From Gemmatimonadota bacterium (GTDB taxonomy: Bacteria; Latescibacterota; UBA2968; UBA8231), in assembly GCA_018660835.1 (NCBI GenBank), contig JABJJN010000089.1, positions 1 through 64,000 of the forward strand: a stretch of DNA of 64,000 nt, in the 5' to 3' direction. Positions 1 through 64,000 of the stretch are shown here, one piece after another. Under the pieces are notes generated by a model, which was given only the letters and a program-made list of their open reading frames with translations, was not told the origin of the DNA and did no database searches. Position 1 is the stretch's first letter; each line of letters opens with the position of its first letter. Position numbers and translations under genes: made by a program.

Positions 1-701
1 TAACACAACGCACCGGTCCGCACGCCGTCTTCAGGATCGGTGAGGCGTCGCCGCACTTTCCGACCGGCGCGCTCGCCGGTGGCCACCATGCCCTGTACCG
101 AAGCGGCCGAGATCTGCGCCAGCAGAGGCTCTTGCTCCCACAGCGGATCGGTGGATCCTTCCTCGAAGAAGCCACGACGCTGGCATAGGCGCACCACGCG
201 TTTGGCCGTGGTCTCGACGATGGTGCGTACATCATCATCGGTCAGCGGCGGGGCCGGGACAAAAAAGGGCAGACCGTCATCTCCCCGCACGTACACACCG
301 TCGAGCAGAAGCACATGCATATGGGGATTCAAATTGATCGATGAGCCGAATCTCTGCACGAAGGTGACCGAGCCACAGCGACCACCCAGGTAGCCTTGGG
401 CCCTGGCCTGGCGTCGATACCAGCCCTGCACGACGCGCCCCATGCAGCTGGGGCAGAAGCCTCTTTTCTTGCACGAGAAGGCAACGACGCGGCTCTCACC
501 GCACTCCTCACATCGCACCCGCAGGAACCCGTGCGCCAAGACGCCGCACTCCAAGTACGCTCGCAACTCGTGCTCGACATACCGGGGGAGCTGCCGGTCG
601 GTGGCCCGCAACTGAGCCAGGAACGTCTCCAGCTGACCGGACATCGCCCTGTACAGGGGCTCGGTTTCGGGCGTGCGGCGGCGGTAGGCGATGGAAGGCA
701 T
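1..701 (-). pseudogene. IS91-family (HUH, Y2-type) transposase, internally deleted, runs off left edge
   Basis: Read on the minus strand from ATG at 701, an open frame of 233 codons continues past base 1. Residues 64-86 hold a zinc-binding cluster (C64, C67, C77, C83, C86), as in IS91/IS801-type transposases. Residues 115-137 hold the HUH-like core (FVQRFGSS, then H127 and H129 in PHMHV, then LDGVYV). In the family some 60-70 residues normally separate the zinc cluster from the stretch like YRRRARAQG. Here that stretch follows almost directly (about residues 92-103), so an in-frame internal deletion is likely. The catalytic tyrosines would lie beyond the window. The family identity is confident. 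That the copy is inactive is inferred from the deletion. Confidence 0.8.
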
Positions 702-814
702 GCCGTGCCGCGCTGCAAGTCGCGCGCCAAAGATGTCTCAGGAGCATTTCTTCGAAGACCACAGGTCTTACGAGTTGATGTCGAACCATATACGTGTCAG
801 CAGGGTGACAAGAC

Positions 815-1011
815 CTGCTCGCCTCGTCGGCGCAGCCCAATCGAGGGTTGCATTCACGCCGACAGATTCCACGCCCTACATAGACAGACCCAGAGACCCG
901 GGCAGTTTCGGGGCTCGACAACCAGATGAGCGACTCCCAAACACCACGCCCCCTCCAAGCCCCCCGGCGTGAGCAACCTCGAGATTTGGGCGCAGCCGCC
1001 GAGGCGAGCAG
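815..1011. repeat. MITE-like element, copy A (about 197 bp)
   Basis: The left end (815-846) and right end (977-1011) are imperfect terminal inverted repeats: reading inward, both begin CTGCTCGCCTCG and both end GAGG. The interior matches copy C at 20899-21096 over its whole length and the decayed copy B near 12904-13020. No protein could be supported inside it. The right end is followed by a C-run. No clear target-site duplication is visible. It fills most of the 343-bp gap between the transposase remnant and the symporter gene; nothing else was recognised in that gap. Confidence 0.75.
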
Positions 1012-1044
1012 CCCCCCCATCCCATGGAGCACGATATCGGCTTT

Positions 1045-3498
1045 TCACTGTGTCACTCCCTCTGAACTGTCGATTCGCGTATAGACGGTGAGCCCCTTCA
1101 AGTCCCCACGACGACCGGGCAGCACCAGACTGGCCAGATAGCCGACGATAATACAGGTCCCCACGGAGATGATCCCATACAACATGAAATGCAGCGGTGT
1201 GTACGCCTTGACCAGCACCGTAACGACCACACTCGTGATGGCGCCCAGGATAGCGCCCGTATCGTGGGCACGGCGCGTCAGCATGCCCAGTGCATAGACA
1301 CCGGCGAAGCCACCACCCAGCAGGGCGACTAACTGCATCCACAGATCGTAGAGCGACTTGATCTCCAGCGTCGCCATCAACAGAGCGACGACCGTGCCGA
1401 GAATACCGATGCCCGCTGTCAGCCAACGCGCCAGCTTCAGACAGGCGGCATCCGTCACCTGCGGCTTGAAGCGCTTGTAGAAGTCAGTCACCAGCACCGT
1501 CGCCGTGCTGCTCATGCTCGAATCGAGAGAGGACATGGAGGCGGCAAAGAGCCCGGCAATGACGAGCCCCGTGACACCCGGTGGCATGCTCTGCACGATG
1601 AACAGGGGCAAGGTGTGGATGTTGTCCATCGTCGGACTCAGGCTTGCCGGATTGTCTCGGAAGTGGGCAAACATGGCGCTGCCCAGCAGATGAAAGAGGA
1701 TCGTGCCCGGCACCACGATGAGGGCCAGCACGATCGCTGCATTCCGGGCCGACCTCGGATCCGGTGTCGACAGGACGCGCTGTACCATCACCTGATCGTT
1801 GGGAAATGTGGTCAGTTGCAGCAGACTGCTGAGCGCGAAGATCCAGAAGACGGGAATCGTGAGATCCCACCCCCACAAGAACCCATCGAGCTTACCGTAT
1901 TCCTCACTACTGGCGACGAAGGCGCCCCAGTTGCCATCAAGACTGAAGATGATGATGCCCAGCGCCAGCATCCCCCCACCAATGAGGACGACACACTGCA
2001 GCACGTCCGTCCAGATCACCGCTTCAATCCCACCCATGGCGGTGTAGACCGTGGCCAGCACGCCCATGAGCGCGACGGAGACCAACACATTCAGACCCGT
2101 GACCGCAGACAGGGCCATCGCCGGCAGCAGCAGAATGACACTCATGCGTCCGCCGACCTGGAAGGCGACACACAGAACGCTGCCCATGAGACGCACGGAG
2201 AGACTGAACCGGCGCTCGAGATACTCATAGGTACTGGTCAGATCCAGAGATCGAATCAGGGGAATGATGATGAAGGCCGCCGGCAGCCAGACAATTGGGC
2301 TCCACAGCGAGCCAAAGCCATAGACCTGGTTCGTCACATAGGTCTTGGTCGGGATCGCCATGAAACTGATCGCACTCGTACCCGTCGCATACAGACTGAT
2401 ACCGGCCGCCCACCAGGGGATCCGGCGCCCGCCGAGGAAAAAGCCAGCACTGGTGCCATCACCGTGGGCGAAGTAGGCACCGATCCCCAGCAGCACGACC
2501 AGGTAGAAACCGATCGCTGTATAGTCGAGCCAATGTAGTGCCGCCGGCGTGGAATCGATCTGAATCCGGCGGATCGTATCTCCCGCGGTATCCGCCACAG
2601 CCACGCCGCCCTGCCAGGCGGCGTAACGTGCTCCTTTTTCAGCACCTGCCCAGGTCCCTTTCGAAACCCACGTGTCCGTGATCGTGTGGTAGACGAGCAG
2701 GTCTGGCGACGATTGCCCAGCGCCCGTCGTCAGCACGCAGATGTGCGACTGCCCCGTCGCCAATGGTATGGCATCACTCAGATCGGCGGGCGCCGCAGCG
2801 ATCTGCACCCAACCCCGGGTGATCGTGCCATCGAAGGGTTTGGCGCGATAGCTCCAGTTCTGCTCAGATGAGTCGCCTGTGCCACCCATCAGATAGATCG
2901 CCCCCGCCCGCGCGACGAGCATCGGTTGCAGACGCGGCGACGGATTCGGCTCCAGCGATTGCCAGCCGGTCTCCGGGGCCGACAGATCCAACGCCAGCAG
3001 GGCCCCGTCCGGTCGCGCATCCACCGCGGGACGCCCACCGGTGACATACAGAATCCCATCGAGCACGGCCGCTGCCGCCTCGAGGCGAGGCGTGGGCAAT
3101 TCGGGTAACGGCTCCTGCAGCAGAGCCGCACCATCCCAGCGCAACCGCATCACACGCGTCGTCGGCCCCGACCGATCTACGCCACCAAGACAGATCATGC
3201 CATCAGCCGTCGTCGCCGTCACACCGTGAGCGATCGGCACCTCCAGCCGCGAGGTCTGCCAGCGGGCTCCATCAGCCGCAAGGACCGACACGTGCGCCGA
3301 GAGCCCTTCTTCACTTTCGCCACCAGCAACGATGAGTACCTCACCGTCAGAACCGACGAAGGCACCCTCCACCGGCGCTGCCAGGGTTGGCAGGGATTGG
3401 ATGTTGACGGACACCTCGGCAACCGCTGCAGTCGCGCTGATGCCCAATCCTAGCAACAGGACCTGGAAGAGGCACCAGGCATTCAATCGAGTACCCAT
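1045..3498 (-). CDS. Kelch-domain / sodium:solute symporter fusion protein
   Basis: An 817-aa protein with a signal peptide (about residues 1-27, ending AVA). A kelch-type beta-propeller follows at about 30-320, with repeated GG blades such as LIVAGG, LGGVD, YVTGGR and LMGGT. A sodium:solute symporter (SSSF) domain runs from about 324 to 800, beginning DYTAIGFYLVVLLGIG and containing the family stretch GGRRIPWWAAGIS, with about 13 membrane helices. Related kelch propellers act as sialic-acid mutarotases, and SSSF members include sialic-acid importers, so the propeller may process the sugar that the carrier takes up. Transcribed last in a three-gene operon with no gap to the upstream gene. The fusion is seen directly; the substrate is inferred. 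Confidence 0.85.
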   Translation of the reverse strand: MGTRLNAWCLFQVLLLGLGISATAAVAEVSVNIQSLPTLAAPVEGAFVGSDGEVLIVAGGESEEGLSAHVSVLAADGARWQTSRLEVPIAHGVTATTADGMICLGGVDRSGPTTRVMRLRWDGAALLQEPLPELPTPRLEAAAAVLDGILYVTGGRPAVDARPDGALLALDLSAPETGWQSLEPNPSPRLQPMLVARAGAIYLMGGTGDSSEQNWSYRAKPFDGTITRGWVQIAAAPADLSDAIPLATGQSHICVLTTGAGQSSPDLLVYHTITDTWVSKGTWAGAEKGARYAAWQGGVAVADTAGDTIRRIQIDSTPAALHWLDYTAIGFYLVVLLGIGAYFAHGDGTSAGFFLGGRRIPWWAAGISLYATGTSAISFMAIPTKTYVTNQVYGFGSLWSPIVWLPAAFIIIPLIRSLDLTSTYEYLERRFSLSVRLMGSVLCVAFQVGGRMSVILLLPAMALSAVTGLNVLVSVALMGVLATVYTAMGGIEAVIWTDVLQCVVLIGGGMLALGIIIFSLDGNWGAFVASSEEYGKLDGFLWGWDLTIPVFWIFALSSLLQLTTFPNDQVMVQRVLSTPDPRSARNAAIVLALIVVPGTILFHLLGSAMFAHFRDNPASLSPTMDNIHTLPLFIVQSMPPGVTGLVIAGLFAASMSSLDSSMSSTATVLVTDFYKRFKPQVTDAACLKLARWLTAGIGILGTVVALLMATLEIKSLYDLWMQLVALLGGGFAGVYALGMLTRRAHDTGAILGAITSVVVTVLVKAYTPLHFMLYGIISVGTCIIVGYLASLVLPGRRGDLKGLTVYTRIDSSEGVTQ

Positions 3499-5493
3499 CT
3501 ATAAGTCTCCCGAGGCCAGCGCCTGCCACCCCAGCGCCTCCATGTCTTCGTCCACGTTCGTTGTGTGCGCCAGTACCAGACTCAGGTCCATGTCGTACTG
3601 GGTGCCAGCGGCGATCGTGTCGTTGCCGGATGTCAGACTCAGATGATTGTCCAACCAGGAGCCACAAAGGGCGTATTCCAGTGTGGCGCCTGGAATCGCT
3701 TGCGGCCGACTCAGGGCGAGGATGCTGCCCTTCGAGCCACCGTAGAGGGCGACAAACAATTTGCCCTCATACTGCTGGAAGATCTTCCCCGACTGCAGTC
3801 GTGAGGCACCCCCCGCCCGGTGATCGATCAGCATGCGTTGCCCGTCCTCGGCCAGCACCAGCACCCGGTCGCTGGACCATCCTTCCGGATTGCGCTGCTC
3901 TTCAGGGAAGAAGTTGCAGTACTGCACCTCCCCCAGATCCCAGGTCTCGAGCGCTGTAAAGCGGCACCTCAGGTCCAGGCGCAGACGATCCGGCAGAAAA
4001 GGGATCGTCACGTCGATCTCGGACCGGGCCGTAGCCGCTGGATTCTGCGCCACAACGCGGAAGGCAACCGCCTCTGGCCCGTTGTCGATCAGATCGATGG
4101 AAATCGGTTGGTTGAGGCAGTGGTGGGCTGAGCGGGCGTTGGCCTTGAACCAGTACAGGGGCAACCGCGCCATGAGGGGGTCCGCCGCCCCCGGAATCCG
4201 CAAGTCTCGCATCTTCAGATCACGCAGACACAAGGCGCCGAGACTGCCGTGCGACTGAGCCGTCGAGTACAGCAACAGATTCTGCCGCTCGTCCCAGCGC
4301 TGCGACGCGATCCAGATCCCCGGCGCCGACGCCAGTTCGACAGCCACTTCCTGATCTGCTGCCAATGACACCGTCGTCAGCGCCTCCTCAGGCAGTCGGT
4401 CCCCGTCGGTCAGGATCGGTCCATGCCGGTCGTCAGGGCGCAGCAGATTCGGACCATTCGGATCGTCAGCCACACCGCCATCGGTGAGCGCCAGCGCCAC
4501 GGCCGGATCGTCGCCGCTAACACGTACAGCCATCTGGCTGCGCTCGCGCCGGAAGTTCAACCGCACCTGTCGTTCTTCGGCATCTGCAGCAAAACGAACC
4601 CGCACGTTAGCTGCAGTCTGGCGGATCACCGTCGTGCCTTCCATGGGGTTGTAATACAGGACCTTGCCCCCCTCCACGGTCGGCCACAGGGGCTGCTGAA
4701 AGGAGCGCACTTTGCGGTCCAGCGTTTCGTCGTCGCCGGCACCCAGGATCGCCAGCAAGCCCTGAAAGCCCTCCATCGACTGCCGTGGCTGCTGATGGTC
4801 CTCCACCCAGGCCGCCTGCAGGACAGGTCCGTCTGCCAGTCGCACCGATGACCACCCGGGTGTGCCACCCCACTGGTCGAAGTACGGACCCCAGTAGCGG
4901 TAGAACGGTGGCGCGCCATTCTTCACCGGTTCCCAAGCGGCACTCGCGTCTGCCGGCACCGGTTGATCCACCCCAACCGGGTGCGCCCACAGTTCCCCAT
5001 TGCCGTAGCAGCAGGCCTCCACACGCAAGCCACTGTCGTGCACCAGCCGATGGCCGGGACCGTTGCCGGTGCGCCAACCGTCGGCGAAGGCGAACTGAGC
5101 GCCTGCGGCGACGAGCGCTCCACCTCGGCCTGGATGCACGAGGCGCAGCATCGTGTTGAGATATACCGACCCATCGGCCCAGGCCCAGGTCTCCTGCATG
5201 GCATCGCCGAGATGGTTGCCATCGGCATCCCACAGTCGCTGCACCGCACGCAGCACCAGCCGGTGGGGACCCGCCTCCACCGGAATCAAACGCGGATCGG
5301 CATCGGCAGCCGTATGCAGGTCCGCCTGCTGCAGTCGGGCGTGCGTTGAGAATTGGCCGATCTCGACAGGGTCACCGTCAACGACCTGGGCAACGGTGAG
5401 CCGGCCTCCCTCGTGTCGATCCCAGGACAGTATCAGAGCCCCGATCCGCCCGATCAGGTATCTACCCTCCCGCGAAAACAATCCCATCTGCAT
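3499..5493 (-). CDS. Uncharacterised 664-aa protein in glycan operon
   Basis: I do not recognise this family. The 664-residue product lacks a signal peptide and membrane helices, so it is probably cytoplasmic. It is rich in Trp, Asp and Gly and reads as mostly beta-strand, with a Trp-rich stretch (YRYWGPYFDQWGG) near residues 196-208. It could be a carbohydrate-active or carbohydrate-binding beta-rich enzyme. It lies between a sialidase-fold gene (20 bp upstream) and the kelch-symporter gene (starting directly at its stop), so a role in the same glycan pathway is likely by context only. Confidence 0.6.
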   Translation of the reverse strand: MQMGLFSREGRYLIGRIGALILSWDRHEGGRLTVAQVVDGDPVEIGQFSTHARLQQADLHTAADADPRLIPVEAGPHRLVLRAVQRLWDADGNHLGDAMQETWAWADGSVYLNTMLRLVHPGRGGALVAAGAQFAFADGWRTGNGPGHRLVHDSGLRVEACCYGNGELWAHPVGVDQPVPADASAAWEPVKNGAPPFYRYWGPYFDQWGGTPGWSSVRLADGPVLQAAWVEDHQQPRQSMEGFQGLLAILGAGDDETLDRKVRSFQQPLWPTVEGGKVLYYNPMEGTTVIRQTAANVRVRFAADAEERQVRLNFRRERSQMAVRVSGDDPAVALALTDGGVADDPNGPNLLRPDDRHGPILTDGDRLPEEALTTVSLAADQEVAVELASAPGIWIASQRWDERQNLLLYSTAQSHGSLGALCLRDLKMRDLRIPGAADPLMARLPLYWFKANARSAHHCLNQPISIDLIDNGPEAVAFRVVAQNPAATARSEIDVTIPFLPDRLRLDLRCRFTALETWDLGEVQYCNFFPEEQRNPEGWSSDRVLVLAEDGQRMLIDHRAGGASRLQSGKIFQQYEGKLFVALYGGSKGSILALSRPQAIPGATLEYALCGSWLDNHLSLTSGNDTIAAGTQYDMDLSLVLAHTTNVDEDMEALGWQALASGDL

Positions 5494-5513
5494 GGGTCAA
5501 CTACCCTCCGTTG

Positions 5514-6797
5514 TCAGTTGGATGCACCGCACGTTGATCTGTCCGGATCGATCGAATTCAGTAGAGGATCGGGGAGATGTTTGCCGAGCAGGTAGTATTT
5601 CCGATCCGGATACCACAGCGTGCGACGGCCCTGCCAATGCGTCAGACTGGGATAGGTGCCGATCTCAGCCGTGCCCTTGGGGCCGATGGTGACACCATCG
5701 GTGTCGAGCAGTTGATGGGGCGGCCCAAAACGGATCGGTTGGTGGGCGACGGCGTCGAAACGTCCGACGGCGATGTAGGTCGGATTGCGCAGGAAGTTGG
5801 ACTGATTGGTGGGCCAGGTCTCGCGGAATTGATCGTAGTCACCTTTGCGTCCGTCGTTGTTGTGGTACACCAACAGGAACCGATCGTCGTCGATCCGGAA
5901 GAGCGGACAGGGTGACATCGGGTGGGGGATTGGAGCGCCCTGTGCATCGAGTAGTGCCTCGGGGGCACGCCAGGTCTCCCCGTCGTCATCGGAAACGCTG
6001 TACCAGATGTGGCCGGTCATCGTGCGCATGATGCAGAAGAGACCGCCGCCGGGCATCAGGACGGTGGCAGGCTCTTGGGCGACGGAGATGTCCGGATGCA
6101 GCGTGTCGACGACTTCGAGTCCTTCGCAGTCCTCTGGTAACCAGGTGATGGCGAGATCCTCGGGTGCAGGATCGTCGTCGATGTTCTCAAATCGCATAAA
6201 GGCACTGCGACTGTCCTGGTCAACCCAGTTGGGGTAGGTGTGTTCGAGGCGCGACTGACTCGTGCATTGGGTGTATCCGGCGATAGGTCTGCCCTGTCGA
6301 TCTCGAATCGGCAACTGCCACACAATCCAATTCCGCGGGATGGTTTCGTCCGCATGGTCGAAGCGATTGCGGGCCATGGGAATATCCACCGGTTCCGACC
6401 AGTTCCTGCCCGCATCATCAGAGATGATACAACCCATCGCGCCGGAGCCCTGCCGATTGTTATCGATGACAGGTGTTTCCCGCGTGAAGAAGACGTAGAT
6501 GCGACCCGATTTGGTGACGATGGGAAACCCCCAACTGGCCTGCATGTCGTCACTCTGGGGGCGTGCACCGGCAACGCGCTTGGGCTCCGACCAGCCATCA
6601 CCATCCGCGCTGCGAGAGAGCATGAGACGATTGTCACCGCGCCCCTCGCAGGAGCTCTGCGTCCAAAGGGCGAGCAGGCCATTGTCTGGTGCTTCAAAGA
6701 CGAGGAAATGCTCGTTGTCCTCGTCTCCCGTGCCGCGAGGAATGTAGACGACAACGTCCGGTTCGCTGCGTTGCCACTCGTTCTTCTGATCTGACAC
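5514..6797 (-). CDS. Sialidase-fold (BNR/Asp-box) glycoside hydrolase-like protein
   Basis: A 427-aa protein with at least three Asp-box-like motifs of the six-bladed sialidase propeller: SADGDGWSEP, SDDAGRNWSEP and SDDDGETWRAP. Spacing and length fit exo-alpha-sialidase-like proteins. No signal peptide is visible, which suggests a cytoplasmic role or a non-classical location. It is the first gene of a minus-strand operon with an unknown protein and a kelch-symporter fusion, which strengthens a glycan-catabolic role. True sialidase activity is not shown: the catalytic Arg triad, Tyr/Glu pair and Asp could not be assigned by eye. Confidence 0.75.
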   Translation of the reverse strand: MSDQKNEWQRSEPDVVVYIPRGTGDEDNEHFLVFEAPDNGLLALWTQSSCEGRGDNRLMLSRSADGDGWSEPKRVAGARPQSDDMQASWGFPIVTKSGRIYVFFTRETPVIDNNRQGSGAMGCIISDDAGRNWSEPVDIPMARNRFDHADETIPRNWIVWQLPIRDRQGRPIAGYTQCTSQSRLEHTYPNWVDQDSRSAFMRFENIDDDPAPEDLAITWLPEDCEGLEVVDTLHPDISVAQEPATVLMPGGGLFCIMRTMTGHIWYSVSDDDGETWRAPEALLDAQGAPIPHPMSPCPLFRIDDDRFLLVYHNNDGRKGDYDQFRETWPTNQSNFLRNPTYIAVGRFDAVAHQPIRFGPPHQLLDTDGVTIGPKGTAEIGTYPSLTHWQGRRTLWYPDRKYYLLGKHLPDPLLNSIDPDRSTCGASN

Positions 6798-6984
6798 GAT
6801 TGAGGTCTCTCTTCAGGTGATTGGCGATCTGCCGTCTGATATGCTACAGGCATGGCAGAAGAAGGGCCTCCATCGCGGCGAGTCAATCTCTCAGGTGGTC
6901 CATCAGGCAATCCTCAGTATGGAACGGGTCCCGAGAGAGTGACCAGGGCAGCGAGCGGGTCCCCGATTCCTGTCACGGCACCTG

Positions 6985-7054
6985 GAGCCGAATCACCACC
7001 TACCCACTGCCCCCGGCCGGGCGACAGCCTCGATCCATATTTTCGTTTGAGCTA
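6985..7054. repeat. Short dispersed repeat, second family (copy 1)
   Basis: About 70 bp, beginning GGAGCCGAATCACCACC and ending CGTTTGAGCTAC, matches 21120-21193 with scattered substitutions. In the other location it lies just outside the MITE-like copy C. Here it ends a few bases before the truncated isomerase-like fragment begins, so it marks a rearrangement junction. The rest of 6798-7060 shows no supportable gene. Confidence 0.65.
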
Positions 7055-7063
7055 CCTTCCGGC

Positions 7064-7379
7064 TCAGCTACTCGACCTCGATGGCGCCGAACAGTTCAAG
7101 TGGGTCTTCGAGACCCATGATCACTGGATTCAGTCGGCTGACTGCAAGCTGCCGCTTGATCGTATTGCATCACCCGAATTTAGTGCCCTGTGGGACATGG
7201 GTCACACGTCCCGCGTCGGTGGTGAGGATCCAGCCGACAGCCTAGCCGCGCTCGGCGACCGGGTCTGCTACGATGGGTACGTCATGTTTGAGCACGAGAA
7301 GCGCTGGCACGCCGAACTCGAAGAGCCGGAGGAGATCTTTCCGCTGTTCATGCAGTGGTTCAACGGGCTGGCGTTGTAG
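7064..7379 (+). pseudogene. Truncated, internally deleted duplicate of the 9952-10779 TIM-barrel gene
   Basis: From about 7064 the sequence encodes the C-terminal half of the gene at 9952-10779 (for example FKWVFETHDHWIQSADCK, WDMGHTSRVGGEDPADSL and MFEHEKRWHAELEEPEEIF). Between GDRV and GYVMFEHEK it lacks about 45 codons (roughly 135 bp, in frame) present in the intact copy. The N-terminal half is absent; upstream is a dispersed repeat. The similarity continues about 15 bp past the stop codon, so this is a DNA-level duplication rather than a paralogous domain. Confidence 0.85.
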
Positions 7380-7623
7380 TTCCTTGCGGCGCTACTTCAC
7401 ATCTCGTACTTCGACCTCATAGAAGCGGTCTATAAATGCTCCTCGATCCGCATACGGAGATTTTCTTCGATCTGCCCCAGCCGTGACGCTCGTCCACTCC
7501 GGCCGATCTGCTCCGGACTCTGAATGCGTTGCTACAGGGTCGTAGAAGCAAACTTTCACGAATCGTCGTGTGAGGGTATTCTCGTTCTGCCAGTTGCCTA
7601 TTCACGAATCTGGAGTGCCCAGG

Positions 7624-8394
7624 GTGAACAAGAACACACTGAAGCAGAAGCTGAACGACGGTAAGTCTGCGATCGGACCATTTGTAGGACTGCCCTCACC
7701 TGGAATGACCGAGACAATGGGTTGGATGGGATTCGATTTCGTCGTCATCGACTGCGAACACGGACCTATGGATTACGAAACTGCCGAGCACATGATTCGT
7801 GCCGCCGAGCTTTCAGGCACAACCGCGATCATGCGTATTGGACTGAACGAACAGCAACACATTCAGCGCTACATGGAAGCCGGAGCCGCTGGAGTGATGA
7901 TCCCGTTGATCAACAACGCAGCTGACGGCAAGAAAGTCGTCGATGCTGTGAAGTACCCTCCGATGGGCAAGCGGGGTGCCTTTGCAGGTCGAAATGCTCG
8001 ATTTGGTCTGCAAGACATGGCCGAGTACATCAAGGAAGCGAACGAAGAAACGTTCATTTCGCTTCAGATAGAGACCCTTGAAGGCATTGAAAATGCCGAC
8101 GCGATCATCGCCACAGAGAACGCCGACGCGATTTTCCTCGGACCTGGCGATCTTTCGGTGAACTTCGGCATTCCAGGACAGACCATGAGCGATCAGGTCG
8201 TCGACTCGATTCGGGACCTGCACAAGCGAATCACAGCTGCCGGAAAGCACACAGGAACTCTCGGTGTGACAGTTGACCAGACGCTGTTCTGGCACGAGCG
8301 GGGCATCAAGTGGATCGTTAGCTCTGCACCTAAGTTCATGCAGGCTGGAGCCGCCGACTACCTTGCCGGCGTGAAAGGTCCGCTGGGACTCTAA
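7624..8394 (+). CDS. HpcH/HpaI-family aldolase (2-keto-3-deoxy acid aldolase-like)
   Basis: GTG start chosen at 7624, with GGAG about 9 bases upstream; an in-frame GTG at 7570 would give a longer, unlikely leader. The 256-aa product has the family signatures: VVIDCEHGPMDYET, the glycine-rich GAAGVMIPLINNA, a metal-binding Glu in SLQIETLEG, and the Asp in FLGPGDLSVNFG. These metal-dependent class II aldolases cleave 2-keto-3-deoxy sugar acids to pyruvate and an aldehyde. It sits alone between two pieces of rearranged DNA, and its codon choice looks less GC-biased than its neighbours, so it may have arrived with the rearrangement. Confidence 0.85.
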   Translation: MNKNTLKQKLNDGKSAIGPFVGLPSPGMTETMGWMGFDFVVIDCEHGPMDYETAEHMIRAAELSGTTAIMRIGLNEQQHIQRYMEAGAAGVMIPLINNAADGKKVVDAVKYPPMGKRGAFAGRNARFGLQDMAEYIKEANEETFISLQIETLEGIENADAIIATENADAIFLGPGDLSVNFGIPGQTMSDQVVDSIRDLHKRITAAGKHTGTLGVTVDQTLFWHERGIKWIVSSAPKFMQAGAADYLAGVKGPLGL

Positions 8395-8598
8395 TGTTCT
8401 ATGTCCCTGCCCCTGTGGTGGACCATTCGCCAAGACGGGTCATGAAGTGAGGAAGGTCGGGTGATCGTCATTCAGGATGGTCGGAAGTCACCCACAATGA
8501 CCCACGCTGGATCGACCTGAACGAACTCTCATGACTCTCGTGGTTCCATGCCCGACGGTAGTGCTCTAGGGTGACATTGCCTGCTCGCTGCGACGGCG

Positions 8599-9914
8599 AT
8601 GCCGAGACCCGTGATGGTGACGGCTTACGGCAGGGCGGAAGTGCTTGAGGCGGCGCACGACGCTGGCATTGTCACCACTCTGGTGAAGCCGGTGAATCCG
8701 TCTCAACTCTACGACACGGCCTTGCAGGCACTTCGAGGTGAAACCAGTCAGATCGTAGCCAGCGGAAAGACCTCCGCAACCGGAGGACTGGACCTGTCCT
8801 CAGTCAGGGGCGCGAGCGTCCTCCTCGTCGAAGACAACGAACTGAATCAGCAGGTCGCGATGGAGTTGCTCCAGGACGCCGGCTTCCGAGTGGATCTTGC
8901 TGAGAACGGGCAGATTTGCATTGAGATGGTCGGGGCTGGCAAATACGAGTTGGTCCTCATGGACATGCAGATGCCCGTCATGGACGGTGTGCAGGCGACA
9001 GTTGAGATCCGGTCGGATGGGCGTTTTGGTGACTTGCCCATTGTAGCGATGACGGCCAACGCCATGTGGGGATGAATGACCACGTCCCGAAACCGATCGA
9101 TCCGGAGGCGCTGTTTAAAACAATGCTGAAGTGGATCCCCGCCGGCGAACGAGAGACGGTGGCAGTAGACTCACTTTACTCAAGCAAGACATCTGATCCA
9201 GCCGGTTCTGCCGACGCATCGGATTCGATCTCTGCTCTTTCGTCTATCGATGGACTTGACGTTGGCGACGGCTTGAGGCGCGTCATGGGGAAGCGCGATC
9301 TTTACGAACGACTCGTGCGCGGATTCGCCACAGGGGTCGAGTCGAGAGCGGTGAAGTCAGTCCAGGCTCAGCTTTCGCAAGGCGAGAGAGAGGCCGCTGA
9401 GCGGACGGCGCATTCGCTTAAGGGTGTCGCCGGTACGATCGGAGCCGTGGAGCTGCAACGGCGATCACAGGCATTGGAGAGCGGGATTCAGCGGGGATCC
9501 GAGATCACAACCTTGCTGGCACCTGCCGAGGAGGAACTGACGCGACTCGTGACGGCCATCCGTGGGGCGCTGGGACTGGAAGCGGCACAGGAACAAGAAG
9601 AGGCAGAACTCGAAACCGAACTCGAGCCAGAACTCGACCTTGGGGCAGTTAAGAGACTTCCGATCCTGGTTGAATCTCTCGAGACCGAGATAGAGGTCGT
9701 GACGGAACTCTCGTCGACGCTGACGATCAATGAGATCGAGGACTTCGCAGAACGTATGGGGACCCTTGGCAAGGAGCATGGCTATACGGCACTGGTGTCA
9801 TGGAGTGCCCGCCTGGCCAAGAGTGCGGATCAGTTCGACATGGACGGCATGTTACATGAGCTCCACGAGTATCCGACTCTCATCGAGAGTGTTCGCAAGC
9901 TCGACGACTCTTGA
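8599..9914 (+). pseudogene. Hybrid histidine kinase tail (REC-REC-Hpt), truncated and frameshifted
   Basis: 8599-9066 encodes the second half of one receiver domain (VMVTAYGR, LVKPVNPSQLYD) and most of a second (VLLVEDNELNQQVA, phosphorylated Asp in LVLMDMQMPVMDG, IVAMTANAM). The second receiver ends in another frame from about 9066 (GMNDHVPKPIDPEAL). About 28 bases covering some 10 residues are missing at the junction, which causes the shift. From about 9240 an Hpt domain follows, with its phosphorylatable His in TAHSLKGVAGTIGA. Sensor and kinase domains are absent. The 9066-9914 part could still be translated as a free Hpt protein, but a gene remnant is the simpler reading. Confidence 0.8.
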
Positions 9915-9951
9915 CAACTACGGCACCGACTGCTGCCACAAGGGAGCCATC

Positions 9952-10779
9952 ATGAAGACCAGCTTCACCACCCTCGGATGTCCCGCATGGGACTTGGAAA
10001 CGATCATCACCAGGGGCAGCGCCTTGGGTTTCGACGGCGTCGACTTTCGTGGCCTGCAAAATGACATAGACATCACACAGTTGCCGGCTTTTACCACCGA
10101 TATCGTCGCTACGCGGACCAGATTCGCAGATGCAGGCCTGCAGGTGTGTGGCATCAGCTCGAGCCTGAAGGTGTGCGACGATCGGGCCCTGGAGACCAAC
10201 GTAGAGGAGGCGCAGCGCACGATTCCGGTGGCGGCAGCATTGGGCTGTGAGACCCTGCGCGTTTTCGGCGGTGGTGATCCTCAACGGCACACCAGGCAGG
10301 AGATGGCTGACATCGGCCAACAAACGATGCTGCGCGTACTCGACCTCGATGGCGCCGCACAGTTCAAGTGGGTCTTCGAGACCCATGATCACTGGATTCA
10401 GTCGGCGGACTGCAAGCTGCTGCTGGATCGCATTGCAGCAGCCGAATTTGGTGCCCTGTGGGACATGGGCCACACCTCTCGCGTCGGTGGCGAGGACCCA
10501 GCCGACAGTCTGGCCGCGCTCGGTGACCGGGTCTTCTATCTGCACGTGAAGGACGCGGTGTACGACACAGCCCATGAGCACGCCATGAACGATGGCTGGC
10601 GCTACGTTCCGCCCGGCACGGGGCAGTTACCCATCGGCCGGGCGCTGCAACTAATGCAGGGCCAGGGCTACGAAGGGTATGTCATGTTTGAGCACGAAAA
10701 GCGATGGCACGCCGAGCTCGAAGAGCCAGAGGAGATTTTTCCGCTGTTCCTGCAGTGGTTCAAAAGGCTGGCGCTATAG
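9952..10779 (+). CDS. Sugar phosphate isomerase/epimerase-like TIM-barrel protein
   Basis: ATG at 9952 is preceded by AGGGAG; the longer in-frame reading from 9730 overlaps the upstream remnant. The 275-aa product looks like an AP-endonuclease-2 type TIM barrel: LGCPAWDLETIITRGSALG at the N-terminus, RVFGGGDP mid-protein, and metal-ligand-like residues in FETHDHW, WDMGHTSRVG, YLHVKD and FEHEKRW. Such enzymes isomerise or epimerise sugars or cyclitols. A truncated copy lies 3 kb upstream. The gene ends tail-to-tail with the DUF342 gene with a 6-bp overlap. Confidence 0.85.
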   Translation: MKTSFTTLGCPAWDLETIITRGSALGFDGVDFRGLQNDIDITQLPAFTTDIVATRTRFADAGLQVCGISSSLKVCDDRALETNVEEAQRTIPVAAALGCETLRVFGGGDPQRHTRQEMADIGQQTMLRVLDLDGAAQFKWVFETHDHWIQSADCKLLLDRIAAAEFGALWDMGHTSRVGGEDPADSLAALGDRVFYLHVKDAVYDTAHEHAMNDGWRYVPPGTGQLPIGRALQLMQGQGYEGYVMFEHEKRWHAELEEPEEIFPLFLQWFKRLAL

Positions 10780-12819
10780 TTCTTGCGGCGCGAGGATCGC
10801 GACGCGAGGATCGATGCGGAAGTACACACCGGTCAGATCCTGGGCGAGGACCAGTTGCCTGTCACCGATCTGGATGGTGACGTCACTGAATGCCCGGCCC
10901 GGTACGTCGATCGATGTATCAGCCGCCAGGAGAGATATACGCTCTTTCAAAGCCCGTTCCGCCTGGATCTGCTGATCCAGATCCTTCTCCAGCTCGCGCG
11001 CGACTCTCGCTGTCTGCAGAATCTCGTCTCGCCTTTCGGGGTGACGTGCAACGACGTCGTGTACCGCATCGGCCGTGAGTTCGGGTAGTCCGATCGATTG
11101 AAGCCGACGGGCCACGTCCGCCTTCACCCGTTCGATGTCCTGTTGTGTCTGCTCGAGGCGGATGAAGTCTGCGGCGGAAATGCCGGCAAAGAGACGGGTC
11201 GAGTTGTTGCGTGCAGAGCCAGCGTTGCGCACCGTGATTCCTTCCTGCCCCCAGATTTCGCCGCCGACAATGCCGCCACTATGGTCTGATCCAGACAGCC
11301 CCTTCACCTCGACAGATCCAGCACACTGGATGTAGGCGGAATGCACGTAGCTGCCGATGGCCACGTCACCATCGACTTTCACCCGCGCCTCCTGTATGAA
11401 CTTTGCCCGCAGGGAGCCTTCGCTGACAATGCGGGTCTCGCGTCCAACGATGCCCTGCTGGACACTGATATCTCCGCCTGCACGTAGTTGGGCGCCCGCT
11501 TCGACACTTCCTGCCACGGCGATGCCACCACTGGCTGTGACCTGGAAGCCGCTGGTCACGGAACCATCGATCACGACGTGGCCGGCGAAATCGACATTGC
11601 CCGTTTCAAGGCCCACATCGGACTCTATGTGCGCCACGGGATGAACCGCCATGTGATACTGCCGGCCCGTAATCGCCCCCTGCGCATTCCGCCTCGTCCT
11701 GCTACTGAGCGTGATGCCACCATCGCAGGTGGCCACGAGTCGCTGCCTGTCGCCGTCGCCAAGGAGGCTCACGTTGGCACCGGGAATGAGTTCGAGATCG
11801 ATCGCCGCATCGCTGCAACCAACGTCCATGCCGAAGATCGTGTGACCCGGTGTCCCGACGAGCTGAGGGCCACCCTCGGCAAGCACGTCATCGCGGCTCA
11901 CAGTGGGGAAGATGTTGCGCTCGCGAAAGTCGATAGAGCCATCGTCACGAAAAGTGCCGTGCCTGAACCCCAGTTCCCGCACAAAACCGGGCGTGATATC
12001 AGAGGCCGGGCTTGGCGGTTGACCAAGGGCGATGGGAATCAGCGACTTGCGGCTCGGTTCGCTCGCCAGTTGTCGTATCGCTTCTTCATCGATGCCAGAA
12101 ACGACGCCGGAAGAATCTAGCAGTGCGTGAAGGTCTCTCGAGGAGGGCTGCTTTCCAGGGCCTTGTGTAGGCACATTCAGGAAGCAGGCTTGCATCATGT
12201 CGGGGGCAATCCAGAGGGGCTCAAGCACGCACAGCTGGCCCTGGTGTCTTCCGGCGTAACCATAGGCGCAAGCCACCATCTCAGCGCCTGTCGGTCCAAA
12301 CTCAACACCGGCGCCTGGCGTGAGTGCGGGATCGACGGGGAGATCCTGCGATGGCGACGGAATCGGGATGGATTGGCCCCTGACATCCAACCCCACTTCA
12401 CCCTGCGTGCCTTCGATCGAGGCCAGGTGATCACCGGCAGCAACGACCCACGCCAGCAGCTCTGGTACACGCTCCTGCACCTCTGATTGTGTCAGGGCCA
12501 ATACGCTGTGGAGCGAATCGAGAGACGGAAGTTCATCAAGCCCCGGTGGGAGGCGGTACGTCAGACGCTGGCGGGAGGCAGATCGAGGGCGACGGCCTTC
12601 AGCGACCACCACATCCTGAGCCGGCCGCTTGCTGCGCCGCGCCGTACGCACAGCCTGTCGGATGCGACGCTCAGAAACCCCGACAACGACGCCCTGTTCT
12701 TCTAGCAACGCCAGGATCTGGGAGACCGTCGTGCGGAGATGGATAGTGGACACGACAGCACGAAAACCATCTTCATGGAACATCAGATGGAGATCAGGAT
12801 CCGTGTCGCGTTCAGTCAC
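10774..12819 (-). CDS. FapA/DUF342-family protein
   Basis: A 681-aa cytoplasmic protein. The middle (about residues 330-560) is a run of glycine-rich beta-helix strands such as NVDFAGHVVIDGSVTSG, IAVAGSVEAGAQLRAGGDI and GDVAIGSYVHSAYIQCAGSV, typical of DUF342/FapA proteins. A predicted coiled coil follows at about 560-640 (RLEQTQQDIERVKADVARR onward). The family is often linked to polar cell-surface organisation and flagellar number control, but its biochemical role is unsettled. No flagellar genes are nearby. It is transcribed alone, converging on the isomerase-like gene. Confidence 0.8.
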   Translation of the reverse strand: MTERDTDPDLHLMFHEDGFRAVVSTIHLRTTVSQILALLEEQGVVVGVSERRIRQAVRTARRSKRPAQDVVVAEGRRPRSASRQRLTYRLPPGLDELPSLDSLHSVLALTQSEVQERVPELLAWVVAAGDHLASIEGTQGEVGLDVRGQSIPIPSPSQDLPVDPALTPGAGVEFGPTGAEMVACAYGYAGRHQGQLCVLEPLWIAPDMMQACFLNVPTQGPGKQPSSRDLHALLDSSGVVSGIDEEAIRQLASEPSRKSLIPIALGQPPSPASDITPGFVRELGFRHGTFRDDGSIDFRERNIFPTVSRDDVLAEGGPQLVGTPGHTIFGMDVGCSDAAIDLELIPGANVSLLGDGDRQRLVATCDGGITLSSRTRRNAQGAITGRQYHMAVHPVAHIESDVGLETGNVDFAGHVVIDGSVTSGFQVTASGGIAVAGSVEAGAQLRAGGDISVQQGIVGRETRIVSEGSLRAKFIQEARVKVDGDVAIGSYVHSAYIQCAGSVEVKGLSGSDHSGGIVGGEIWGQEGITVRNAGSARNNSTRLFAGISAADFIRLEQTQQDIERVKADVARRLQSIGLPELTADAVHDVVARHPERRDEILQTARVARELEKDLDQQIQAERALKERISLLAADTSIDVPGRAFSDVTIQIGDRQLVLAQDLTGVYFRIDPRVAILAPQEL

Positions 12820-12903
12820 TTGTGATCTTCGTTCATGAGATGATCGGCCTGCAGATCCCGACGTCGCTCAATGAACGGAGTCATTCCTCGTTGGACAACA
12901 CCC

Positions 12904-13020
12904 CGCCTACATGGACTGCCCCAGAGATCCAGGCAGTTTCGGGGCTCGACAGCCAGGTGAACCACGCCCGAAACCACGCCCCCTCAGATCCCCGGCGTGC
13001 GCAACCTCGAGATTCGGGCG
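12904..13020. repeat. MITE-like element, decayed copy B
   Basis: About 117 bp matching the interior of copies A (873-992) and C (for example GGCAGTTTCGGGGCTCGACA and CAACCTCGAGATTCGGGCG). The left terminal inverted repeat is missing and only the inner part of the right one remains (about 13005-13020). It lies in the 356-bp gap between two divergent genes (12820-13175). No gene was seen in the rest of that gap. Confidence 0.65.
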
Positions 13021-13175
13021 TGCTTTTGTATCTTCAGGAAGGTGCCAGTGGCTATGACAGCATGGGTGTCATGGGTCGATGAGACGGGCGGAGACCCGCC
13101 CCAGTTGGGGGGGGCGCCTGAAGGTTACTCGGTCTACCATGGAGAAACGTATGCACAGAGAGGGACAACACTGAG

Positions 13176-13943
13176 ATGGTGATCAAGCTCATTTCCTGTG
13201 AAGTGTTCACGCGGGAAGTCTGCCGCTGCGTGGCGGCCAGCCCGAATGTGATCGACCTGGAGTTCACGCCCAAGGATGCCCACAACAAGCCGGACAGCCT
13301 GCGCGAGTTGCTGCAGGAACGGATCGATGCCGCCAGTTCCTCAGCACGCGGCTATGACGCGATCGCCCTGTGTCTGGGGGTCTGCGGGACCTCGACGGTC
13401 GGGCTGAAGAGCCGCGGCATCCCCGTCGTGATGCCGCGGGCGCACGATTGCTGCACCCTCTACCTCGGTTCCAAGGAACGGTTCAAGGAACACTTCGGCG
13501 ATCGGCCCAGCACCGGCTTCAGTGCCGTCGGCTACATCGAGCACGGCAATGGCATGGATCTGGTCCGCGAGGCCGACGACGTGCGTCGCCAGATGGGAAT
13601 GGACGCCAGCTACGCCGATCTGGTCGAGAAGTATGGCGAGGAAAACGCCGCCTATATCTGGGAAACCCTCTCCAAGACCAACGAGAGGCTGGCCAGCGAT
13701 CCGATCGTGTTCATCGACATGCCCGGTGTCGACGGTACCACTCATGTGAAGGCCTGCCAGGCGGCGGCCGAGAGCCAGGGCAAGCCCTTCGAACGGCTGA
13801 CGGGCGATCTGAGCTTCATCAGGGCGCTTGTGTCGGGCGAGTGGAACAAGGAGGACTTTCTGGTCATAACCGAAGGCGAAGAGATCGGCGGCGTCTACGA
13901 CCTGGATGAAGTCGTGACGGCCGTGACGGCCACGCCTGACTGA
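13176..13943 (+). CDS. DUF1638 domain-containing protein
   Basis: ATG at 13176 with a purine-rich GAGAGGGAC upstream. The 255-aa product has the DUF1638 hallmarks: N-terminal KLISCEVF, YDAIALCLGVCGTSTVGL, and PRAHDCCTLYLGSKERF, whose Asp-Cys and nearby His suggest a metal or cofactor site. In other organisms this family often occurs near corrinoid methyltransferase genes, but none is present here. The function is unknown. It stands alone after a decayed repeat and before a lipoprotein gene. Confidence 0.8.
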   Translation: MVIKLISCEVFTREVCRCVAASPNVIDLEFTPKDAHNKPDSLRELLQERIDAASSSARGYDAIALCLGVCGTSTVGLKSRGIPVVMPRAHDCCTLYLGSKERFKEHFGDRPSTGFSAVGYIEHGNGMDLVREADDVRRQMGMDASYADLVEKYGEENAAYIWETLSKTNERLASDPIVFIDMPGVDGTTHVKACQAAAESQGKPFERLTGDLSFIRALVSGEWNKEDFLVITEGEEIGGVYDLDEVVTAVTATPD

Positions 13944-14002
13944 GCCTCAGGTTTGTGTCGCCGTGTTCATTCATTGTTTGGGTACTCCGGTGATAGATCT
14001 CG

Positions 14003-14018
14003 TGTGACTCGGGTCACG
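14003..14018. promoter_or_regulatory. CRP/FNR-like palindrome
   Basis: The string TGTGA, six bases, then TCACG matches the enterobacterial CRP consensus (TGTGA-N6-TCACA) at all but the last base. It lies 74-89 bp upstream of the lipoprotein start at 14092, a plausible operator distance. Binding by a CRP/FNR-family regulator in this organism is inference from one short site. Confidence 0.3.
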
Positions 14019-14091
14019 GGCGATCGACGTCTCCGTGCCGAACTCTAAAGATAGAGACCCAGCCGTCTTCCCCTCCGAACATCGAGCGACC

Positions 14092-14850
14092 ATGACTCAG
14101 CGGTTCATCTGTCGCAGACTCGCCCTGCTCGGGGCGCTACTGGCCTTCACCATCGCCTGCGGCGACGACTCGCATCGTGGGCCCGGTGAAGGCCCATCGA
14201 CAGGGCCCGGCGAAAACTCACCGACAGGACCGTCCGAACCTCGCTTCGATGAACCGGCCTACCCGGAGGTCTGGTCATCGAATGCCTTCGACGGACCCAG
14301 CTACGAGTTCAAGAGCAACTGCATGGGCGAGTTCGAAGGTCTCGAAACCTGTTTCCTGTGGACGGTGACAGCCCTCATCGTCGAGACACCCGACGGCACA
14401 CGCTTCGAGCTGAACAAGGACTTCAACATCAACGACTACTCCGGCGAAGTGACCCGTCGATGGGTCCTCTACGGGCCTGTCGGGGCGGGATTGATGCCGG
14501 CGGGCGACTATCAATTCCACTACTACGAAGGCGAGCAGATCGTCCTCACCCAGACCGTCGACTACACGCCGAAGACGATCGGTTTTCCGCAGGACATCAA
14601 GTGGATTCGAGACGGCGATGACCTGGTCATCGAGTGGACACCTCCAGAAGGGACCGACTCCCAGATGTGGTACAAGGTCCTGCTGTTTCCCGATGGCGGG
14701 AATGTGATCAGCGACGTCATCAACTGGGACGCCAGTGGCGCCCGCCTGCCCGACATCCCCCTCGAAGACGGGGCAACGGGCACGCTCAATGTGGCCATCT
14801 ATTTCAGGGGAGGCTACGCGCCGTCGCAGTATCTGCCATTTACGTGGTAG
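14092..14850 (+). CDS. Hypothetical lipoprotein
   Basis: ATG at 14092 gives a 252-aa product with a classical lipoprotein signal: basic RR at residues 8-9, hydrophobic LALLGALLAF, then a lipobox ending at C23 (FTIAC). A Gly/Pro/Ser/Thr-rich linker (about 30-50) precedes a globular, Trp/Tyr-rich, beta-sandwich-like domain (about 55-252), as in periplasmic surface lipoproteins. An in-frame GTG at 14035 would add a non-signal leader and is less likely. No known family was recognised. Confidence 0.75.
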   Translation: MTQRFICRRLALLGALLAFTIACGDDSHRGPGEGPSTGPGENSPTGPSEPRFDEPAYPEVWSSNAFDGPSYEFKSNCMGEFEGLETCFLWTVTALIVETPDGTRFELNKDFNINDYSGEVTRRWVLYGPVGAGLMPAGDYQFHYYEGEQIVLTQTVDYTPKTIGFPQDIKWIRDGDDLVIEWTPPEGTDSQMWYKVLLFPDGGNVISDVINWDASGARLPDIPLEDGATGTLNVAIYFRGGYAPSQYLPFTW

Positions 14851-14879
14851 GAAGGCCGCTGGCCTGAATCCGCGCCTTC

Positions 14880-16325
14880 GTGTACGCTCGGATCCAGAGC
14901 CTGGCTTCGTGGTCATCAACACGGCGCCCGTCTGGCACCGACCGATCACACGCCGCTGGAGACCCCCTGAACTCGCTCGACAAGCAGAGCCGCGTCACCG
15001 ACTTCATCGCCGATCCGCGCAAGGCCGTCTGGACCCTTGCCGTGCCGATGATGATGGGGATGCTGATCCAGACGCTCTACAACATCACCGACATGATCTT
15101 CGTCGGCCGGCTCGGGGGTGAGCAGGTAGCGGCCCTCACCTTCTGCATGCCGATCTCCTTCTTCGCCATCGGCATCACCTTCGGACTCGGTTCGGGGGCG
15201 ACCAGCGCCGTGGCCCGCTTCATCGGTGCCAGTGACAAAGCGTCGGCGGACAATGCGGCCGAGCACGCCATCCTCATCGGCCTGAGCGTGGGCCTCGTCA
15301 TCGTCGCCGCGGCCCTCGCGTACAAGGAATCCATCCTGGGCCTGCTGGGGGCCGAGGGAGATGTCCTGGTCCTGGCCATCGACTACTTCGAGATCATCTC
15401 ACCGGGCTTCCTCTTCACGATCCTGAATGTCACCTTCCGCTCGATCCTCAGCGGCGAGGGCGACACCCGAACCCCACTGCTGCTGCAGGGCAGCGGCACA
15501 ATTCTCAACATCGGTCTGGACCCGCTGTTCATCTTTGGCCTCGACATGGGCATCCGTGGCGCCGCGACGGCGACCGTGGCCAGCCAGGGTCTGGTCTTCC
15601 TCGCTTTCCTGGGCTACATCTTCGTCCGGCGGGGCACCTACGTGGAGCTGCACCTCGGCGCTTTCCGGCCCTCGGCACGGATTGCCAGCGACATCCTCAA
15701 GGTGGGCCTGCCGGCATCGGCGGGTATGGTGATCATGTCGGTGGGCAGCATGTTCTACAACCGGATCGTGGCCACCTTCGGCGCCGATGCGGTGGCCGGT
15801 CTGGGCGTGGGCGGGCGCATGGACTCCGTATTCTTCATGCCCATCTTCGCACTGGCCATGAGCCAGGTCACCCTCGTGGGCATGTTCCACGGCGCCGGGC
15901 GGGTAGACCTGGTCCGACAAACCGTCGTCTACACGGCAAGCCGGGCGGCTCTGTTCGCCGTCTTCGTCGGCGGTCTGTACTGGGTCTTCGCTGAACAAGC
16001 AGCCCGCATATTCACCGACGAGCCGGCCATCATCGACGTCGCCACCCAATACATCCGCACCCTCTGCTTCGCCTTCCCCTTCATCTCGATCGGCATCATC
16101 ACCGGACGAGTCTTCCAGGGACTCGGACGGGGCATGCCGGGCCTGCTGATCACCTTGCTACGGGTCGCCCTCATCTCCGTGCCTTTGGCGTGGGTACTGA
16201 CCCGGGTGTTCGGCTTCGGCCTGCAGGCGGTGTGGATCGCCTTTGCCGTATCCGGCCCCATCGCTTCCACTGTGGCTGTGATCTGGGTACACTACGAGCT
16301 GCGGCGACTTGAGACGACGGACTGA
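14880..16325 (+). CDS. MATE-family efflux transporter
   Basis: The open frame from GTG 14880 encodes up to 481 aa; membrane homology begins near residue 40 (DPRKAVWTLAVPMMMGMLI). Twelve helices can be read in two bundles with family stretches QTLYNITDMIFVGRLGG and SGEGDTRTPLLLQG. MATE proteins exchange cationic drugs or metabolites for sodium or protons. The real start is unclear: a CTG at 14967 preceded by GGAGA would give a more typical length near 452 aa. It follows the lipoprotein gene with a short gap. Confidence 0.85.
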   Translation: MYARIQSLASWSSTRRPSGTDRSHAAGDPLNSLDKQSRVTDFIADPRKAVWTLAVPMMMGMLIQTLYNITDMIFVGRLGGEQVAALTFCMPISFFAIGITFGLGSGATSAVARFIGASDKASADNAAEHAILIGLSVGLVIVAAALAYKESILGLLGAEGDVLVLAIDYFEIISPGFLFTILNVTFRSILSGEGDTRTPLLLQGSGTILNIGLDPLFIFGLDMGIRGAATATVASQGLVFLAFLGYIFVRRGTYVELHLGAFRPSARIASDILKVGLPASAGMVIMSVGSMFYNRIVATFGADAVAGLGVGGRMDSVFFMPIFALAMSQVTLVGMFHGAGRVDLVRQTVVYTASRAALFAVFVGGLYWVFAEQAARIFTDEPAIIDVATQYIRTLCFAFPFISIGIITGRVFQGLGRGMPGLLITLLRVALISVPLAWVLTRVFGFGLQAVWIAFAVSGPIASTVAVIWVHYELRRLETTD

Positions 16326-16420
16326 CTACCGCGTTCTTTGCGCCTGCCGATGGCATTGGGCTGGCCAGCTGGACTCGTCGTCGGTCTGCAACCGGCCCAC
16401 GCCTCCAAGAAACACCGAAA

Positions 16421-17281
16421 TCACGTCAGGTCGACACCCAATCCGCGGGCGGCCCCTTCGACGGTTTGCTGGATCAGGGTGGTGATCGTCATGGGTCCTA
16501 CGCCACCGGGCACGGGCGTGATCAAAGAAGCCTTGGAAGCGGCAGCCTGGAAATCCACGTCCCCGACGTTGCCCGGATTATAGCCAGCGTCGATGACGAC
16601 CGCCCCGTCTTGTATCCAATCGCCTTGCACAAAATTCGGCTTGCCCACCGCAGCAACCACAACATCGCCCTGCTTAACCAGTGAGGGAAGGTCTTGCGTG
16701 CGCGAATGGCAGATCGTCACCGTGGCGTTTGCCTGCAGCAGCATCATTGCCATGGGTTTTCCGAGGATAGGGCTGCGGCCGATGACCACGGCGTGCTTGC
16801 CGGTCAGGTCGACTTCATACTCGCGGAGCAAGGTCATGATCCCCGCTGGCGTACAACTGCCGAAACCCGGCAAGCCGAAGGACGTGGTGCCGAAGCTGTG
16901 CATGGTGACGCCGTCTACATCTTTTGTCCCGGGGATGGCCTCGAACGCCGCCCGTTCATCGACTTGGCTGGGCACCGGATGCTGCAGCAGAATGCCGTGC
17001 ACCGCGGCGTCTTGCCCGAGGCTTTGAATCTGGTCGACCAGTTGCTGGGTCGTGGTCTCGGCGGGCAATTCAACCTTCATCGACGTCATGCCCACCGCTT
17101 CGCAGCGCTTGCGTTTCATGGCCGTGTATGTGACCGACGCCGGATCGGCACCGACCAGCACGGTCACCAAACAGGGGGTTACCCCCGAGATGGCAATGAT
17201 GCGCGCCACCTTTTCCTTGCAGTCCTCCAGCACCCGCTTGGCGAGCGCCTTGCCATCCATGAGATTTGAGGTGGTTTCCAT
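16421..17281 (-). CDS. folD: Bifunctional methylenetetrahydrofolate dehydrogenase/cyclohydrolase
   Basis: A 286-aa protein with the full FolD signature. The catalytic Lys56 sits in VTYTAMKRK. HGILLQHPVP lies near residue 95, the dinucleotide fold is at VVIGRSPILGKPMA, and PGGVGPMT is at about 258-265. It interconverts 5,10-methylene-THF, methenyl-THF and 10-formyl-THF with NADP, supplying one-carbon units. It lies 51 bp downstream of a SAM-dependent methyltransferase on the same strand, so co-transcription is likely. Confidence 0.95.
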   Translation of the reverse strand: METTSNLMDGKALAKRVLEDCKEKVARIIAISGVTPCLVTVLVGADPASVTYTAMKRKRCEAVGMTSMKVELPAETTTQQLVDQIQSLGQDAAVHGILLQHPVPSQVDERAAFEAIPGTKDVDGVTMHSFGTTSFGLPGFGSCTPAGIMTLLREYEVDLTGKHAVVIGRSPILGKPMAMMLLQANATVTICHSRTQDLPSLVKQGDVVVAAVGKPNFVQGDWIQDGAVVIDAGYNPGNVGDVDFQAAASKASLITPVPGGVGPMTITTLIQQTVEGAARGLGVDLT

Positions 17282-17332
17282 GGGTGAGATTGTAAGGAGA
17301 AAAGGACGGGGGGACCAAAGACGCGGAGAGTA

Positions 17333-18145
17333 TCACGGTTTGCTCTCCACTAAGCGCAGACGGGCGGCGATCAGCGGCGGCAGTTGACCAAACTGCGACC
17401 AGGACATCGCGCGATCGCCCGGCGTCGGGCGCGCAAAGGTCGGTTCTTCGAGACCGTCGATGACAAAACCGGCGGCGAAGGCCTCGGCAAAAAGCACGTG
17501 CAGGGGACGGTGAAAATAGTTCTGCGCAGCGGGTGAGTTGACGACGAGCAACCCCTTGTAGTGCAGGGGGTCGATATAGTGGGAAATTTTCGTGGCGTGG
17601 CGGATGGCGAAGCCCCCGTCGCGCTCTTCCTGTTCGACCATGCGGGTGGCGCCGGGGCTTTGAAAGCAGGGGTGTGTCTGCGAAAAAACAAAAGGGCTGC
17701 CCGGTATGAGCAAGCGAGCCAGTGCGCGCATCAGCGGCTCCAGGCGGGGCATATCCATCAGCACATTGCCAGAAACGGCGGCGGCAAAGCGCTTTTCTCC
17801 CAGGTTTAGCAGGGCCTTTTCGTCGGTGGCATCGAGTACTTTGTAGTCGATATCGCCGCGATAGGTGCACGCGTAGTCGATCAGGTCGGCACTGGCGTCG
17901 ATACCCGTAACGCGTGCGCCCCTATTGGCCAGATAGCGGCTGACCACGCCGTTGCCGCAGCCGATATCGAGGACTTCGGCCCCAGGTGAAATCGACAGCA
18001 GTCGGTCGAAGGCGGGTAGGATGAGTTCCTTGTGAAAATCGTTGCCGCCCTCGCCCATGCGGCCGTGCCAGGCCTCGGCATTCTCGTTCCATATTTTGCG
18101 CGTCTCTTCGGCCAACTCGGGCCACTCTCCCGGGCGACTTTTCAT
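17333..18145 (-). CDS. Class I SAM-dependent methyltransferase
   Basis: A 270-aa protein with motif I (VLDIGCGNG, residues 58-66), an acidic residue closing beta-2 (VTGIDAS), and a motif II/III region (DIDYKVLDATDEKAL). The N-terminal half is the Rossmann core. The C-terminal half carries an insertion with YIDPLHYKGLL, as in UbiE/Coq5-like small-molecule methyltransferases. The substrate cannot be read from sequence. It precedes folD in the same direction. Confidence 0.85.
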   Translation of the reverse strand: MKSRPGEWPELAEETRKIWNENAEAWHGRMGEGGNDFHKELILPAFDRLLSISPGAEVLDIGCGNGVVSRYLANRGARVTGIDASADLIDYACTYRGDIDYKVLDATDEKALLNLGEKRFAAAVSGNVLMDMPRLEPLMRALARLLIPGSPFVFSQTHPCFQSPGATRMVEQEERDGGFAIRHATKISHYIDPLHYKGLLVVNSPAAQNYFHRPLHVLFAEAFAAGFVIDGLEEPTFARPTPGDRAMSWSQFGQLPPLIAARLRLVESKP

Positions 18146-18337
18146 TTCTTATGTCCTCGGGCCCGCGCAAGTCGGCGGACCATTTAGCGTAGTAGTATTG
18201 GCGTTGATGCAGAGCCCAGGTGTTGGCTCCATCTCAATTGGTTATCGCTGACTGCCCAGTTTTTCGTTTCGCGCAACTCGAGGAGACGCTGCAGGTGGCT
18301 CGCACCTTCGAGGCACTGCGTTGCAGGCCGCTGGCCC

Positions 18338-19372
18338 TCAACGCACGGCGTCCGCTGCAGCCATGACGCGCAGGAAATTGCCGCCCCAGATCTTCTCGAT
18401 CTCATCGTCGTTGAAGCCGCGCTGCATGAGGGCGACGGTGATGTCGGGCAGGTGCGAGATATCCCCTGGCACGGGTGCAATGTCCCCCATGCCGTCGTAG
18501 TCCGAGCCGATAGCGACGTGGTCGACGCCGACGAATTCAGCCACATAGGCGATGTGGTCGACGAGGCGATCGAGACTGGCTGCTTCCTGATCGATGAAGA
18601 ATGGCACGAAGGCGATGCCCATGACGCCACCGGCGTCGGCCAGGGCGCGCAACTGGTCGTCGGTGAGGCAACGCCAGTGGCGACCGAGTTCGAACACGGC
18701 GGTGTGGCTCATGACGACGGGCAGCGATGATTGCTCGAGCACCTCGTAGTAGGCGCGGTCATTGATATGTGCCAGATCCGTGACGATACCGAGTTCATTG
18801 CTGGTGGCCAGCACCTGGCGTCCGAAGTCGGTGAGGCCCTGATCGTTCTGGCGCGCGGACACACGCTCGTCAGCTGTGCAGGCACCGAATCGCGCCGCCG
18901 TGCCCTGCAGCATGCCATCCTGATCGCCACCCTCGCCGTGGGTGATGCCCAGCAGGCGAACCCCCAGACGATGATAGAGGTGAATGCGATCCACCTGGCC
19001 ATCGAGCCAGCGTGCCGCGCCTTCGATGGCCATGACCACAGCGACCTGACCGTCGCGGTGTGCGGCCCGTACCTCGGCCTCGGTCAGGGCCAGACGCAGA
19101 TCTGCCGGTGCTGATTCGATCTGGGCCATGGTACGCTGGATCGTCGTCCACACGTCGGCAGTGGGACCGTTGCCGACGATGAACCAGCCGCCATCGAAAC
19201 CACCCTCGCGCATGCGGGGCAGGTCCATGTGCAGGGATGGGTCTTGCTGCTGCCAGGCGAAGGGGGCCTCGCCCCGGTGGGTGCGTTCTACGGGTGTGTC
19301 ATTGTGGCCGTCGAAGACGAGGATCTCTTCGTGCAGTTGCCGGGCTTTCGTTGCTACATCCTGATCGGTCAT
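18338..19372 (-). CDS. Membrane-dipeptidase-like peptidase, family M19
   Basis: A 344-aa protein with binuclear zinc site motifs: VFDGHNDTP (His and Asp), VMAIEGA (bridging Glu), VMSHTAV (His) and HVAIGSDYDGMG near the C-terminus. Family members hydrolyse dipeptides, including D-containing ones. No signal peptide is visible, so it is probably cytoplasmic. It is divergent from the sialidase-fold gene at 19597 across a 224-bp intergenic region with no other feature. 18146-18337 downstream also shows none. Confidence 0.9.
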   Translation of the reverse strand: MTDQDVATKARQLHEEILVFDGHNDTPVERTHRGEAPFAWQQQDPSLHMDLPRMREGGFDGGWFIVGNGPTADVWTTIQRTMAQIESAPADLRLALTEAEVRAAHRDGQVAVVMAIEGAARWLDGQVDRIHLYHRLGVRLLGITHGEGGDQDGMLQGTAARFGACTADERVSARQNDQGLTDFGRQVLATSNELGIVTDLAHINDRAYYEVLEQSSLPVVMSHTAVFELGRHWRCLTDDQLRALADAGGVMGIAFVPFFIDQEAASLDRLVDHIAYVAEFVGVDHVAIGSDYDGMGDIAPVPGDISHLPDITVALMQRGFNDDEIEKIWGGNFLRVMAAADAVR

Positions 19373-19596
19373 GTCGCTCTCCCAAGGACGGCGTTTTGTT
19401 CGGCCGGTCCGTCAAATTACGAGTTGCGACAGAGGCAGCAAATCGGGGCCATCCGAGCGATTGCTCGACCAACAACTCCGTATCGGCTTTGGTGAGGTCA
19501 GGCTTCGGCAACCAGCTTCCCCAGAAGATCTGAAAACATTTATGCTTGCGGCACCGGGCCTGAAGATGCCGTTCTATCAGCACGAGACGAACCGGT

Positions 19597-20652
19597 ATGA
19601 TGAAGCCCATTCATCGGGTGCCAGACTCCATAGAGAAAGGCCTGAGATTCACACGCATGGAAACCCCCACAGAACTATCGAGTAGTCGAAGGATCGTCGC
19701 CGACGGTCGCCACAATGCTTTCGCTGCGTTCGTCCGGTGGCACGGTCTGTACTGGCTGGCCTTTCGCAAAGGCAGTGGCCACATTGCCCGCGATGGCGAC
19801 ATGGTCGTGCAGCAATCAACGGATGCCGAACACTGGGAGCAGAGCCTCACGCTGGATGTATCAGGAGACGATCGTGACGCGCAATTGCTGCCGACCGAAG
19901 GGCGCCTGTTTCTCTATATCAACAGTCTGAACGACGGCGTTTTCCAGACATCCGTGGCTTCGACCGAGGACGGCATCCGATGGAGCGACCCACAACCGAT
20001 CTACCGGTCCGGGTACATTCTGTGGAAACCCGTCATCCATGAGGGGCGCTACTATGCGGCTGCCCATCGTCCTGGGCCGCCCGAGCATCGCGAGGTTCAC
20101 CTGGTGACATCAGAGGATGGGATCTCATGGCAGAAGATCTCCACCATCCGCGCCGGCCAGGGCGAGAGCGAAACAACGCTGCTCTTTGGCCGCCACGGAG
20201 AGCTGACGGCCTTCCTGCGATCGGAGGTCACTCTCGGCGGGGCGATTCTCGAATCCGAGCCACCCTATGCCCATTGGACAGAACGCCCTGCCGGTGTGCA
20301 TCTGTCGGGGCATGCGGTGTACACGTTTGAGGGGGTGACCTATCTAATGGGTAGACTTCTGGCTTACGAACCGGCCGCCGATCCTGCCACCCTGCGGGCC
20401 GATCTCGCCGGCAGATCGCTGCATCAGGCGACGATCGTCTACATCTACGACGAGGGCCAACTACACCCATATTGCCGGCTGGGTCCCCTCGCCGGTAATC
20501 ATGACAGCTCCTATCCGGCGGCCGTGCAAGATGAGGATGGGATGTTGATTGTCTATCATCGCGCCGCCCACGAATTCGCGGGAGAGCATCGAACCAGAGA
20601 CGCGGCGGATCTCTTCCTCAGTCGTGTGCCCCTGCAATCGAGTGCACAATGA
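19597..20652 (+). CDS. Sialidase-fold (BNR-like) hypothetical protein
   Basis: A 351-aa protein with propeller repeats resembling Asp boxes: STDAEHWEQS, STEDGIRWSDP and TSEDGISWQK. The fold suggests a glycan-active or glycan-binding protein, comparable to but distinct from the one at 5514-6797. ATG 19597 and ATG 19657 are both possible starts; neither has a clear Shine-Dalgarno sequence, and the shorter form starts at METPTEL. There is no signal peptide. It is transcribed alone. Confidence 0.65.
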   Translation: MMKPIHRVPDSIEKGLRFTRMETPTELSSSRRIVADGRHNAFAAFVRWHGLYWLAFRKGSGHIARDGDMVVQQSTDAEHWEQSLTLDVSGDDRDAQLLPTEGRLFLYINSLNDGVFQTSVASTEDGIRWSDPQPIYRSGYILWKPVIHEGRYYAAAHRPGPPEHREVHLVTSEDGISWQKISTIRAGQGESETTLLFGRHGELTAFLRSEVTLGGAILESEPPYAHWTERPAGVHLSGHAVYTFEGVTYLMGRLLAYEPAADPATLRADLAGRSLHQATIVYIYDEGQLHPYCRLGPLAGNHDSSYPAAVQDEDGMLIVYHRAAHEFAGEHRTRDAADLFLSRVPLQSSAQ

Positions 20653-20898
20653 CATCTTCCACACCGGCCAATCTCCGTCTTGGTCCCCGGGTTCTTCTTC
20701 GTCAACGGCCATTGAGGCCACCAGCTGAGGCGGGGTAAAGCTCGAGATTGGGCGACGTTAGTTCCGTGTTCCAGTGGCTAGATGAATTCCGCTCGCAGCA
20801 TCTCTCCCGGGTGTGTCGGGTCTCGATCCGTCGACAGTCGGCGCGAGATGAGTTTCTCTGCCGGACGGGTCCCGACGGTGGTACTCGGGCGACGGTCC

Positions 20899-21096
20899 CT
20901 GCTCGCCTCGTCGGCGCAGCCCAATCGAGGGTTGCATTCACGCCGGCAGATTCCCGAATTACATAAGCTGACCCAGAGACCCGGGCAGTTTCGGGGCTCG
21001 ACAACCAGGTGACCCACGCCCAACCACCAGCCCCCCTTCCAAGTCCCCCGAGCGTGCGCAACCTCGAGATTCGGGCGCAGCCGCCGAGGCGAGCAG
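20899..21096. repeat. MITE-like element, copy C (about 198 bp)
   Basis: The left terminal inverted repeat is 20899-20930 and the right one 21062-21096, with the same ends as copy A (CTGCTCGCCTCG reading inward from each side). The interior is highly similar to copy A. The element lies in the 590-bp gene-free stretch between the sialidase-fold gene and ilvD; 20653-20898 shows nothing recognisable. The second-family repeat lies 23 bp to its right. Confidence 0.75.
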
Positions 21097-21119
21097 CCCC
21101 CCGATCCCCCATCTCACCC

Positions 21120-21193
21120 GGAGCCGAATCACCACCCAACGAACTGCCCCACTGCCGGGCGACGGCCTCGATCCATATCTTCGTTTGAGCTAC
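21120..21193. repeat. Short dispersed repeat, second family (copy 2)
   Basis: About 74 bp, beginning GGAGCCGAATCACCACC and ending CGTTTGAGCTAC, similar to 6985-7054. It sits about 50 bp upstream of ilvD, so it may contribute to the ilvD leader. It is not itself palindromic and no coding reading is shared by the two copies. Confidence 0.65.
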
Positions 21194-21242
21194 TCGACAA
21201 TTCAACGACTCGACCATTCACCGATCTACGGAAACGACTGCA

Positions 21243-23108
21243 ATGACACCGACTCCCTATCGTTCCGCCGCCACCACCCAGGGCCGCCGCATGGCCGGTG
21301 CCCGTGCGCTGTGGCGCGCCACCGGCATGAAGACGGAGGACTTTCAGAAACCCATCGTCGCCATTGCCAACTCCTTCACCCAGTTTGTCCCTGGCCACGT
21401 GCACCTGCACCCGATCGGGCAAAAGGTGAAGCAAGTCATCGATGCAGCCGGTGGTTATGGAGTCGAATTCAACACGATCGCCGTCGACGATGGCATCGCC
21501 ATGGGGCATGATGGCATGTTGTATTCGCTGCCGAGTCGTGAGTTGATTGCCGACTCCGTCGAATACATGGTCAATGCGCACAAAGCGGATGCGCTGGTCT
21601 GTATCTCCAACTGCGACAAGATCACACCGGGCATGCTGCTGGCGGCGCTGCGCTTGAATGTGCCAACGATCTTCGTCTCTGGAGGCCCCATGGAAGCGGG
21701 GCGCGAAGAGCTGGAGACGGGTCCGGCAAAACTCGACCTCATCGATTCGATGGTCGCTGCTGGTGATGACAGTGTGTCCGACGCGGATCTCGAGAAGATG
21801 GAAGCTGCCGCCTGTCCCACATGCGGATCCTGCTCGGGAATGTTCACCGCCAACAGCATGAACTGCCTGAATGAGGCGATCGGTCTCGCCCTGCCGGGCA
21901 ATGGCACAGTACTGGCGACGCATGAACTTCGCTGGTCATTGTTCGAAGCGGCGGGACAGCGAATCGTCGAGATGGCGAAGGCCTACTATCGCGGTGGCGA
22001 CAGTTCGGTACTGCCACGCTCCATTGCCACCTTCGAAGCCTTTGAAAACGCCATGGCCCTCGATATCGCCATGGGCGGTTCGACAAATACAGTGCTGCAT
22101 CTGCTGGCGATGGCACAGGAAGCAGAAGTCGATTTCACCATGGCTGACATCGATCGGCTGTCACGCAAGGTGCCCTGCATCTGCAAGGTCGCTCCCGCAT
22201 CGCAGGAGTATCACGTGGAAGATGTCGCCTATGCGGGCGGCGTTCCCTCGATCCTCGGCGAATTGGCCAAGGCAGGCCTCGTCCATACCACGACCCGCAC
22301 CGTCGCCGGTGGCACCATGGCGGATCTGCTCGCCAGGGAAGATATCCGCAGTGAATCCGCCAGCGACGACGCACAACAAAGAGCTCGCGTCGCCCCGGGT
22401 GGCGTACGCACGAAGGAAGCTTTCTCACAAGGCAACTATCACGAGACCGCCGACACAGATAGTGAGAACGGTTGCGTGCGCTCTGTGGAACACGCCTACT
22501 CAGCCGATGGTGGACTTGCCGTCCTGTATGGCAACATCGCCGAGGATGGCTGCATCGTGAAAACCGCCGGCGTGGATGATTCAATTCTCGTCTTCGAGGG
22601 GCCGGCGCGGATCTATGACTCACAAGAGGGCGCGATGGAGGCGATACTCACAGATCGCGTCAAAGAGGGTGATGTCATCGTGATCCGGTATGAAGGACCG
22701 AAGGGTGGTCCTGGTATGCAGGAGATGCTCTACCCCACGTCGTACATCAAATCCAAGGGACTGGGCACGAAATGCGCCTTGCTCACGGATGGACGTTTCT
22801 CCGGTGGTACGAGTGGCCTCTCCATCGGTCACGTCTCGCCCGAGGCTGCCGAAGGCGGCGTCATCGGTCTGCTCGAGGAGGGCGATATCGTGCGTTTCGA
22901 CATTCCGAATCGGGGCATCGAAGTGAAGGTTTCCGAGCAGGATCTGGCGGAGCGTCGTGAGCGCATGGAAGCATCAGGCGCCGACGCCTGGAAGCCACAC
23001 AAGCGACGTCGTCCTGTGTCGGCCGCTCTTCAGGCGTACGCGGCGTTGACGACGAGTGCCGCACGCGGTGCCGTGCGCGACGTGACCCAGGTGCAGCGTA
23101 AGAGCTGA
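21243..23108 (+). CDS. ilvD: Dihydroxy-acid dehydratase
   Basis: A 621-aa protein with the IlvD signature: [10 protein letters not shown] (C124) and [16 protein letters not shown] (C191, C194, C197). Near residue 44 it reads [10 protein letters not shown], as in E. coli-type [4Fe-4S] enzymes, rather than the Cys-containing stretch of plant-type [2Fe-2S] enzymes. It dehydrates dihydroxy-isovalerate and dihydroxy-methylvalerate in isoleucine and valine synthesis. The endonuclease/phosphatase-like gene begins at the base after its stop, so the two are probably co-translated. No other ilv gene is nearby. Confidence 0.95.
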
Positions 23109-23846
23109 GTGCGAATCGTTGGTTGGAATATCCGCGCCGGTGGCGGTCGACGAATAGAGCGGATCGCGCGGGCTGTAGCCAAGTGGGCACCCGACGCGGT
23201 GGCGTTGTCGGAATTCCGCGACACACCACCGAGTCGCGCTCTGGCCGACATGCTGTCACAGCAAGGTCTCGGCTATCAACTCACGTCGAGTGATTGTCAG
23301 GAGCGCGCCCGTAATGCCCTGCTTGTCGCTTCGCGCTGGCCTCTGCGTCGCGTGGCACCTACTCTCGAGTCGAAGGAGCCCGCTGAGCCGTGCCGCTGGT
23401 TGCCTGTCGAAATCGACGCGCCTGAACGATTCATCTTGGGCGCCATGCATGTCCCCAATCGGGTGACGAAGCGAAAGTATCCCTTTCTGGATGCATTGCT
23501 GCAGCAGGCGGCTCGGTGGCAAGACAGCCAAGCGATTCTGATCGGTGACACCAACAGTGGTGTGCCGGGGATCGACGAAGAATCGCCCGCCTTCAATGGC
23601 GTCGAGGGACGGTGGATGGGGGCGATGGAGGTTGCCGGATGGCGCGACGCTTTCCGCGCCCATGCAGGACGCCGCCGCGCCTATACGTGGTATTCACCCA
23701 ATGGCGACAATGGCTTCCGGCTGGATCAGGCCTTCCTCAGCCCGAGTATGGCGGATCGGCTTGTGCGAGCGAAACACGAATGGGCCGGCGGATCACGTCG
23801 ATCGGGTGTCAGTGATCACGCCAACCTCATCGTGGATGTGCAGTGA
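23109..23846 (+). CDS. Endonuclease/exonuclease/phosphatase (EEP) family protein
   Basis: GTG start directly after the ilvD stop; 245 aa. EEP-fold motifs are visible: NIRAGGG near the N-terminus, the metal-binding Glu in LSEFRD, AMHVPN, the catalytic-type IGDTNSG, and a C-terminal SDHANLIVDV. The family includes DNases, phosphodiesterases and sphingomyelinases; the substrate here is unknown. No signal peptide is visible. Confidence 0.85.
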   Translation: MRIVGWNIRAGGGRRIERIARAVAKWAPDAVALSEFRDTPPSRALADMLSQQGLGYQLTSSDCQERARNALLVASRWPLRRVAPTLESKEPAEPCRWLPVEIDAPERFILGAMHVPNRVTKRKYPFLDALLQQAARWQDSQAILIGDTNSGVPGIDEESPAFNGVEGRWMGAMEVAGWRDAFRAHAGRRRAYTWYSPNGDNGFRLDQAFLSPSMADRLVRAKHEWAGGSRRSGVSDHANLIVDVQ

Positions 23847-23928
23847 TCGCACCGGTATGAGTGTATCCGCGAAGTGACTTGAATGGTGAGGACGTGGCAG
23901 CAGCCCAAGAGGGCGATGCCGACACACG

Positions 23929-25020
23929 CTACCGAAACCAGTCGTAGTTCAGACCCAGAGATCGATCCGCCAGGGGTAGATTCACCCGCGCTCCCCCCTG
24001 TAGCGACGACTGCTTGAGGGCTATCTCAACTTCCAGGGCCGTCGCGACTCGACGACCGGAATTCTTCGGCTCATCGAGGTCTCCCGCGAGACAATCCATC
24101 ACATCATTGAGCGAATAAACACCTCCATAGGGCGGCACGAATTGCGGCTTGGGCCAGGGCATTTCCACGCGACCTTTCGTTCCCTCGACGTCATGATCCT
24201 GCCACCAGCGCCAGGCCTCAGTGTAGTCGAAGACGAGTTCTCCTTTTGTCCCCGTCATCCGCAGACCGGGTGCGCCGGCGCGAAAGTGGATGATCAGCCC
24301 GCTGTCGGTGGTCATCATCCCCTGACCGGTGAACTCGTCACTGCCTGACTCGCGGCGGTCGACGTCGCCCGTACCAACGACCCACGCCGGCGAGCTGTCG
24401 AGGAAGTAGGACCAATTCTGGTGTTGGGCTGAGGGTCCACCCGCTTCCATGGAGATGATCTCGCCAATAGCGCCACTGTGCAGCAACGCCTTGGCGCGAG
24501 CAAAAGACGGATGGGTCGTCGAAATCGCCCCACAGCTGAGGGGCACCCCAGCGTCAGCACAGGTTTTCACCATGCGATCTGTCTCTTCGAGGCTGTGCGC
24601 CATCGGCTTTTCCGTGAAGATGCCTTTGGCGCCACATTCGACAGCCAGGCACGTGAGATCCGCCCTGTGCTTGGTGTTGGTCGCGACGGAGACGATGTCC
24701 GGCTTCAGTTCGCGTAACATCTCTTCTGCATCGGTGTAGAGACCTTTCACACCGTAGCGCTGCTCGAATGCATCGAGTCTCTTCTGATCTCGGTCGGCGG
24801 CGGCGACCAATTCGATGTCCGCACGATCCCACAAAGCTTCGGCGTAGGATGTCGGCAGCCCTTCATTCCCTGCGTGTTTGTGATGGTGAAATTTGCGGTG
24901 GATATCGAGATCGGGTGTGGGCCGATCGATGTCGTCTACGTCCCACACACCCGTGCGTTCGGCCAGATCATACAACATCCCCATCCAGCCAAGTCCGATG
25001 ATGGCGGCGCGATATTTCAT
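23929..25020 (-). CDS. Gfo/Idh/MocA-family oxidoreductase
   Basis: ATG at 25020 is preceded by AAGGACG; the open frame extends upstream but has no family residues there. The 363-aa product has an N-terminal NAD(P)-binding fold (AAIIGLGWMG) and the diagnostic EKP motif in IFTEKPMAHSLEE, followed by the C-terminal alpha/beta substrate domain. Such enzymes oxidise or reduce sugars, inositols or their derivatives. It diverges from the GDPD gene; the 270-bp gap between them shows no further gene. Confidence 0.85.
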   Translation of the reverse strand: MKYRAAIIGLGWMGMLYDLAERTGVWDVDDIDRPTPDLDIHRKFHHHKHAGNEGLPTSYAEALWDRADIELVAAADRDQKRLDAFEQRYGVKGLYTDAEEMLRELKPDIVSVATNTKHRADLTCLAVECGAKGIFTEKPMAHSLEETDRMVKTCADAGVPLSCGAISTTHPSFARAKALLHSGAIGEIISMEAGGPSAQHQNWSYFLDSSPAWVVGTGDVDRRESGSDEFTGQGMMTTDSGLIIHFRAGAPGLRMTGTKGELVFDYTEAWRWWQDHDVEGTKGRVEMPWPKPQFVPPYGGVYSLNDVMDCLAGDLDEPKNSGRRVATALEVEIALKQSSLQGGARVNLPLADRSLGLNYDWFR

Positions 25021-25290
25021 GTGTCGTCCTTGGGCAGCGTGGTGAAAGCTTGGGCCGCGTGGTGTGGATTTCGTGTGACCCTCGAGAGGCCATCTGGCGC
25101 ACAAGCATGGAGTCCGGTGTGGCCGCGTCAAGGTCACATGCCGTTCACAATGGCAGCGGCGTCGTTGCTTGCGTATGCTGAAATTCGACGACACCTTGTT
25201 GGCAACCAGAGCGCTGGAGAAACCCACGCGGCAGTCCCGTGGATGATTCGCTTTCGTCCATGACGCGCCGATTTTCGAAGGGACGAGCCC

Positions 25291-26070
25291 ATGTCATTGC
25301 CGAGTCCATTTCGCATCATCGCCCATCGCGGTGCCTCGGGTTATGCCCCGGAAAACACAATGGCCGCTTTTCGTGCCGCCATGACGATGAGTGTCACTGA
25401 AATTGAGACAGACGTGCATTTCAGTCGCGATCGGCAGTTGCTCTTGCTGCACGATGACACACTCGAGCGTACGACCAATGGCAAGGGACGACCGGGTGAT
25501 TTCGACCTGGAGGAACTCAAGTCCTTGGACGCCGGCTCGTGGGCAGACCCGGAAAAGAATGCAGACCTGGCGTGGACATCGGATTTCGCTGGCGAGTCCC
25601 TGATCACTCTCGATGAATTGTTTGCTGAATTCGGCGCTCGACTCACCTACCATGTGGAACTGAAGGATCCGGAATACGGCGTAGCGGAAGCAGTCGCCGA
25701 GAGTGTGGGTGCTGCAGGTCTGGCAACACAGACGTTCGTCACCGGCTTTGAGCGCTCCAATGATTTGCTGCGAGCGCGTAGTGCGCTGCCAGGACTGCGC
25801 ACGACACCCCTGATTCCAACCTCGCGTGATCCGGGCGAGGCGATTGCCACATGTGCCGACGAGGGCCACGACGGCGTCTCGATCCACATCGATGCGGCGA
25901 CGACAGAATTGGTTGAAATCGCCCACGGTGCAGGCCTGGAGATCCGCTGCTGGGGCGTGCGTACGCGAGAATCGATGGCGTCAGGTGCAGCCTGTGGCAT
26001 CAACGGCATGACCATCAATTGGCCTGATTGGCTGCAAGAGTGGGCCGCAACCGAGTCTTCTCGGGCCTAG
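25291..26070 (+). CDS. Glycerophosphodiester phosphodiesterase family protein
   Basis: A 259-aa GDPD TIM-barrel protein. The catalytic His is in IIAHRGASGYAPENTMAAF, metal ligands are in ETDVHFSRD, the second catalytic His in LLHDDTLERTTNGKG, and a Glu in YHVELKD. It would cleave glycerophosphodiesters to glycerol-3-phosphate and an alcohol. No signal peptide is visible, so it is likely cytoplasmic. It stands alone upstream of the exosortase cassette leader. Confidence 0.9.
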   Translation: MSLPSPFRIIAHRGASGYAPENTMAAFRAAMTMSVTEIETDVHFSRDRQLLLLHDDTLERTTNGKGRPGDFDLEELKSLDAGSWADPEKNADLAWTSDFAGESLITLDELFAEFGARLTYHVELKDPEYGVAEAVAESVGAAGLATQTFVTGFERSNDLLRARSALPGLRTTPLIPTSRDPGEAIATCADEGHDGVSIHIDAATTELVEIAHGAGLEIRCWGVRTRESMASGAACGINGMTINWPDWLQEWAATESSRA

Positions 26071-26212
26071 TGCCTCGGCCCAGTATGTCCCTCGAGATGC
26101 TTTGTGCGCCGCATGGAGTGAAAGAGGCGGACTTTTCCCCCCTCTAGGGCGTTGTTTCCATATGTGGCCATCTGCGCGAGGCGGCCCACCAAGGTGCCTT
26201 GATTTGGCACAC

Positions 26213-26248
26213 ATAACATGTTGTAAAAACTACATGTTATAGTTTTTT
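26213..26248 (+). promoter_or_regulatory. Overlapping alternative stem-loops, attenuator-like
   Basis: Two hairpins share bases and cannot form together. Hairpin 1 pairs ATAACATGT (26213-26221) with ACATGTTAT (26232-26240), a perfect 9-bp stem with a 10-nt loop. Hairpin 2 pairs AAAAACTA (26225-26232) with TAGTTTTT (26240-26247), an 8-bp stem with a 7-nt loop ending in a T-run, like an intrinsic terminator. The segment is AT-rich in a GC-rich genome and lies 83 bp upstream of the exosortase cassette. It could instead be an operator (hairpin 1 as a DNA palindrome) or simply the GDPD terminator. Confidence 0.45.
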
Positions 26249-26290
26249 GATTATCTCCGCAAAGTAGGCATGGGCTTTGCAATAAAGTAT

Positions 26291-26320
26291 CCGAATATGG
26301 TGAATTGTATCAAAATTCGG
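26291..26320. promoter_or_regulatory. Inverted repeat just upstream of cassette start
   Basis: CCGAAT at 26291-26296 and ATTCGG at 26315-26320 form a 6-bp inverted repeat with an 18-base spacer, ending 10 bp before the GTG start of the DUF4252 gene. It could be an operator or a ribosome-site-masking hairpin. The evidence is weak because the arms are short. Confidence 0.25.
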
Positions 26321-26330
26321 ATAAACGCCC

Positions 26331-26897
26331 GTGCTGACTCCCCTGTTTCATCGGTGCCTCGACCAGTTTAGCTGGTGCCTCGACCTACCTCGCAGGTGCC
26401 TTGACCTGCTCCGACTCCTGCTTGTCTTCAGCCTGCTCGCCGCACCGGCCTATGCAGGCGACGGCGGCAGCGAGCCGGGACGTCTCGATCTGGTCGCTCT
26501 CGGTTTTGAACCTGTCGTCGAACCGACCGTCGATCTCACAATCGACGCGGCTCAGTTCGCCATTGCGGCTCTCGTCGCGGCAGAAACCGACGCCGACCTT
26601 GCAGCTCTGTTGGGGAATGTGGAGGCCTTCTGCCTGCGCCAGTACTCCCCACCCGATGCGGCGACCTTCGCTGCTGCACAGGTGCTGCCCGCAGCGATCG
26701 TCGCCGATGGCTGGCAACTGGTGCAGGCTGAGACCCAGGGCTCACGGCAGGTCACGGTACATCTGAAACTCGACGGTCTTGTCGTCGGCGGTTTGGCCGT
26801 CATTGCCATCGACGCGGATCGAGAAGTCTCCGTCGCCAACGTCGTCGGCAACATCCAACCGGCTCAGTTAGCCACCCTTGGGCTCCCTCTCCCCTAA
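26331..26897 (+). CDS. DUF4252-like exported protein
   Basis: GTG start; 188 aa. An odd N-terminal lead (residues 8-28) holds three CLD-centred heptads, encoded by a 21-bp tandem repeat (units beginning at 26353, 26374 and 26395). A signal-type hydrophobic core follows (LRLLLVFSLLAAPAYA, cleavage near residue 42). The mature part fits DUF4252: beta-rich, PTVDLTIDA, then LLGNVEAFCLRQY, DGWQLVQAE and the near-terminal VANVVGNIQPAQLATL. Family function is unknown. It overlaps the next gene by about 20 bp, so translational coupling is likely. Confidence 0.7.
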   Translation: MLTPLFHRCLDQFSWCLDLPRRCLDLLRLLLVFSLLAAPAYAGDGGSEPGRLDLVALGFEPVVEPTVDLTIDAAQFAIAALVAAETDADLAALLGNVEAFCLRQYSPPDAATFAAAQVLPAAIVADGWQLVQAETQGSRQVTVHLKLDGLVVGGLAVIAIDADREVSVANVVGNIQPAQLATLGLPLP

Positions 26898-28542
26898 GCA
26901 CAACGGACGCCGACTCTGGCGTCGCGCATCCATGTGGCTTTTGCCACTTGTATGGACAGGTCTGTGCTCACACACCGATGCGCAAGTGCTCACTGTACCG
27001 CCCGCGACGGGCCTCAGTGGCGAAACCATCGTCGCCTCTTCTCCTGGACAAGAGGTCGTCATTTATCACGTCGGCCTGCTCGGATTGCTCAACAAGGCGA
27101 GCTTGGAGCAGATCGAACTACAGATTACGCCACTGACGTCGCCGCTGGTGGCGGGCTTGTCGAATGGCGACATCAAGAATCTTCATCTGATTGAGAGTAC
27201 CAACCATCTCTATGGCGATGGCGATGATGTGGAGCTCAATAAGGTGAAGGGCAAGGACATCGTGGTGGATGGCGGTGTCACCGTCATCACAGACGGTGGC
27301 AGTGCGACACCGGTGGGATTGTTTCCTCTGCCTGTAGGCGAGCTCATCCGGCACTACTTCGTTGTCGCAGAGATTTCACCAAGTGCGGTGGATGGCCACG
27401 CCTTCCGCGTCGGCGCCGCCGTCGGACACATCACGGTATCGACGCCGACGAACACGGGACTCCCTGTGTGGGCGTCGAATGATGATCGAGTCGTCATCGG
27501 CGGACTTGTCGTTGTAGATCCACCCGAATTGGTGGCACAACCAAACAGCTACGAATTTGACCCTGTTCTGGTGGGCGGCACAGACACACTCATCGTGACG
27601 CTGAGCAATCCCGGCACAGTGGCAGCGCAGATCAGTGATGTGACGGTCAGCAATGGTGAGTTCCATGTAACACCGACGAGTTTCACAGTTGACCCGAGCA
27701 ACGAACAGCAGCTCATCGTCGTGCATGCACCAACGCGTACAGGTCCCATCACGGGACAGGTGAGAATCGACGTCGTCGATCTCGAGGCAGATGTCACGGT
27801 CAATATGAGCGGCTTCGCAGCCAGCGCGGGCCTGACCCTGTCAGCGACATCGGTGGACTTTGGTCTTTTGACCTACGGTGAGGTAGGCTCCAGACAGATC
27901 GAGTTGAGCAATCTGAGCGACATACCGATCGACGTCACGGACATCTCCATATCGGATTCGCAGTTCAGCACACCCATCGTCCCCTTCACCCTGGCTCCCT
28001 GGCAAGTCACCACCATGCCGCTGAGTATCGAGGCGACGAGCCTGGGCACCAAAACAGCGACCTTGTCGATTCGGCACGAGGGGGACCCGCAGCCCGTGGA
28101 CATTTCTTTGCGCGCTGACGCAACCATCGCCCTGGGCAGCGTGAATCTCAATTTTGGCCGCATCACCCCCGGGGAAACGGCGCTCTTGCCGGTAACAGTT
28201 GACAACCCTAGTGGCGCTGATGTCACCATCACGAGCATCACCTCCGACAACCCGCGGTTCGTTCCAGACCACAGCACCTGCGTGATCCCCGCGGGCGGTT
28301 CCGTTGATATCATGATTGCCTTCACACCAACAAACTTCTCTCGGCAAGAAGCGACACTGTCGATCACCCACAATCCCACCGTTTTCGTCGGCGTCCTAGC
28401 AAACCCCTTCGGCCGCGGTGCGTCTGCCGGTGTCGACGCCTCGGGCAATCCACTCAATACGCTGCAGGTTCCCTTTGGCGGCGAGTGGTTGGCCTCCATC
28501 TTGATCTGTCTGTATGCCTTGTTCAGGCGTAGGACGGCATGA
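26878..28542 (+). CDS. Choice-of-anchor (ASH-repeat) surface protein with IPTL-CTERM-like sorting tail
   Basis: A 554-aa protein. TTG 26878 is used here; ATG 26932 also gives a signal peptide (WLLPLVWTGLCSHTDAQ). Residues 40-213 are an unrecognised beta domain. Three ASPM/SPD-2/Hydin-type Ig-like repeats follow (about 215-312, 318-414 and 416-510). The C-terminus is tripartite: a short motif VPFGGEW (531-537), a hydrophobic helix (538-549) and RRR (550-552). The P-x-x-x-E-W spacing is that of the IPTLSEWG motif recognised by XrtH, with the T-L-S positions replaced. The exosortase gene starts 4 bp before this gene's stop. It is the likely substrate of the adjacent exosortase. Confidence 0.8.
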   Translation: MGSLSPKHNGRRLWRRASMWLLPLVWTGLCSHTDAQVLTVPPATGLSGETIVASSPGQEVVIYHVGLLGLLNKASLEQIELQITPLTSPLVAGLSNGDIKNLHLIESTNHLYGDGDDVELNKVKGKDIVVDGGVTVITDGGSATPVGLFPLPVGELIRHYFVVAEISPSAVDGHAFRVGAAVGHITVSTPTNTGLPVWASNDDRVVIGGLVVVDPPELVAQPNSYEFDPVLVGGTDTLIVTLSNPGTVAAQISDVTVSNGEFHVTPTSFTVDPSNEQQLIVVHAPTRTGPITGQVRIDVVDLEADVTVNMSGFAASAGLTLSATSVDFGLLTYGEVGSRQIELSNLSDIPIDVTDISISDSQFSTPIVPFTLAPWQVTTMPLSIEATSLGTKTATLSIRHEGDPQPVDISLRADATIALGSVNLNFGRITPGETALLPVTVDNPSGADVTITSITSDNPRFVPDHSTCVIPAGGSVDIMIAFTPTNFSRQEATLSITHNPTVFVGVLANPFGRGASAGVDASGNPLNTLQVPFGGEWLASILICLYALFRRRTA

Positions 28543-29066
28543 CGACGCCAACCCTCACCAACTCCCGTCGCCGCCGCCTCGGATTCTGTCTGCTCTTTGG
28601 ACTGTGGGCCGTGGTGACGGCCTTCACACTCGAACGATGGGATGCGGCACTGAGTCTTCCCTACATGTCAGCGATCTCCTATGTGTCGGCCCTCTTGTTG
28701 AACACCATCGGCGTTCCTGTCACACTGGGAAGCGTGCCAGGTAGCTTTGCCATCCTGAGTATGGATCACGTCGTATTTCACGTAACGCGCGAGTGCACGG
28801 GAGTCTATGCCCTGGGTCTGTATGTCGCTGCAGTTCTTTCCTATTCGGCGACCTTGCCGCAGCGCTTGCAGGCACTCAGCTGGGGCTTACCCGCATTTTT
28901 CATCTACAGTGTGGCCCGACTGATGGTGCTTGCCCTTGCCGCACGGTGGGTGCCTGAATGGACACAGTTTCTGCACGTGTATCTGCTCGTGATCGTGAAT
29001 GCCGGCTTTCTCCTCTGGTTGTGGGCCGTGTGGGTGAATCGACTCGCCAGGATGTCGCCACAGTGA
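28539..29066 (+). CDS. Exosortase, XrtH-like
   Basis: A 175-aa multi-helix membrane protein. The three exosortase catalytic positions are visible: C86 in TRECTGVYALG, R127 in YSVARLMVLA and H146 in FLHVYLL. The small size fits the compact XrtH type. Exosortases cleave and transfer proteins bearing C-terminal sorting tails in the cytoplasmic membrane. It overlaps the substrate gene by 4 bp upstream and the next membrane-protein gene by 4 bp downstream. The subtype is inferred from size, neighbours and the substrate motif. Confidence 0.85.
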   Translation: MTTPTLTNSRRRRLGFCLLFGLWAVVTAFTLERWDAALSLPYMSAISYVSALLLNTIGVPVTLGSVPGSFAILSMDHVVFHVTRECTGVYALGLYVAAVLSYSATLPQRLQALSWGLPAFFIYSVARLMVLALAARWVPEWTQFLHVYLLVIVNAGFLLWLWAVWVNRLARMSPQ

Positions 29067-29584
29067 GTCAGGCAATCCTGCTACGACGTCCGGGACTTTT
29101 TCTCGGACTCTTCGCCTTGGTCACGGCCTTGTCGCTGCCAGTCTGGGACGTCCTGTCCTCGTACTACATGCACGGCGTCATCTGGATCGTTAACGGTGGG
29201 CTGTCTTTGTTCGGTCCCGCTGTGCGATTGCCATCGACACTCGTGCGCGAGGGTGTCTATCCGGGAATCGCCGGCGCCATCGCCCTGTTCCTCGTCACGC
29301 CACGGCGCAGCTTTGTGTGGAAGCTTCGCTGGATCACCTTCCTCATGATGATCATGCTGGTTGTGCACGCCGGTATCCTGTTGGCAGGAGCGATGCAAGC
29401 TATTCATGGATCGCAAGCCGTTTACGGCTCGCTCGCCTCTGCTTCGCTGCCATTGCGACTACTGCAGACATGGGGAACATCGTTGTTCGTCATCTGGATC
29501 TGGTTTGTCGCGCTGCAACGCCACGACGAAGAGCGGTCCGCTTTACATGAGCGATCCGATCCACAGGAGCGATCGCAGGACTAG
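29063..29584 (+). CDS. Exosortase-associated membrane protein
   Basis: GTG start at 29063 overlaps the exosortase stop (GTGA), which fixes the start over longer in-frame readings. The 173-aa product has about four membrane helices (near residues 11-28, 66-80, 87-110 and 125-150) and a charged tail with three ERS units at the C-terminus. Proteins of this size and placement accompany XrtH as exosortase-H-associated membrane proteins; that assignment rests on context more than on motifs. Confidence 0.65.
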   Translation: MSQAILLRRPGLFLGLFALVTALSLPVWDVLSSYYMHGVIWIVNGGLSLFGPAVRLPSTLVREGVYPGIAGAIALFLVTPRRSFVWKLRWITFLMMIMLVVHAGILLAGAMQAIHGSQAVYGSLASASLPLRLLQTWGTSLFVIWIWFVALQRHDEERSALHERSDPQERSQD

Positions 29585-29657
29585 TCAGGGAACACGACCG
29601 CTCCCGGATCGTCTAGGCAGATGACCCCACGTGCCCTTCCACCAGACGACCCTCTCA

Positions 29658-30326
29658 ATGGCTCACCGTCAGGCCCTGTCAGCTCTCTTCTGCCTCTCCT
29701 TGGTTTTGTTGCCGTCCACATCAGATGCGGACAATCCAGGTGGCTCGCTCATGTTATCTGGAAATGGCAGTGGCCTCTACGATGCACATGAGTGGCCGGA
29801 GTTGGCGCGCAGTCTGGTGACGCTTCTGGTCGTTCTGGCCAATGATGACGACGAGTGGGATTACGAGGATGACAGCTACCACCACCACGACAGCTTCTGC
29901 GAGGATGACCTCGGCATCTCGGTGCCGCAAGCACAGTTCGACGTGGGCCTGAGCTATTTCATCTCACCCTCACTTGCCGTGGGGGCTCGCTATCTGTTCA
30001 GCGAAGATTTTCGCGACAACGAGTTGTCTCGCCTCTGGGGAGGCGGTCCTGAGTTAACACTCTTCATGGGTCAAGACGCGTCGCGGATTCGTCCCTTTGT
30101 TGGCGGCGGGCTGATGTATACACGCGGACGTTCCCGGCGCGGTGCAGCGGAATTTGAGGACGGCACCGCGCTCCATTGGCGGGCTGGCGTGCACTTCCCC
30201 GTGGGTCCGGCGGGTGGCCTCGTCGTCCAGGGCGGCTGGCGCGACGACAGGTTTCCCGTTGAATCTGAGCCACTGGCGCGTCGCGTCGCCGGCATCGGGG
30301 TCGGCTTCACAGCCCGCTTCAATTAG
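29658..30326 (+). CDS. Outer-membrane beta-barrel-like protein
   Basis: ATG at 29658 gives a signal peptide (about residues 1-24, ending TSDA); GTG 29631 would add nine residues. The 222-aa product has an acidic, His-rich stretch at residues 63-84 (seven Asp/Glu clusters around HHH and one Cys). Alternating beta-strands follow (FDVGLSYFISPSLAVGARYLF, IRPFVGGGLMY, WRAGVHFPVG, VAGIGVGFTARF), consistent with a small outer-membrane barrel. It follows the exosortase pair by 73 bp and overlaps the convergent GT39 gene by 4 bp. Its link to the sorted protein is inferred. Confidence 0.65.
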   Translation: MAHRQALSALFCLSLVLLPSTSDADNPGGSLMLSGNGSGLYDAHEWPELARSLVTLLVVLANDDDEWDYEDDSYHHHDSFCEDDLGISVPQAQFDVGLSYFISPSLAVGARYLFSEDFRDNELSRLWGGGPELTLFMGQDASRIRPFVGGGLMYTRGRSRRGAAEFEDGTALHWRAGVHFPVGPAGGLVVQGGWRDDRFPVESEPLARRVAGIGVGFTARFN

Positions 30327-31948
30327 TAGCGATACTTTTTCAGGATCTCCCACAGGGCCGGCATAGACTCGCGTGGCCGCGAGACGAGCACGATCGGCAC
30401 ATCGGTTTCTCGGGCATAGGGGTGGGACACCCGGGCGATTTCCTTCACTTCGTGAAACAGACCCGACAGGTTCTGGGCGTCTTCACCGATGAAGATCATA
30501 GGATCTCCCGTCGCATGGCCGAATCCCCAGAGCCAGAAACTGCTGCTCTTGCTGATGACGGGCGGCAGGCCAAGCTCATCGCCGTAGCGCACCAGCGCCC
30601 CCGCCTGGCCGTAGTTGGAAGCGGCGATATCAGCTGGCCCAACATCGTCAAACACCGCAGCGACTGCCTGAGCCTGTTCCCGCCAGCCGAGCATGTCTGC
30701 ATAGTCCTGAGGCAGATCGTGAATCGATCCATCCTCCCAGCGAAACGCCTCTGCCAGTCCCAGATAGCGCATCCCGAATCGACCAAAAGTTATCGTTGAT
30801 TCGATCGACAACAGAGGGATCGCGATGGGGACGGTCGCCAGGGAGCCAAAGAATACGACGAGAGGGATCGCCACGAGCCAGCGGCGCGCCTGACGTCGTT
30901 GCAACATCGACTCGATCGCAACAGCCCCCGCTGCAAGGAGCATCGCATAGGCTGGCGCGAGATAGTAGATCTTGCCACTGAACAGCAGCAGTACGGCCAG
31001 ATTGCCCAGATACAACCAGGCAATGGGCCGCAGCCGCTCACCTGCTGCCGATAGCAGACACCACCACAATCCGATGAGCCAGATCGGCGTGCCATAGAGA
31101 TTCACCAGCGCCTGGCTCAGCAGAAATGTGACTGGGTCGACATGAGCAAGCTGGCGACTGGCAAGCGCCCCCATATGCTCGATGACGGGAAAACCTTCCT
31201 GCCACTGCCACACGAGATTCGGTGACCAGATCACGAGTGCCAGACCTGCCGCCAGCCATGGCCATGGCGTCTTCAATTGTGACCGCTGTCGAGACAGGAT
31301 CAGCCCCACGAAGGCACCCGCGAGAAACAGCAGGATCGTGTACTTCGTCAGCAGACCGGCGCCCACTACGGCGCCGAGCCAGAGCCAGTCCGACGCACGC
31401 TCATGGAGCAGTGCGCGCACGAGCAACCAGGCTGCCGCCACATAGGCCAGCTGCTCAAAGACCACCGGCTGAAACAGGATATTTGCACGCAGGTATATGA
31501 CACCAACTGTAAAACCGAGTGCCGCCAGTAGTTGTGCCCAGCGCCCACCGCCCAGGTCAGCTGTGATGCGTACCGTCAGCCACAGAGTGACCGCAGCGGC
31601 CAGGGAGGGAAGCAGTCGCACCCCTGCGACCCACGTACCAAACAGGGCGTCGGCGATGGCACCGAAAAGAGCGATCATCGGTGGCACTTCCAGATATCCC
31701 CATCCCAGATGATCTCCCATGGCCAGATAGAGCAGTTCGTCGCGATGGAAACCCCAATCGCTGTGGACGAGAAAGGGCAGCAGCAGTTTGAGTAGCAGCA
31801 GGAGCGCAACCACGAGCTTGAGTGGCTGAGCAGTCTGTGCGTCTGCAAAGGACTTGATCAGACCCACTCCCCCTATCGAAGAGGGCCCCGACTCTTCTAT
31901 CTTCAACTCGATTCCCTCTCTCACTTCATCTCCACAAGGTCCAATCAC
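30323..31948 (-). CDS. GT39-like (PMT/ArnT-type) membrane glycosyltransferase
   Basis: A 541-aa protein with about 10-12 membrane helices and the family N-terminal signature: an acidic pair in GFHRDELLYLAMG, then GYLEVPPMIALFG in the first extracytoplasmic loop. A C-terminal periplasmic domain follows from about residue 400. Such enzymes transfer lipid-linked sugars to proteins or lipid A. The ATG at 31948 lies 3 bp from the divergent GH4 start. An internal GTG near residue 28 (VGLIKSF) could be the true start, leaving room for promoters. It converges on the exosortase cassette. Confidence 0.8.
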   Translation of the reverse strand: MIGPCGDEVREGIELKIEESGPSSIGGVGLIKSFADAQTAQPLKLVVALLLLLKLLLPFLVHSDWGFHRDELLYLAMGDHLGWGYLEVPPMIALFGAIADALFGTWVAGVRLLPSLAAAVTLWLTVRITADLGGGRWAQLLAALGFTVGVIYLRANILFQPVVFEQLAYVAAAWLLVRALLHERASDWLWLGAVVGAGLLTKYTILLFLAGAFVGLILSRQRSQLKTPWPWLAAGLALVIWSPNLVWQWQEGFPVIEHMGALASRQLAHVDPVTFLLSQALVNLYGTPIWLIGLWWCLLSAAGERLRPIAWLYLGNLAVLLLFSGKIYYLAPAYAMLLAAGAVAIESMLQRRQARRWLVAIPLVVFFGSLATVPIAIPLLSIESTITFGRFGMRYLGLAEAFRWEDGSIHDLPQDYADMLGWREQAQAVAAVFDDVGPADIAASNYGQAGALVRYGDELGLPPVISKSSSFWLWGFGHATGDPMIFIGEDAQNLSGLFHEVKEIARVSHPYARETDVPIVLVSRPRESMPALWEILKKYRY

Positions 31949-31951
31949 ACC

Positions 31952-33505
31952 ATGAGTATCAAGGTCGCCGTGATAGGTGCTGGCAGTATCGGCTTCACAC
32001 GCCGCTTAATGAAGGACATTCTCACTGTACCGGAGCTTCAGGACACAGAATTCGCCTTCCACGACATCAACAAGCGCAATCTCGACATGATCGCGCAGTT
32101 GGCTCGTCGTGACATCGAAGCCAATGGCGTCGCGGCAAAACTAACGACAAGTGTTGATCGACGGCGGGCCCTGGATGGTGCGCACTACATTCTGAATACG
32201 ACGCGCATCGGCGGACTCGATGCGTTTCAGACGGACATCGATATCCCCTTGAAGTATGGTGTCGACCAGTGTGTAGGGGACACACTGTGCGCGGGCGGCA
32301 TCATGTATGGCCAGCGCAACATTCCGCAGATCCTCGCCTTCTGCAAAGACATCCGTGAAGTGGGTGCCACAGACGCTCTGTTCCTGAACTATGCCAACCC
32401 GATGGCTATGAATACGTGGGCAGCGCTGGAGTACGGTGGCGTCACGACGCTGGGACTGTGCCACGGAGTACAGGGGGGGCATCACCAGATCTGCAGTGTC
32501 ATCGAGGGCCTGGTGAACAAGGGCAAGAAGCAAGGCAGCCGCGGCTACAGGAAGGTCACCAAAGCAGAGGTTGATATCATTGCCGCCGGCATCAACCATC
32601 AGACCTGGTATGTGCAGGTCCTTTACGACGGCAAAGACTGGACCGATCGACTACTGGAGGGATTCGAACAGCATCCGACCTACTCGCGCACGGAGAAGGT
32701 GCGTATCGACATGCTGCGCCGTTTCGGCTACTACACGACAGAATCCAATGGCCATGTCTCCGAGTATCTGCCCTGGTATCGGAAGCGCACGAACCAGATC
32801 AAGGACTGGATCGCCATGGACAGTTGGATCCAGGGCGAGACTGGCGGCTATCTGCGCGTCTGTACAGAAGGCCGCAACTGGTTCACCACGGACTTTCCCA
32901 ACTGGATGAAACAGGAGCCACCCGTCTTCAGCCCCGAGACACGGTCTGAAGAGCATGGCAGTTGGATCATTGAAGCGCGTGAGACGGGACGGACCTATCG
33001 CGGCCATTTCAATGTGATGAATGACGGCGCCATTCCGAATCTGCCAGATGAGTCCATCGTCGAAGTTCCGGGGTATATCGACAAGAATGGCATCAGCATC
33101 CCCCAGGTGGGAGATCTGCCCCTCGGCTGTGCCGCCGTCTGCAACACCTCGATCTCAGTGCAGAAGATGGCCGTGGAAGCTGCCGTTCACGGTGATGTCG
33201 ACTTGCTCAAACAGGCAATGATGATGGATCCCCTCGTGGGCGCCGTGTGCAATCCGCCTGAGATCTGGCAGATGGTGGACGAAATGCTCGTCGCCCAGAG
33301 CAAGTGGCTACCGCAATACAAGGCGGCTGTGCCACGAGCCAGGAAGCGCCTTGCGAGTGAGAAACCTCTGGGCACACGCAAGACAGCGGGGGCGGCTCGA
33401 GTGAAAACGAAAACGACGGCCCAAATGAAGAAGGATCGGGCCGCCGCTCGTCGGAATGCGGATGCCGCAGACAAGGGCGGCATGATGCGAAAGAAGCGGG
33501 CGTGA
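31952..33505 (+). CDS. GH4-family glycosidase (alpha-glucosidase/alpha-galactosidase type)
   Basis: A 517-aa NAD- and metal-dependent glycosidase. An N-terminal Rossmann motif is visible (VAVIGAGSIGFTRRLM). N149 sits in NYANPMAMNTW, and the metal-binding C170-H171 lies in LGLCHGVQGGHH, with a further His at GINHQTW (H216). GH4 enzymes oxidise C3 of the sugar to cleave the glycosidic bond. The catalytic body ends near residue 468. The last 49 residues form a Lys/Arg/Ala-rich tail not typical of the family. It diverges from the GT39 gene and precedes an aldo/keto-reductase-like gene in the same direction. Confidence 0.9.
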   Translation: MSIKVAVIGAGSIGFTRRLMKDILTVPELQDTEFAFHDINKRNLDMIAQLARRDIEANGVAAKLTTSVDRRRALDGAHYILNTTRIGGLDAFQTDIDIPLKYGVDQCVGDTLCAGGIMYGQRNIPQILAFCKDIREVGATDALFLNYANPMAMNTWAALEYGGVTTLGLCHGVQGGHHQICSVIEGLVNKGKKQGSRGYRKVTKAEVDIIAAGINHQTWYVQVLYDGKDWTDRLLEGFEQHPTYSRTEKVRIDMLRRFGYYTTESNGHVSEYLPWYRKRTNQIKDWIAMDSWIQGETGGYLRVCTEGRNWFTTDFPNWMKQEPPVFSPETRSEEHGSWIIEARETGRTYRGHFNVMNDGAIPNLPDESIVEVPGYIDKNGISIPQVGDLPLGCAAVCNTSISVQKMAVEAAVHGDVDLLKQAMMMDPLVGAVCNPPEIWQMVDEMLVAQSKWLPQYKAAVPRARKRLASEKPLGTRKTAGAARVKTKTTAQMKKDRAAARRNADAADKGGMMRKKRA

Positions 33506-33587
33506 CCTACAGTGCGAATGTGCCGTCGCCAGCGGCCACTCCAACCCATATTTGATGTGTCAGCCCATTCCCACAGGAGCACAGATC

Positions 33588-34436
33588 ATGACGGACTTCC
33601 CGCGCACAATGGTCGGCGGCGTATCCATGCCGCGCCTGCTCGTCGGTACCAACTGGTTTCTCGGTTACTCCCACACGAGTCGTGCCCAGGACAAATTCAT
33701 TCGTGACCTGCAGACTCGCGAGCGGATGGCCGACATTCTCACCGTGTTCGCGGAAGCGGGTGTGGACGCGATCATGGGACCCCACTTCACCGATGCCCTT
33801 GGACAGGCCGTCGACGACGTGGAACAGAAGACGGGTAAACCCTTCACACGTATCATCACGCCCCACTTCAACATCCTGCCAGATGGCCCTGCAGACATGG
33901 AGCCCGATAGGGTCTTTGCGCGCTGCAAGGAACAGGGTGCCACCTTCTGTCTGCCGCATATGGCCATCACGGACGCCCTTGTTGATCGTCGAGCCAAGCA
34001 GATCCGTGATCTCGACATCTATACCAGATTGATCCGTGAACACGATATGATTCCGGGTCTTTCCACACACATGCCTGAATCTGTCGTCTACGCGGATGCA
34101 CAGGGCGCTGATGTGGAAACGTATATCCAGATCTACAATGCCGCCGGCTTCCTCATGCAGGTCGAAGCAGACTGGGTCATGCGCATCATTAACAATGCGA
34201 AACACCCCGTCATGTCGATCAAACCCCTCGCTGCCGGTCGACTGTTGCCGGTTGTAGGTCTGTCCTTCGTCTGGAATACTCTACGCGATCAAGACATGGT
34301 CACCATTGGCACCACGACGGCCGACGAAGCACGGGAGATCATCGACCTGTCTCTGCAAATTCTCGAGCGTCGCACGCCGGACTACGAACTTCAAGGCACG
34401 CGTAGCAAAGCATCTCTGCAGACTGCCGCTGGCTGA
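33588..34436 (+). CDS. TIM-barrel, aldo/keto-reductase-like protein
   Basis: ATG at 33588 has AGGAG upstream. The 282-aa product begins MVGGVSMPRLLVGTNWFLG. Its C-terminal third resembles aldo/keto reductases (KPLAAGRLLPVVGLSFVWNT followed by VTIGTTTADEAREIID), which would be a cofactor-binding region. The classic N-terminal Asp-Tyr-Lys-His tetrad is not obvious, so it may not be a reductase. It lies 82 bp after the GH4 gene and 11 bp before the phosphoesterase-propeller gene, suggesting an operon. Confidence 0.55.
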   Translation: MTDFPRTMVGGVSMPRLLVGTNWFLGYSHTSRAQDKFIRDLQTRERMADILTVFAEAGVDAIMGPHFTDALGQAVDDVEQKTGKPFTRIITPHFNILPDGPADMEPDRVFARCKEQGATFCLPHMAITDALVDRRAKQIRDLDIYTRLIREHDMIPGLSTHMPESVVYADAQGADVETYIQIYNAAGFLMQVEADWVMRIINNAKHPVMSIKPLAAGRLLPVVGLSFVWNTLRDQDMVTIGTTTADEAREIIDLSLQILERRTPDYELQGTRSKASLQTAAG

Positions 34437-34447
34437 TCGCGTCGATC

Positions 34448-36415
34448 TTGCCCGCCGCACACCAGGCCGGAAATCAAGGTGCACCGGTGCCACCCTTTGG
34501 CGGCATCGGTGCCGCCTTCGATCCGCTGGCTGACCTCCACTTCGCCCAGATCACAGACATGCACCTGTCCACCGAGCGCCGCTGCCTGCCGCAAGATCTG
34601 CGTGAAGACCTGACACGAATCCTCGATCACCACAGTCTCGATTTCATCATCGCCAGTGGCGACCTCACAGCAGGTGGCAAACCCGCAGAATTTGCCGCCC
34701 TTCGACAGATCTTCGACGACCTGCCAGTGCCTGTCTATCCGGCCCCCGGAAATCACGACGACGACAGTGGCACCGACGCGGTCGCCTATCGACATCAACT
34801 GGGTCCCCTACACTACAGCACCGACATCGGGTCGCTGCATCTGGTGGTGTATGATGGCGAAGCCTGGCAGCGAGAGGGGCTCCGTTCCGCTGGCAACCAG
34901 GAGTCCTTCCCGTGGATCGCCTCTAGTATTGATGCGTGGCTCGACACGGATCTTGCTGCGCAACCGGCAGATCGGCCAATCCTCGTAGTCAATCACTTTC
35001 CCTGGGGCGATGAACTCTACGCACGCCTGCATCAACATCGAATCATCGGCGTGCTTTCTGGCCACTGGCACTCGAGTCGTCGTCATCTCGACGCAGGCGG
35101 CATCACCCACTATGCAACACCGACTCTCTGTTTTGGGGGTATCGATCAAACCCCACGAGGCTATAGGGTCTTCGACTATACCGACCACGTACTGCGATGT
35201 GAGAGTCGGAGCCTCACACCCAAGACACTGTGGCCGGGGATCGATCGAGTAGAAACACCTCAACCTGGTTCTGCTTCGTGTGTCCCAACAGCAGATGAAT
35301 GGCCGCAGTTTCATGGTGGTCCGCGGCGCACCGGTTCCCGCGTCGATGGTCCAACCCCCGAGTTGCGACAGGCATGGTCAGCATCGATCGACGGTGGCAT
35401 ACATACAGCGGCCCCAGTCTTGCACCAGGGCCGACTCATGCAGACGACGTGGGATGATGACGATGGCCGCGGCGCTGGTGTGACGGCACTGGATGCGGTC
35501 ACGGGAGAGCAGCAGTGGAGCTTCTCGACCGCTGCATCCGTTCGTCATTCGGCGGCCTGCATGGATGAGGGCGTCTTTGCACTGACCATCACTGGCAAGC
35601 TGGTGGCACTGGATCACACAGATGGAGCACTGCATTGGGCCTACGACTTACCCCATCCAGACAAGCGCTGGGTCTACAGCTCACCCCTGGCCTTTGAAGG
35701 TCGGATCTTCGCCGGTGTCTCATCTCATCTTGTCGCCCTCGACGCACAGAGTGGTGTCGTCCACTGGGTCCGTGACGATCTGGGCTGCGAAGACTGGATC
35801 TCATCCTATCCGTCGCCAGCTACGGACGGTCAACACCTTGTCGTTGCATTCTACAGTCAGCCGACGAGTCTCATCGTCCTTGATCTGGCGACGGGGGCCA
35901 CCATCTGGCAGCGTGATGGCGAGAAATCCAACCACGTGTATTCCACGCCTGTCATCGGCGACGGTGTACTCTATGCCGTGAGTGGCTCCGCCCTTCGCTG
36001 TCTGAGTTTGTCCACGGGCAACCTTCATTGGGAGTGCCCCGTCTCGTTGCAGAGGATTCAGACAACACCGGCTCTGACAGATGATTACCTCATCCTTTCG
36101 ACAGGTTCCGGCGAGGTACATGCCGTCGCCATCGACACGGGTCGCATCGTGTGGACGTGGCAAGTGGAGACCCACACACCACTGTTCACACCCTATCTAC
36201 GGGAAGGCCCCACAACATTGAGCTCACCCGTGGTGGCCGGTGACCTCGTGTGGGTCAGTGCCGCAGATGGCTATGTCTACTGCCTGAGCCTGCAGACCGG
36301 TGCCCTTGCAGGTCTTCTTTCCATGAACAGTCCTCTCGGTGCCGCACCTTTGCCGAGTACTGATGCTCTATGGATTGGGGCAACGGACGGAACGATCAGA
36401 TGCCTGTGTGCCTGA
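34448..36415 (+). CDS. Metallophosphoesterase fused to PQQ-like beta-propeller
   Basis: A 655-aa protein. An N-terminal calcineurin-like phosphoesterase (about 30-250) shows the five metal-ligand motifs: D37 and H39 (ITDMHLS), D72 (SGDLTAGG), N102-H103 (GNHDD), NHFPWG and GHWHSS. From about residue 285 (EWPQFHGGPRRTG) a PQQ-type WD-like propeller follows, with blades such as VTALDAVTGEQQWSF and LRCLSLSTGNLHWEC. No signal peptide is seen. The start is uncertain (TTG 34448 or GTG 34487; no nearby ATG upstream of the catalytic motif). The propeller may bind a ligand or polymer; true quinone binding is not shown. Confidence 0.8.
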   Translation: MPAAHQAGNQGAPVPPFGGIGAAFDPLADLHFAQITDMHLSTERRCLPQDLREDLTRILDHHSLDFIIASGDLTAGGKPAEFAALRQIFDDLPVPVYPAPGNHDDDSGTDAVAYRHQLGPLHYSTDIGSLHLVVYDGEAWQREGLRSAGNQESFPWIASSIDAWLDTDLAAQPADRPILVVNHFPWGDELYARLHQHRIIGVLSGHWHSSRRHLDAGGITHYATPTLCFGGIDQTPRGYRVFDYTDHVLRCESRSLTPKTLWPGIDRVETPQPGSASCVPTADEWPQFHGGPRRTGSRVDGPTPELRQAWSASIDGGIHTAAPVLHQGRLMQTTWDDDDGRGAGVTALDAVTGEQQWSFSTAASVRHSAACMDEGVFALTITGKLVALDHTDGALHWAYDLPHPDKRWVYSSPLAFEGRIFAGVSSHLVALDAQSGVVHWVRDDLGCEDWISSYPSPATDGQHLVVAFYSQPTSLIVLDLATGATIWQRDGEKSNHVYSTPVIGDGVLYAVSGSALRCLSLSTGNLHWECPVSLQRIQTTPALTDDYLILSTGSGEVHAVAIDTGRIVWTWQVETHTPLFTPYLREGPTTLSSPVVAGDLVWVSAADGYVYCLSLQTGALAGLLSMNSPLGAAPLPSTDALWIGATDGTIRCLCA

Positions 36416-36443
36416 CGAGCGCATACGAGGACACTTTGCGCGC

Positions 36444-37781
36444 CTACAGATACTCGATCATGCCATCATGGCCATGGCTGACCTGGGCCGAGCTGCCTAG
36501 ATCCCTGAGAATCTGTCGCGTCAGACTCAGTTTGTGCTGCAGATCGTCATCGGTGTGATCGGGGTCGTGGTGCGGAACGATCCAATGCTCCGGTTGAATG
36601 AGGCCTACCAGAGCACAAGCATTGCCGACACTTGAATGCCCCCACCCCACCTTGCTGCCATACTCCGGATTCGTGTATTGGGCCTCGTGAATCAGAACAT
36701 CTACATCGGCGAGGAAGGCCAGTTGCTCGCGGTGGACGGCAAGGCGTTCGTCATTCGGCGCCAGGTCAGCAGGGTCTCCCAGATAACCTTTGAGAAATTC
36801 GTTGTCAGGAAAGAAGGCCAGTCTGCGATCACCTACTTGGATTTTGTATCCCACTGCCGCACCGGGATGCACCGCGTGCGCCCACGTGATGGTCACGTCG
36901 CCGATCTGCAGTGATCCTTCAACGAGATCGGCAAAGCGCAGCTGCGCCTGCATGTCTTCCATTTGCACGGGGAAATAGGCCCGATCGAGCTGGCCTCCGA
37001 AAATCGATTCCACATCCTTGTCGACATTGTGAGGTGCGTGAATATCGATCTCATATCCGGGGATATAAGCAGGCGAGAAAAAGGGAAACCCTTGTATATG
37101 ATCCCAGTGGGTATGGGTGATGAATAGGTGCACAGGTCTGGGGCCTGCTGCGGCGAGCGCCCTGCCGGCATCGCGAATACCCGATCCCGCATCAAAGAGG
37201 ATATGTGTATCACCACTTACCACCTCCATGCAGGTCGTATTGCCACCGTGACGCACATAGTCGGGGCCCGAGACGGGAATCGAACCACGAGTCCCCCACA
37301 GTCGGATCGTGGTCGCCGTCGCCGATCGAATCTGCGGATTGTATTCGGCTACTTGGACCATATCGCTGTCGACGCCTGCATCTCGCGCCACCTCCGCAGT
37401 GCCCAGGGCGGCCGCTACGGCGTCTACCAATTTCTGTCGCGACACAGGTTTGGCGAGAAAATCGACGGCGCCCAATTCGCCCGCTTGCTCAATCTCCGTC
37501 TTGTAGTCCTTGGCGGAACAGACGATCACGGAGATCTCCGCCATTTGCGGATCTCCCTGCAGCTGCTCCAGCACCTGAAATCCGTCGAGCTTGGGCATCA
37601 TCAGATCGAGAACCAGCACGTCAGGACGGCGCTCGCGGGCCATGGCCAGACACTGTTCCCCGTCCGCGGCGCGATTTACTTCGAAGCCGGCCTGGCGCAG
37701 GGCGGCCGCCATCGTCATCGCCAGAACGTCGGAGTCTTCGCTGAGCAGTATAGTAGGGCACAGAAGGCATGATCTAATCAC
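36444..37781 (-). CDS. Response-regulator / metallo-beta-lactamase fusion protein
   Basis: A 445-aa protein. An N-terminal receiver domain (about 9-128) has ILLSEDSD, the phosphorylated Asp D59 (VLVLDLMMPKLDG) and Lys K111 (FLAKPVS). From about residue 157 a metallo-beta-lactamase-fold domain begins with TTIRLWGTRGSIPVSGP. It carries the metal site THTHWDHIQG (H223, H225, D227, H228) and later His/Asp ligands. This MBL type is often a phosphodiesterase or hydrolase. Phosphorylation would presumably gate its activity. No cognate kinase is adjacent. It converges on the phosphoesterase-propeller gene. Confidence 0.85.
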   Translation of the reverse strand: MIRSCLLCPTILLSEDSDVLAMTMAAALRQAGFEVNRAADGEQCLAMARERRPDVLVLDLMMPKLDGFQVLEQLQGDPQMAEISVIVCSAKDYKTEIEQAGELGAVDFLAKPVSRQKLVDAVAAALGTAEVARDAGVDSDMVQVAEYNPQIRSATATTIRLWGTRGSIPVSGPDYVRHGGNTTCMEVVSGDTHILFDAGSGIRDAGRALAAAGPRPVHLFITHTHWDHIQGFPFFSPAYIPGYEIDIHAPHNVDKDVESIFGGQLDRAYFPVQMEDMQAQLRFADLVEGSLQIGDVTITWAHAVHPGAAVGYKIQVGDRRLAFFPDNEFLKGYLGDPADLAPNDERLAVHREQLAFLADVDVLIHEAQYTNPEYGSKVGWGHSSVGNACALVGLIQPEHWIVPHHDPDHTDDDLQHKLSLTRQILRDLGSSAQVSHGHDGMIEYL

Positions 37782-37937
37782 GGTCTCCAGAATTTTGACA
37801 GATGTGCAAGCAAAGGCGTCCAGACCTTTGCGGCAACCGCGTCAGGATGAGGTGCGTCGCGGCGGCCCTGCCGTGAAAGAGCCACATGCCTACATTCAAT
37901 TCCTGCACCTGAGCCCTACAACTGGAGCTGTCCCACT

Positions 37938-38825
37938 GTGACTGCCGTGATTGAATCCTGTCCCGATCAGATTTCCGCCGCCCACCGAGCGCAATACACT
38001 GAACTGGGATATGTCGCCTTCCAGAATGTGCTATCTCCAGAGGAAGTGGAGGCTGCCCGGGTCGCCTTACGCGAGGTGACCCATTCCATGATGCGGCAAC
38101 TCGAGACGGGTCAGGCCAGTCTTCAACAGGCTCCAGCAGGAGCAACGAAGAACTATGCAGGTCCCCGCGTCGTGACTGAGACGGGGTGTGCGATTCATTT
38201 TGAGTCTGGCGTCGATCCGCGTGCATTGACGCCGGAAGAGGCTGAATTGAACTATCGCAAGCTACACGACTATGACCAGCAACATCCGGTCTTTCAGAAT
38301 CTCGTTGAGCATACCAAGATCCGTGGCTTTCTTGGTGATCTGATCGGCCAGGAGATGGTCCTGAAGGCGACGATGGCACTCTCCAAACCACCTTTCATCG
38401 GTTCGGAGAAGCCCTGGCATCAGGACAATGCCTATTTCAACTGGCTCCCCCTGGATATGGTAGGTACGTGCTGGCTCGCCCTGGATGACGCGACCATCGA
38501 CAATGGCTGCATGCATCTGTTGGTCGGCCAACATCAGCGCGGCCCCCTGCGCCACCATCACACGATCGATTGTGAGATCCTTCCGGACCGTATTGATCCA
38601 ACCCAAGCCACACCCGTGGAACTGACAGCGGGCGGAGCGCTGTTTTTCTCTGCTCTGCTGCCACATCAGACACCGCCGAATAGCTCTCCAGAGCGGCGGC
38701 GAGCCCTGCAATTCCAGTATCGAGGTGTCGAGGCACACCAGGTCTCACAGGAGGAATTTGGCAAGGTCTTCGCCGAAGCGGACGGACAACCTGCGTCCTG
38801 TGCTCTGGCCTACGAAAATGGCTGA
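37938..38825 (+). CDS. PhyH-family (phytanoyl-CoA dioxygenase-like) Fe(II)/2-oxoglutarate oxygenase, 1
   Basis: A 295-aa double-stranded beta-helix oxygenase. Iron ligands H161-x-D163 lie in WHQDNAYFNW and the distal H243 in ALLPHQTPPNSS, followed by Arg residues suited to binding 2-oxoglutarate (PERRRALQFQ). The substrate is unknown. It ends 48 bp before nuoA in the same direction, but no functional link to complex I is evident. It is one of four PhyH-like genes in the window. Confidence 0.85.
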   Translation: MTAVIESCPDQISAAHRAQYTELGYVAFQNVLSPEEVEAARVALREVTHSMMRQLETGQASLQQAPAGATKNYAGPRVVTETGCAIHFESGVDPRALTPEEAELNYRKLHDYDQQHPVFQNLVEHTKIRGFLGDLIGQEMVLKATMALSKPPFIGSEKPWHQDNAYFNWLPLDMVGTCWLALDDATIDNGCMHLLVGQHQRGPLRHHHTIDCEILPDRIDPTQATPVELTAGGALFFSALLPHQTPPNSSPERRRALQFQYRGVEAHQVSQEEFGKVFAEADGQPASCALAYENG

Positions 38826-38873
38826 GCCGCACCGCTTGCCTGCTAAGAAACACTTGATTATTGTCGAGCCCTG

Positions 38874-39245
38874 ATGGAAACCTACCCTGACTATGCTTTC
38901 TTCGGCACGCTGCTTGTCGTGGGCACGATTCTCGGCATTGCACCGGTCGTGGCACCACTGTTTCTGGCGCCGCGTTCACGTGGCCGCAAGACCCTCGACA
39001 CCTATGAGTGTGGTGTCGACACCGAGGGCAGTGCGTGGATGCGCTTTGACATTTCGTATTACCTGTTCGCACTGATTTTCGTCGTCTTTGAAGTAGATGT
39101 CCTCTATATCCTGCCTGTGGCCCTTGTCTTCGACACGAGCGCCTATGTCTGGCGTGACCTGGTCGAACTGACCCTCTTTATCGGCATCCTCTTCCTCGCG
39201 GTGATATATGCGTGGAAGCAGGGCGTGCTGAACTGGCGATCGTAA
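38874..39245 (+). CDS. nuoA: NADH-quinone oxidoreductase subunit A
   Basis: A 123-aa protein with three membrane helices and the family stretch [23 protein letters not shown], then [18 protein letters not shown]. It is the first gene of the 11-gene cluster nuoABCDHIJKLMN (38874-48546) and forms part of the membrane arm near the quinone site. Confidence 0.95.
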
Positions 39246-39247
39246 CA

Positions 39248-39805
39248 GTGGCCGAGAGCACACAGCCCGAGTCGGCCCAGATCGACTCAGATCCCACGCA
39301 GGTCGACCCTGATCTACTCGTAGAGCAAGTCAAGCCGCTGGTTCATCTTGATACCCTTGAAAATCTGCTCAATCACGCGCGCGCAAATTCCCTCTGGCCG
39401 CTGACCTTCGGACTCGCCTGCTGTGCCATTGAAATGATGGCCGTCGGCGCATCACGATTCGACCTGGATCGGATCGGCGCCGGGGTCTTCCGTCCCAGTG
39501 CACGGCAAGCGGACGTGATGATTCTCGCTGGCACCATCTCGCGCAAGATGGGCCCCGTCATTAAGACCTTGTGGGACCAGATGCCGTCGCCAAAATGGGC
39601 CATCGCCATGGGCGGTTGCACCATCGATGGAGGGCCCTTCAAATACCCCGGACAATACGCCATCATCGAGGGCGCAGACCGCATCATCCCCGTAGACGTG
39701 TATGTACCGGGATGTCCACCACGCCCTGAAGCGCTCTTTGCCGGAATCCTCAGGTTGGAAGAGAAGATCAAAGCCGGCGATACGGGCTGGGGGAAGTCAG
39801 CGTGA
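39248..39805 (+). CDS. nuoB: NADH-quinone oxidoreductase subunit B
   Basis: A 185-aa subunit carrying cluster N2. Its ligand motifs are visible: [11 protein letters not shown], the Cys in [10 protein letters not shown], and [19 protein letters not shown] 39248 is taken as the start because it lies 3 bp after the nuoA stop and the longer reading from 39212 runs inside nuoA. It overlaps nuoC by 4 bp. Confidence 0.95.
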
Positions 39806-40302
39806 GCGAGTTGGCGGACAACATCACCGCCATGGAGGGCGTCACAGTCGGTGACGCTGGGGACGTCGCGAAGGGATGCCAACACCAACTTCGTTGTGAA
39901 CTTGCTGCGCTTCGACCGGCCGCCGCCCTGTGCAAGCAATCTGGCTATCATCTTGAGCACATCACCTGTCTGGATCTACGGGCCGACGAGGGTGGGTGCA
40001 TGCGTCTGGCCTATCAGTTCAATCAACAGGGCGCGCCCGATCGACTGCTGCTGCATGTCGAGATTGCCCCCGATGCACATGGCGTCACCATCAGTGATCT
40101 GTTTCGGGGTGCCGACTGGTATGAACGCGAGGTCTTCGACATGCATGGTGTGATCATCGACGGGCACGCTGATCTGCGACGCCTGCTGATGCCAGAAGAC
40201 TACGTGGGTCACCCCCTGTTGAAGGACTTCACTGATGAAGATCCGGAGCGACATATCATGGCCGCTCCTATGCCGGCGCCTGAAGCCAAAAATGAAGGCT
40301 GA
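39802..40302 (+). CDS. nuoC: NADH-quinone oxidoreductase subunit C
   Basis: A 166-aa 30-kDa-type subunit with the hallmark [41 protein letters not shown] (motif core about residues 105-145). GTG start overlaps the nuoB stop. NuoC and NuoD are separate genes here, not fused as in E. coli. Confidence 0.95.
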
Positions 40303-40314
40303 GGCTGAGGGGCG

Positions 40315-41448
40315 ATGACTGATACGATCGAGTTGGTGCCGGATGCCAGTGATCCGGAAACGTATTTTCTCAACATGGGCCCGCAGCACCCCTCGACGCA
40401 TGGTGTGCTACGCATCAGACTGCATTTGGAGGGCGAGCGCATCCTCGCCGCTGATCCGATCATCGGTTACGGACATCGTGCCCATGAGAAAATGGCGGAG
40501 AACCGCGACTATCTGCAGTTCCTGCCCAATTCCAGTCGTATCGACTATCTATCGGGCATGATTTACAACCTGGCCTACTGCCAGGCGATCGAGCACGCGC
40601 TCGAATTGGAAGTACCGGAACGCGCGCAGATCATCCGCATCATCTGCGGTGAACTCAATCGGATCTCCAGTCACCTGCTTTGGCTCGGCACCTTCGTACT
40701 CGATCTGGGTGGATTCACCCCCTTCCTCTACGGCTTCGACGATCGCGAGAAGATCCTCGACATTCTCGACTCGATCACCGGATCCCGCCTTACCTACTGC
40801 TATGGTCGTTTTGGTGGGGTGACGATGGATGTAGATGATGTGTTTCTGCGTCGCACCGCTGACTTTTGTGACTACTTCAAGACGCGCCTGAGCGAGTATC
40901 ACGAGTTGGTCACTGGCAATGTGATCTATCAGCACCGTACGAAAAATGTCGGTGTCATCGGCACTGAGCTGATTCAGGATTATGCCCTCTCCGGTCCCGT
41001 GCTGCGCGCCGCCGGCGTGGCGCAGGATGTGCGCAAAGACGAACCCTACGGAGGGTATGAGCGCTTCGACTTCGATGTACCAATTGGTGAACGTGGCGGC
41101 GACTGCTTCGATCGCCATACGGTGCGCATGGAGGAGATGGTGCAGAGCATGCGCATCATTGAGCAAGCGCTGGCCTGTATTCCTGAGGGCCCCATCATGG
41201 CGCCGAAGGCGCCGAAGCGTTTCCGCCCCCCAGCAGGCGACTATTACTTCGCCGTCGAATCCGCGCGTGGACACTTCGGGATCTTCATCACCAGCGACGG
41301 TTCAGATGTGCCAGTGCGTAACAAGCTGCGCACGCCTTCTTTCGTAAATGTCTCCACCATGCCCATCGTTCTGCCCGGCACGATGCTCGCCGATACGGTC
41401 GCGGTTCTGGGCAGTATCGACATCGTCGTTCCTGAGATCGACCGATGA
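40315..41448 (+). CDS. nuoD: NADH-quinone oxidoreductase subunit D
   Basis: A 377-aa 49-kDa subunit contributing to the quinone pocket. The N-terminal NMGPQHPSTHGVLR and the later YGHRAHEKMAE, LTYCYGRFGGVTMD and YEVESARGHFG-like (YFAVESARGHFG) stretches are conserved in the family. It overlaps nuoH by 4 bp. Confidence 0.95.
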   Translation: MTDTIELVPDASDPETYFLNMGPQHPSTHGVLRIRLHLEGERILAADPIIGYGHRAHEKMAENRDYLQFLPNSSRIDYLSGMIYNLAYCQAIEHALELEVPERAQIIRIICGELNRISSHLLWLGTFVLDLGGFTPFLYGFDDREKILDILDSITGSRLTYCYGRFGGVTMDVDDVFLRRTADFCDYFKTRLSEYHELVTGNVIYQHRTKNVGVIGTELIQDYALSGPVLRAAGVAQDVRKDEPYGGYERFDFDVPIGERGGDCFDRHTVRMEEMVQSMRIIEQALACIPEGPIMAPKAPKRFRPPAGDYYFAVESARGHFGIFITSDGSDVPVRNKLRTPSFVNVSTMPIVLPGTMLADTVAVLGSIDIVVPEIDR

Positions 41449-42419
41449 CGGATTTTCCGCAAATCTTCGGTGGTCATTGGCCGGCCGTGCTGGCGGCGAC
41501 GGCGGCGATCATGGGATTCATCACCGTCAACGCATTGGCGCTGATCTGGCTCGAGCGCAAGGTGAGTGCGCGCATACAACGACGCTACGGACCGACAGAA
41601 GTCGGCCCCTTTGGACTGCTGCAGACACTGATGGATGTGGTGAAACTCGTCGGCAAGGAGCTCATCACACCCGACCACGTGCACAAGACGCTGTATCTGA
41701 TCGCGCCGGTCCTCGTCTTTGCGCCCCTCTTGGCGTTGCTGTCCTTGATCCCCATCGATGAGGGATGGGTCTTCCACGACTACGACATCGCCCTCGTCTT
41801 ACTCCTGGCATTTTCAAGTTTGAACATCATCGGCATCTTTGCTGCGGGGTGGGGCTCGAACAACAAATACGCTCTGCTTGGGGCGGTACGTGCCGTAGCG
41901 CAGAATATCTCCTACGAGATCCCCCTGCTGCTGGCCGTGATCCCCATCGTGCTCATGACGCGGTCTTTGAGTTTGTACGAGATCGCCAGCGCGCAGGGCA
42001 GCTATCCCTTCGTGCTTGTTCAGCCTCTGGCGGCGCTCATTTACTTCATCGCAGGTACGGCCGAGACCAATCGCGCCCCCTTCGATATTCCTGAAGCGGA
42101 GTCGGAACTGGTCGCCGGGTTCCACACGGAATACTCAGGCATGCGCTTTGGTGTGTTCTTTCTGGCCGAATTCACCCACATGGTCATCATCTGTTCTGTG
42201 GCGACGATTCTGTTCCTCGGCGGCTGGAATGGTCCTTTGCTTCCGGGTTGGCTGTGGTTCTTTCTGAAGGTGTATTCACTGATTCTGGTCATGATGTGGT
42301 TCCGCTGGACCTTTCCACGACTACGTTTCGATCAACTCATGTCCCTCGCCTGGATGATTCTGGTACCGCTGGCCCTCGTGAACCTTCTTGCCACCACTGT
42401 CCTCATCAAGCTTCTCTAG
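41445..42419 (+). CDS. nuoH: NADH-quinone oxidoreductase subunit H
   Basis: A 324-aa membrane subunit with about eight helices. ERKVSARIQRRYGP in the first loop, the acidic loop AETNRAPFDIPEAESELVAG and the late FRWTFPRLRFDQLM are family signatures lining the quinone channel. Same operon; nuoI begins 11 bp downstream. Confidence 0.95.
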   Translation: MTDFPQIFGGHWPAVLAATAAIMGFITVNALALIWLERKVSARIQRRYGPTEVGPFGLLQTLMDVVKLVGKELITPDHVHKTLYLIAPVLVFAPLLALLSLIPIDEGWVFHDYDIALVLLLAFSSLNIIGIFAAGWGSNNKYALLGAVRAVAQNISYEIPLLLAVIPIVLMTRSLSLYEIASAQGSYPFVLVQPLAALIYFIAGTAETNRAPFDIPEAESELVAGFHTEYSGMRFGVFFLAEFTHMVIICSVATILFLGGWNGPLLPGWLWFFLKVYSLILVMMWFRWTFPRLRFDQLMSLAWMILVPLALVNLLATTVLIKLL

Positions 42420-42429
42420 GCGCGCTCGC

Positions 42430-42984
42430 ATGATCAAAGAGACAATCGTCGGTGCCCGCTCGCTGCTGACCGGCATGAAGGTGACCTTTCTGAATGCCTT
42501 CAAGAAACCTGTCACATCACAGTATCCACGTGAGCGGATCGAGATGTCCGAGGCCTATCGGAATGTCATCGTCCTCGTGGAAAAGGATGATGTCGGGTCT
42601 CATGATTGCATCGACTGCGGTATGTGTGAACGGGTGTGCCCCTCCTTCTGTATCAAGGTGGAGGGTGAGCGACCAGAGGGCATGAAGCGCAAACGCGCGA
42701 CGCGCTTCGAAGTCGACTTCGCCTTGTGTTCGGAGTGTGGTTTGTGTCTGGACGTATGTCCCACAGACACCCTCGGCTACAGTCGTGAATTCGACCAGGC
42801 AGGTTATGGCAGGAACGATTTCCTATACGACCTGCTGGTCCCCTATCGCGAACGTGAAGAGACGGTGCGCACCACATTGCGTGCAGCCGAGGCGGAAGCT
42901 GCTGCTGCAAAGAAGGCCGCTGCTGCAGCCAAAGCGGCGGCCAAGAAAGCAGCAGACGAGACGGGAGAAGGCGATGACAGCTGA
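42430..42984 (+). CDS. nuoI: NADH-quinone oxidoreductase subunit I, with Ala/Lys-rich tail
   Basis: A 184-aa ferredoxin-like subunit. ATG 42430 is chosen; the upstream extension lies inside nuoH. Two 4Fe-4S motifs are present: CIDCGMCERVCP and CSECGLCLDVCP, giving clusters N6a and N6b. The last ~35 residues are an Ala/Lys-rich low-complexity helix ending in acidic residues, beyond the usual family end. It overlaps nuoJ by 11 bp. Confidence 0.95.
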   Translation: MIKETIVGARSLLTGMKVTFLNAFKKPVTSQYPRERIEMSEAYRNVIVLVEKDDVGSHDCIDCGMCERVCPSFCIKVEGERPEGMKRKRATRFEVDFALCSECGLCLDVCPTDTLGYSREFDQAGYGRNDFLYDLLVPYREREETVRTTLRAAEAEAAAAKKAAAAAKAAAKKAADETGEGDDS

Positions 42985-43480
42985 AACCATCGTTGTCGGC
43001 GTGTTCGTCATCGTCGCCGTGGCCGGTGCTGTTTTGGCCGTTCGCTCGCAGCAGATCCTGCACAACATCATTGGCCTTGGCATCAGCCTCTTCGGCATTG
43101 CTGGTCTGTTTCTGCAATTGGGTAGCCCTTTCGTAGCGGCCATGCAGGTGCTCATCTACATCGGCGGTATCGTCGTGGCCATTGTGTTTGCCATGATGCT
43201 CTCCATGGCGATGACGATCAATCCACCCGCACGAAATCTGCCGAAGACGATCTTCGCAGCCATTGGATCAGGCCTGTTTTTCGCGGGACTCGTGGGATTG
43301 TTGAGCAAGACGCACTTCGTGACAAGACCGACAGCGGCTGATGAAGCCTGGGCGGTGAGCCGTATCGGCAACGCCCTCCTCGAGCACTACAATCTCGTCT
43401 TCGAGACTCTGTCCGTCGTCTTGTTGCTGGCAATTGTCGGCGCCATCCTCATTGCCCGACGAGACAGGACGCCCGCATGA
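42974..43480 (+). CDS. nuoJ: NADH-quinone oxidoreductase subunit J
   Basis: A 168-aa membrane subunit with five helices. Conserved features are the loop around ILHNIIGLGISLFGIAGLFL and the YIGGIVVAIVFAMML helix carrying the pi-bulge region. ATG 42974 lies inside the end of nuoI; it overlaps nuoK by 4 bp. Confidence 0.9.
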   Translation: MTAETIVVGVFVIVAVAGAVLAVRSQQILHNIIGLGISLFGIAGLFLQLGSPFVAAMQVLIYIGGIVVAIVFAMMLSMAMTINPPARNLPKTIFAAIGSGLFFAGLVGLLSKTHFVTRPTAADEAWAVSRIGNALLEHYNLVFETLSVVLLLAIVGAILIARRDRTPA

Positions 43481-43782
43481 CCCTCGAGATGTATTTACTC
43501 CTTAGTGCGGTCTTGTTCTGCCTCGGTCTGTTTGGCGCATTGTCGCAGCGAAATCTGATTGCGGTTCTGATTGGCGTCGAACTGATGATGAACGCCGCAA
43601 GCCTGAACTTCATGGCTTTTAATCGCTTCAGTGTGACCGACCCGTCCACGGGACAGGTCTTCGTCCTCATCATCATCGGTCTTGCTGCCGCCGAGGTGGC
43701 CATCTTCCTGTCCATCATCCTCAACCTGTATCGCCAGCGTCGGACCATCGACCCTGAGTCGATCACAGAATTGAGATACTGA
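43477..43782 (+). CDS. nuoK: NADH-quinone oxidoreductase subunit K
   Basis: A 101-aa three-helix subunit with conserved GVELMMNAASLNFMAF and IGLAAAEVAIFLSIILNLYR, which carry the two membrane Glu residues of the proton path. Length and position are standard. Confidence 0.95.
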   Translation: MTLEMYLLLSAVLFCLGLFGALSQRNLIAVLIGVELMMNAASLNFMAFNRFSVTDPSTGQVFVLIIIGLAAAEVAIFLSIILNLYRQRRTIDPESITELRY

Positions 43783-43783
43783 C

Positions 43784-45622
43784 ATGGACACAACCCATCT
43801 GATCATCGCCACGACCTTCGCACCCTTCGTCAGCTTCGTGATCGCTATACTGTTTTTGCATCGGTCGCCACGTCTGGCACAGGCCATCGTGATCACCGGC
43901 GCTGCCGTTGCACTCGGTTGTGCCGTGCAACTCTGGCTTGCGGGTCCTGTTGAGCCGCTGCGGTATCTGTGGTTCACGAGTGGTGCGATCGAGTTGCATT
44001 TCGGCTTCCTGCTCGACGGTCTGAATCTGATGTTTGGCGTTGTCGTGGCTCTGATCACCCTATGTGTCATCATCTACTCCGTCGGCTACATGGCACATGA
44101 TCCGTCGAAGACACGCTACTTCGCTTTGCTGGCATTTTTCGAGTGGGCCATGCTCAGCTTCGTGTATGCTGTCGATCTGTTGCAGTCTTTCATTTTCTGG
44201 GAGCTCGTCGGACTTGCGTCTTTTTTCCTTATAGGATTCTGGTATCAGAAAGCCTCTGCAGCCGAGGCAGCTCGCAAAGCATTTCTGATGACGCGAATCG
44301 GCGATGTCGGACTTTTGGTCGGCATCCTCGTCGTCTTGATGACGGCTGGACATTTCGACATTCCTGGTCTCCTTGATCCTGAGCGCGGACTGGTTGCACG
44401 TGTTGCCCCGGCAACGCTAACAGCGATCACTCTGCTGATCTTCATAGGCATCGTGGGTAAGAGTGCCCAGTTCCCGCTGCACACATGGCTTCCTGACGCG
44501 ATGGAAGGCCCCACGCCCGTGAGCGCGTTGCTGCACTCAGCCACCATGGTTGCCGCCGGCGTTTTTCTGATGGCCCGTCTTTATCCGCTCTTTCTTGCCG
44601 CAGAAACGACACGCAGCATCATTCTTGTGATTGCCACGGTGACGGCCTTGCTGGCGGCGACGATGGCCATGGTTGATCGTGACATCAAGAAGGTCCTCGC
44701 CTATTCATCGATCTCGCAGCTCGGCTTTATGTTGATGGCCCTCGCCGCGGGATCTCTGTTTGCCGGTGTTTTCCATCTGATCACCCACGCCATGTTCAAG
44801 GCGCTGCTCTTTCTCTGCTCCGGGTTGTTCATCCATCACTTTGCCACCAATGATCTGGAACAGATCGGTCAGGCTGGTGGGCGAAGCATGAAACTGACAA
44901 CCATTGGTCTGCTCGTCGGCGGTGCTGCACTGGCAGGCGTACCGCCGCTGAGTGGATTCTTCAGCAAAGAAGAGATCTTCGCCGCCCTCGGTCACGGCAG
45001 TGGCACGGTCTTCACCATTGCCGCTCTTGTCGTGGCATTTCTGACGGCCTACTACACGTTCCGCATGATCTTTCTCATCGTGCTGCCAGCTCGATTTGAA
45101 CCGGCCTCGGGCAGCGACGAAGATGCGCACGGTAGTGCCGAGCCCTGGACGATGGTTTTTCCTGTCGCCGTATTGACGGTGGGCGCCGCCATTGGCGGCC
45201 TGTGGGGACAGCAGATCGCAGCTGCTTTGAACGTGCAGGCGCCGACGCATACGCTCGGATCGATGCTCCCCGCCATCGGCGTCGTCCTAGGGGGAATTGG
45301 TCTGGCCTGGGTTGACTTTGGCCGCGGTGAGCGCGCCGGTTTCCTGTCCCGCCTTCCAGCGCTACAGACGCTGTTCAGCAATGGCTGGTATATCGATACG
45401 TTGTATCGAGCCGTCTTTGTTCGCCTGACGAATTGGCTGGCGACCTTGCTTCACGGAGTCGAAGTGAAGGGACTTGATGGTGGATTTGATCAGGTCGGCT
45501 TTGGTTTACTACGCTCTGGAGATGGGTCGCGAAGCCTGCAGAGTGGATGGGTGCAGTTTTACGGAGGTTGTGTCGTGCTTGTCATTGGCGCCATCGCCCT
45601 CTACGTCGGCATGGGAGGCTAA
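43784..45622 (+). CDS. nuoL: NADH-quinone oxidoreductase subunit L
   Basis: A 612-aa antiporter-like subunit with about 16 helices. Family regions are FFEWAMLSFVYAVDLLQSFIFWELVGLASF, KSAQFPLHTWLPDAMEGPTPVSALLHSATMV and IKKVLAYSSISQLGFM; a lateral-helix region lies at the C-terminus. It forms the distal proton-pumping module. nuoM starts at the next base. Confidence 0.95.
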   Translation: MDTTHLIIATTFAPFVSFVIAILFLHRSPRLAQAIVITGAAVALGCAVQLWLAGPVEPLRYLWFTSGAIELHFGFLLDGLNLMFGVVVALITLCVIIYSVGYMAHDPSKTRYFALLAFFEWAMLSFVYAVDLLQSFIFWELVGLASFFLIGFWYQKASAAEAARKAFLMTRIGDVGLLVGILVVLMTAGHFDIPGLLDPERGLVARVAPATLTAITLLIFIGIVGKSAQFPLHTWLPDAMEGPTPVSALLHSATMVAAGVFLMARLYPLFLAAETTRSIILVIATVTALLAATMAMVDRDIKKVLAYSSISQLGFMLMALAAGSLFAGVFHLITHAMFKALLFLCSGLFIHHFATNDLEQIGQAGGRSMKLTTIGLLVGGAALAGVPPLSGFFSKEEIFAALGHGSGTVFTIAALVVAFLTAYYTFRMIFLIVLPARFEPASGSDEDAHGSAEPWTMVFPVAVLTVGAAIGGLWGQQIAAALNVQAPTHTLGSMLPAIGVVLGGIGLAWVDFGRGERAGFLSRLPALQTLFSNGWYIDTLYRAVFVRLTNWLATLLHGVEVKGLDGGFDQVGFGLLRSGDGSRSLQSGWVQFYGGCVVLVIGAIALYVGMGG

Positions 45623-47113
45623 GTGGACGCCCTGCCACTACTGAGCGCCATCCTGCTGAGTCCCGTTCTTGGCCTTGGGCTGATTCTGCTTGTCCCAGGG
45701 GGCGCTGCCCGCCTTGTGCGCTGGATCAGTCTCGTGTCGGCGACGGTTGCGTCCCTGTTGAGTATCCATCTGTGGCACAGCTACGACACGGCCTCAGGGG
45801 GCCTGCAGTTTGTCGAGCGGCTACCCTGGGTCGAGGCACTGGGTATCTCCTACCACCTGGGCGTCGATGGTTTCGGCACGATTTTGGTCATGTTGAATTC
45901 CATCGTCTATCTCACAGGCGTTTTGACGATGTGGGAGTTGACCGAGCGCGTGAAGGGATTCTTTGGCTTCATGTTGCTGTTGGTGGTAGGTGTCTACGGC
46001 GTGTTCATGTCCCAGGATTTGTTCTTCTTTTTCTTCTTCTACGAGATCGCCGTGGTTCCCATGTATCCCCTGATCCTGATCTGGGGAAGTGGCAACCGTG
46101 ACTATGCGGCGATGAAGCTGATGTTGTTCCTGCTTGCCGGTAGTGCGCTGCTATTTCCTGCCTTGCTGACGATCTACCATTCCTCGGGACTGGGCACCTT
46201 CGACATGGTCCTGCTGAGTCAGCATCATTTCGACCCGGACCTGCAGATCTTCCTCTATCCGTTGATCTATCTCGGATTCGGCGTTCTGGCGGGCATGTTC
46301 CCGATTCATGGCTGGTCGCCCACGGGGCATGTGGCTGCACCATCCGCCGTGTCGATGTTGCATGCGGGCGTATTGATGAAACTGGGTGCTTTTGGAATCC
46401 TCAGTGTCGGTATTCGTTTGCTGCCTGTGGGAGCCACGTATTGGGCACCCACTTTCACCGTCCTTGCCACCATCGGCATCGTCTATGGTGCGTTTGTCGC
46501 CATCCGCCAGACTGATTTCAAATTCGTCATTGGCTTTTCATCCGTGTCCCATATGGGCATCGTCCTGCTTGGCCTCAATCTGGCCACCCTTGGCCAGGCG
46601 GGCGACGACGCACTCAATGGTGCCGTCTTCCAGATGTTTGCCCATGGCATTATGACAGCGTTGTTCTTTTCGACCGTCGGTTTTATCTACGACCGGGCGC
46701 ACTCAAAAACCATTGCAGACTTTGGCGGGCTGGGCGCACAGATGCCCCGGGCAGTGTCGATCTTCATCGTCGCCGGTCTTTGCGGAGCGGGTCTCCCGGG
46801 TCTTGCCAGCTTCTGGGCAGAACTGCTCGTCTTTCTGGCCGCATTAAAGACGTATCCCCTCGTCGGTCTCGTCATCATCGGCGGTCTCGTGCTGACGGCT
46901 GTCTACATTCTGCGCGTTTTCCGCGAAGCGTTCTTTGGTGAGGTCAATCCTCGTTGGGAATCATTGCGTGAATTGGATCTGGTCGGCTGGCAATTGCTGC
47001 CAAGGGCGATTCTTGTCGGTGTGCTTCTGTTCTTCGGCTTTTTTCCGCGCGCACTCCTCGACGTCATCGACGGCACGACGACGACCTTCCTCGCTCGCTT
47101 CTGGATGCAGTGA
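45623..47113 (+). CDS. nuoM: NADH-quinone oxidoreductase subunit M
   Basis: A 496-aa antiporter-like subunit with 14 helices. Signatures are FFYEIAVVPMYPLI (channel Glu), PIHGWSPTGHVAAPSAVSMLHAGVLMKLG and FKFVIGFSSVSHMGIVLLG. GTG start directly after the nuoL stop. It overlaps nuoN by 4 bp. Confidence 0.95.
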   Translation: MDALPLLSAILLSPVLGLGLILLVPGGAARLVRWISLVSATVASLLSIHLWHSYDTASGGLQFVERLPWVEALGISYHLGVDGFGTILVMLNSIVYLTGVLTMWELTERVKGFFGFMLLLVVGVYGVFMSQDLFFFFFFYEIAVVPMYPLILIWGSGNRDYAAMKLMLFLLAGSALLFPALLTIYHSSGLGTFDMVLLSQHHFDPDLQIFLYPLIYLGFGVLAGMFPIHGWSPTGHVAAPSAVSMLHAGVLMKLGAFGILSVGIRLLPVGATYWAPTFTVLATIGIVYGAFVAIRQTDFKFVIGFSSVSHMGIVLLGLNLATLGQAGDDALNGAVFQMFAHGIMTALFFSTVGFIYDRAHSKTIADFGGLGAQMPRAVSIFIVAGLCGAGLPGLASFWAELLVFLAALKTYPLVGLVIIGGLVLTAVYILRVFREAFFGEVNPRWESLRELDLVGWQLLPRAILVGVLLFFGFFPRALLDVIDGTTTTFLARFWMQ

Positions 47114-48546
47114 TCGTGGAACCTTCTCTCTTTGCACCTGAACTGATTGCGCTCTTAGGCGGCCTGCTGTTATTCGGCGCCCCACTTCTTGGCGCCGGGT
47201 CGACGACGAATTGGCGTTTGGCCATTGTCATCGGACTCGCCACGGTTGCTGGTGCGATCTGGACACTACCCATGTCGGGCGACGCATTCGCCCCAGGCAT
47301 CTACCACATCGACGCGTTCTCGCAGAGTGTGAAGGTCGTTCTCGCGCTCGGGTATCTGCTGGTCATTCTGGGCGCCCGTGAGCCACTGACCCTCAGGGCT
47401 CACGCCTGGTGTGAACTGCCCATGTTCCTGCTCATGGCAACGGTGGGCATGATGATCATGGTGTCAGCGACGGAGTTGCTGACCCTCTACATCGGCATGG
47501 AGTTGGCCGCCTACCCGGTGTACATCGTCATTGCTCTGCATCGGAATCCAGCGGTGGGCGCAGAGAGTTCAACGAAATACATGGTGCAGGGGATGATGGC
47601 CTCGGCCGTATCCCTCTACGGCATGAGTTTCCTCTATGGACTGACGGGGTCGACGTATTTCAGCGCCATGGGAGTGCAGATCAGCACCCTGGCGGCGACA
47701 CCGCTCTTCTGGTTTGGCATCGTGCTGCTGCTCTCAGGCTTTCTATTCAAACTTGCCGTGGCACCCTTTCACTTCTGGGCGGCCGATACATACGAGGCCT
47801 CTCCCCATGAGGTGATCACCTTCGTCGCGAGTGTCTCGAAGGTTGCCGCCATCGCCCTGTTGTGCCGCATCATGTCTCTCGTCATCCCCGCCGGATCTGA
47901 GGCCATGGGTCTGCAGAGCATTCTGATGTGGTTCGCCCTGGCCGCCATGACGCTGGGAAATCTGGCGGCTCTACGGCAGTCTGACCTGAAGCGATTGCTT
48001 GGATATTCGGCTGTCGCGCACGCCGGTTATGCGCTGATTGGTGTGCAGGCCATGTCCGCGAGTGGTTTGACGGCAGCCCTGTTCTACGCCGTCGGCTATG
48101 GCGCCATGTCGCTGATTTGTTTTCTCGTGATCGCCGCCGTCGGACGCGATCAGGATCGTGTTGCCATTGAGGACATGTCAGGTTTGTGGCAACGTTCCCC
48201 CGGGATGGCCCTCGTGTTTCTCGTGGGTCTTCTGGGTCTGATTGGCCTGCCGCCGACGGTGGGATTCATCGGCAAGTGGTTTCTCTTCTCCGCTGCCATC
48301 GAACAAGGCCAATTCATGCTGGTCCTCGTTGCCGCCATCAATGCAACGATCGCCCTCTACTACTATCTGGTCATCTTGCGGCAGATCTATCTGGTGGAGG
48401 CGACGGCAGAAGCGCCTGCCGTGAAGTGGACACCGTCCCTGGTGATAGCCACGACTGTTGGCAGCGTCATCGTTGTGGGGATGGGCGTCCTGCCCGGCGC
48501 CGCGTGGGATCTGGCGGCCCTTGCCGTGGCAGCTCTACTGGGCTGA
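47110..48546 (+). CDS. nuoN: NADH-quinone oxidoreductase subunit N
   Basis: A 478-aa antiporter-like subunit. Characteristic stretches are LYIGMELAAYPVYIVIA, KYMVQGMMASAVSLYGMSFLYG, APFHFWAADTYEASP and LKRLLGYSAVAHAGYAL. GTG start overlaps the nuoM stop. It is the last gene of the cluster; nuoE, nuoF and nuoG are absent. Confidence 0.95.
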   Translation: MIVEPSLFAPELIALLGGLLLFGAPLLGAGSTTNWRLAIVIGLATVAGAIWTLPMSGDAFAPGIYHIDAFSQSVKVVLALGYLLVILGAREPLTLRAHAWCELPMFLLMATVGMMIMVSATELLTLYIGMELAAYPVYIVIALHRNPAVGAESSTKYMVQGMMASAVSLYGMSFLYGLTGSTYFSAMGVQISTLAATPLFWFGIVLLLSGFLFKLAVAPFHFWAADTYEASPHEVITFVASVSKVAAIALLCRIMSLVIPAGSEAMGLQSILMWFALAAMTLGNLAALRQSDLKRLLGYSAVAHAGYALIGVQAMSASGLTAALFYAVGYGAMSLICFLVIAAVGRDQDRVAIEDMSGLWQRSPGMALVFLVGLLGLIGLPPTVGFIGKWFLFSAAIEQGQFMLVLVAAINATIALYYYLVILRQIYLVEATAEAPAVKWTPSLVIATTVGSVIVVGMGVLPGAAWDLAALAVAALLG

Positions 48547-48587
48547 AGCCTTCCAGCTCCTAGAGACGACCACCCCGCCACACTTGA

Positions 48588-48609
48588 CCACCCCTCTGCC
48601 ATAGGGTGG
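48588..48609. terminator. Candidate hairpin between convergent nuoN and PhyH genes
   Basis: CCACCC (48588-48593) and GGGTGG (48604-48609) form a 6-bp GC-rich stem with a 10-nt loop in the 71-bp gap between two convergent genes. No T-run follows on either strand, so it may be a weak or Rho-assisted terminator. Confidence 0.3.
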
Positions 48610-48617
48610 CGACCTCT

Positions 48618-49373
48618 TCAGACATCCAGCACGTATTTGGCGAGTGGACTGATCCGCGCCGCTGACTCAGCGCGTAGATACTCCTTCTGATTCGTCTGCT
48701 GCGCATGTTCGCGGGCGATGAAGGCGCAGTGCAGTAAGCGGCGAGAGGCTGAGGTGCTGCGATTGTGCGTGCAACCGTGCCAGGCGTTGCCATTGAAGAT
48801 TCCCACGGAGCCAGCTGGCGCACACAGATAGACCTCATCCGGATGGCGTGCCAGGGGATCGTCGGTGGCATCGTGCACAGTCTCGGTCAGCAGATGGCTG
48901 CCGGGGACCAGCCTCGTGGCGCCATTGCCTGGCGTCACATCGTCGAGCATCCACATGGAGTTCACCACGTGATATTGACCCGTGCCACGCTCACCACCCC
49001 AGTCAGCATGCAATCCCTGCTGGCCATAACCTGGCAACGGATCGTGAGCATTCAGCGAGTGCAGTTTGAAGGGGCGCTGAAGGACATGCCACACAGCCGC
49101 TAGTAACTGCGACTGAATGTAGACGTTGTCGAAGATCGCTCCCTTGTTGACCAGGTCAGCAAGCCGGCGCACGCCTTCCATCTGGGCGACCTCTTTGCCC
49201 GCATCTGTGCCCTCCGTCTGGCAGACCTGCTCGAAGGCGTCGCGCAGACCAGCCAGCCAGGTGGGGTTGATGATTCCTTGCAGAATCGTGTAGCCCTGCT
49301 CGTCCAGCTCGCGGGCATTTTCGGCATCCAGCGCTGTCGGTTCGAGGCCTAAATCGATTAATCGTGGATCCAT
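48618..49373 (-). CDS. PhyH-family Fe(II)/2-oxoglutarate oxygenase, 2
   Basis: ATG 49373 gives 251 aa; the longer reading from 49427 overlaps the upstream gene by 44 bp. Iron ligands H122-x-D124 lie in GLHADWGGE and H199 in FNGNAWHGCTHN. It follows the enolase-superfamily gene and is the last gene of a minus-strand cluster that also has another PhyH. The substrate is unknown, perhaps a carboxylate made by the cluster. Confidence 0.85.
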   Translation of the reverse strand: MDPRLIDLGLEPTALDAENARELDEQGYTILQGIINPTWLAGLRDAFEQVCQTEGTDAGKEVAQMEGVRRLADLVNKGAIFDNVYIQSQLLAAVWHVLQRPFKLHSLNAHDPLPGYGQQGLHADWGGERGTGQYHVVNSMWMLDDVTPGNGATRLVPGSHLLTETVHDATDDPLARHPDEVYLCAPAGSVGIFNGNAWHGCTHNRSTSASRRLLHCAFIAREHAQQTNQKEYLRAESAARISPLAKYVLDV

Positions 49374-49383
49374 CCGTCGTGCC

Positions 49384-50442
49384 TCAGGCCCGCGGCCATT
49401 GTTCGTGAAATGTCTCGTATCTGGCAACTGCTTCTACGTCCAGCTCAACACCCAGCCCGGCGCCCTTGGGCACAATCGCGACGCCATCGGCCACGAGGGG
49501 TCGTTTTAGCAAACTGTGTTCGTGCACAAAGTTGCCACACAGATCGCTGCCATAGGTGCAATTGCTTGCCGCTGCCGAAGCGTGCAATCTGAACGCATCG
49601 AAGACACCCAGATCGACATTCGACGCCTGCCAGACAGGGATGTCTGCAGCACCCGCAATGCGAGCCATGTCGAGGAAGGCCCAATCGGAGGGCGCCACAT
49701 TGATCGCGTCCACGGCGTCCATATCGATGGCGTGGATGACCTGTAGCGCATTCTGGAAATGGGGCGCCACCTTCACCGTCGTCTCGCCACGCAGCCGACG
49801 GTAGTCTTCCATGTCATCCTTGGGCATGGGATCTTCGAAGACCACATCGAGGCCGTCGAGGCGGCGGGCCAATTCGAGACTGTTCGCAAGATTGTGGAAA
49901 TTGTGGCCCGGATCCATGACGATCCGCATGTCGGGTGCTACCTCGTGGATAGCAAAAGCACGCTCAGCGACATTGCCGTCCTCCCAGGTGCATTTCATCT
50001 TGATCCCGTGGAAGCCCAGTTCGAGCGCACGACGTGCCGCAGCAGCCGTGTCCTCTACCCCCATGCGGGCAATCCAATAGTCGACGAGAATCTCGTCTTG
50101 CATTCGACCACCGAAGATGCGACACAGAGGCCAGTCGATCTGTTTTCCGATCAAATCGAGCAAGGCGATCTGCCAGCCACCGCCACCCAGTGTGCGTGGT
50201 TCGAAGTCGCGCACGTCTTTGCCCAGCAGGTCAGGCGGGGACTCCTCCCGAACATCGAAGTAGGGCCCACCCATACCGATCCCCGTATGCCCAGCGTCGG
50301 TGTGGATGTAATAGAGATCCTGCAGACGCTCACTGATCGGTTGGGGATAGCTTGAGGTGAATTCCTCGTAGTCGGGTGGCGACAGGATACCGGGCATGAA
50401 TGGCACCTGCACACTCCGGCGTTCCAGATGGGTGATCTTCAC
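49384..50442 (-). CDS. Mandelate racemase/muconate lactonizing enzyme-like (enolase superfamily)
   Basis: A 352-aa protein with the capping N-terminal domain and a barrel. The basic catalytic pair is in FHGIKMKCTWED; metal ligands are the Asp of VMDPGHNF and the Glu of VVFEDPMPKDD. Where many relatives have a third acidic ligand (PIAxGE region) this one reads VKVAPHFQN, so the third ligand is unclear. Family members dehydrate sugar acids or racemise hydroxy acids. Context (lactonase, sulfatase, oxygenases) fits sugar-acid catabolism. Confidence 0.85.
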   Translation of the reverse strand: MKITHLERRSVQVPFMPGILSPPDYEEFTSSYPQPISERLQDLYYIHTDAGHTGIGMGGPYFDVREESPPDLLGKDVRDFEPRTLGGGGWQIALLDLIGKQIDWPLCRIFGGRMQDEILVDYWIARMGVEDTAAAARRALELGFHGIKMKCTWEDGNVAERAFAIHEVAPDMRIVMDPGHNFHNLANSLELARRLDGLDVVFEDPMPKDDMEDYRRLRGETTVKVAPHFQNALQVIHAIDMDAVDAINVAPSDWAFLDMARIAGAADIPVWQASNVDLGVFDAFRLHASAAASNCTYGSDLCGNFVHEHSLLKRPLVADGVAIVPKGAGLGVELDVEAVARYETFHEQWPRA

Positions 50443-50470
50443 GTGCGTCCCCAGGTAAATTTCGTCTCAG

Positions 50471-51841
50471 TCACTGCCATTGATTCCATCCCGCTACGCC
50501 AAAGGCGGGTGCCAGGGGCAACGGATCGAGAGTTTCTTCCATACGGTGACGCAGGAGCTTGTGGTGCTGCTCAAGAATGGCTCGACTCGCTGCGTCCCCG
50601 ACAAGATTGGTCATCTCCCAGGGATCGGCTTGCAGATCGAACAGCTGCCACGGCTTCGCCCCCGTTTCTCTGTCGCCTTGGACGGTGTATTTGTAGCGCT
50701 GTGATCGGAAGCCACGCCACACTTCGTCGTGGAAGGGCAATCCAGGCCGCAACTCAGCAACAAATTCGAGCAACACCCCTTCGCGACCGAGTTGGTCTGT
50801 GTCGCCGCGAATCAGATCACTCAAATCCGTCCCCGGCAACTCGTCGCGAGGTGAGCGTCCGGCCAGACCCAGGAAGGTCGGGAACAGATCCTCCGTGCAC
50901 GTCGGCTCCTGCAGCACGGTACCGGCACGCTGGGGTTGCCGCGGATCATAGACAATCAACGGCACGCCGACGGATTCTTCCCACGGACGTTGCTTACTGA
51001 CCACGCCATGGGCACCGAGACTCTCGCCGTGATCTGCGAGGAAGACGACGACTGTATCCTCTGCCAGTCCCAACTCCTCCAGCACAGCCCGCATGCGTCC
51101 TACATTCGTGTCAAGGTTTTCCACCATGGCATAGTAAATCTTGCGCTGTAGGGTCCACGCCTCCCGCTGTTGATCTGTCTCGGCGGTAAAGTTTGGTGGC
51201 AACTCGATCTCGCGTGCCTTCCACTGCGCCTCCAACTCGGATGGCGCCTCATAGGGTGGATGCGGCGCCTCAACGGACACAACCATGCAGAAGGGACGGG
51301 ATTTGTCACGTCCCTCCTTCAAGTAGTCACAGGCGACATCTACGAGTCCATCCGTCTGGTAACCATTGATGGGAATCGGCGTGGTGTCGTCATCTTCGAA
51401 GTAGCAGGTATCGAAGAATCCATTGCGTAGTTCGAAGCCGAACCATTTCTCCCAACGTCCCTGATAGGGCCGACGCACGGGTGTACGATTGCATTGCTCC
51501 GCCGAACCCATACGACCATGGCCACCGTCCAGATGCCACTTGCCCACGTAGATCGTCTCGTAGCCGCCCTCATTGAATTCATCCGCCAGCGTCCGTTCCG
51601 CCGGGGACATGCGCCATTCGATTCCAGGCACCAGACGTGTGTGTGCATAGTGGCCCGTCATCATCGTGAAGCGAAAGGGCACGCAGATCGGATAGGTTGA
51701 ATTTGACTGGGCGAAGCGTACACCATCAGCGGCGAGCTGGTCGATGTGTGGCGTACGACTGTTCGGATCGCCGTGGCACGCCAGCGCCTGACGTCGCAAC
51801 TGATCGCTGAGGATGATGAGCAGATTCGGAGACGTCGTCAC
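50471..51841 (-). CDS. Formylglycine-dependent sulfatase
   Basis: GTG 51841 is used (456 aa); the frame extends to 51907 but that part overlaps the upstream gene's end. The N-terminal metal Asp is in LLIILSDQLRR. The formylglycine site reads CVPFR (C53 to R57), matching the core C-x-P-x-R but with Phe where Ser is usual. VGKWHLDGG, LADHGESLGAHG and the late LFPTFLGLAGR are sulfatase landmarks. No signal peptide is seen, implying a cytoplasmic enzyme acting on imported sulfated sugars, which would release sulfate in the cell. Confidence 0.9.
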   Translation of the reverse strand: MTTSPNLLIILSDQLRRQALACHGDPNSRTPHIDQLAADGVRFAQSNSTYPICVPFRFTMMTGHYAHTRLVPGIEWRMSPAERTLADEFNEGGYETIYVGKWHLDGGHGRMGSAEQCNRTPVRRPYQGRWEKWFGFELRNGFFDTCYFEDDDTTPIPINGYQTDGLVDVACDYLKEGRDKSRPFCMVVSVEAPHPPYEAPSELEAQWKAREIELPPNFTAETDQQREAWTLQRKIYYAMVENLDTNVGRMRAVLEELGLAEDTVVVFLADHGESLGAHGVVSKQRPWEESVGVPLIVYDPRQPQRAGTVLQEPTCTEDLFPTFLGLAGRSPRDELPGTDLSDLIRGDTDQLGREGVLLEFVAELRPGLPFHDEVWRGFRSQRYKYTVQGDRETGAKPWQLFDLQADPWEMTNLVGDAASRAILEQHHKLLRHRMEETLDPLPLAPAFGVAGWNQWQ

Positions 51842-51852
51842 AGTTGGCTTCT

Positions 51853-53001
51853 CTATGATGTGAGGGAGACGTATAACAGCGCCACGAAGGCCGCCACAAT
51901 ACTGCATGCAAGACCCAGAGCAAAGGGTCGCGTGCCACCCGCCTTCAGGGCGCGAAATTCAGTCAACAACCCCACGCCGGCGATGGCCGTCGTGATCAAC
52001 CATCCCGCTGCCAGACCCAAAACCTGCGCCAAATCCATCGTGCGATCGCCAGCGCCAAAGAGAAAGCGGTCCGTCATATGGAAGGTGACTTCGGGCAGGA
52101 ATCCGGAGGTGCGCAGCAGGGCCGCCACAAGAAAGAGCAGCACGAAGGACGGTACCAATTTGCGATACTCAATACCGCCGCCGACATAAGCCGCTTCTCG
52201 CCGCCGACGGTGTGCGTAGACGGCACCGATCAGGAAGATGACGGGACCCAACAGTGAGATCCGCACCAGTTTGACGATCGTCGCCACTTCACCTGCCGTC
52301 TGCCCGTCAACAGGATGAGCGAAACCGGCGGCAATCACCTGCGGCGTTGCATGGATGGCCAGACCACACCAGGCCCCATAGATCTCCGGTGACAGCAACA
52401 GGAATGTGCCGATCACCGGAAACAGCAACATCGCCACCGCACCAAGGATGTTGACCAGGGCGATCGACAGGGCGACGTCCTTGCGGTCTGCCTCGATCAC
52501 AGGTGCTGCAGCGGCGATGGCAGAACTACCGCAGATCGCCGTGCCGATGCCCAAGAGCATCGACAATTTTCCTCCGACACCAAGTCGTGCCTGCAGAAAG
52601 TGAACACTTAGCATGACGACGCCGATCAGCAGCATCGCCCCCAGCAAGGCGCCCAGCCCGACGCGGATCAGATTGTAGAAATCCAACCGGGCACCAAGAA
52701 GGATGATGCCAAGCGGCAGAAGTCGACGGATCACGATATCGACACCGGGTTTCAGCCAGCGTGCAACGGGCAACAGATTGCCAATGGCAATACCGAAAAG
52801 CAGCGCCAGAAGCACGGCACTGACCGGGTGACGACCATCTGCCATGGTAAAGGGCGGGTAGGGCAGATGATTGACCTGGTAGGCACCCCAGGTCAGAACT
52901 GCACAGACGGCGATCCCCGGAAGAGGTGTGTTGTGCTCCCACGCCGTCATTTGACGACGGAGACCTTGATCGATCGCTTCCTCGCGACGGCTGATATTCA
53001 T
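51853..53001 (-). CDS. YeiH/UPF0324-family putative sulfate exporter
   Basis: ATG 53001 with GAGG upstream; 382 aa. About ten membrane helices follow an N-terminal soluble lead. The family stretches LLPLGIILLGARLDFYNL, GIGTAICGSSAIAAAAPVIEA and GLAIHATPQVIAAGF are present. The family is annotated as putative sulfate exporters. It lies between cysteine synthase and a sulfatase, 11 bp before the sulfatase GTG, which supports a sulfate-handling role in this operon. Confidence 0.85.
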   Translation of the reverse strand: MNISRREEAIDQGLRRQMTAWEHNTPLPGIAVCAVLTWGAYQVNHLPYPPFTMADGRHPVSAVLLALLFGIAIGNLLPVARWLKPGVDIVIRRLLPLGIILLGARLDFYNLIRVGLGALLGAMLLIGVVMLSVHFLQARLGVGGKLSMLLGIGTAICGSSAIAAAAPVIEADRKDVALSIALVNILGAVAMLLFPVIGTFLLLSPEIYGAWCGLAIHATPQVIAAGFAHPVDGQTAGEVATIVKLVRISLLGPVIFLIGAVYAHRRRREAAYVGGGIEYRKLVPSFVLLFLVAALLRTSGFLPEVTFHMTDRFLFGAGDRTMDLAQVLGLAAGWLITTAIAGVGLLTEFRALKAGGTRPFALGLACSIVAAFVALLYVSLTS

Positions 53002-53026
53002 TGCAATGACCTCACGGCGACTGGTC

Positions 53027-53986
53027 TCATAGCAGCGCGCTTGGGCGAGGTCCACTCTCCCGCTGGAAATACTCCGTCACGGAGAAGTAGCGTGTACCCG
53101 TGTCACAGAGGATGGTCACCACCTGTTGCTCGGGGGACAACTGCTCAGCGACCTGACGTGCCGCCAGGACATTGGCCCCGGACGAGATCCCCACCAGCAG
53201 GGACTCCTCACGCGCCAGGGCCTCTGTCATGTCGAACGCATCCCGATCATCGACGGTGATCACCTCGTCGATGATATCGCGATTGAGGATGGGTGGTACG
53301 AATCCGGCGCCGATCCCTTCGATCGCATGGGTACCCGGCTTGCCTCCGGACAACACCGGTGACGCGGAGGGTTCCACGGCAACAACGTGAACGTCCGGAT
53401 GTGCTGCCTTGATCACCTCGCCTGCGCCGGTGATCGTTCCACCCGTACCGACGCCCGCAACAAAGGCGGCAAGATTCCCCTCTGTCGCGTCGAGGATCTC
53501 CGGCCCCGTCGTGCGCCGATGCACTTCCGGGTTGGCGGGATTTTCGAATTGACGCAATTCGATGCACTTGGGATTCTGTTCAACAATCTGTCGTGCCCGT
53601 TCGACGGCGCCCGCCATGTCCGCATCGCCCGGTGTCAGCACCACTTCGGCGCCATATCGTGTGACCAGCGCCCGGCGTTCAAAACTCATCGTCTCTGGCA
53701 TCGTCAGAATCAACCGATAACCTCGTTGGGCACAGATCATGGCCAGCCCAATGCCGGTATTGCCACTGGTTGCCTCCACGACCGCCACGCCCTCGTGCAG
53801 ATCGCCACTGGCTTCAGCCGCCTCGATCATGCTCAGGGCGATCCGATCCTTGACGCTTCCTCCCGGGTTGAGGTATTCAAGCTTCCCAAGAATCGTTGCG
53901 CCCCCGGTCGGCGACAGTGCCGACAAACGCATGAGCGGCGTGCGACCGATGAGTTGCGAAATCCCTTCCTGAATGGACGCCATCAT
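53027..53986 (-). CDS. cysK: Cysteine synthase (O-acetylserine sulfhydrylase) type A-like
   Basis: A 319-aa PLP enzyme. The Schiff-base Lys is in NPGGSVKDRIAL, the substrate loop is VEATSGNTGIGLA, and the PLP phosphate loop is AGVGTGGTITGAG. SGANVLAA near the end is also conserved. It converts O-acetylserine and sulfide to cysteine. Met1-Met2 gives two equally likely starts. It follows a PhyH gene by 27 bp and precedes the YeiH-type exporter. No sulfite reductase or serine acetyltransferase is nearby. Confidence 0.9.
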   Translation of the reverse strand: MMASIQEGISQLIGRTPLMRLSALSPTGGATILGKLEYLNPGGSVKDRIALSMIEAAEASGDLHEGVAVVEATSGNTGIGLAMICAQRGYRLILTMPETMSFERRALVTRYGAEVVLTPGDADMAGAVERARQIVEQNPKCIELRQFENPANPEVHRRTTGPEILDATEGNLAAFVAGVGTGGTITGAGEVIKAAHPDVHVVAVEPSASPVLSGGKPGTHAIEGIGAGFVPPILNRDIIDEVITVDDRDAFDMTEALAREESLLVGISSGANVLAARQVAEQLSPEQQVVTILCDTGTRYFSVTEYFQRESGPRPSALL

Positions 53987-54013
53987 CCACCTCCCGTTTG
54001 CTGGCAGACTCGG

Positions 54014-54934
54014 TCAGTTGCTGTAGCCATCTTGTTTCGCCTTGCGCCAATCGGGCTGGTAACCTGCTGACGCTTGATAACCATAAGAGCGACCGATCTG
54101 ATTCGGTGACCTCCACGGCCACGCCTGACCACCAAGAATCTGGTAGTCATCCCCCATGCCCATGAGCCAGTACAGCATATGCGCCACGTAGCGCGCCTGA
54201 TTGTGCCCGCCATAGTCGGCCATCTGCAGATCGAAGTCGTCTTCTGCGAGCCAATCACGCTGCGGTGCAGCGGCGCGCCAGTAGTTGTACTTGAGCATGT
54301 GACGCAGACCCGTCGCCGTCGATAGACCACGACGATGCATGATGCTCTGGTGGTGGATGCCCAATGTGCCCGCAGGGCCCTCGGCGAAGACACCACCCTC
54401 AGCGATATCACGTTGCGTCGGGCCAAGATGTGTGCGTGGCGCGATCTCCGTCGGCCCTAGCTCCACCGGTGTGTCCTGGGGAAAGTAGAAGACCTCGACA
54501 AAGTTGAGCTCCGGACCAAAGACGTGATCTGCGTCGTGGTGCCAGCCCTGCGCTCCCTGTGGACATTGCGTTGCGTGGTGACTGGCAAGAATCGGCAGGC
54601 CAACCTTCGGGCCAAGAAGAGAGCGCATGATTCCGGCCAATTGTGGCTGCAGCAGAACCCCATCGATGAACCACTGTTCAAGAAAGATCGAACTCGGCTC
54701 GTGGGTACCACGCATACGCTGCAGATCTTGCTCAGTCATTCCTTCCGGCACAAAGCTCGGAGACGCGGGGATCTTGCCCTCCAGCCAGGCGCATGCTTTC
54801 TCGTTGACGTCGTCGTCGACCACTCCAGGCAGCAGGATATACCCCTCGCGGCAGAATTCGAGTACCTGTGAATCGGTCAGACTCGGATCGCAGTCGAAGC
54901 TCCATCCCTGACGATCAAAGGTGACATCGCTCAT
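54014..54934 (-). CDS. PhyH-family Fe(II)/2-oxoglutarate oxygenase, 3
   Basis: A 306-aa protein. Iron ligands are in GWHHDADHVFG (H132-x-D134) and the distal His in LGIHHQSIMHRRG (about H200). It has an aromatic-rich C-terminal tail with AGYQPDWRKAKQDGY. It overlaps the upstream lactonase gene by 4 bp, so it is second in the cluster. The substrate is unknown. Confidence 0.85.
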   Translation of the reverse strand: MSDVTFDRQGWSFDCDPSLTDSQVLEFCREGYILLPGVVDDDVNEKACAWLEGKIPASPSFVPEGMTEQDLQRMRGTHEPSSIFLEQWFIDGVLLQPQLAGIMRSLLGPKVGLPILASHHATQCPQGAQGWHHDADHVFGPELNFVEVFYFPQDTPVELGPTEIAPRTHLGPTQRDIAEGGVFAEGPAGTLGIHHQSIMHRRGLSTATGLRHMLKYNYWRAAAPQRDWLAEDDFDLQMADYGGHNQARYVAHMLYWLMGMGDDYQILGGQAWPWRSPNQIGRSYGYQASAGYQPDWRKAKQDGYSN

Positions 54935-55836
54935 GGCGTGCCAACACCTGGCACATCGACATCAGCCACCATGATTCTGCCATCTCCAGGACTGCGATCA
55001 ACGCCGAGGATCGTCGACTGTAGAAGAAAGAGGGTCGTCATATTTGGTCCCCCGAGAGTACAGGCAAAGGAGCCAACGCCGTCCACGTCGATGCGATCAA
55101 CGACCTCGCCACCTTCGCAGACACGAATGAAACCACCGGACCCGCCGAAGATGTAGTAAGGGATCGCCACCCACAGGCAGCCTTCTGCATCCATCGTCAT
55201 GCCATCCGTCGGTGCACCGATGTCGGCCCACACGCGGCGATTGCTCAGCGAACCATCTGCTTCGATATCAAAGGCCGAGATGCGATTGGCAAAGGTTTCT
55301 GCCACGATATAGGTCTTACCATCTGGTGTGATGACCGGGCCATTCGGGAAGGTCATGCGATCAGCAACGATCCGGCACCGCCCCTGACCCGGATGGTCCG
55401 GATCAGGCTCCACAAGGTGGATGTTGCTGAAGGCGGGCATATTGCCAGGGCCCGGATGCTTCGCTTCGTCCAGTTCCTGAAAACTGCCAACGTATCCTCG
55501 TCCATTGGCGTCGAGGACCATGTCGTTGCAGCACAGACCATCGAGGGCGTTCATGTCGGCTACGGGGCGAAGAGACCCGTCATCATTGATCGCCATCAGT
55601 TTGCCATCGCCGAGGGACACGACGACGAGCGTGCCATCAGGCCACCATCCCAAGCCGGAGGGCAATTCGGGCACCTGTGCGATCGTCTCGGTTTTCCCCT
55701 TCAGGTCCACACGCATGACCTGTCCGGCGAGGACATCGGAGAACCAGAGCCAACCGAGGCCATCTTCGCCGACACGCCAGCGGGGCCCTTCGGGAAAGTA
55801 GAGATTGTCGAGTAGAATCCTGGGGGTACCGGCCAT
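54931..55836 (-). CDS. SMP-30/gluconolactonase/LRE-family protein
   Basis: ATG 55836 with AGGAG upstream; the frame runs further upstream without family residues. The 301-aa product is a six-bladed calcium propeller: the metal Glu in LYFPEGPRW, LPSGLGWWPDGTLVV, MVLDANGRGYVGSF, FPNGPVITPDGKTYIVAE and DGMTMDAEGCLWVA. It would hydrolyse sugar lactones to sugar acids. It is the first gene of the minus-strand cluster ending at 48618 and diverges from the Nudix gene. Confidence 0.9.
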   Translation of the reverse strand: MAGTPRILLDNLYFPEGPRWRVGEDGLGWLWFSDVLAGQVMRVDLKGKTETIAQVPELPSGLGWWPDGTLVVVSLGDGKLMAINDDGSLRPVADMNALDGLCCNDMVLDANGRGYVGSFQELDEAKHPGPGNMPAFSNIHLVEPDPDHPGQGRCRIVADRMTFPNGPVITPDGKTYIVAETFANRISAFDIEADGSLSNRRVWADIGAPTDGMTMDAEGCLWVAIPYYIFGGSGGFIRVCEGGEVVDRIDVDGVGSFACTLGGPNMTTLFLLQSTILGVDRSPGDGRIMVADVDVPGVGTP

Positions 55837-56013
55837 GCGAACATCTCCTGCGACGTGAGCGATCAGATAGGCGGTGATCTCAAGGTGAAAGCCTAGGACA
55901 TTCGCCTCCTCGAGACAAAGGCGACAATGGCGCCAGAACACAAGGCCCGGCCCCGCGTCGATCCACACGTCACAGGCTTGCCATCGTCCACATCTGCACA
56001 CGATGTTGTGAGC

Positions 56014-56484
56014 ATGAAACAGATCGACGACAGTTGGTATCAGCGCCCCCCGGGTGTGCACGACCACACCTCGAGTGGTGGGATCGTCGCCCGTGCAGAG
56101 GGCGATCAGTGCTTGATTGCACTGGCGGGAGAAGTCGGCAGTGTAGGGTATGTGTTGCCGAAAGGCACCGTCGAGGCGGGAGAAAGTCTCGAGGAAACGG
56201 CCCGACGGGAGATCCTCGAGGAAGCAGGCATCCATGAGCTTGCCCTTGCAGGCAAGCTGGGAATCCTCGAGCGCCTGACGATCAACAAAGATCTATGGGT
56301 AACGACGCACGTCTTCCTCTACACGACGACACAGATCGAGGCGACGCCGACAGACACCCAGATCCATGACCACATGGTGTGGGGGGACCTCGATGATCTA
56401 CCGGTGATGATGTGGCCGGATCAGCGTCAGTGTATCATGGACCACCGCGACCAGATCATTGCGGCGCTGAAAGTCGCGCCCTAG
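56014..56484 (+). CDS. Nudix hydrolase
   Basis: ATG 56014 is the favoured start; 156 aa. The Nudix box G-x5-E-x7-REUxEExGU is complete at residues 51-73 (GTVEAGESLEETARREILEE core). Nudix enzymes hydrolyse nucleoside diphosphates linked to other groups; the C-terminal part (VWGDLDDLP) resembles diadenosine-polyphosphate or mRNA-cap-type members. It diverges from the lactonase gene and converges on ada. Confidence 0.9.
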   Translation: MKQIDDSWYQRPPGVHDHTSSGGIVARAEGDQCLIALAGEVGSVGYVLPKGTVEAGESLEETARREILEEAGIHELALAGKLGILERLTINKDLWVTTHVFLYTTTQIEATPTDTQIHDHMVWGDLDDLPVMMWPDQRQCIMDHRDQIIAALKVAP

Positions 56485-56510
56485 GCCACTCATGCCCTGC
56501 CCACACAGCG

Positions 56511-57596
56511 CTACGGAGATTTCCCTGCCGACGCAGCCTGCCCAACGGACGCGGAGCCAGCCTCCAACTCCAGCAGACGCTGCTTGCGCCACACTCCTCC
56601 GCCATAGCCTGTGGGCGAACCATCCGCGCCAATGACACGGTGACAGGGAATGATGATGGCGAGTCGATTGTCGCCATTGCTACGCGCCACGGCGCGTGCC
56701 GCCGTCGGCCGCCCGATGGAGGTCGCCAACTCGGCGTAACTACGGGTGACACCGTAGGGAATCGCCAACAAGGCCTCCCAGACCTGCTGTTGGAAGGGTG
56801 TTCCCAGCAACTGCAGGGGCACACTGAATGTGTGCCCTTCAGCAGCGAAATATGCCTCGAGTTCTGCCGCCAGGGTCGTGAGAATCTGATGCGAGCCGGG
56901 GACGAGTCGTGCATTCACGTGTCGGCTGAGAAGCCGAACCTGGCGTTCAAGACGAGGCTCGTCAGCAAATTCCAACAGACACAGACCTGCATCACTGGCA
57001 GCAGCGACCATCGGTCCTAAAGGCGTCGCCAGGCGCTGCACGAAGAGGGGCACTGTGGATGTTGAGGTCGGTGCGGAACCGAGCAATTCACGAAAGGCCG
57101 TGTTGAACCCACTTAGCGACTCGTAGCCATGGTCGAAGGCAACGCGGGCCACAGCATCGCCATCCTGTACTCGGTTCAGGGCAAGACCCAAACGACGGGC
57201 CCGGGCAAAGGCATGAAATGTCGTGCCATGGGTAGTCTTGAACCAGCGACGTACACGATCGGGATGAAGGCCCGCTGAGCGTAGGTCCGCGTCCGTCCAA
57301 CGTCGCGTGGGTTCATCGTCGAGTTGGGACATCAGCGGCGCGAGCCAATCGGGTTCCTGGCCCGGAACTTCGAGCGGACGACAGCGCTTGCAGGGACGAT
57401 ACCCGGCGCTTGCCGCCTCTTCGACAGAGGGAAAGAATTCGACGTTCTGCGCCTTCGGCTTGCGCGCCGTACAGCTGGTGCGGCAGAAGATGCCCGTCGT
57501 TCGAACTGCAGTGACGAATACACCGTCATAGCTGGGATCACCAGCGAGAAAAGCGCTCATCATTTCGGCCTGAGAAGGAAGTTGTGTTGTCATCAT
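56511..57596 (-). CDS. ada: Bifunctional Ada: transcription regulator and O6-methylguanine-DNA methyltransferase
   Basis: A 361-aa protein with complete Ada architecture. The N-terminal zinc site C38, C42, C69 and C72 matches E. coli Ada, so it can accept phosphotriester methyl groups. An AraC-type helix-turn-helix follows (about 95-185, with FHAFARARRLGLALNRV and VAFDHGYESLSGFNTAFRE). The methyltransferase domain has the active-site C318 in IIPCHRVIG. It is likely autoregulated when methylated; no Ada box was identified upstream. It is transcribed alone. Confidence 0.95.
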   Translation of the reverse strand: MMTTQLPSQAEMMSAFLAGDPSYDGVFVTAVRTTGIFCRTSCTARKPKAQNVEFFPSVEEAASAGYRPCKRCRPLEVPGQEPDWLAPLMSQLDDEPTRRWTDADLRSAGLHPDRVRRWFKTTHGTTFHAFARARRLGLALNRVQDGDAVARVAFDHGYESLSGFNTAFRELLGSAPTSTSTVPLFVQRLATPLGPMVAAASDAGLCLLEFADEPRLERQVRLLSRHVNARLVPGSHQILTTLAAELEAYFAAEGHTFSVPLQLLGTPFQQQVWEALLAIPYGVTRSYAELATSIGRPTAARAVARSNGDNRLAIIIPCHRVIGADGSPTGYGGGVWRKQRLLELEAGSASVGQAASAGKSP

Positions 57597-57686
57597 GCTA
57601 CCAAAGATGTCGCCTCAACGGGACTCTCTCTACCGAAAACTTCGCATGGAATTCGATTCTTCTGCGCTGCTGCAATATCTAAACGA

Positions 57687-57980
57687 CTACTGGATCGATC
57701 CGTCAGCCTCCTGAGTGTCAGCCTCTGTCGAGTCTGCTGGGGGTGGTGCAGCCGGCTTCACACGCAGGACGCTGCCGTTGACCTTGCGTGAATGCAGTTT
57801 GCTGATGGCCAGCCGTGCTTCCTGATCGCTCGGCATCTCCACGAAGCCGAAGCCCTTGGAGTTTCCCGTCTCTTTGTCCAGGACCAGAGTACAGGACTCG
57901 ACGTCGCCGAATTCAGTGAACATTTCAAGCAGATCAGACTCGGATAGATCACGGGCGAGACTCAGTACGATGATTTTCAT
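57687..57980 (-). CDS. RRM-domain RNA-binding protein
   Basis: A 97-aa single-RRM protein like the small bacterial RNA-binding proteins. RNP2 is IIVLSL (residues 3-8) and RNP1 is KGFGFVEM (42-49), with an acidic low-complexity C-terminus (TEADTQEADGS). It probably binds RNA, perhaps under cold or stress conditions. It ends 90 bp before the start of ada on the same strand. Confidence 0.9.
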   Translation of the reverse strand: MKIIVLSLARDLSESDLLEMFTEFGDVESCTLVLDKETGNSKGFGFVEMPSDQEARLAISKLHSRKVNGSVLRVKPAAPPPADSTEADTQEADGSIQ

Positions 57981-58105
57981 ATTTACCAGACGCAGATCGG
58001 CAAGAGGTGATCACATCAATGTCATGGTCTAATAGTCGTGTTTTTGATGAAGCTGTGCTTGCGCAATTACATTTCTGACAACCCAGCTTCCTGTGAGGAA
58101 CCCCT

Positions 58106-58960
58106 ATGCAATTGACCGAACCACAGCGCCAGTTCTTTGACCGCTTCGGATATCTCGTCATTCGCGGTCTCCTGTCACCGGACGAAGTTGAGCAGGTGAC
58201 ATCAGCTTTCGAATGGTCGATCAACCATTGGGGCGCTGGAGAAGAACATGACGGTTCACGGCGGACCATGTTCGGCGGACCGATTGAGCATGCACCGCAA
58301 ATGTGCGCCCTCATGGACCATCCCGGTGTACTCGGCCTCATTGGTGGCGTCACGGGCGACGACTTCAACTATTGCGGCGGTGATGGCAACTACTATGTCG
58401 GTGACACGGGCTGGCATCCCGATGGCAACTGGGGACAGCTCTGGGCGACGAAGACCGCCTTCTATCTCGATTCCGTGAGAGCCGATACGGGCTGTCTGCG
58501 CGTGATCCCGGGAAGCCATCATCCTGACCACTTCCTTCGTCAGAACAAGATCGATCCGAATCAGTCACTGGAGATGTTCGGTGTGCCGCCGAGCCAGTTC
58601 CCAGGCAATACAGCGCTGGAGTCAGACCCGGGTGATGTCGTGATCTTCAATCACGATCTCTATCATGCCGCCTTTGGTGGTGGCCAACGCCGTCGCATGT
58701 TCACAATGAATTGTACCCGTCGTCCCACGTCACCCGCAGAACTGGAATTGTCCCGCCAGTATATCAGTGTGCATTCACCTGGAGGCTACAAGGTGGATAC
58801 GGGAGCGGGCATGTTCTTCCCCACCATGCTCGACACGGCCGACGAGAAACGTATGAAACATCTACGACAACCGGCCGAGCTTCACGACGAGTTGTTTCCA
58901 CAGTTTGCCCGCAACGCCGGTGCGCGGGCGCCACACCGTGGCCGGATGGGATCGTCCTAG
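58106..58960 (+). CDS. PhyH-family Fe(II)/2-oxoglutarate oxygenase, 4
   Basis: ATG 58106 with GAGGAA about 8 bases upstream; 284 aa. Iron ligands are H104-x-D106 in TGWHPDGNWG and H187 in FNHDLYHAAFGGG, followed by the Arg of GQRRRMFTMN. It is transcribed alone and converges on the ABC transporter binding-protein gene with 11 bp between stops. Confidence 0.85.
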   Translation: MQLTEPQRQFFDRFGYLVIRGLLSPDEVEQVTSAFEWSINHWGAGEEHDGSRRTMFGGPIEHAPQMCALMDHPGVLGLIGGVTGDDFNYCGGDGNYYVGDTGWHPDGNWGQLWATKTAFYLDSVRADTGCLRVIPGSHHPDHFLRQNKIDPNQSLEMFGVPPSQFPGNTALESDPGDVVIFNHDLYHAAFGGGQRRRMFTMNCTRRPTSPAELELSRQYISVHSPGGYKVDTGAGMFFPTMLDTADEKRMKHLRQPAELHDELFPQFARNAGARAPHRGRMGSS

Positions 58961-58971
58961 GCCAGCAGATC

Positions 58972-60735
58972 TCAGCTGGTGGGCTGGAGCCTTAGCAGAA
59001 CCAGGCCCCAGGTGCGGTGCCAGTAAGCCGAATGAATGTAGGGATCATCTGCCGACGGCCAGCCACGCCAGTAGGTCTCGTTGTGGGCGATCCGGTGCTG
59101 CCACTGCACGAGAGGGATCGATGGCAATTCAGACAACCAGATGCCCATCGCTTGCCGGAACTGCTCGCGCAACGCCGGGTCATCTGGCGCGGTGCGCGAC
59201 ATCTGCTCCACCACTGCATCAAAGGCGGGATGACTCCAGCGCCATGAGTATTCGGCAAAGGTGCCTGTGGGCCGAGTATGTCGTGAGTGATACAGTGACA
59301 GAGTGAAGTAAGGATCCCGTGTCGAGCCACCGTGGCCATTGAGATAGGCTCGCGCCGTTCCCTGGGTAACGCGGGTATAGAAATCCTGGGTCATGCGAAA
59401 ACTGGCATCGAAACCGGCGCGCTGTAGTTGTGCCACGAGGACGGGGCCAAGATCCTGAAAGACGGGGGCAATGTCGATGACGATCTTGAAACGCTCGCCG
59501 TCCTTGGTCCAATATCGATTCTCCCTGCGCCAGCCCTTGCGTATCAGAATCTCTTCGGACCGCGACAGATCGTGCGTGCCAACGGGATATTTCTCCAGCA
59601 GGTCTTTTGTCGTAGCGATAAAGGGGCGTAGCGGTGGGAAATCAGGCAGAGGCAGCAAGGTCTTTTCACCCGCTCCCTGCCATCCGACCTGCACCAATTC
59701 GTCGCGATCGATAGCAAAGTTGATGGCCCAGCGTATGTCGGGATCATCAAAGGGCGGTTCGAGATTGTTGAAACCCAGCGACACGGGCCAGAAGTCCAGA
59801 TAACCAAAAGGCGGAATGCGACCACTCCACGTGGTCACATTCGGATTGCGCTCGACGAGGGAGCGGATATTCGGTGGCCGCAGATCCAGACTCGTGTCCA
59901 TGTTGTTGGCGATCAGATTCTGCACCCGCTTCGTCTCATCCATGTAGGGCAGATAGATGATCCGCTCCACAGCCGGTTTGCGCTGAAACCCACTGCGATC
60001 GGCCCACCAGTCGTCGCGCACGTCCCAGATGCGCTGTTCCGGTGTCGACATGGCCAGTCGATAGGGACCACTCACGACGGGCCAACCCTTGGCTGGATCG
60101 TAGTTCTCGAAGGTGACCGGATCCTTCCCCTCCCACACATGCTGCGGCACGATAGGCAGACCGAGACCGAAGTTCCCTGTCAGATAGGTGAAGAAAAAGC
60201 GTGGATTGGGTGCAGTCAGACGGATGTGAACAGTGCTCGAATCAGGTGCGGAGACCGAATCCACCCACGTGGCGATATCCGTCGAATACAGCAGTTCCGG
60301 TGCGTGATCCTTGAGCATCTGTAGAGTGAAGGTCACGTCGTGAGCCGACCATCTCTGCCCGTCGCTCCAGCGCACATCATCGCGCAGATGGATCGTCAGG
60401 GACGTGTAGTCTGAATTGTACTCATACCCATTGGCGAGCCAGGGGATCAGATTGTCGTCATCGACGAAGGCGTTGTAGTAGAAGAGAGGTTCGAAGGCGA
60501 AGTTCCAGCCCGTGCGTGAAGCGACACCGGGGGCGAAGGGGTTGAAGGTGTTGTAGTCCTGGAACTGGCCACCGCAGACATTGATCTCGGCACAATCCAT
60601 GATCAACGTGCGATTGCGCGGCACGTGCTCAAGCCCCGAACCACCGCCACCACACCCGCACAGCAGACTCATCCCCAACAGTGCTGTAAGACCTGAGTAT
60701 CGCAACCGCTTTGCCCATCGACGATGCTGGTTCAT
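58972..60735 (-). CDS. ABC-type peptide-family solute-binding lipoprotein
   Basis: ATG 60735 overlaps the upstream ATPase stop by 4 bp. The 587-aa product has a lipoprotein signal (LTALLGMSLLCGC; lipid Cys26 or Cys28) followed by a Gly-rich linker. The mature domain fits the family-5 extracellular binding proteins (DppA/OppA class): FAFEPLFYYN, WSDGQRWSAHDVTFTL, VSGPYRLAM and AINFAIDRDELVQ. It captures a peptide or other solute for the importer encoded upstream. It is unusual in being last in its operon. Confidence 0.9.
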   Translation of the reverse strand: MNQHRRWAKRLRYSGLTALLGMSLLCGCGGGGSGLEHVPRNRTLIMDCAEINVCGGQFQDYNTFNPFAPGVASRTGWNFAFEPLFYYNAFVDDDNLIPWLANGYEYNSDYTSLTIHLRDDVRWSDGQRWSAHDVTFTLQMLKDHAPELLYSTDIATWVDSVSAPDSSTVHIRLTAPNPRFFFTYLTGNFGLGLPIVPQHVWEGKDPVTFENYDPAKGWPVVSGPYRLAMSTPEQRIWDVRDDWWADRSGFQRKPAVERIIYLPYMDETKRVQNLIANNMDTSLDLRPPNIRSLVERNPNVTTWSGRIPPFGYLDFWPVSLGFNNLEPPFDDPDIRWAINFAIDRDELVQVGWQGAGEKTLLPLPDFPPLRPFIATTKDLLEKYPVGTHDLSRSEEILIRKGWRRENRYWTKDGERFKIVIDIAPVFQDLGPVLVAQLQRAGFDASFRMTQDFYTRVTQGTARAYLNGHGGSTRDPYFTLSLYHSRHTRPTGTFAEYSWRWSHPAFDAVVEQMSRTAPDDPALREQFRQAMGIWLSELPSIPLVQWQHRIAHNETYWRGWPSADDPYIHSAYWHRTWGLVLLRLQPTS

Positions 60736-61775
60736 GTCGTCACTGCCTCTTCCTCTTCTGTCTTGGCCCACAAGGCCGGCAGGTCGACCTCCTCCACGAC
60801 AGGTGCTTCCATATATAGATAACACGACACAGCGCTGTCGGGGCGCGCCCGGAATAAAGCAGGTCTCTTTGAGCTGCAACGTTCCATTGCATGAGGACAA
60901 CGATTCACATAACGACAACCGTCACTCTGCGCATGTTCAGCGGCGATCATCCCCTCCTCCTCTTCCCTTTCCGCCACACGCTCGTGCAGCCACTCGGTCC
61001 CAGGCGTTGGAACAGGGATCGAACCAATCAGTTCCTGCGTATAGGGATGTTGCGGTGCCTCAATGATCTGTTGTACCGGTCCCGCCTCAGCAACCGAACC
61101 GCCATAGAGAATCACAAGTTGGTCACTCACCTGATAGGCAGTCGTCAAATCGTGAGTGATGTAGATGAAGCTGATTCCATGGTCGCGATGCAGTCCGTAC
61201 AAACTCTCCAGGATCGTCGCCCGCAGTGATGCATCCACCATCGATACCGGTTCGTCGGCAATGATCAAGCGCGGTTTGAGCAGCAGGGCGCGGGCAATGG
61301 TGATCCGTTGTCGCTGGCCGCCGCTGAGTTGGTGTGGGTAACGGCCCAGGGTCTCAGAAGGACGCAGACCCACCGCTTCCAAGGCGGCCTCGATCATCTC
61401 CTCCCGTTCGCGGCGATGTGCTGCCAGCCCAAATCGCTTCAGTGGCATTTCCAGGATGTGATCGACACGATAGAACGGATTGTAGACTTCATAAGGATCC
61501 TGAAAGATCGCCTGGATCTCGCGTCTGTATCTGCTGCGGGTGCCTCGATCCAGTGTCGACAGTGACTGTCCTCGATACAGAATCTCTCCCTGTGTCGGCT
61601 CCACCAACCCCAGAAGCAGGCGGGCGATCGTGGTTTTGCCACTACCACTCTCGCCGGCGAGGGCTGTAAAGGAGGGACGCGAAGCCGAGACCGATAACGA
61701 CACATCGTCGACGGCGACAGTGTCGGCGTAGACCTTGCGCAATCCACACGCCTCAAGCAGGGGGACATCAGACAT
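60732..61775 (-). CDS. ABC transporter ATP-binding protein, DppF/OppF-like
   Basis: ATG 61775 overlaps the upstream ATPase by 8 bp; 347 aa. Walker A GESGSGKTT, signature LSGGQRQR and Walker B RLIIADEP are present. The C-terminal Cys-containing stretch (CRYVNRCPHAMERC) is typical of oligopeptide-type ATPases and may bind an iron-sulfur cluster. It pairs with the DppD-like ATPase. Confidence 0.9.
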   Translation of the reverse strand: MSDVPLLEACGLRKVYADTVAVDDVSLSVSASRPSFTALAGESGSGKTTIARLLLGLVEPTQGEILYRGQSLSTLDRGTRSRYRREIQAIFQDPYEVYNPFYRVDHILEMPLKRFGLAAHRREREEMIEAALEAVGLRPSETLGRYPHQLSGGQRQRITIARALLLKPRLIIADEPVSMVDASLRATILESLYGLHRDHGISFIYITHDLTTAYQVSDQLVILYGGSVAEAGPVQQIIEAPQHPYTQELIGSIPVPTPGTEWLHERVAEREEEEGMIAAEHAQSDGCRYVNRCPHAMERCSSKRPALFRARPDSAVSCYLYMEAPVVEEVDLPALWAKTEEEEAVTT

Positions 61776-62742
61776 CGATCGAGTCCTGATGGTGTAGCCA
61801 ACAAGCGACCTGATGATCCTCTGCCGTATCACGCAGGTCGGGCGCCAGGGCTCGACAACGATCCATCACCTCCGGGCAGCGTGGATGAAAATAACACCCC
61901 GTTGGCGGCTCCAGTAGAGACATGGCACCCCCAGGAATCGGTCGAAAATCCCGGCGTTCACCAAAGACGGGAATACTGTCGATCAGTTGTCGCGTATAGG
62001 GGTGTTTCGGTGCCGCAAAAATCTCCTCTACCGTGCCGACTTCAACGATGTTTCCACCATACATGATGCCAAGACGCTCGACGGATTGTGCCATGAGCCC
62101 CATGTCGTGGCCCACAAGCAATACCGTCGCACCCAGCTCATTCTGCAGACCGGCGAGGGTCTGCATGATTCGGCGTTGCACGACCACATCCAGTGCACTG
62201 GTCGGCTCATCGGCCAGAATCAATTGCGGTGACAGTGAGATCGCCATGGCAATGCAGACACGCTGCTTCATACCCCCAGATAGTTCGTGAGGGTAGAGCC
62301 CTGACGTCGCCGCCGGCAGGCCAACGCGGCGGAGCAGATCATCGATCCGCTCATCTGCCACTGACCCTTCATCGTGTTCTGTGATGGCGAGACGAATCTG
62401 TTCACCGACACGCATCACGGGATTCAGTGAATTCATCGCCCCTTGCGGGATCATCGCCACACGCTGCAGGCGTGTCTGGCGCATGGTTTCTTCGTCCAGT
62501 TGCAGCAGATCCGTGCCCTCGAGATGTGCCGATCCGGCGACAATTCGTCCCGGCTCGCGGATCATACGCAGCAAAGACAGCAACAAAGTCGACTTGCCGC
62601 TGCCTGACTCCCCTACCAGGCCAAAGCGCTCACCACGATAGAGTGTCAGATCGACCCCATCGACGGCACGCGCGATTCCCCGCTCCGTCTCGAAGTGAAC
62701 GCGCAGGTCGTGCAAGACCAGTAAGGTATCGCGCGCGGTCAT
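61768..62742 (-). CDS. ABC transporter ATP-binding protein, DppD/OppD-like
   Basis: A 324-aa protein with Walker A GESGSGKST, signature LSGGMKQR and Walker B QLILADEP. A C-terminal Cys motif (GCYFHPRCPEVMDRC) is typical of OppD/DppD. It overlaps the upstream permease by 4 bp and the downstream ATPase by 8 bp. Confidence 0.9.
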   Translation of the reverse strand: MTARDTLLVLHDLRVHFETERGIARAVDGVDLTLYRGERFGLVGESGSGKSTLLLSLLRMIREPGRIVAGSAHLEGTDLLQLDEETMRQTRLQRVAMIPQGAMNSLNPVMRVGEQIRLAITEHDEGSVADERIDDLLRRVGLPAATSGLYPHELSGGMKQRVCIAMAISLSPQLILADEPTSALDVVVQRRIMQTLAGLQNELGATVLLVGHDMGLMAQSVERLGIMYGGNIVEVGTVEEIFAAPKHPYTRQLIDSIPVFGERRDFRPIPGGAMSLLEPPTGCYFHPRCPEVMDRCRALAPDLRDTAEDHQVACWLHHQDSIDV

Positions 62743-63593
62743 GTCGCCCGCCGGGAGTGCGGATTGGCCAGTTGGTCAAGACCCGCCGCAACCAGTAGCA
62801 AGCCGACAAACAGCGTGATCAGGAAGCCAATCGGAATCGCCCACCACCACCACATGCCACGCAGCAGTGCACTGAAGGAGATGGCCCAATACAGCGTCAT
62901 CCCCACAGTGGGCTCATTCTGCGGACCCAAGCCCAGCGCTTCGAGGCTGATGGTAGCCAGTGTCGCCGACGACACGGCGAGAGCAAAACTCGCAGCCAGA
63001 TAGGGCAGCAGATTTGGCAGCACCTCGCGTAGAATGATCTCCATCGTGCCCTGACCATTGAGTCGCGCCATCTGCACAAAGGCGCGCCCCCGAAGTGACA
63101 GGACCTGAGCCCGAATCGTTCGCGTCGGCCACATCCACGACAGACTGGCCACGACGAGGGCCATGATCTCGATACTGATCTCTTCGCGAATGGCAGAGGC
63201 AACGGAGACGAGGACAAGCAATCCGGGCACTGTGAGCAGTGTGTCGACGATCCCACGAATGAAACCGTCTGTGCGGCCACCGACGAAACCGGCGATCAAT
63301 CCAAGCAGCGTACCGATGCCCAATCCGACGCTACCGGCGAGAAAACCCACCCGCAGTGTCAGGGGCACACCCACGACCATCACCGCCAGCAGATCACGCC
63401 CCGCGTCGTCTGTGCCAAACAGATGGTGTCCATCCGGTGGAAGGCGCGGTGTCGCCGACAAGGGTCTGGCCAGATCTGTGTCGACGATGGCAGAGCCCAG
63501 GAATCCAAAGAGAAACAGAAACAGCAACATCCCTGAGCCCACCAGCAGTTGCGGCGATCGACGCGCATAGAGCCACAGTCCCCGAAGATTCAC
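62739..63593 (-). CDS. ABC transporter permease, DppC/OppC-like
   Basis: A 284-aa protein with an N-terminal helix and about five further helices. The periplasmic lead HLFGTDDAGRDLLAVMV and the EAA-like loop (VQMARLNGQGTMEIILREVLPN) are typical of DppC-type permeases. It overlaps both neighbours by 4 bp. Confidence 0.9.
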   Translation of the reverse strand: MNLRGLWLYARRSPQLLVGSGMLLFLFLFGFLGSAIVDTDLARPLSATPRLPPDGHHLFGTDDAGRDLLAVMVVGVPLTLRVGFLAGSVGLGIGTLLGLIAGFVGGRTDGFIRGIVDTLLTVPGLLVLVSVASAIREEISIEIMALVVASLSWMWPTRTIRAQVLSLRGRAFVQMARLNGQGTMEIILREVLPNLLPYLAASFALAVSSATLATISLEALGLGPQNEPTVGMTLYWAISFSALLRGMWWWWAIPIGFLITLFVGLLLVAAGLDQLANPHSRRAT

Positions 63594-64000
63594 GCCGCCG
63601 CCCCTCGATGGTGACTGATCCGCGGGTCGAGCAGGGGATACAACAGATCCATCAACAGCGTCACGCCACCAATGGCGAGAATGGTGAGAAAGACGATGCC
63701 ATTGATGACGGTGTAGTCCGAGGCCTGAATGGCCTGAAACAAGAGAGACCCGACGCCCGGATAGGCGAACACGACCTCTACGAGCACCTGCCCGGTGACG
63801 ATATAGCCGAGAGACAGACCGAGGGCCGTGAACTGCGGCAGCAGGGCATTGCGCAGGGCGTAACGCAAGAAGAGGGTCGGCCCGCGCAAACCATTGGCCT
63901 CTGCAAGGGTCACGAAAACCTCACTCACGGTACTGACCATCATGCCGCGCATACCCACGCCCCACAGACCAATTGCCGACAACACGATCGCCAGCGCGGG
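63590..64000 (-). CDS. ABC transporter permease, DppB/OppB-like (partial, runs off right edge)
   Basis: The C-terminal ~137 codons of the first permease; the frame is open to base 64000. Visible are the EAA loop (AEANGLRGPTLFLRYALRNALLPQ) and the late conserved VEVVFAYPGVGSLLFQAI helix. It forms the channel with the DppC-like permease. Confidence 0.9.
   Translation of the reverse strand, partial: PALAIVLSAIGLWGVGMRGMMVSTVSEVFVTLAEANGLRGPTLFLRYALRNALLPQFTALGLSLGYIVTGQVLVEVVFAYPGVGSLLFQAIQASDYTVINGIVFLTILAIGGVTLLMDLLYPLLDPRISHHRGAAA

Follow-up and report, generated by a model that had tools for sequence, protein, structure and literature searches.

A compact exosortase locus with a putative substrate and a diverged C-terminal sorting tail in a Gemmatimonadota bacterium

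Results and Discussion

Organization of the locus

The window analysed here is a stretch of 64,000 nt from a Gemmatimonadota bacterium (GCA_018660835.1, contig JABJJN010000089.1, positions 1-64,000, forward strand). It contains five genes encoded on the same strand and separated by short gaps (Table 1), which a first-pass annotation had described as an exosortase cassette, and all five ORFs were recovered as described. For P0002 a TTG start at 26878 was adopted, with an alternative ATG at 26932. Of the two 4-bp overlaps reported around the exosortase gene, both are present: the first joins the stop of P0002 to the start of P0003, and in the second (29063-29066) P0004 starts with a GTG. The former is also found in G005 and G011 and at C8 of G000, the genome of the window. 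P0005 begins 46 bp past the end of P0004.

Table 1. Features of the exosortase locus (coordinates in the window)
Feature	Position	Strand	Evidence and remarks
P0001, DUF4252-like secreted protein, 188 aa	26331..26897	+	PF14060 22.1 bits, leader; outside conserved core
P0002, putative substrate	26878..28542	+	leader, N-terminal domain ~37-207, three ASH stretches, sorting tail
C-terminal sorting tail, VPFGGEW + hydrophobic stretch + RRR	28468..28539	+	sequence; no match in Pfam/NCBIfam
P0003, exosortase, 175 aa	28539..29066	+	TIGR04178 33.6 bits vs cutoff 23; C86/R127/H146
ATGA, P0002 stop overlapping P0003 start	28539..28542	+	4 bp
P0004, exosortase partner membrane protein, 173 aa	29063..29584	+	4-bp overlap with P0003 stop; position
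P0005, predicted outer-membrane beta-barrel, 231 aa	29631..30326	+	PF13505 15.2 bits; outside conserved core
Block absent from same-genus G001	26047..30659	.	blastn breakpoints, synteny

The exosortase and its partner

Judged by its sequence, P0003 is an exosortase. It passes the superfamily model TIGR04178, and the residues C86, R127 and H146, which had been numbered correctly, are kept in this order (Cys, Arg, His) in 17 of 17 aligned sequences, i.e. that of the window and 16 others; we take them to be the catalytic set of the exosortase/archaeosortase superfamily. Its best-scoring subfamily model is XrtX (NF046081) with 62.1 bits against a cutoff of 170, followed by archaeosortase B (TIGR04144) with 50.3 bits against 150; XrtH (TIGR04177) gives 38.8 bits (cutoff 86) and XrtF 38.1 bits (cutoff 90), and none of the named subfamilies matched by P0003 has its cutoff reached. 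Of the earlier label 'XrtH-like', the exosortase part stands and the XrtH part is loose, as XrtH misses its cutoff and ranks behind two other models. The XrtH cutoff is reached by none of the five exosortase matches in the window's genome.

The product of the following gene, P0004, has no match to the XrtH_assoc model (NF041730), which finds nothing above its cutoff in any of 11 genomes. Its structure model is helical (pLDDT 73.6). In 19 of 20 loci, the exosortase gene is followed by an ORF whose position and appearance suggest a partner; the exception is C8 of G000, where no partner gene is present. The core unit is substrate-exosortase-partner.

The putative substrate and its tail

P0002 is strongly matched by PF15780 (ASH; 93.9 bits, gathering cutoff 27, E 7e-27, in three stretches) and by NF012200 (choice-of-anchor-D; 96.8 bits, cutoff 45), which bears out its description as an ASH-repeat choice-of-anchor protein. 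Its N-terminal domain occurs in 12 of the 64 genomes of the phylum that we sampled, its own included. The protein ends as had been reported: VPFGGEW occupies residues 531-537 of 554; behind it come 12 residues, most of them hydrophobic, and then RRR. Neither the Pfam nor the NCBIfam library matches this tail, and the two IPTL-CTERM models (PF18203 and TIGR04174) give no hit to it at E up to 10, whereas a control tail, IPTLTEWG, matches both (34.6 and 38.6 bits, respectively). The suggested divergence from the IPTLSEWG type is therefore real in the sense that the tail lies outside these models. Between the window and G005, the 24 tail codons differ by 10 synonymous changes and 6 that alter the amino acid; the first nine codons contain no change of the second kind. 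The window's genome contains a single VPFGGEW tail, directly before P0003, which fits the proposed one-substrate pair.

Flanking genes P0001 and P0005

The labels proposed for the two outer genes are weaker. PF14060 (DUF4252) scores P0001 just under the gathering cutoff of 23.9, and P0001 has a hydrophobic leader ending in APAYA; the barrel label of P0005 corresponds to a weak match to PF13505 (cutoff 28.7). The first-pass annotation had considered a surface system including both, and we regard it as possible, albeit rather doubtful, that all five genes of the block form a single surface machine. In such a machine the barrel would carry or hold the ASH protein at the outer membrane after processing, with assistance from the DUF4252-like protein. 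Apart from the common strand and short gaps, this is suggested by the same-genus genome G001, where 121 bp stand in place of 4.6 kb (blastn breakpoints 26046/30660 in the window and 5491/5613 in L195, with colinear surrounding genes): all five genes are gone together, and G001 as a whole yields no match to P0001 or P0005. However, the end of the next gene was lost in the same deletion, whose limits therefore need not be those of a functional unit. G005 and G009, the genomes with the closest exosortases, have no match to either P0001 or P0005, and in them other genes come after the partner. Homologs of P0001 were found in 3 of 59 other genomes (G017, G021 and G042) and those of P0005 in 2 of 59 (G012 and G002), none of these five among the genomes with exosortase matches (E 1e-8). 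The surface-machine reading is compatible with a dedicated exosortase, and we have judged the two separately.

A family of FGGE tails

VPFGGEW on its own is too narrow a definition of the signal: it belongs, as a single variant, to a broader tail family common to a group of exosortases from this lineage. We call this family FGGE; it comprises VPFGGEW, VAFGGEW, VPFEGEW, IPFGGE[T/P], VPFGGE[V/F] and IPFQSKW. These tails terminate at least three types of cargo, namely ASH repeats, the N-terminal domain alone and a BNR/YCF48-type propeller. Tails lie beside exosortases in relatives too (G005, G011 and C8 of G000). An HMM of the tail yielded 16 matches with E <1e-3 in 9 of the 64 genomes (next best 0.02), of which 10 are in the model by construction and 6 are not. 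When the profile was rebuilt with one clade left out, and ORFs with a trained or identical tail were set aside, a left-out tail was the best among 6004 six-frame ORFs of 25 sequences in 6 of 6 clades. A profile built without the window and its G005 ortholog recovered these two as the best ORFs lacking a trained tail (E 6e-5 for G005, 0.003 for the window). On this sequence evidence, the tail of the window is more than a chance resemblance. The left-out IPFQSKW tails reached E values of only 0.07-0.32 and one IPFGGEP tail, outranked by two unrelated ORFs, 0.63, so that we also rely on rank and context in assigning them to the family.

Tails and exosortases occur together. Nine genomes gave exosortase matches (E 1e-8), and 7 of them have an intact tail; among the other 55 there are two with remnant-like tail matches (Fisher p 2e-6, or 3e-7 if G001 and G056, whose exosortase matches are weaker, are counted as well, in both cases ignoring the kinship of the genomes). 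Some tail genes lie away from an exosortase (G006 C182, G007 C62 and G013 C266), and G019 has no tail at E <0.4 in the HMM search. The FGGE signal family is seen here within one bacterial family, and its variants track separate exosortase clades. A literature search of partial coverage, which does not imply absence from print, returned no paper on tails of this type.

The locus might still be read as an XrtH/IPTL-CTERM system of the ordinary kind, with a signal that has drifted but no specificity of its own, and some observations lean this way: the window's tail keeps the Pro-to-Glu-Trp spacing of IPTLSEWG, the C8 tail weakly matches PF18203 (16.3 against 20.8), the partner in G011 weakly matches XrtH_assoc (16.9 against 35), and canonical-type tails lie near exosortases in two genomes of the phylum (IPTLTEWG in G056 and CPTLNEWG in G052), so the two kinds may share an origin. 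We nonetheless consider this reading improbable, since P0003 scores below the XrtH cutoff, an IPTL tail above the cutoff is found in 0 of 9 genomes tested, W is absent from several FGGE tails (IPFGGET, IPFGGEP, VPFGGEV and VPFGGEF), and a tree, rooted on the canonical pair and C44 and accompanied by a program warning of long branches, splits the groups at 95/94 support.

Several apparent pairs in one genome

The window's genome contains five exosortases and four FGGE tails. At C73 the tail lies 2.1 kb from its exosortase, the tail gene starting 0.9 kb away; for the C44 exosortase no tail was found. A fourth pair, which we infer, would join the C11 exosortase and the C75 tail across a contig break. 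In another genome, C121 of G007 was assigned to C173 by gene order and domain. Identities of exosortases and tails are correlated over the seven physically linked pairs (r 0.957, exact p 8e-4), over one pair per linked clade (n=4, r 0.81, p 0.04) and over nine pairs, two of them assigned by gene order (r 0.925, p 1e-4). It is very improbable that P0002 is a plain C-terminally membrane-anchored protein and that the exosortase acts on something encoded elsewhere: next to the close exosortases G006 C26, G007 C47 and G019 C341 there is no tail gene, which shows that linkage does not hold throughout, but three of the four tail genes of the window's genome overlap or begin at most 0.9 kb from one of its five exosortases (the rough chance of three in four within 2.5 kb is 2e-7), linked exosortases and tails diverge together, and G001, G002 and G012, poor in exosortases, yield only scraps of tail genes.

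Several private enzyme-substrate pairs thus appear to coexist in one genome, with the limitation that the genome bin has 8% contamination, so the four pairs may not all stem from one organism; for C29, synteny with a genome of the same genus provides confirmation. We see about an even chance that exosortases have radiated in this particular lineage and that each paralog has a private substrate with a diverged signal (FGGEW, FGGET/P or FQSKW), giving parallel, mutually insulated sorting channels in one cell.

Proposed mechanism

The first-pass annotation is confirmed in what it observed and partly supported in how it interpreted it. Neither of the two outcomes that it had named as refuting was seen, as P0003 passes an exosortase model and tails adjoin exosortases in relatives. 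We consider it likely that the locus encodes a compact, dedicated exosortase system of one substrate, one exosortase and one partner membrane protein. P0002 would be exported via its leader peptide and held in the inner membrane by the VPFGGEW-helix-RRR tail. P0003 would recognise this tail, and Cys86, aided by Arg127 and His146, would cut at or near the motif, as expected from the family. The new C terminus of P0002 would then be handed to an acceptor, again by analogy with the family, and the ASH-repeat protein would be either tethered to the cell surface or shed from it. P0004 probably works beside P0003, as its gene order suggests. In short, P0003 probably cuts the adjoining P0002 and anchors it at the cell surface.

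Relation to known sorting systems

In XrtH systems, the exosortase gene is adjoined by that of a partner membrane protein. The locus resembles the XrtH/IPTL-CTERM/XrtH_assoc set (TIGR04177, TIGR04174 and NF041730) in this respect, and also in its tripartite tail and, for the window's variant, in the Pro-x3-Glu-Trp spacing. On the other hand, its proteins miss all three curated cutoffs, its tail has F-G-G in place of T-L-S, other FGGE members even lack the W, and there is about one tail per exosortase in the genome. XrtX and archaeosortase B, the two best subfamily models, remain far from their cutoffs. XrtF is likewise a variant exosortase with an adjoining partner gene, but its targets are reported to be unknown, whereas P0003 has an adjacent candidate target.

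To our knowledge, it is not settled how exosortases choose their substrates. The concept of a dedicated sorting system, in which one enzyme serves a single target, was defined for rhombosortase (PMC3237569). The dedicated cases described there share with our locus one enzyme and one nearby target; they are single-target genomes, whereas the window's genome appears to hold several pairs with diverged signals.

Conclusions

The FGGE tails point to a class of C-terminal sorting signals missed by both annotation libraries searched (Pfam and NCBIfam), and suggest a route to further uncatalogued signals, namely inspection of the gene overlapping an unclassified exosortase. In the small pairs, enzyme and tail have diverged in step; one genome apparently contains several pairs, and each has one candidate target, which makes specificity testable by tail swaps. 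If the proposed radiation is true, its enzyme-signal pairs would form a natural series in which the specificity of exosortases could be read.

The cassette and its exosortase

All five open reading frames proposed by the first-pass annotation are present in the window at the coordinates claimed, as are the 4-bp overlaps by which the P0003 start meets the P0002 stop and the P0003 stop meets the P0004 start. P0003 is an enzyme of a known kind: it passes the exosortase superfamily model TIGR04178 (33.6 bits, cutoff 23), and Cys86, Arg127 and His146 are invariant in all 17 aligned sequences, the window's own among them. No named subfamily model reaches its cutoff (XrtX 62.1/170, archaeosortase B 50.3/150, XrtH 38.8/86, XrtF 38.1/90, the remainder lower), and the suggested XrtH assignment was not borne out. 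The closest relatives of P0003 (65-68% identity) are found in G005 and G009, two other genomes of the 64-genome phylum set.

The putative substrate P0002 has a leader, three ASH stretches and an N-terminal domain that matches nothing in Pfam; its tail reads VPFGGEW-LASILICLYALF-RRRTA. P0001 is DUF4252-like, with a Pfam score slightly below cutoff, and P0005 resembles a barrel protein, its match being weak. Three in-frame repeats coding for CLD-heptads sit at the start of P0001, directly before the leader, where the start codon assignment is unsure. The N-terminal domain of P0002, ~170 residues long, recurs in 12 of the 64 genomes, both in tail-bearing substrates and as tandem copies in a large protein whose end, by eye, is dockerin-like.

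Features of the window and of related loci
Feature	Sequence	Positions	Strand	Remark
P0001, DUF4252-like	window	26331-26897
Three 21-bp repeats	window	26353-26415		starts 26353, 26374, 26395
P0002, putative substrate	window	26878-28542
P0003, exosortase	window	28539-29066	+	TIGR04178
P0004, partner membrane protein	window	29063-29584
P0005, predicted barrel	window	29631-30326
Membrane glycosyltransferase	window	30323-31948		GT39-like by eye; convergent to cassette
Segment replaced in G001	window	26047-30659		121 bp in G001
Recurring N-terminal domain	L036	3588-4322
Recurring N-terminal domain	L150	11741-12502
Recurring N-terminal domain	L117
End-piece tail gene	L183 (G001)	5203-5310
End-piece tail gene	L184 (G001)
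End-piece tail gene	L097 (G012)	10717-10950
End-piece tail gene	L098 (G002)
Fifth, distant exosortase and partner gene	L006 (own genome, C44)	8867-10083
Exosortase-partner pair	L046 (G013)	4409-6961		near IPSHSEY protein

The core of the cassette is substrate, exosortase and partner. A partner-type ORF, judged by position and appearance, follows the exosortase at 19 of the 20 loci of the exosortase tree (none does at the C8 locus), with exosortase/partner overlaps of 4-8 bp at several of them. Only five of these ORFs match P0004 by BLAST at E 1e-3, and an alignment of 12 partners has four nearly invariant columns. Homologs of P0001 occur in 3 and of P0005 in 2 of 59 other genomes, none of which has an exosortase match at E up to 1e-8; G005 and G009 are not among them.

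A family of sorting tails

VPFGGEW-type tails form a family. A degenerate DNA pattern (approximately [VI][PA]Fx[GS][EK]W) gave 21 matches in 25 genomes of the taxonomic family, the window's own included: by reading frame, eight are C-terminal ORF tails, one closes a frame of 84 residues and the remaining 12 are non-tails. All three matches in the window's genome are exosortase-near tails (VPFGGEW on C29, the window's contig, VAFGGEW on C8 and IPFQSKW on C73), with one match to a reversed control pattern; a second pattern lacking W gave nine matches there, two of them tails (C29, and IPFGGET on C75). A profile built from ten tails and run over the 64 genomes found 16 matches at E <1e-3 in nine genomes, the next best being 0.02. 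Ten of these were in the profile itself and six were not (G005 C782, G012 C374, G001 C126 and C140, G007 C62 with VPFGGEV, G013 C266 with VPFGGEF); four tails lie in the window's own genome.

For leave-one-clade-out tests, profiles were searched against 6004 six-frame ORFs taken from the 25 sequences under study, rather than whole genomes; L041, which has the same tail as a trained sequence, is set aside. In six of six clades the top ORF without a trained tail was a left-out tail (E-values: window clade 6e-5, 0.003; C8 1e-6; G011 6e-7; G006 1e-5; IPFGGE[T/P] 3e-6, 0.019, 0.63; IPFQSKW 0.07, 0.16, 0.32), the tail at E 0.63 ranking under two unrelated ORFs. No Pfam or NCBIfam sorting-signal model scores these tails over cutoff (C8 reaches 16.3/20.8 with PF18203, G011 12.1/25.35 with VPLPA-CTERM); an IPTLTEWG control tail of this phylum reaches 34.6 with Pfam and 38.6 with NCBIfam. 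Nine genomes were tested for an IPTL tail, and none had one over cutoff.

The tails are carried on ASH repeats (window, C8; by sub-cutoff or related matches also G007 C62 and G013 C266), on the N-terminal domain alone (G011, C75, G007 C173, G013 C122; G006 C182 by eye only) and on BNR/YCF48-type propellers (C73, G009 C257; G005 C782 by similarity). A tail shared by unrelated cargo proteins is the pattern expected of a sorting signal.

Co-occurrence and codivergence of enzymes and tails

Exosortases of the P0003 group match at E up to 1e-8 in nine of the 64 genomes, with weaker matches in G001 and G056. An intact tail is present in seven of these nine; none was detected in G019, and near the G052 exosortase lies a gene for a protein with a tail of the canonical type, CPTLNEWG. 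Among the other 55, tail matches occur in two, G001 and G012, and look like remnants; G002 has tail scraps in two frames. At E 1e-8 these three genomes show no matching exosortase, which would fit a joint loss of substrate and enzyme. With kinship ignored, Fisher's test of co-occurrence gives p 2e-6 (6e-8 for intact tails alone), or 3e-7 and 5e-7 with G001 and G056 taken as exosortase-bearing.

Enzymes and tails have also codiverged. Their identities correlate: r is 0.957 (exact permutation p 8e-4) over seven physically linked pairs, 0.81 (p 0.04) with one pair for each of the four linked clades, and 0.925 (p 1e-4) over nine pairs, of which two were assigned by gene order. In the exosortase tree separate groups partner the VPFGGEW, IPFGGE[T/P] and IPFQSKW tails (support 100/100, 93/89 and 93/93), deeper branches being unresolved. 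Two of the tail genes in the window's genome overlap the exosortase gene they pair with; on C73 the tail gene starts 0.9 kb, and its tail lies 2.1 kb, from the exosortase. We infer that the C11 exosortase is paired with the C75 tail, because both contigs end in the same GDDGTP-coding repeat and share the gene order of G007 C121.

No tail was found in the window's genome for the C44 exosortase, which has a weak match (E 2e-5) in same-genus G001 (L045), with similar neighbours by eye. The IPSHSEY tail in G013, likewise followed by a hydrophobic stretch and basic residues, is possibly a further signal variant. Large proteins adjoining several exosortases (L007, L009, L034, L040) end, by eye, in FlgD-like C-terminal domains that resemble type IX secretion sorting domains.

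Absence of the block in a related genome

The window covers the initial 64 kb of C29, from a 7.1-Mb bin (93% complete, 8% contaminated); C29 belongs to the genus, as it is colinear with G001. In G001 genes on both flanks of the replaced segment are colinear, and all five cassette genes and the final stretch of the GT39-like gene are absent. The GT39-like homolog lacks its C-terminal end at the deletion junction, its frame continuing into sequence antisense to the neighbouring gene. The shortening of this gene suggests that the block was lost in G001. The block can thus disappear in a single step, but the limits of the deletion need not be those of a functional unit.

Proposed mechanism

The literature searched, with the main exosortase paper outside it, yielded neither this signal class nor such a set of private, parallel enzyme-tail pairs. 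The idea of a dedicated system, in which one enzyme serves a single target, comes from PMC3237569. For archaeosortase A, PMC7157517 describes a cysteine in the active site and attachment of a lipid at the C terminus, and offers an acyl-enzyme model as speculation. According to PMC12188702, exosortase targets are either surface-attached or released, and have a link to extracellular polysaccharide. In the window's cassette, P0002 would be exported via its leader and retained by its tail, Cys86 would attack at or near the motif, and P0002 would then be transferred to an acceptor, with P0004 probably playing a part.
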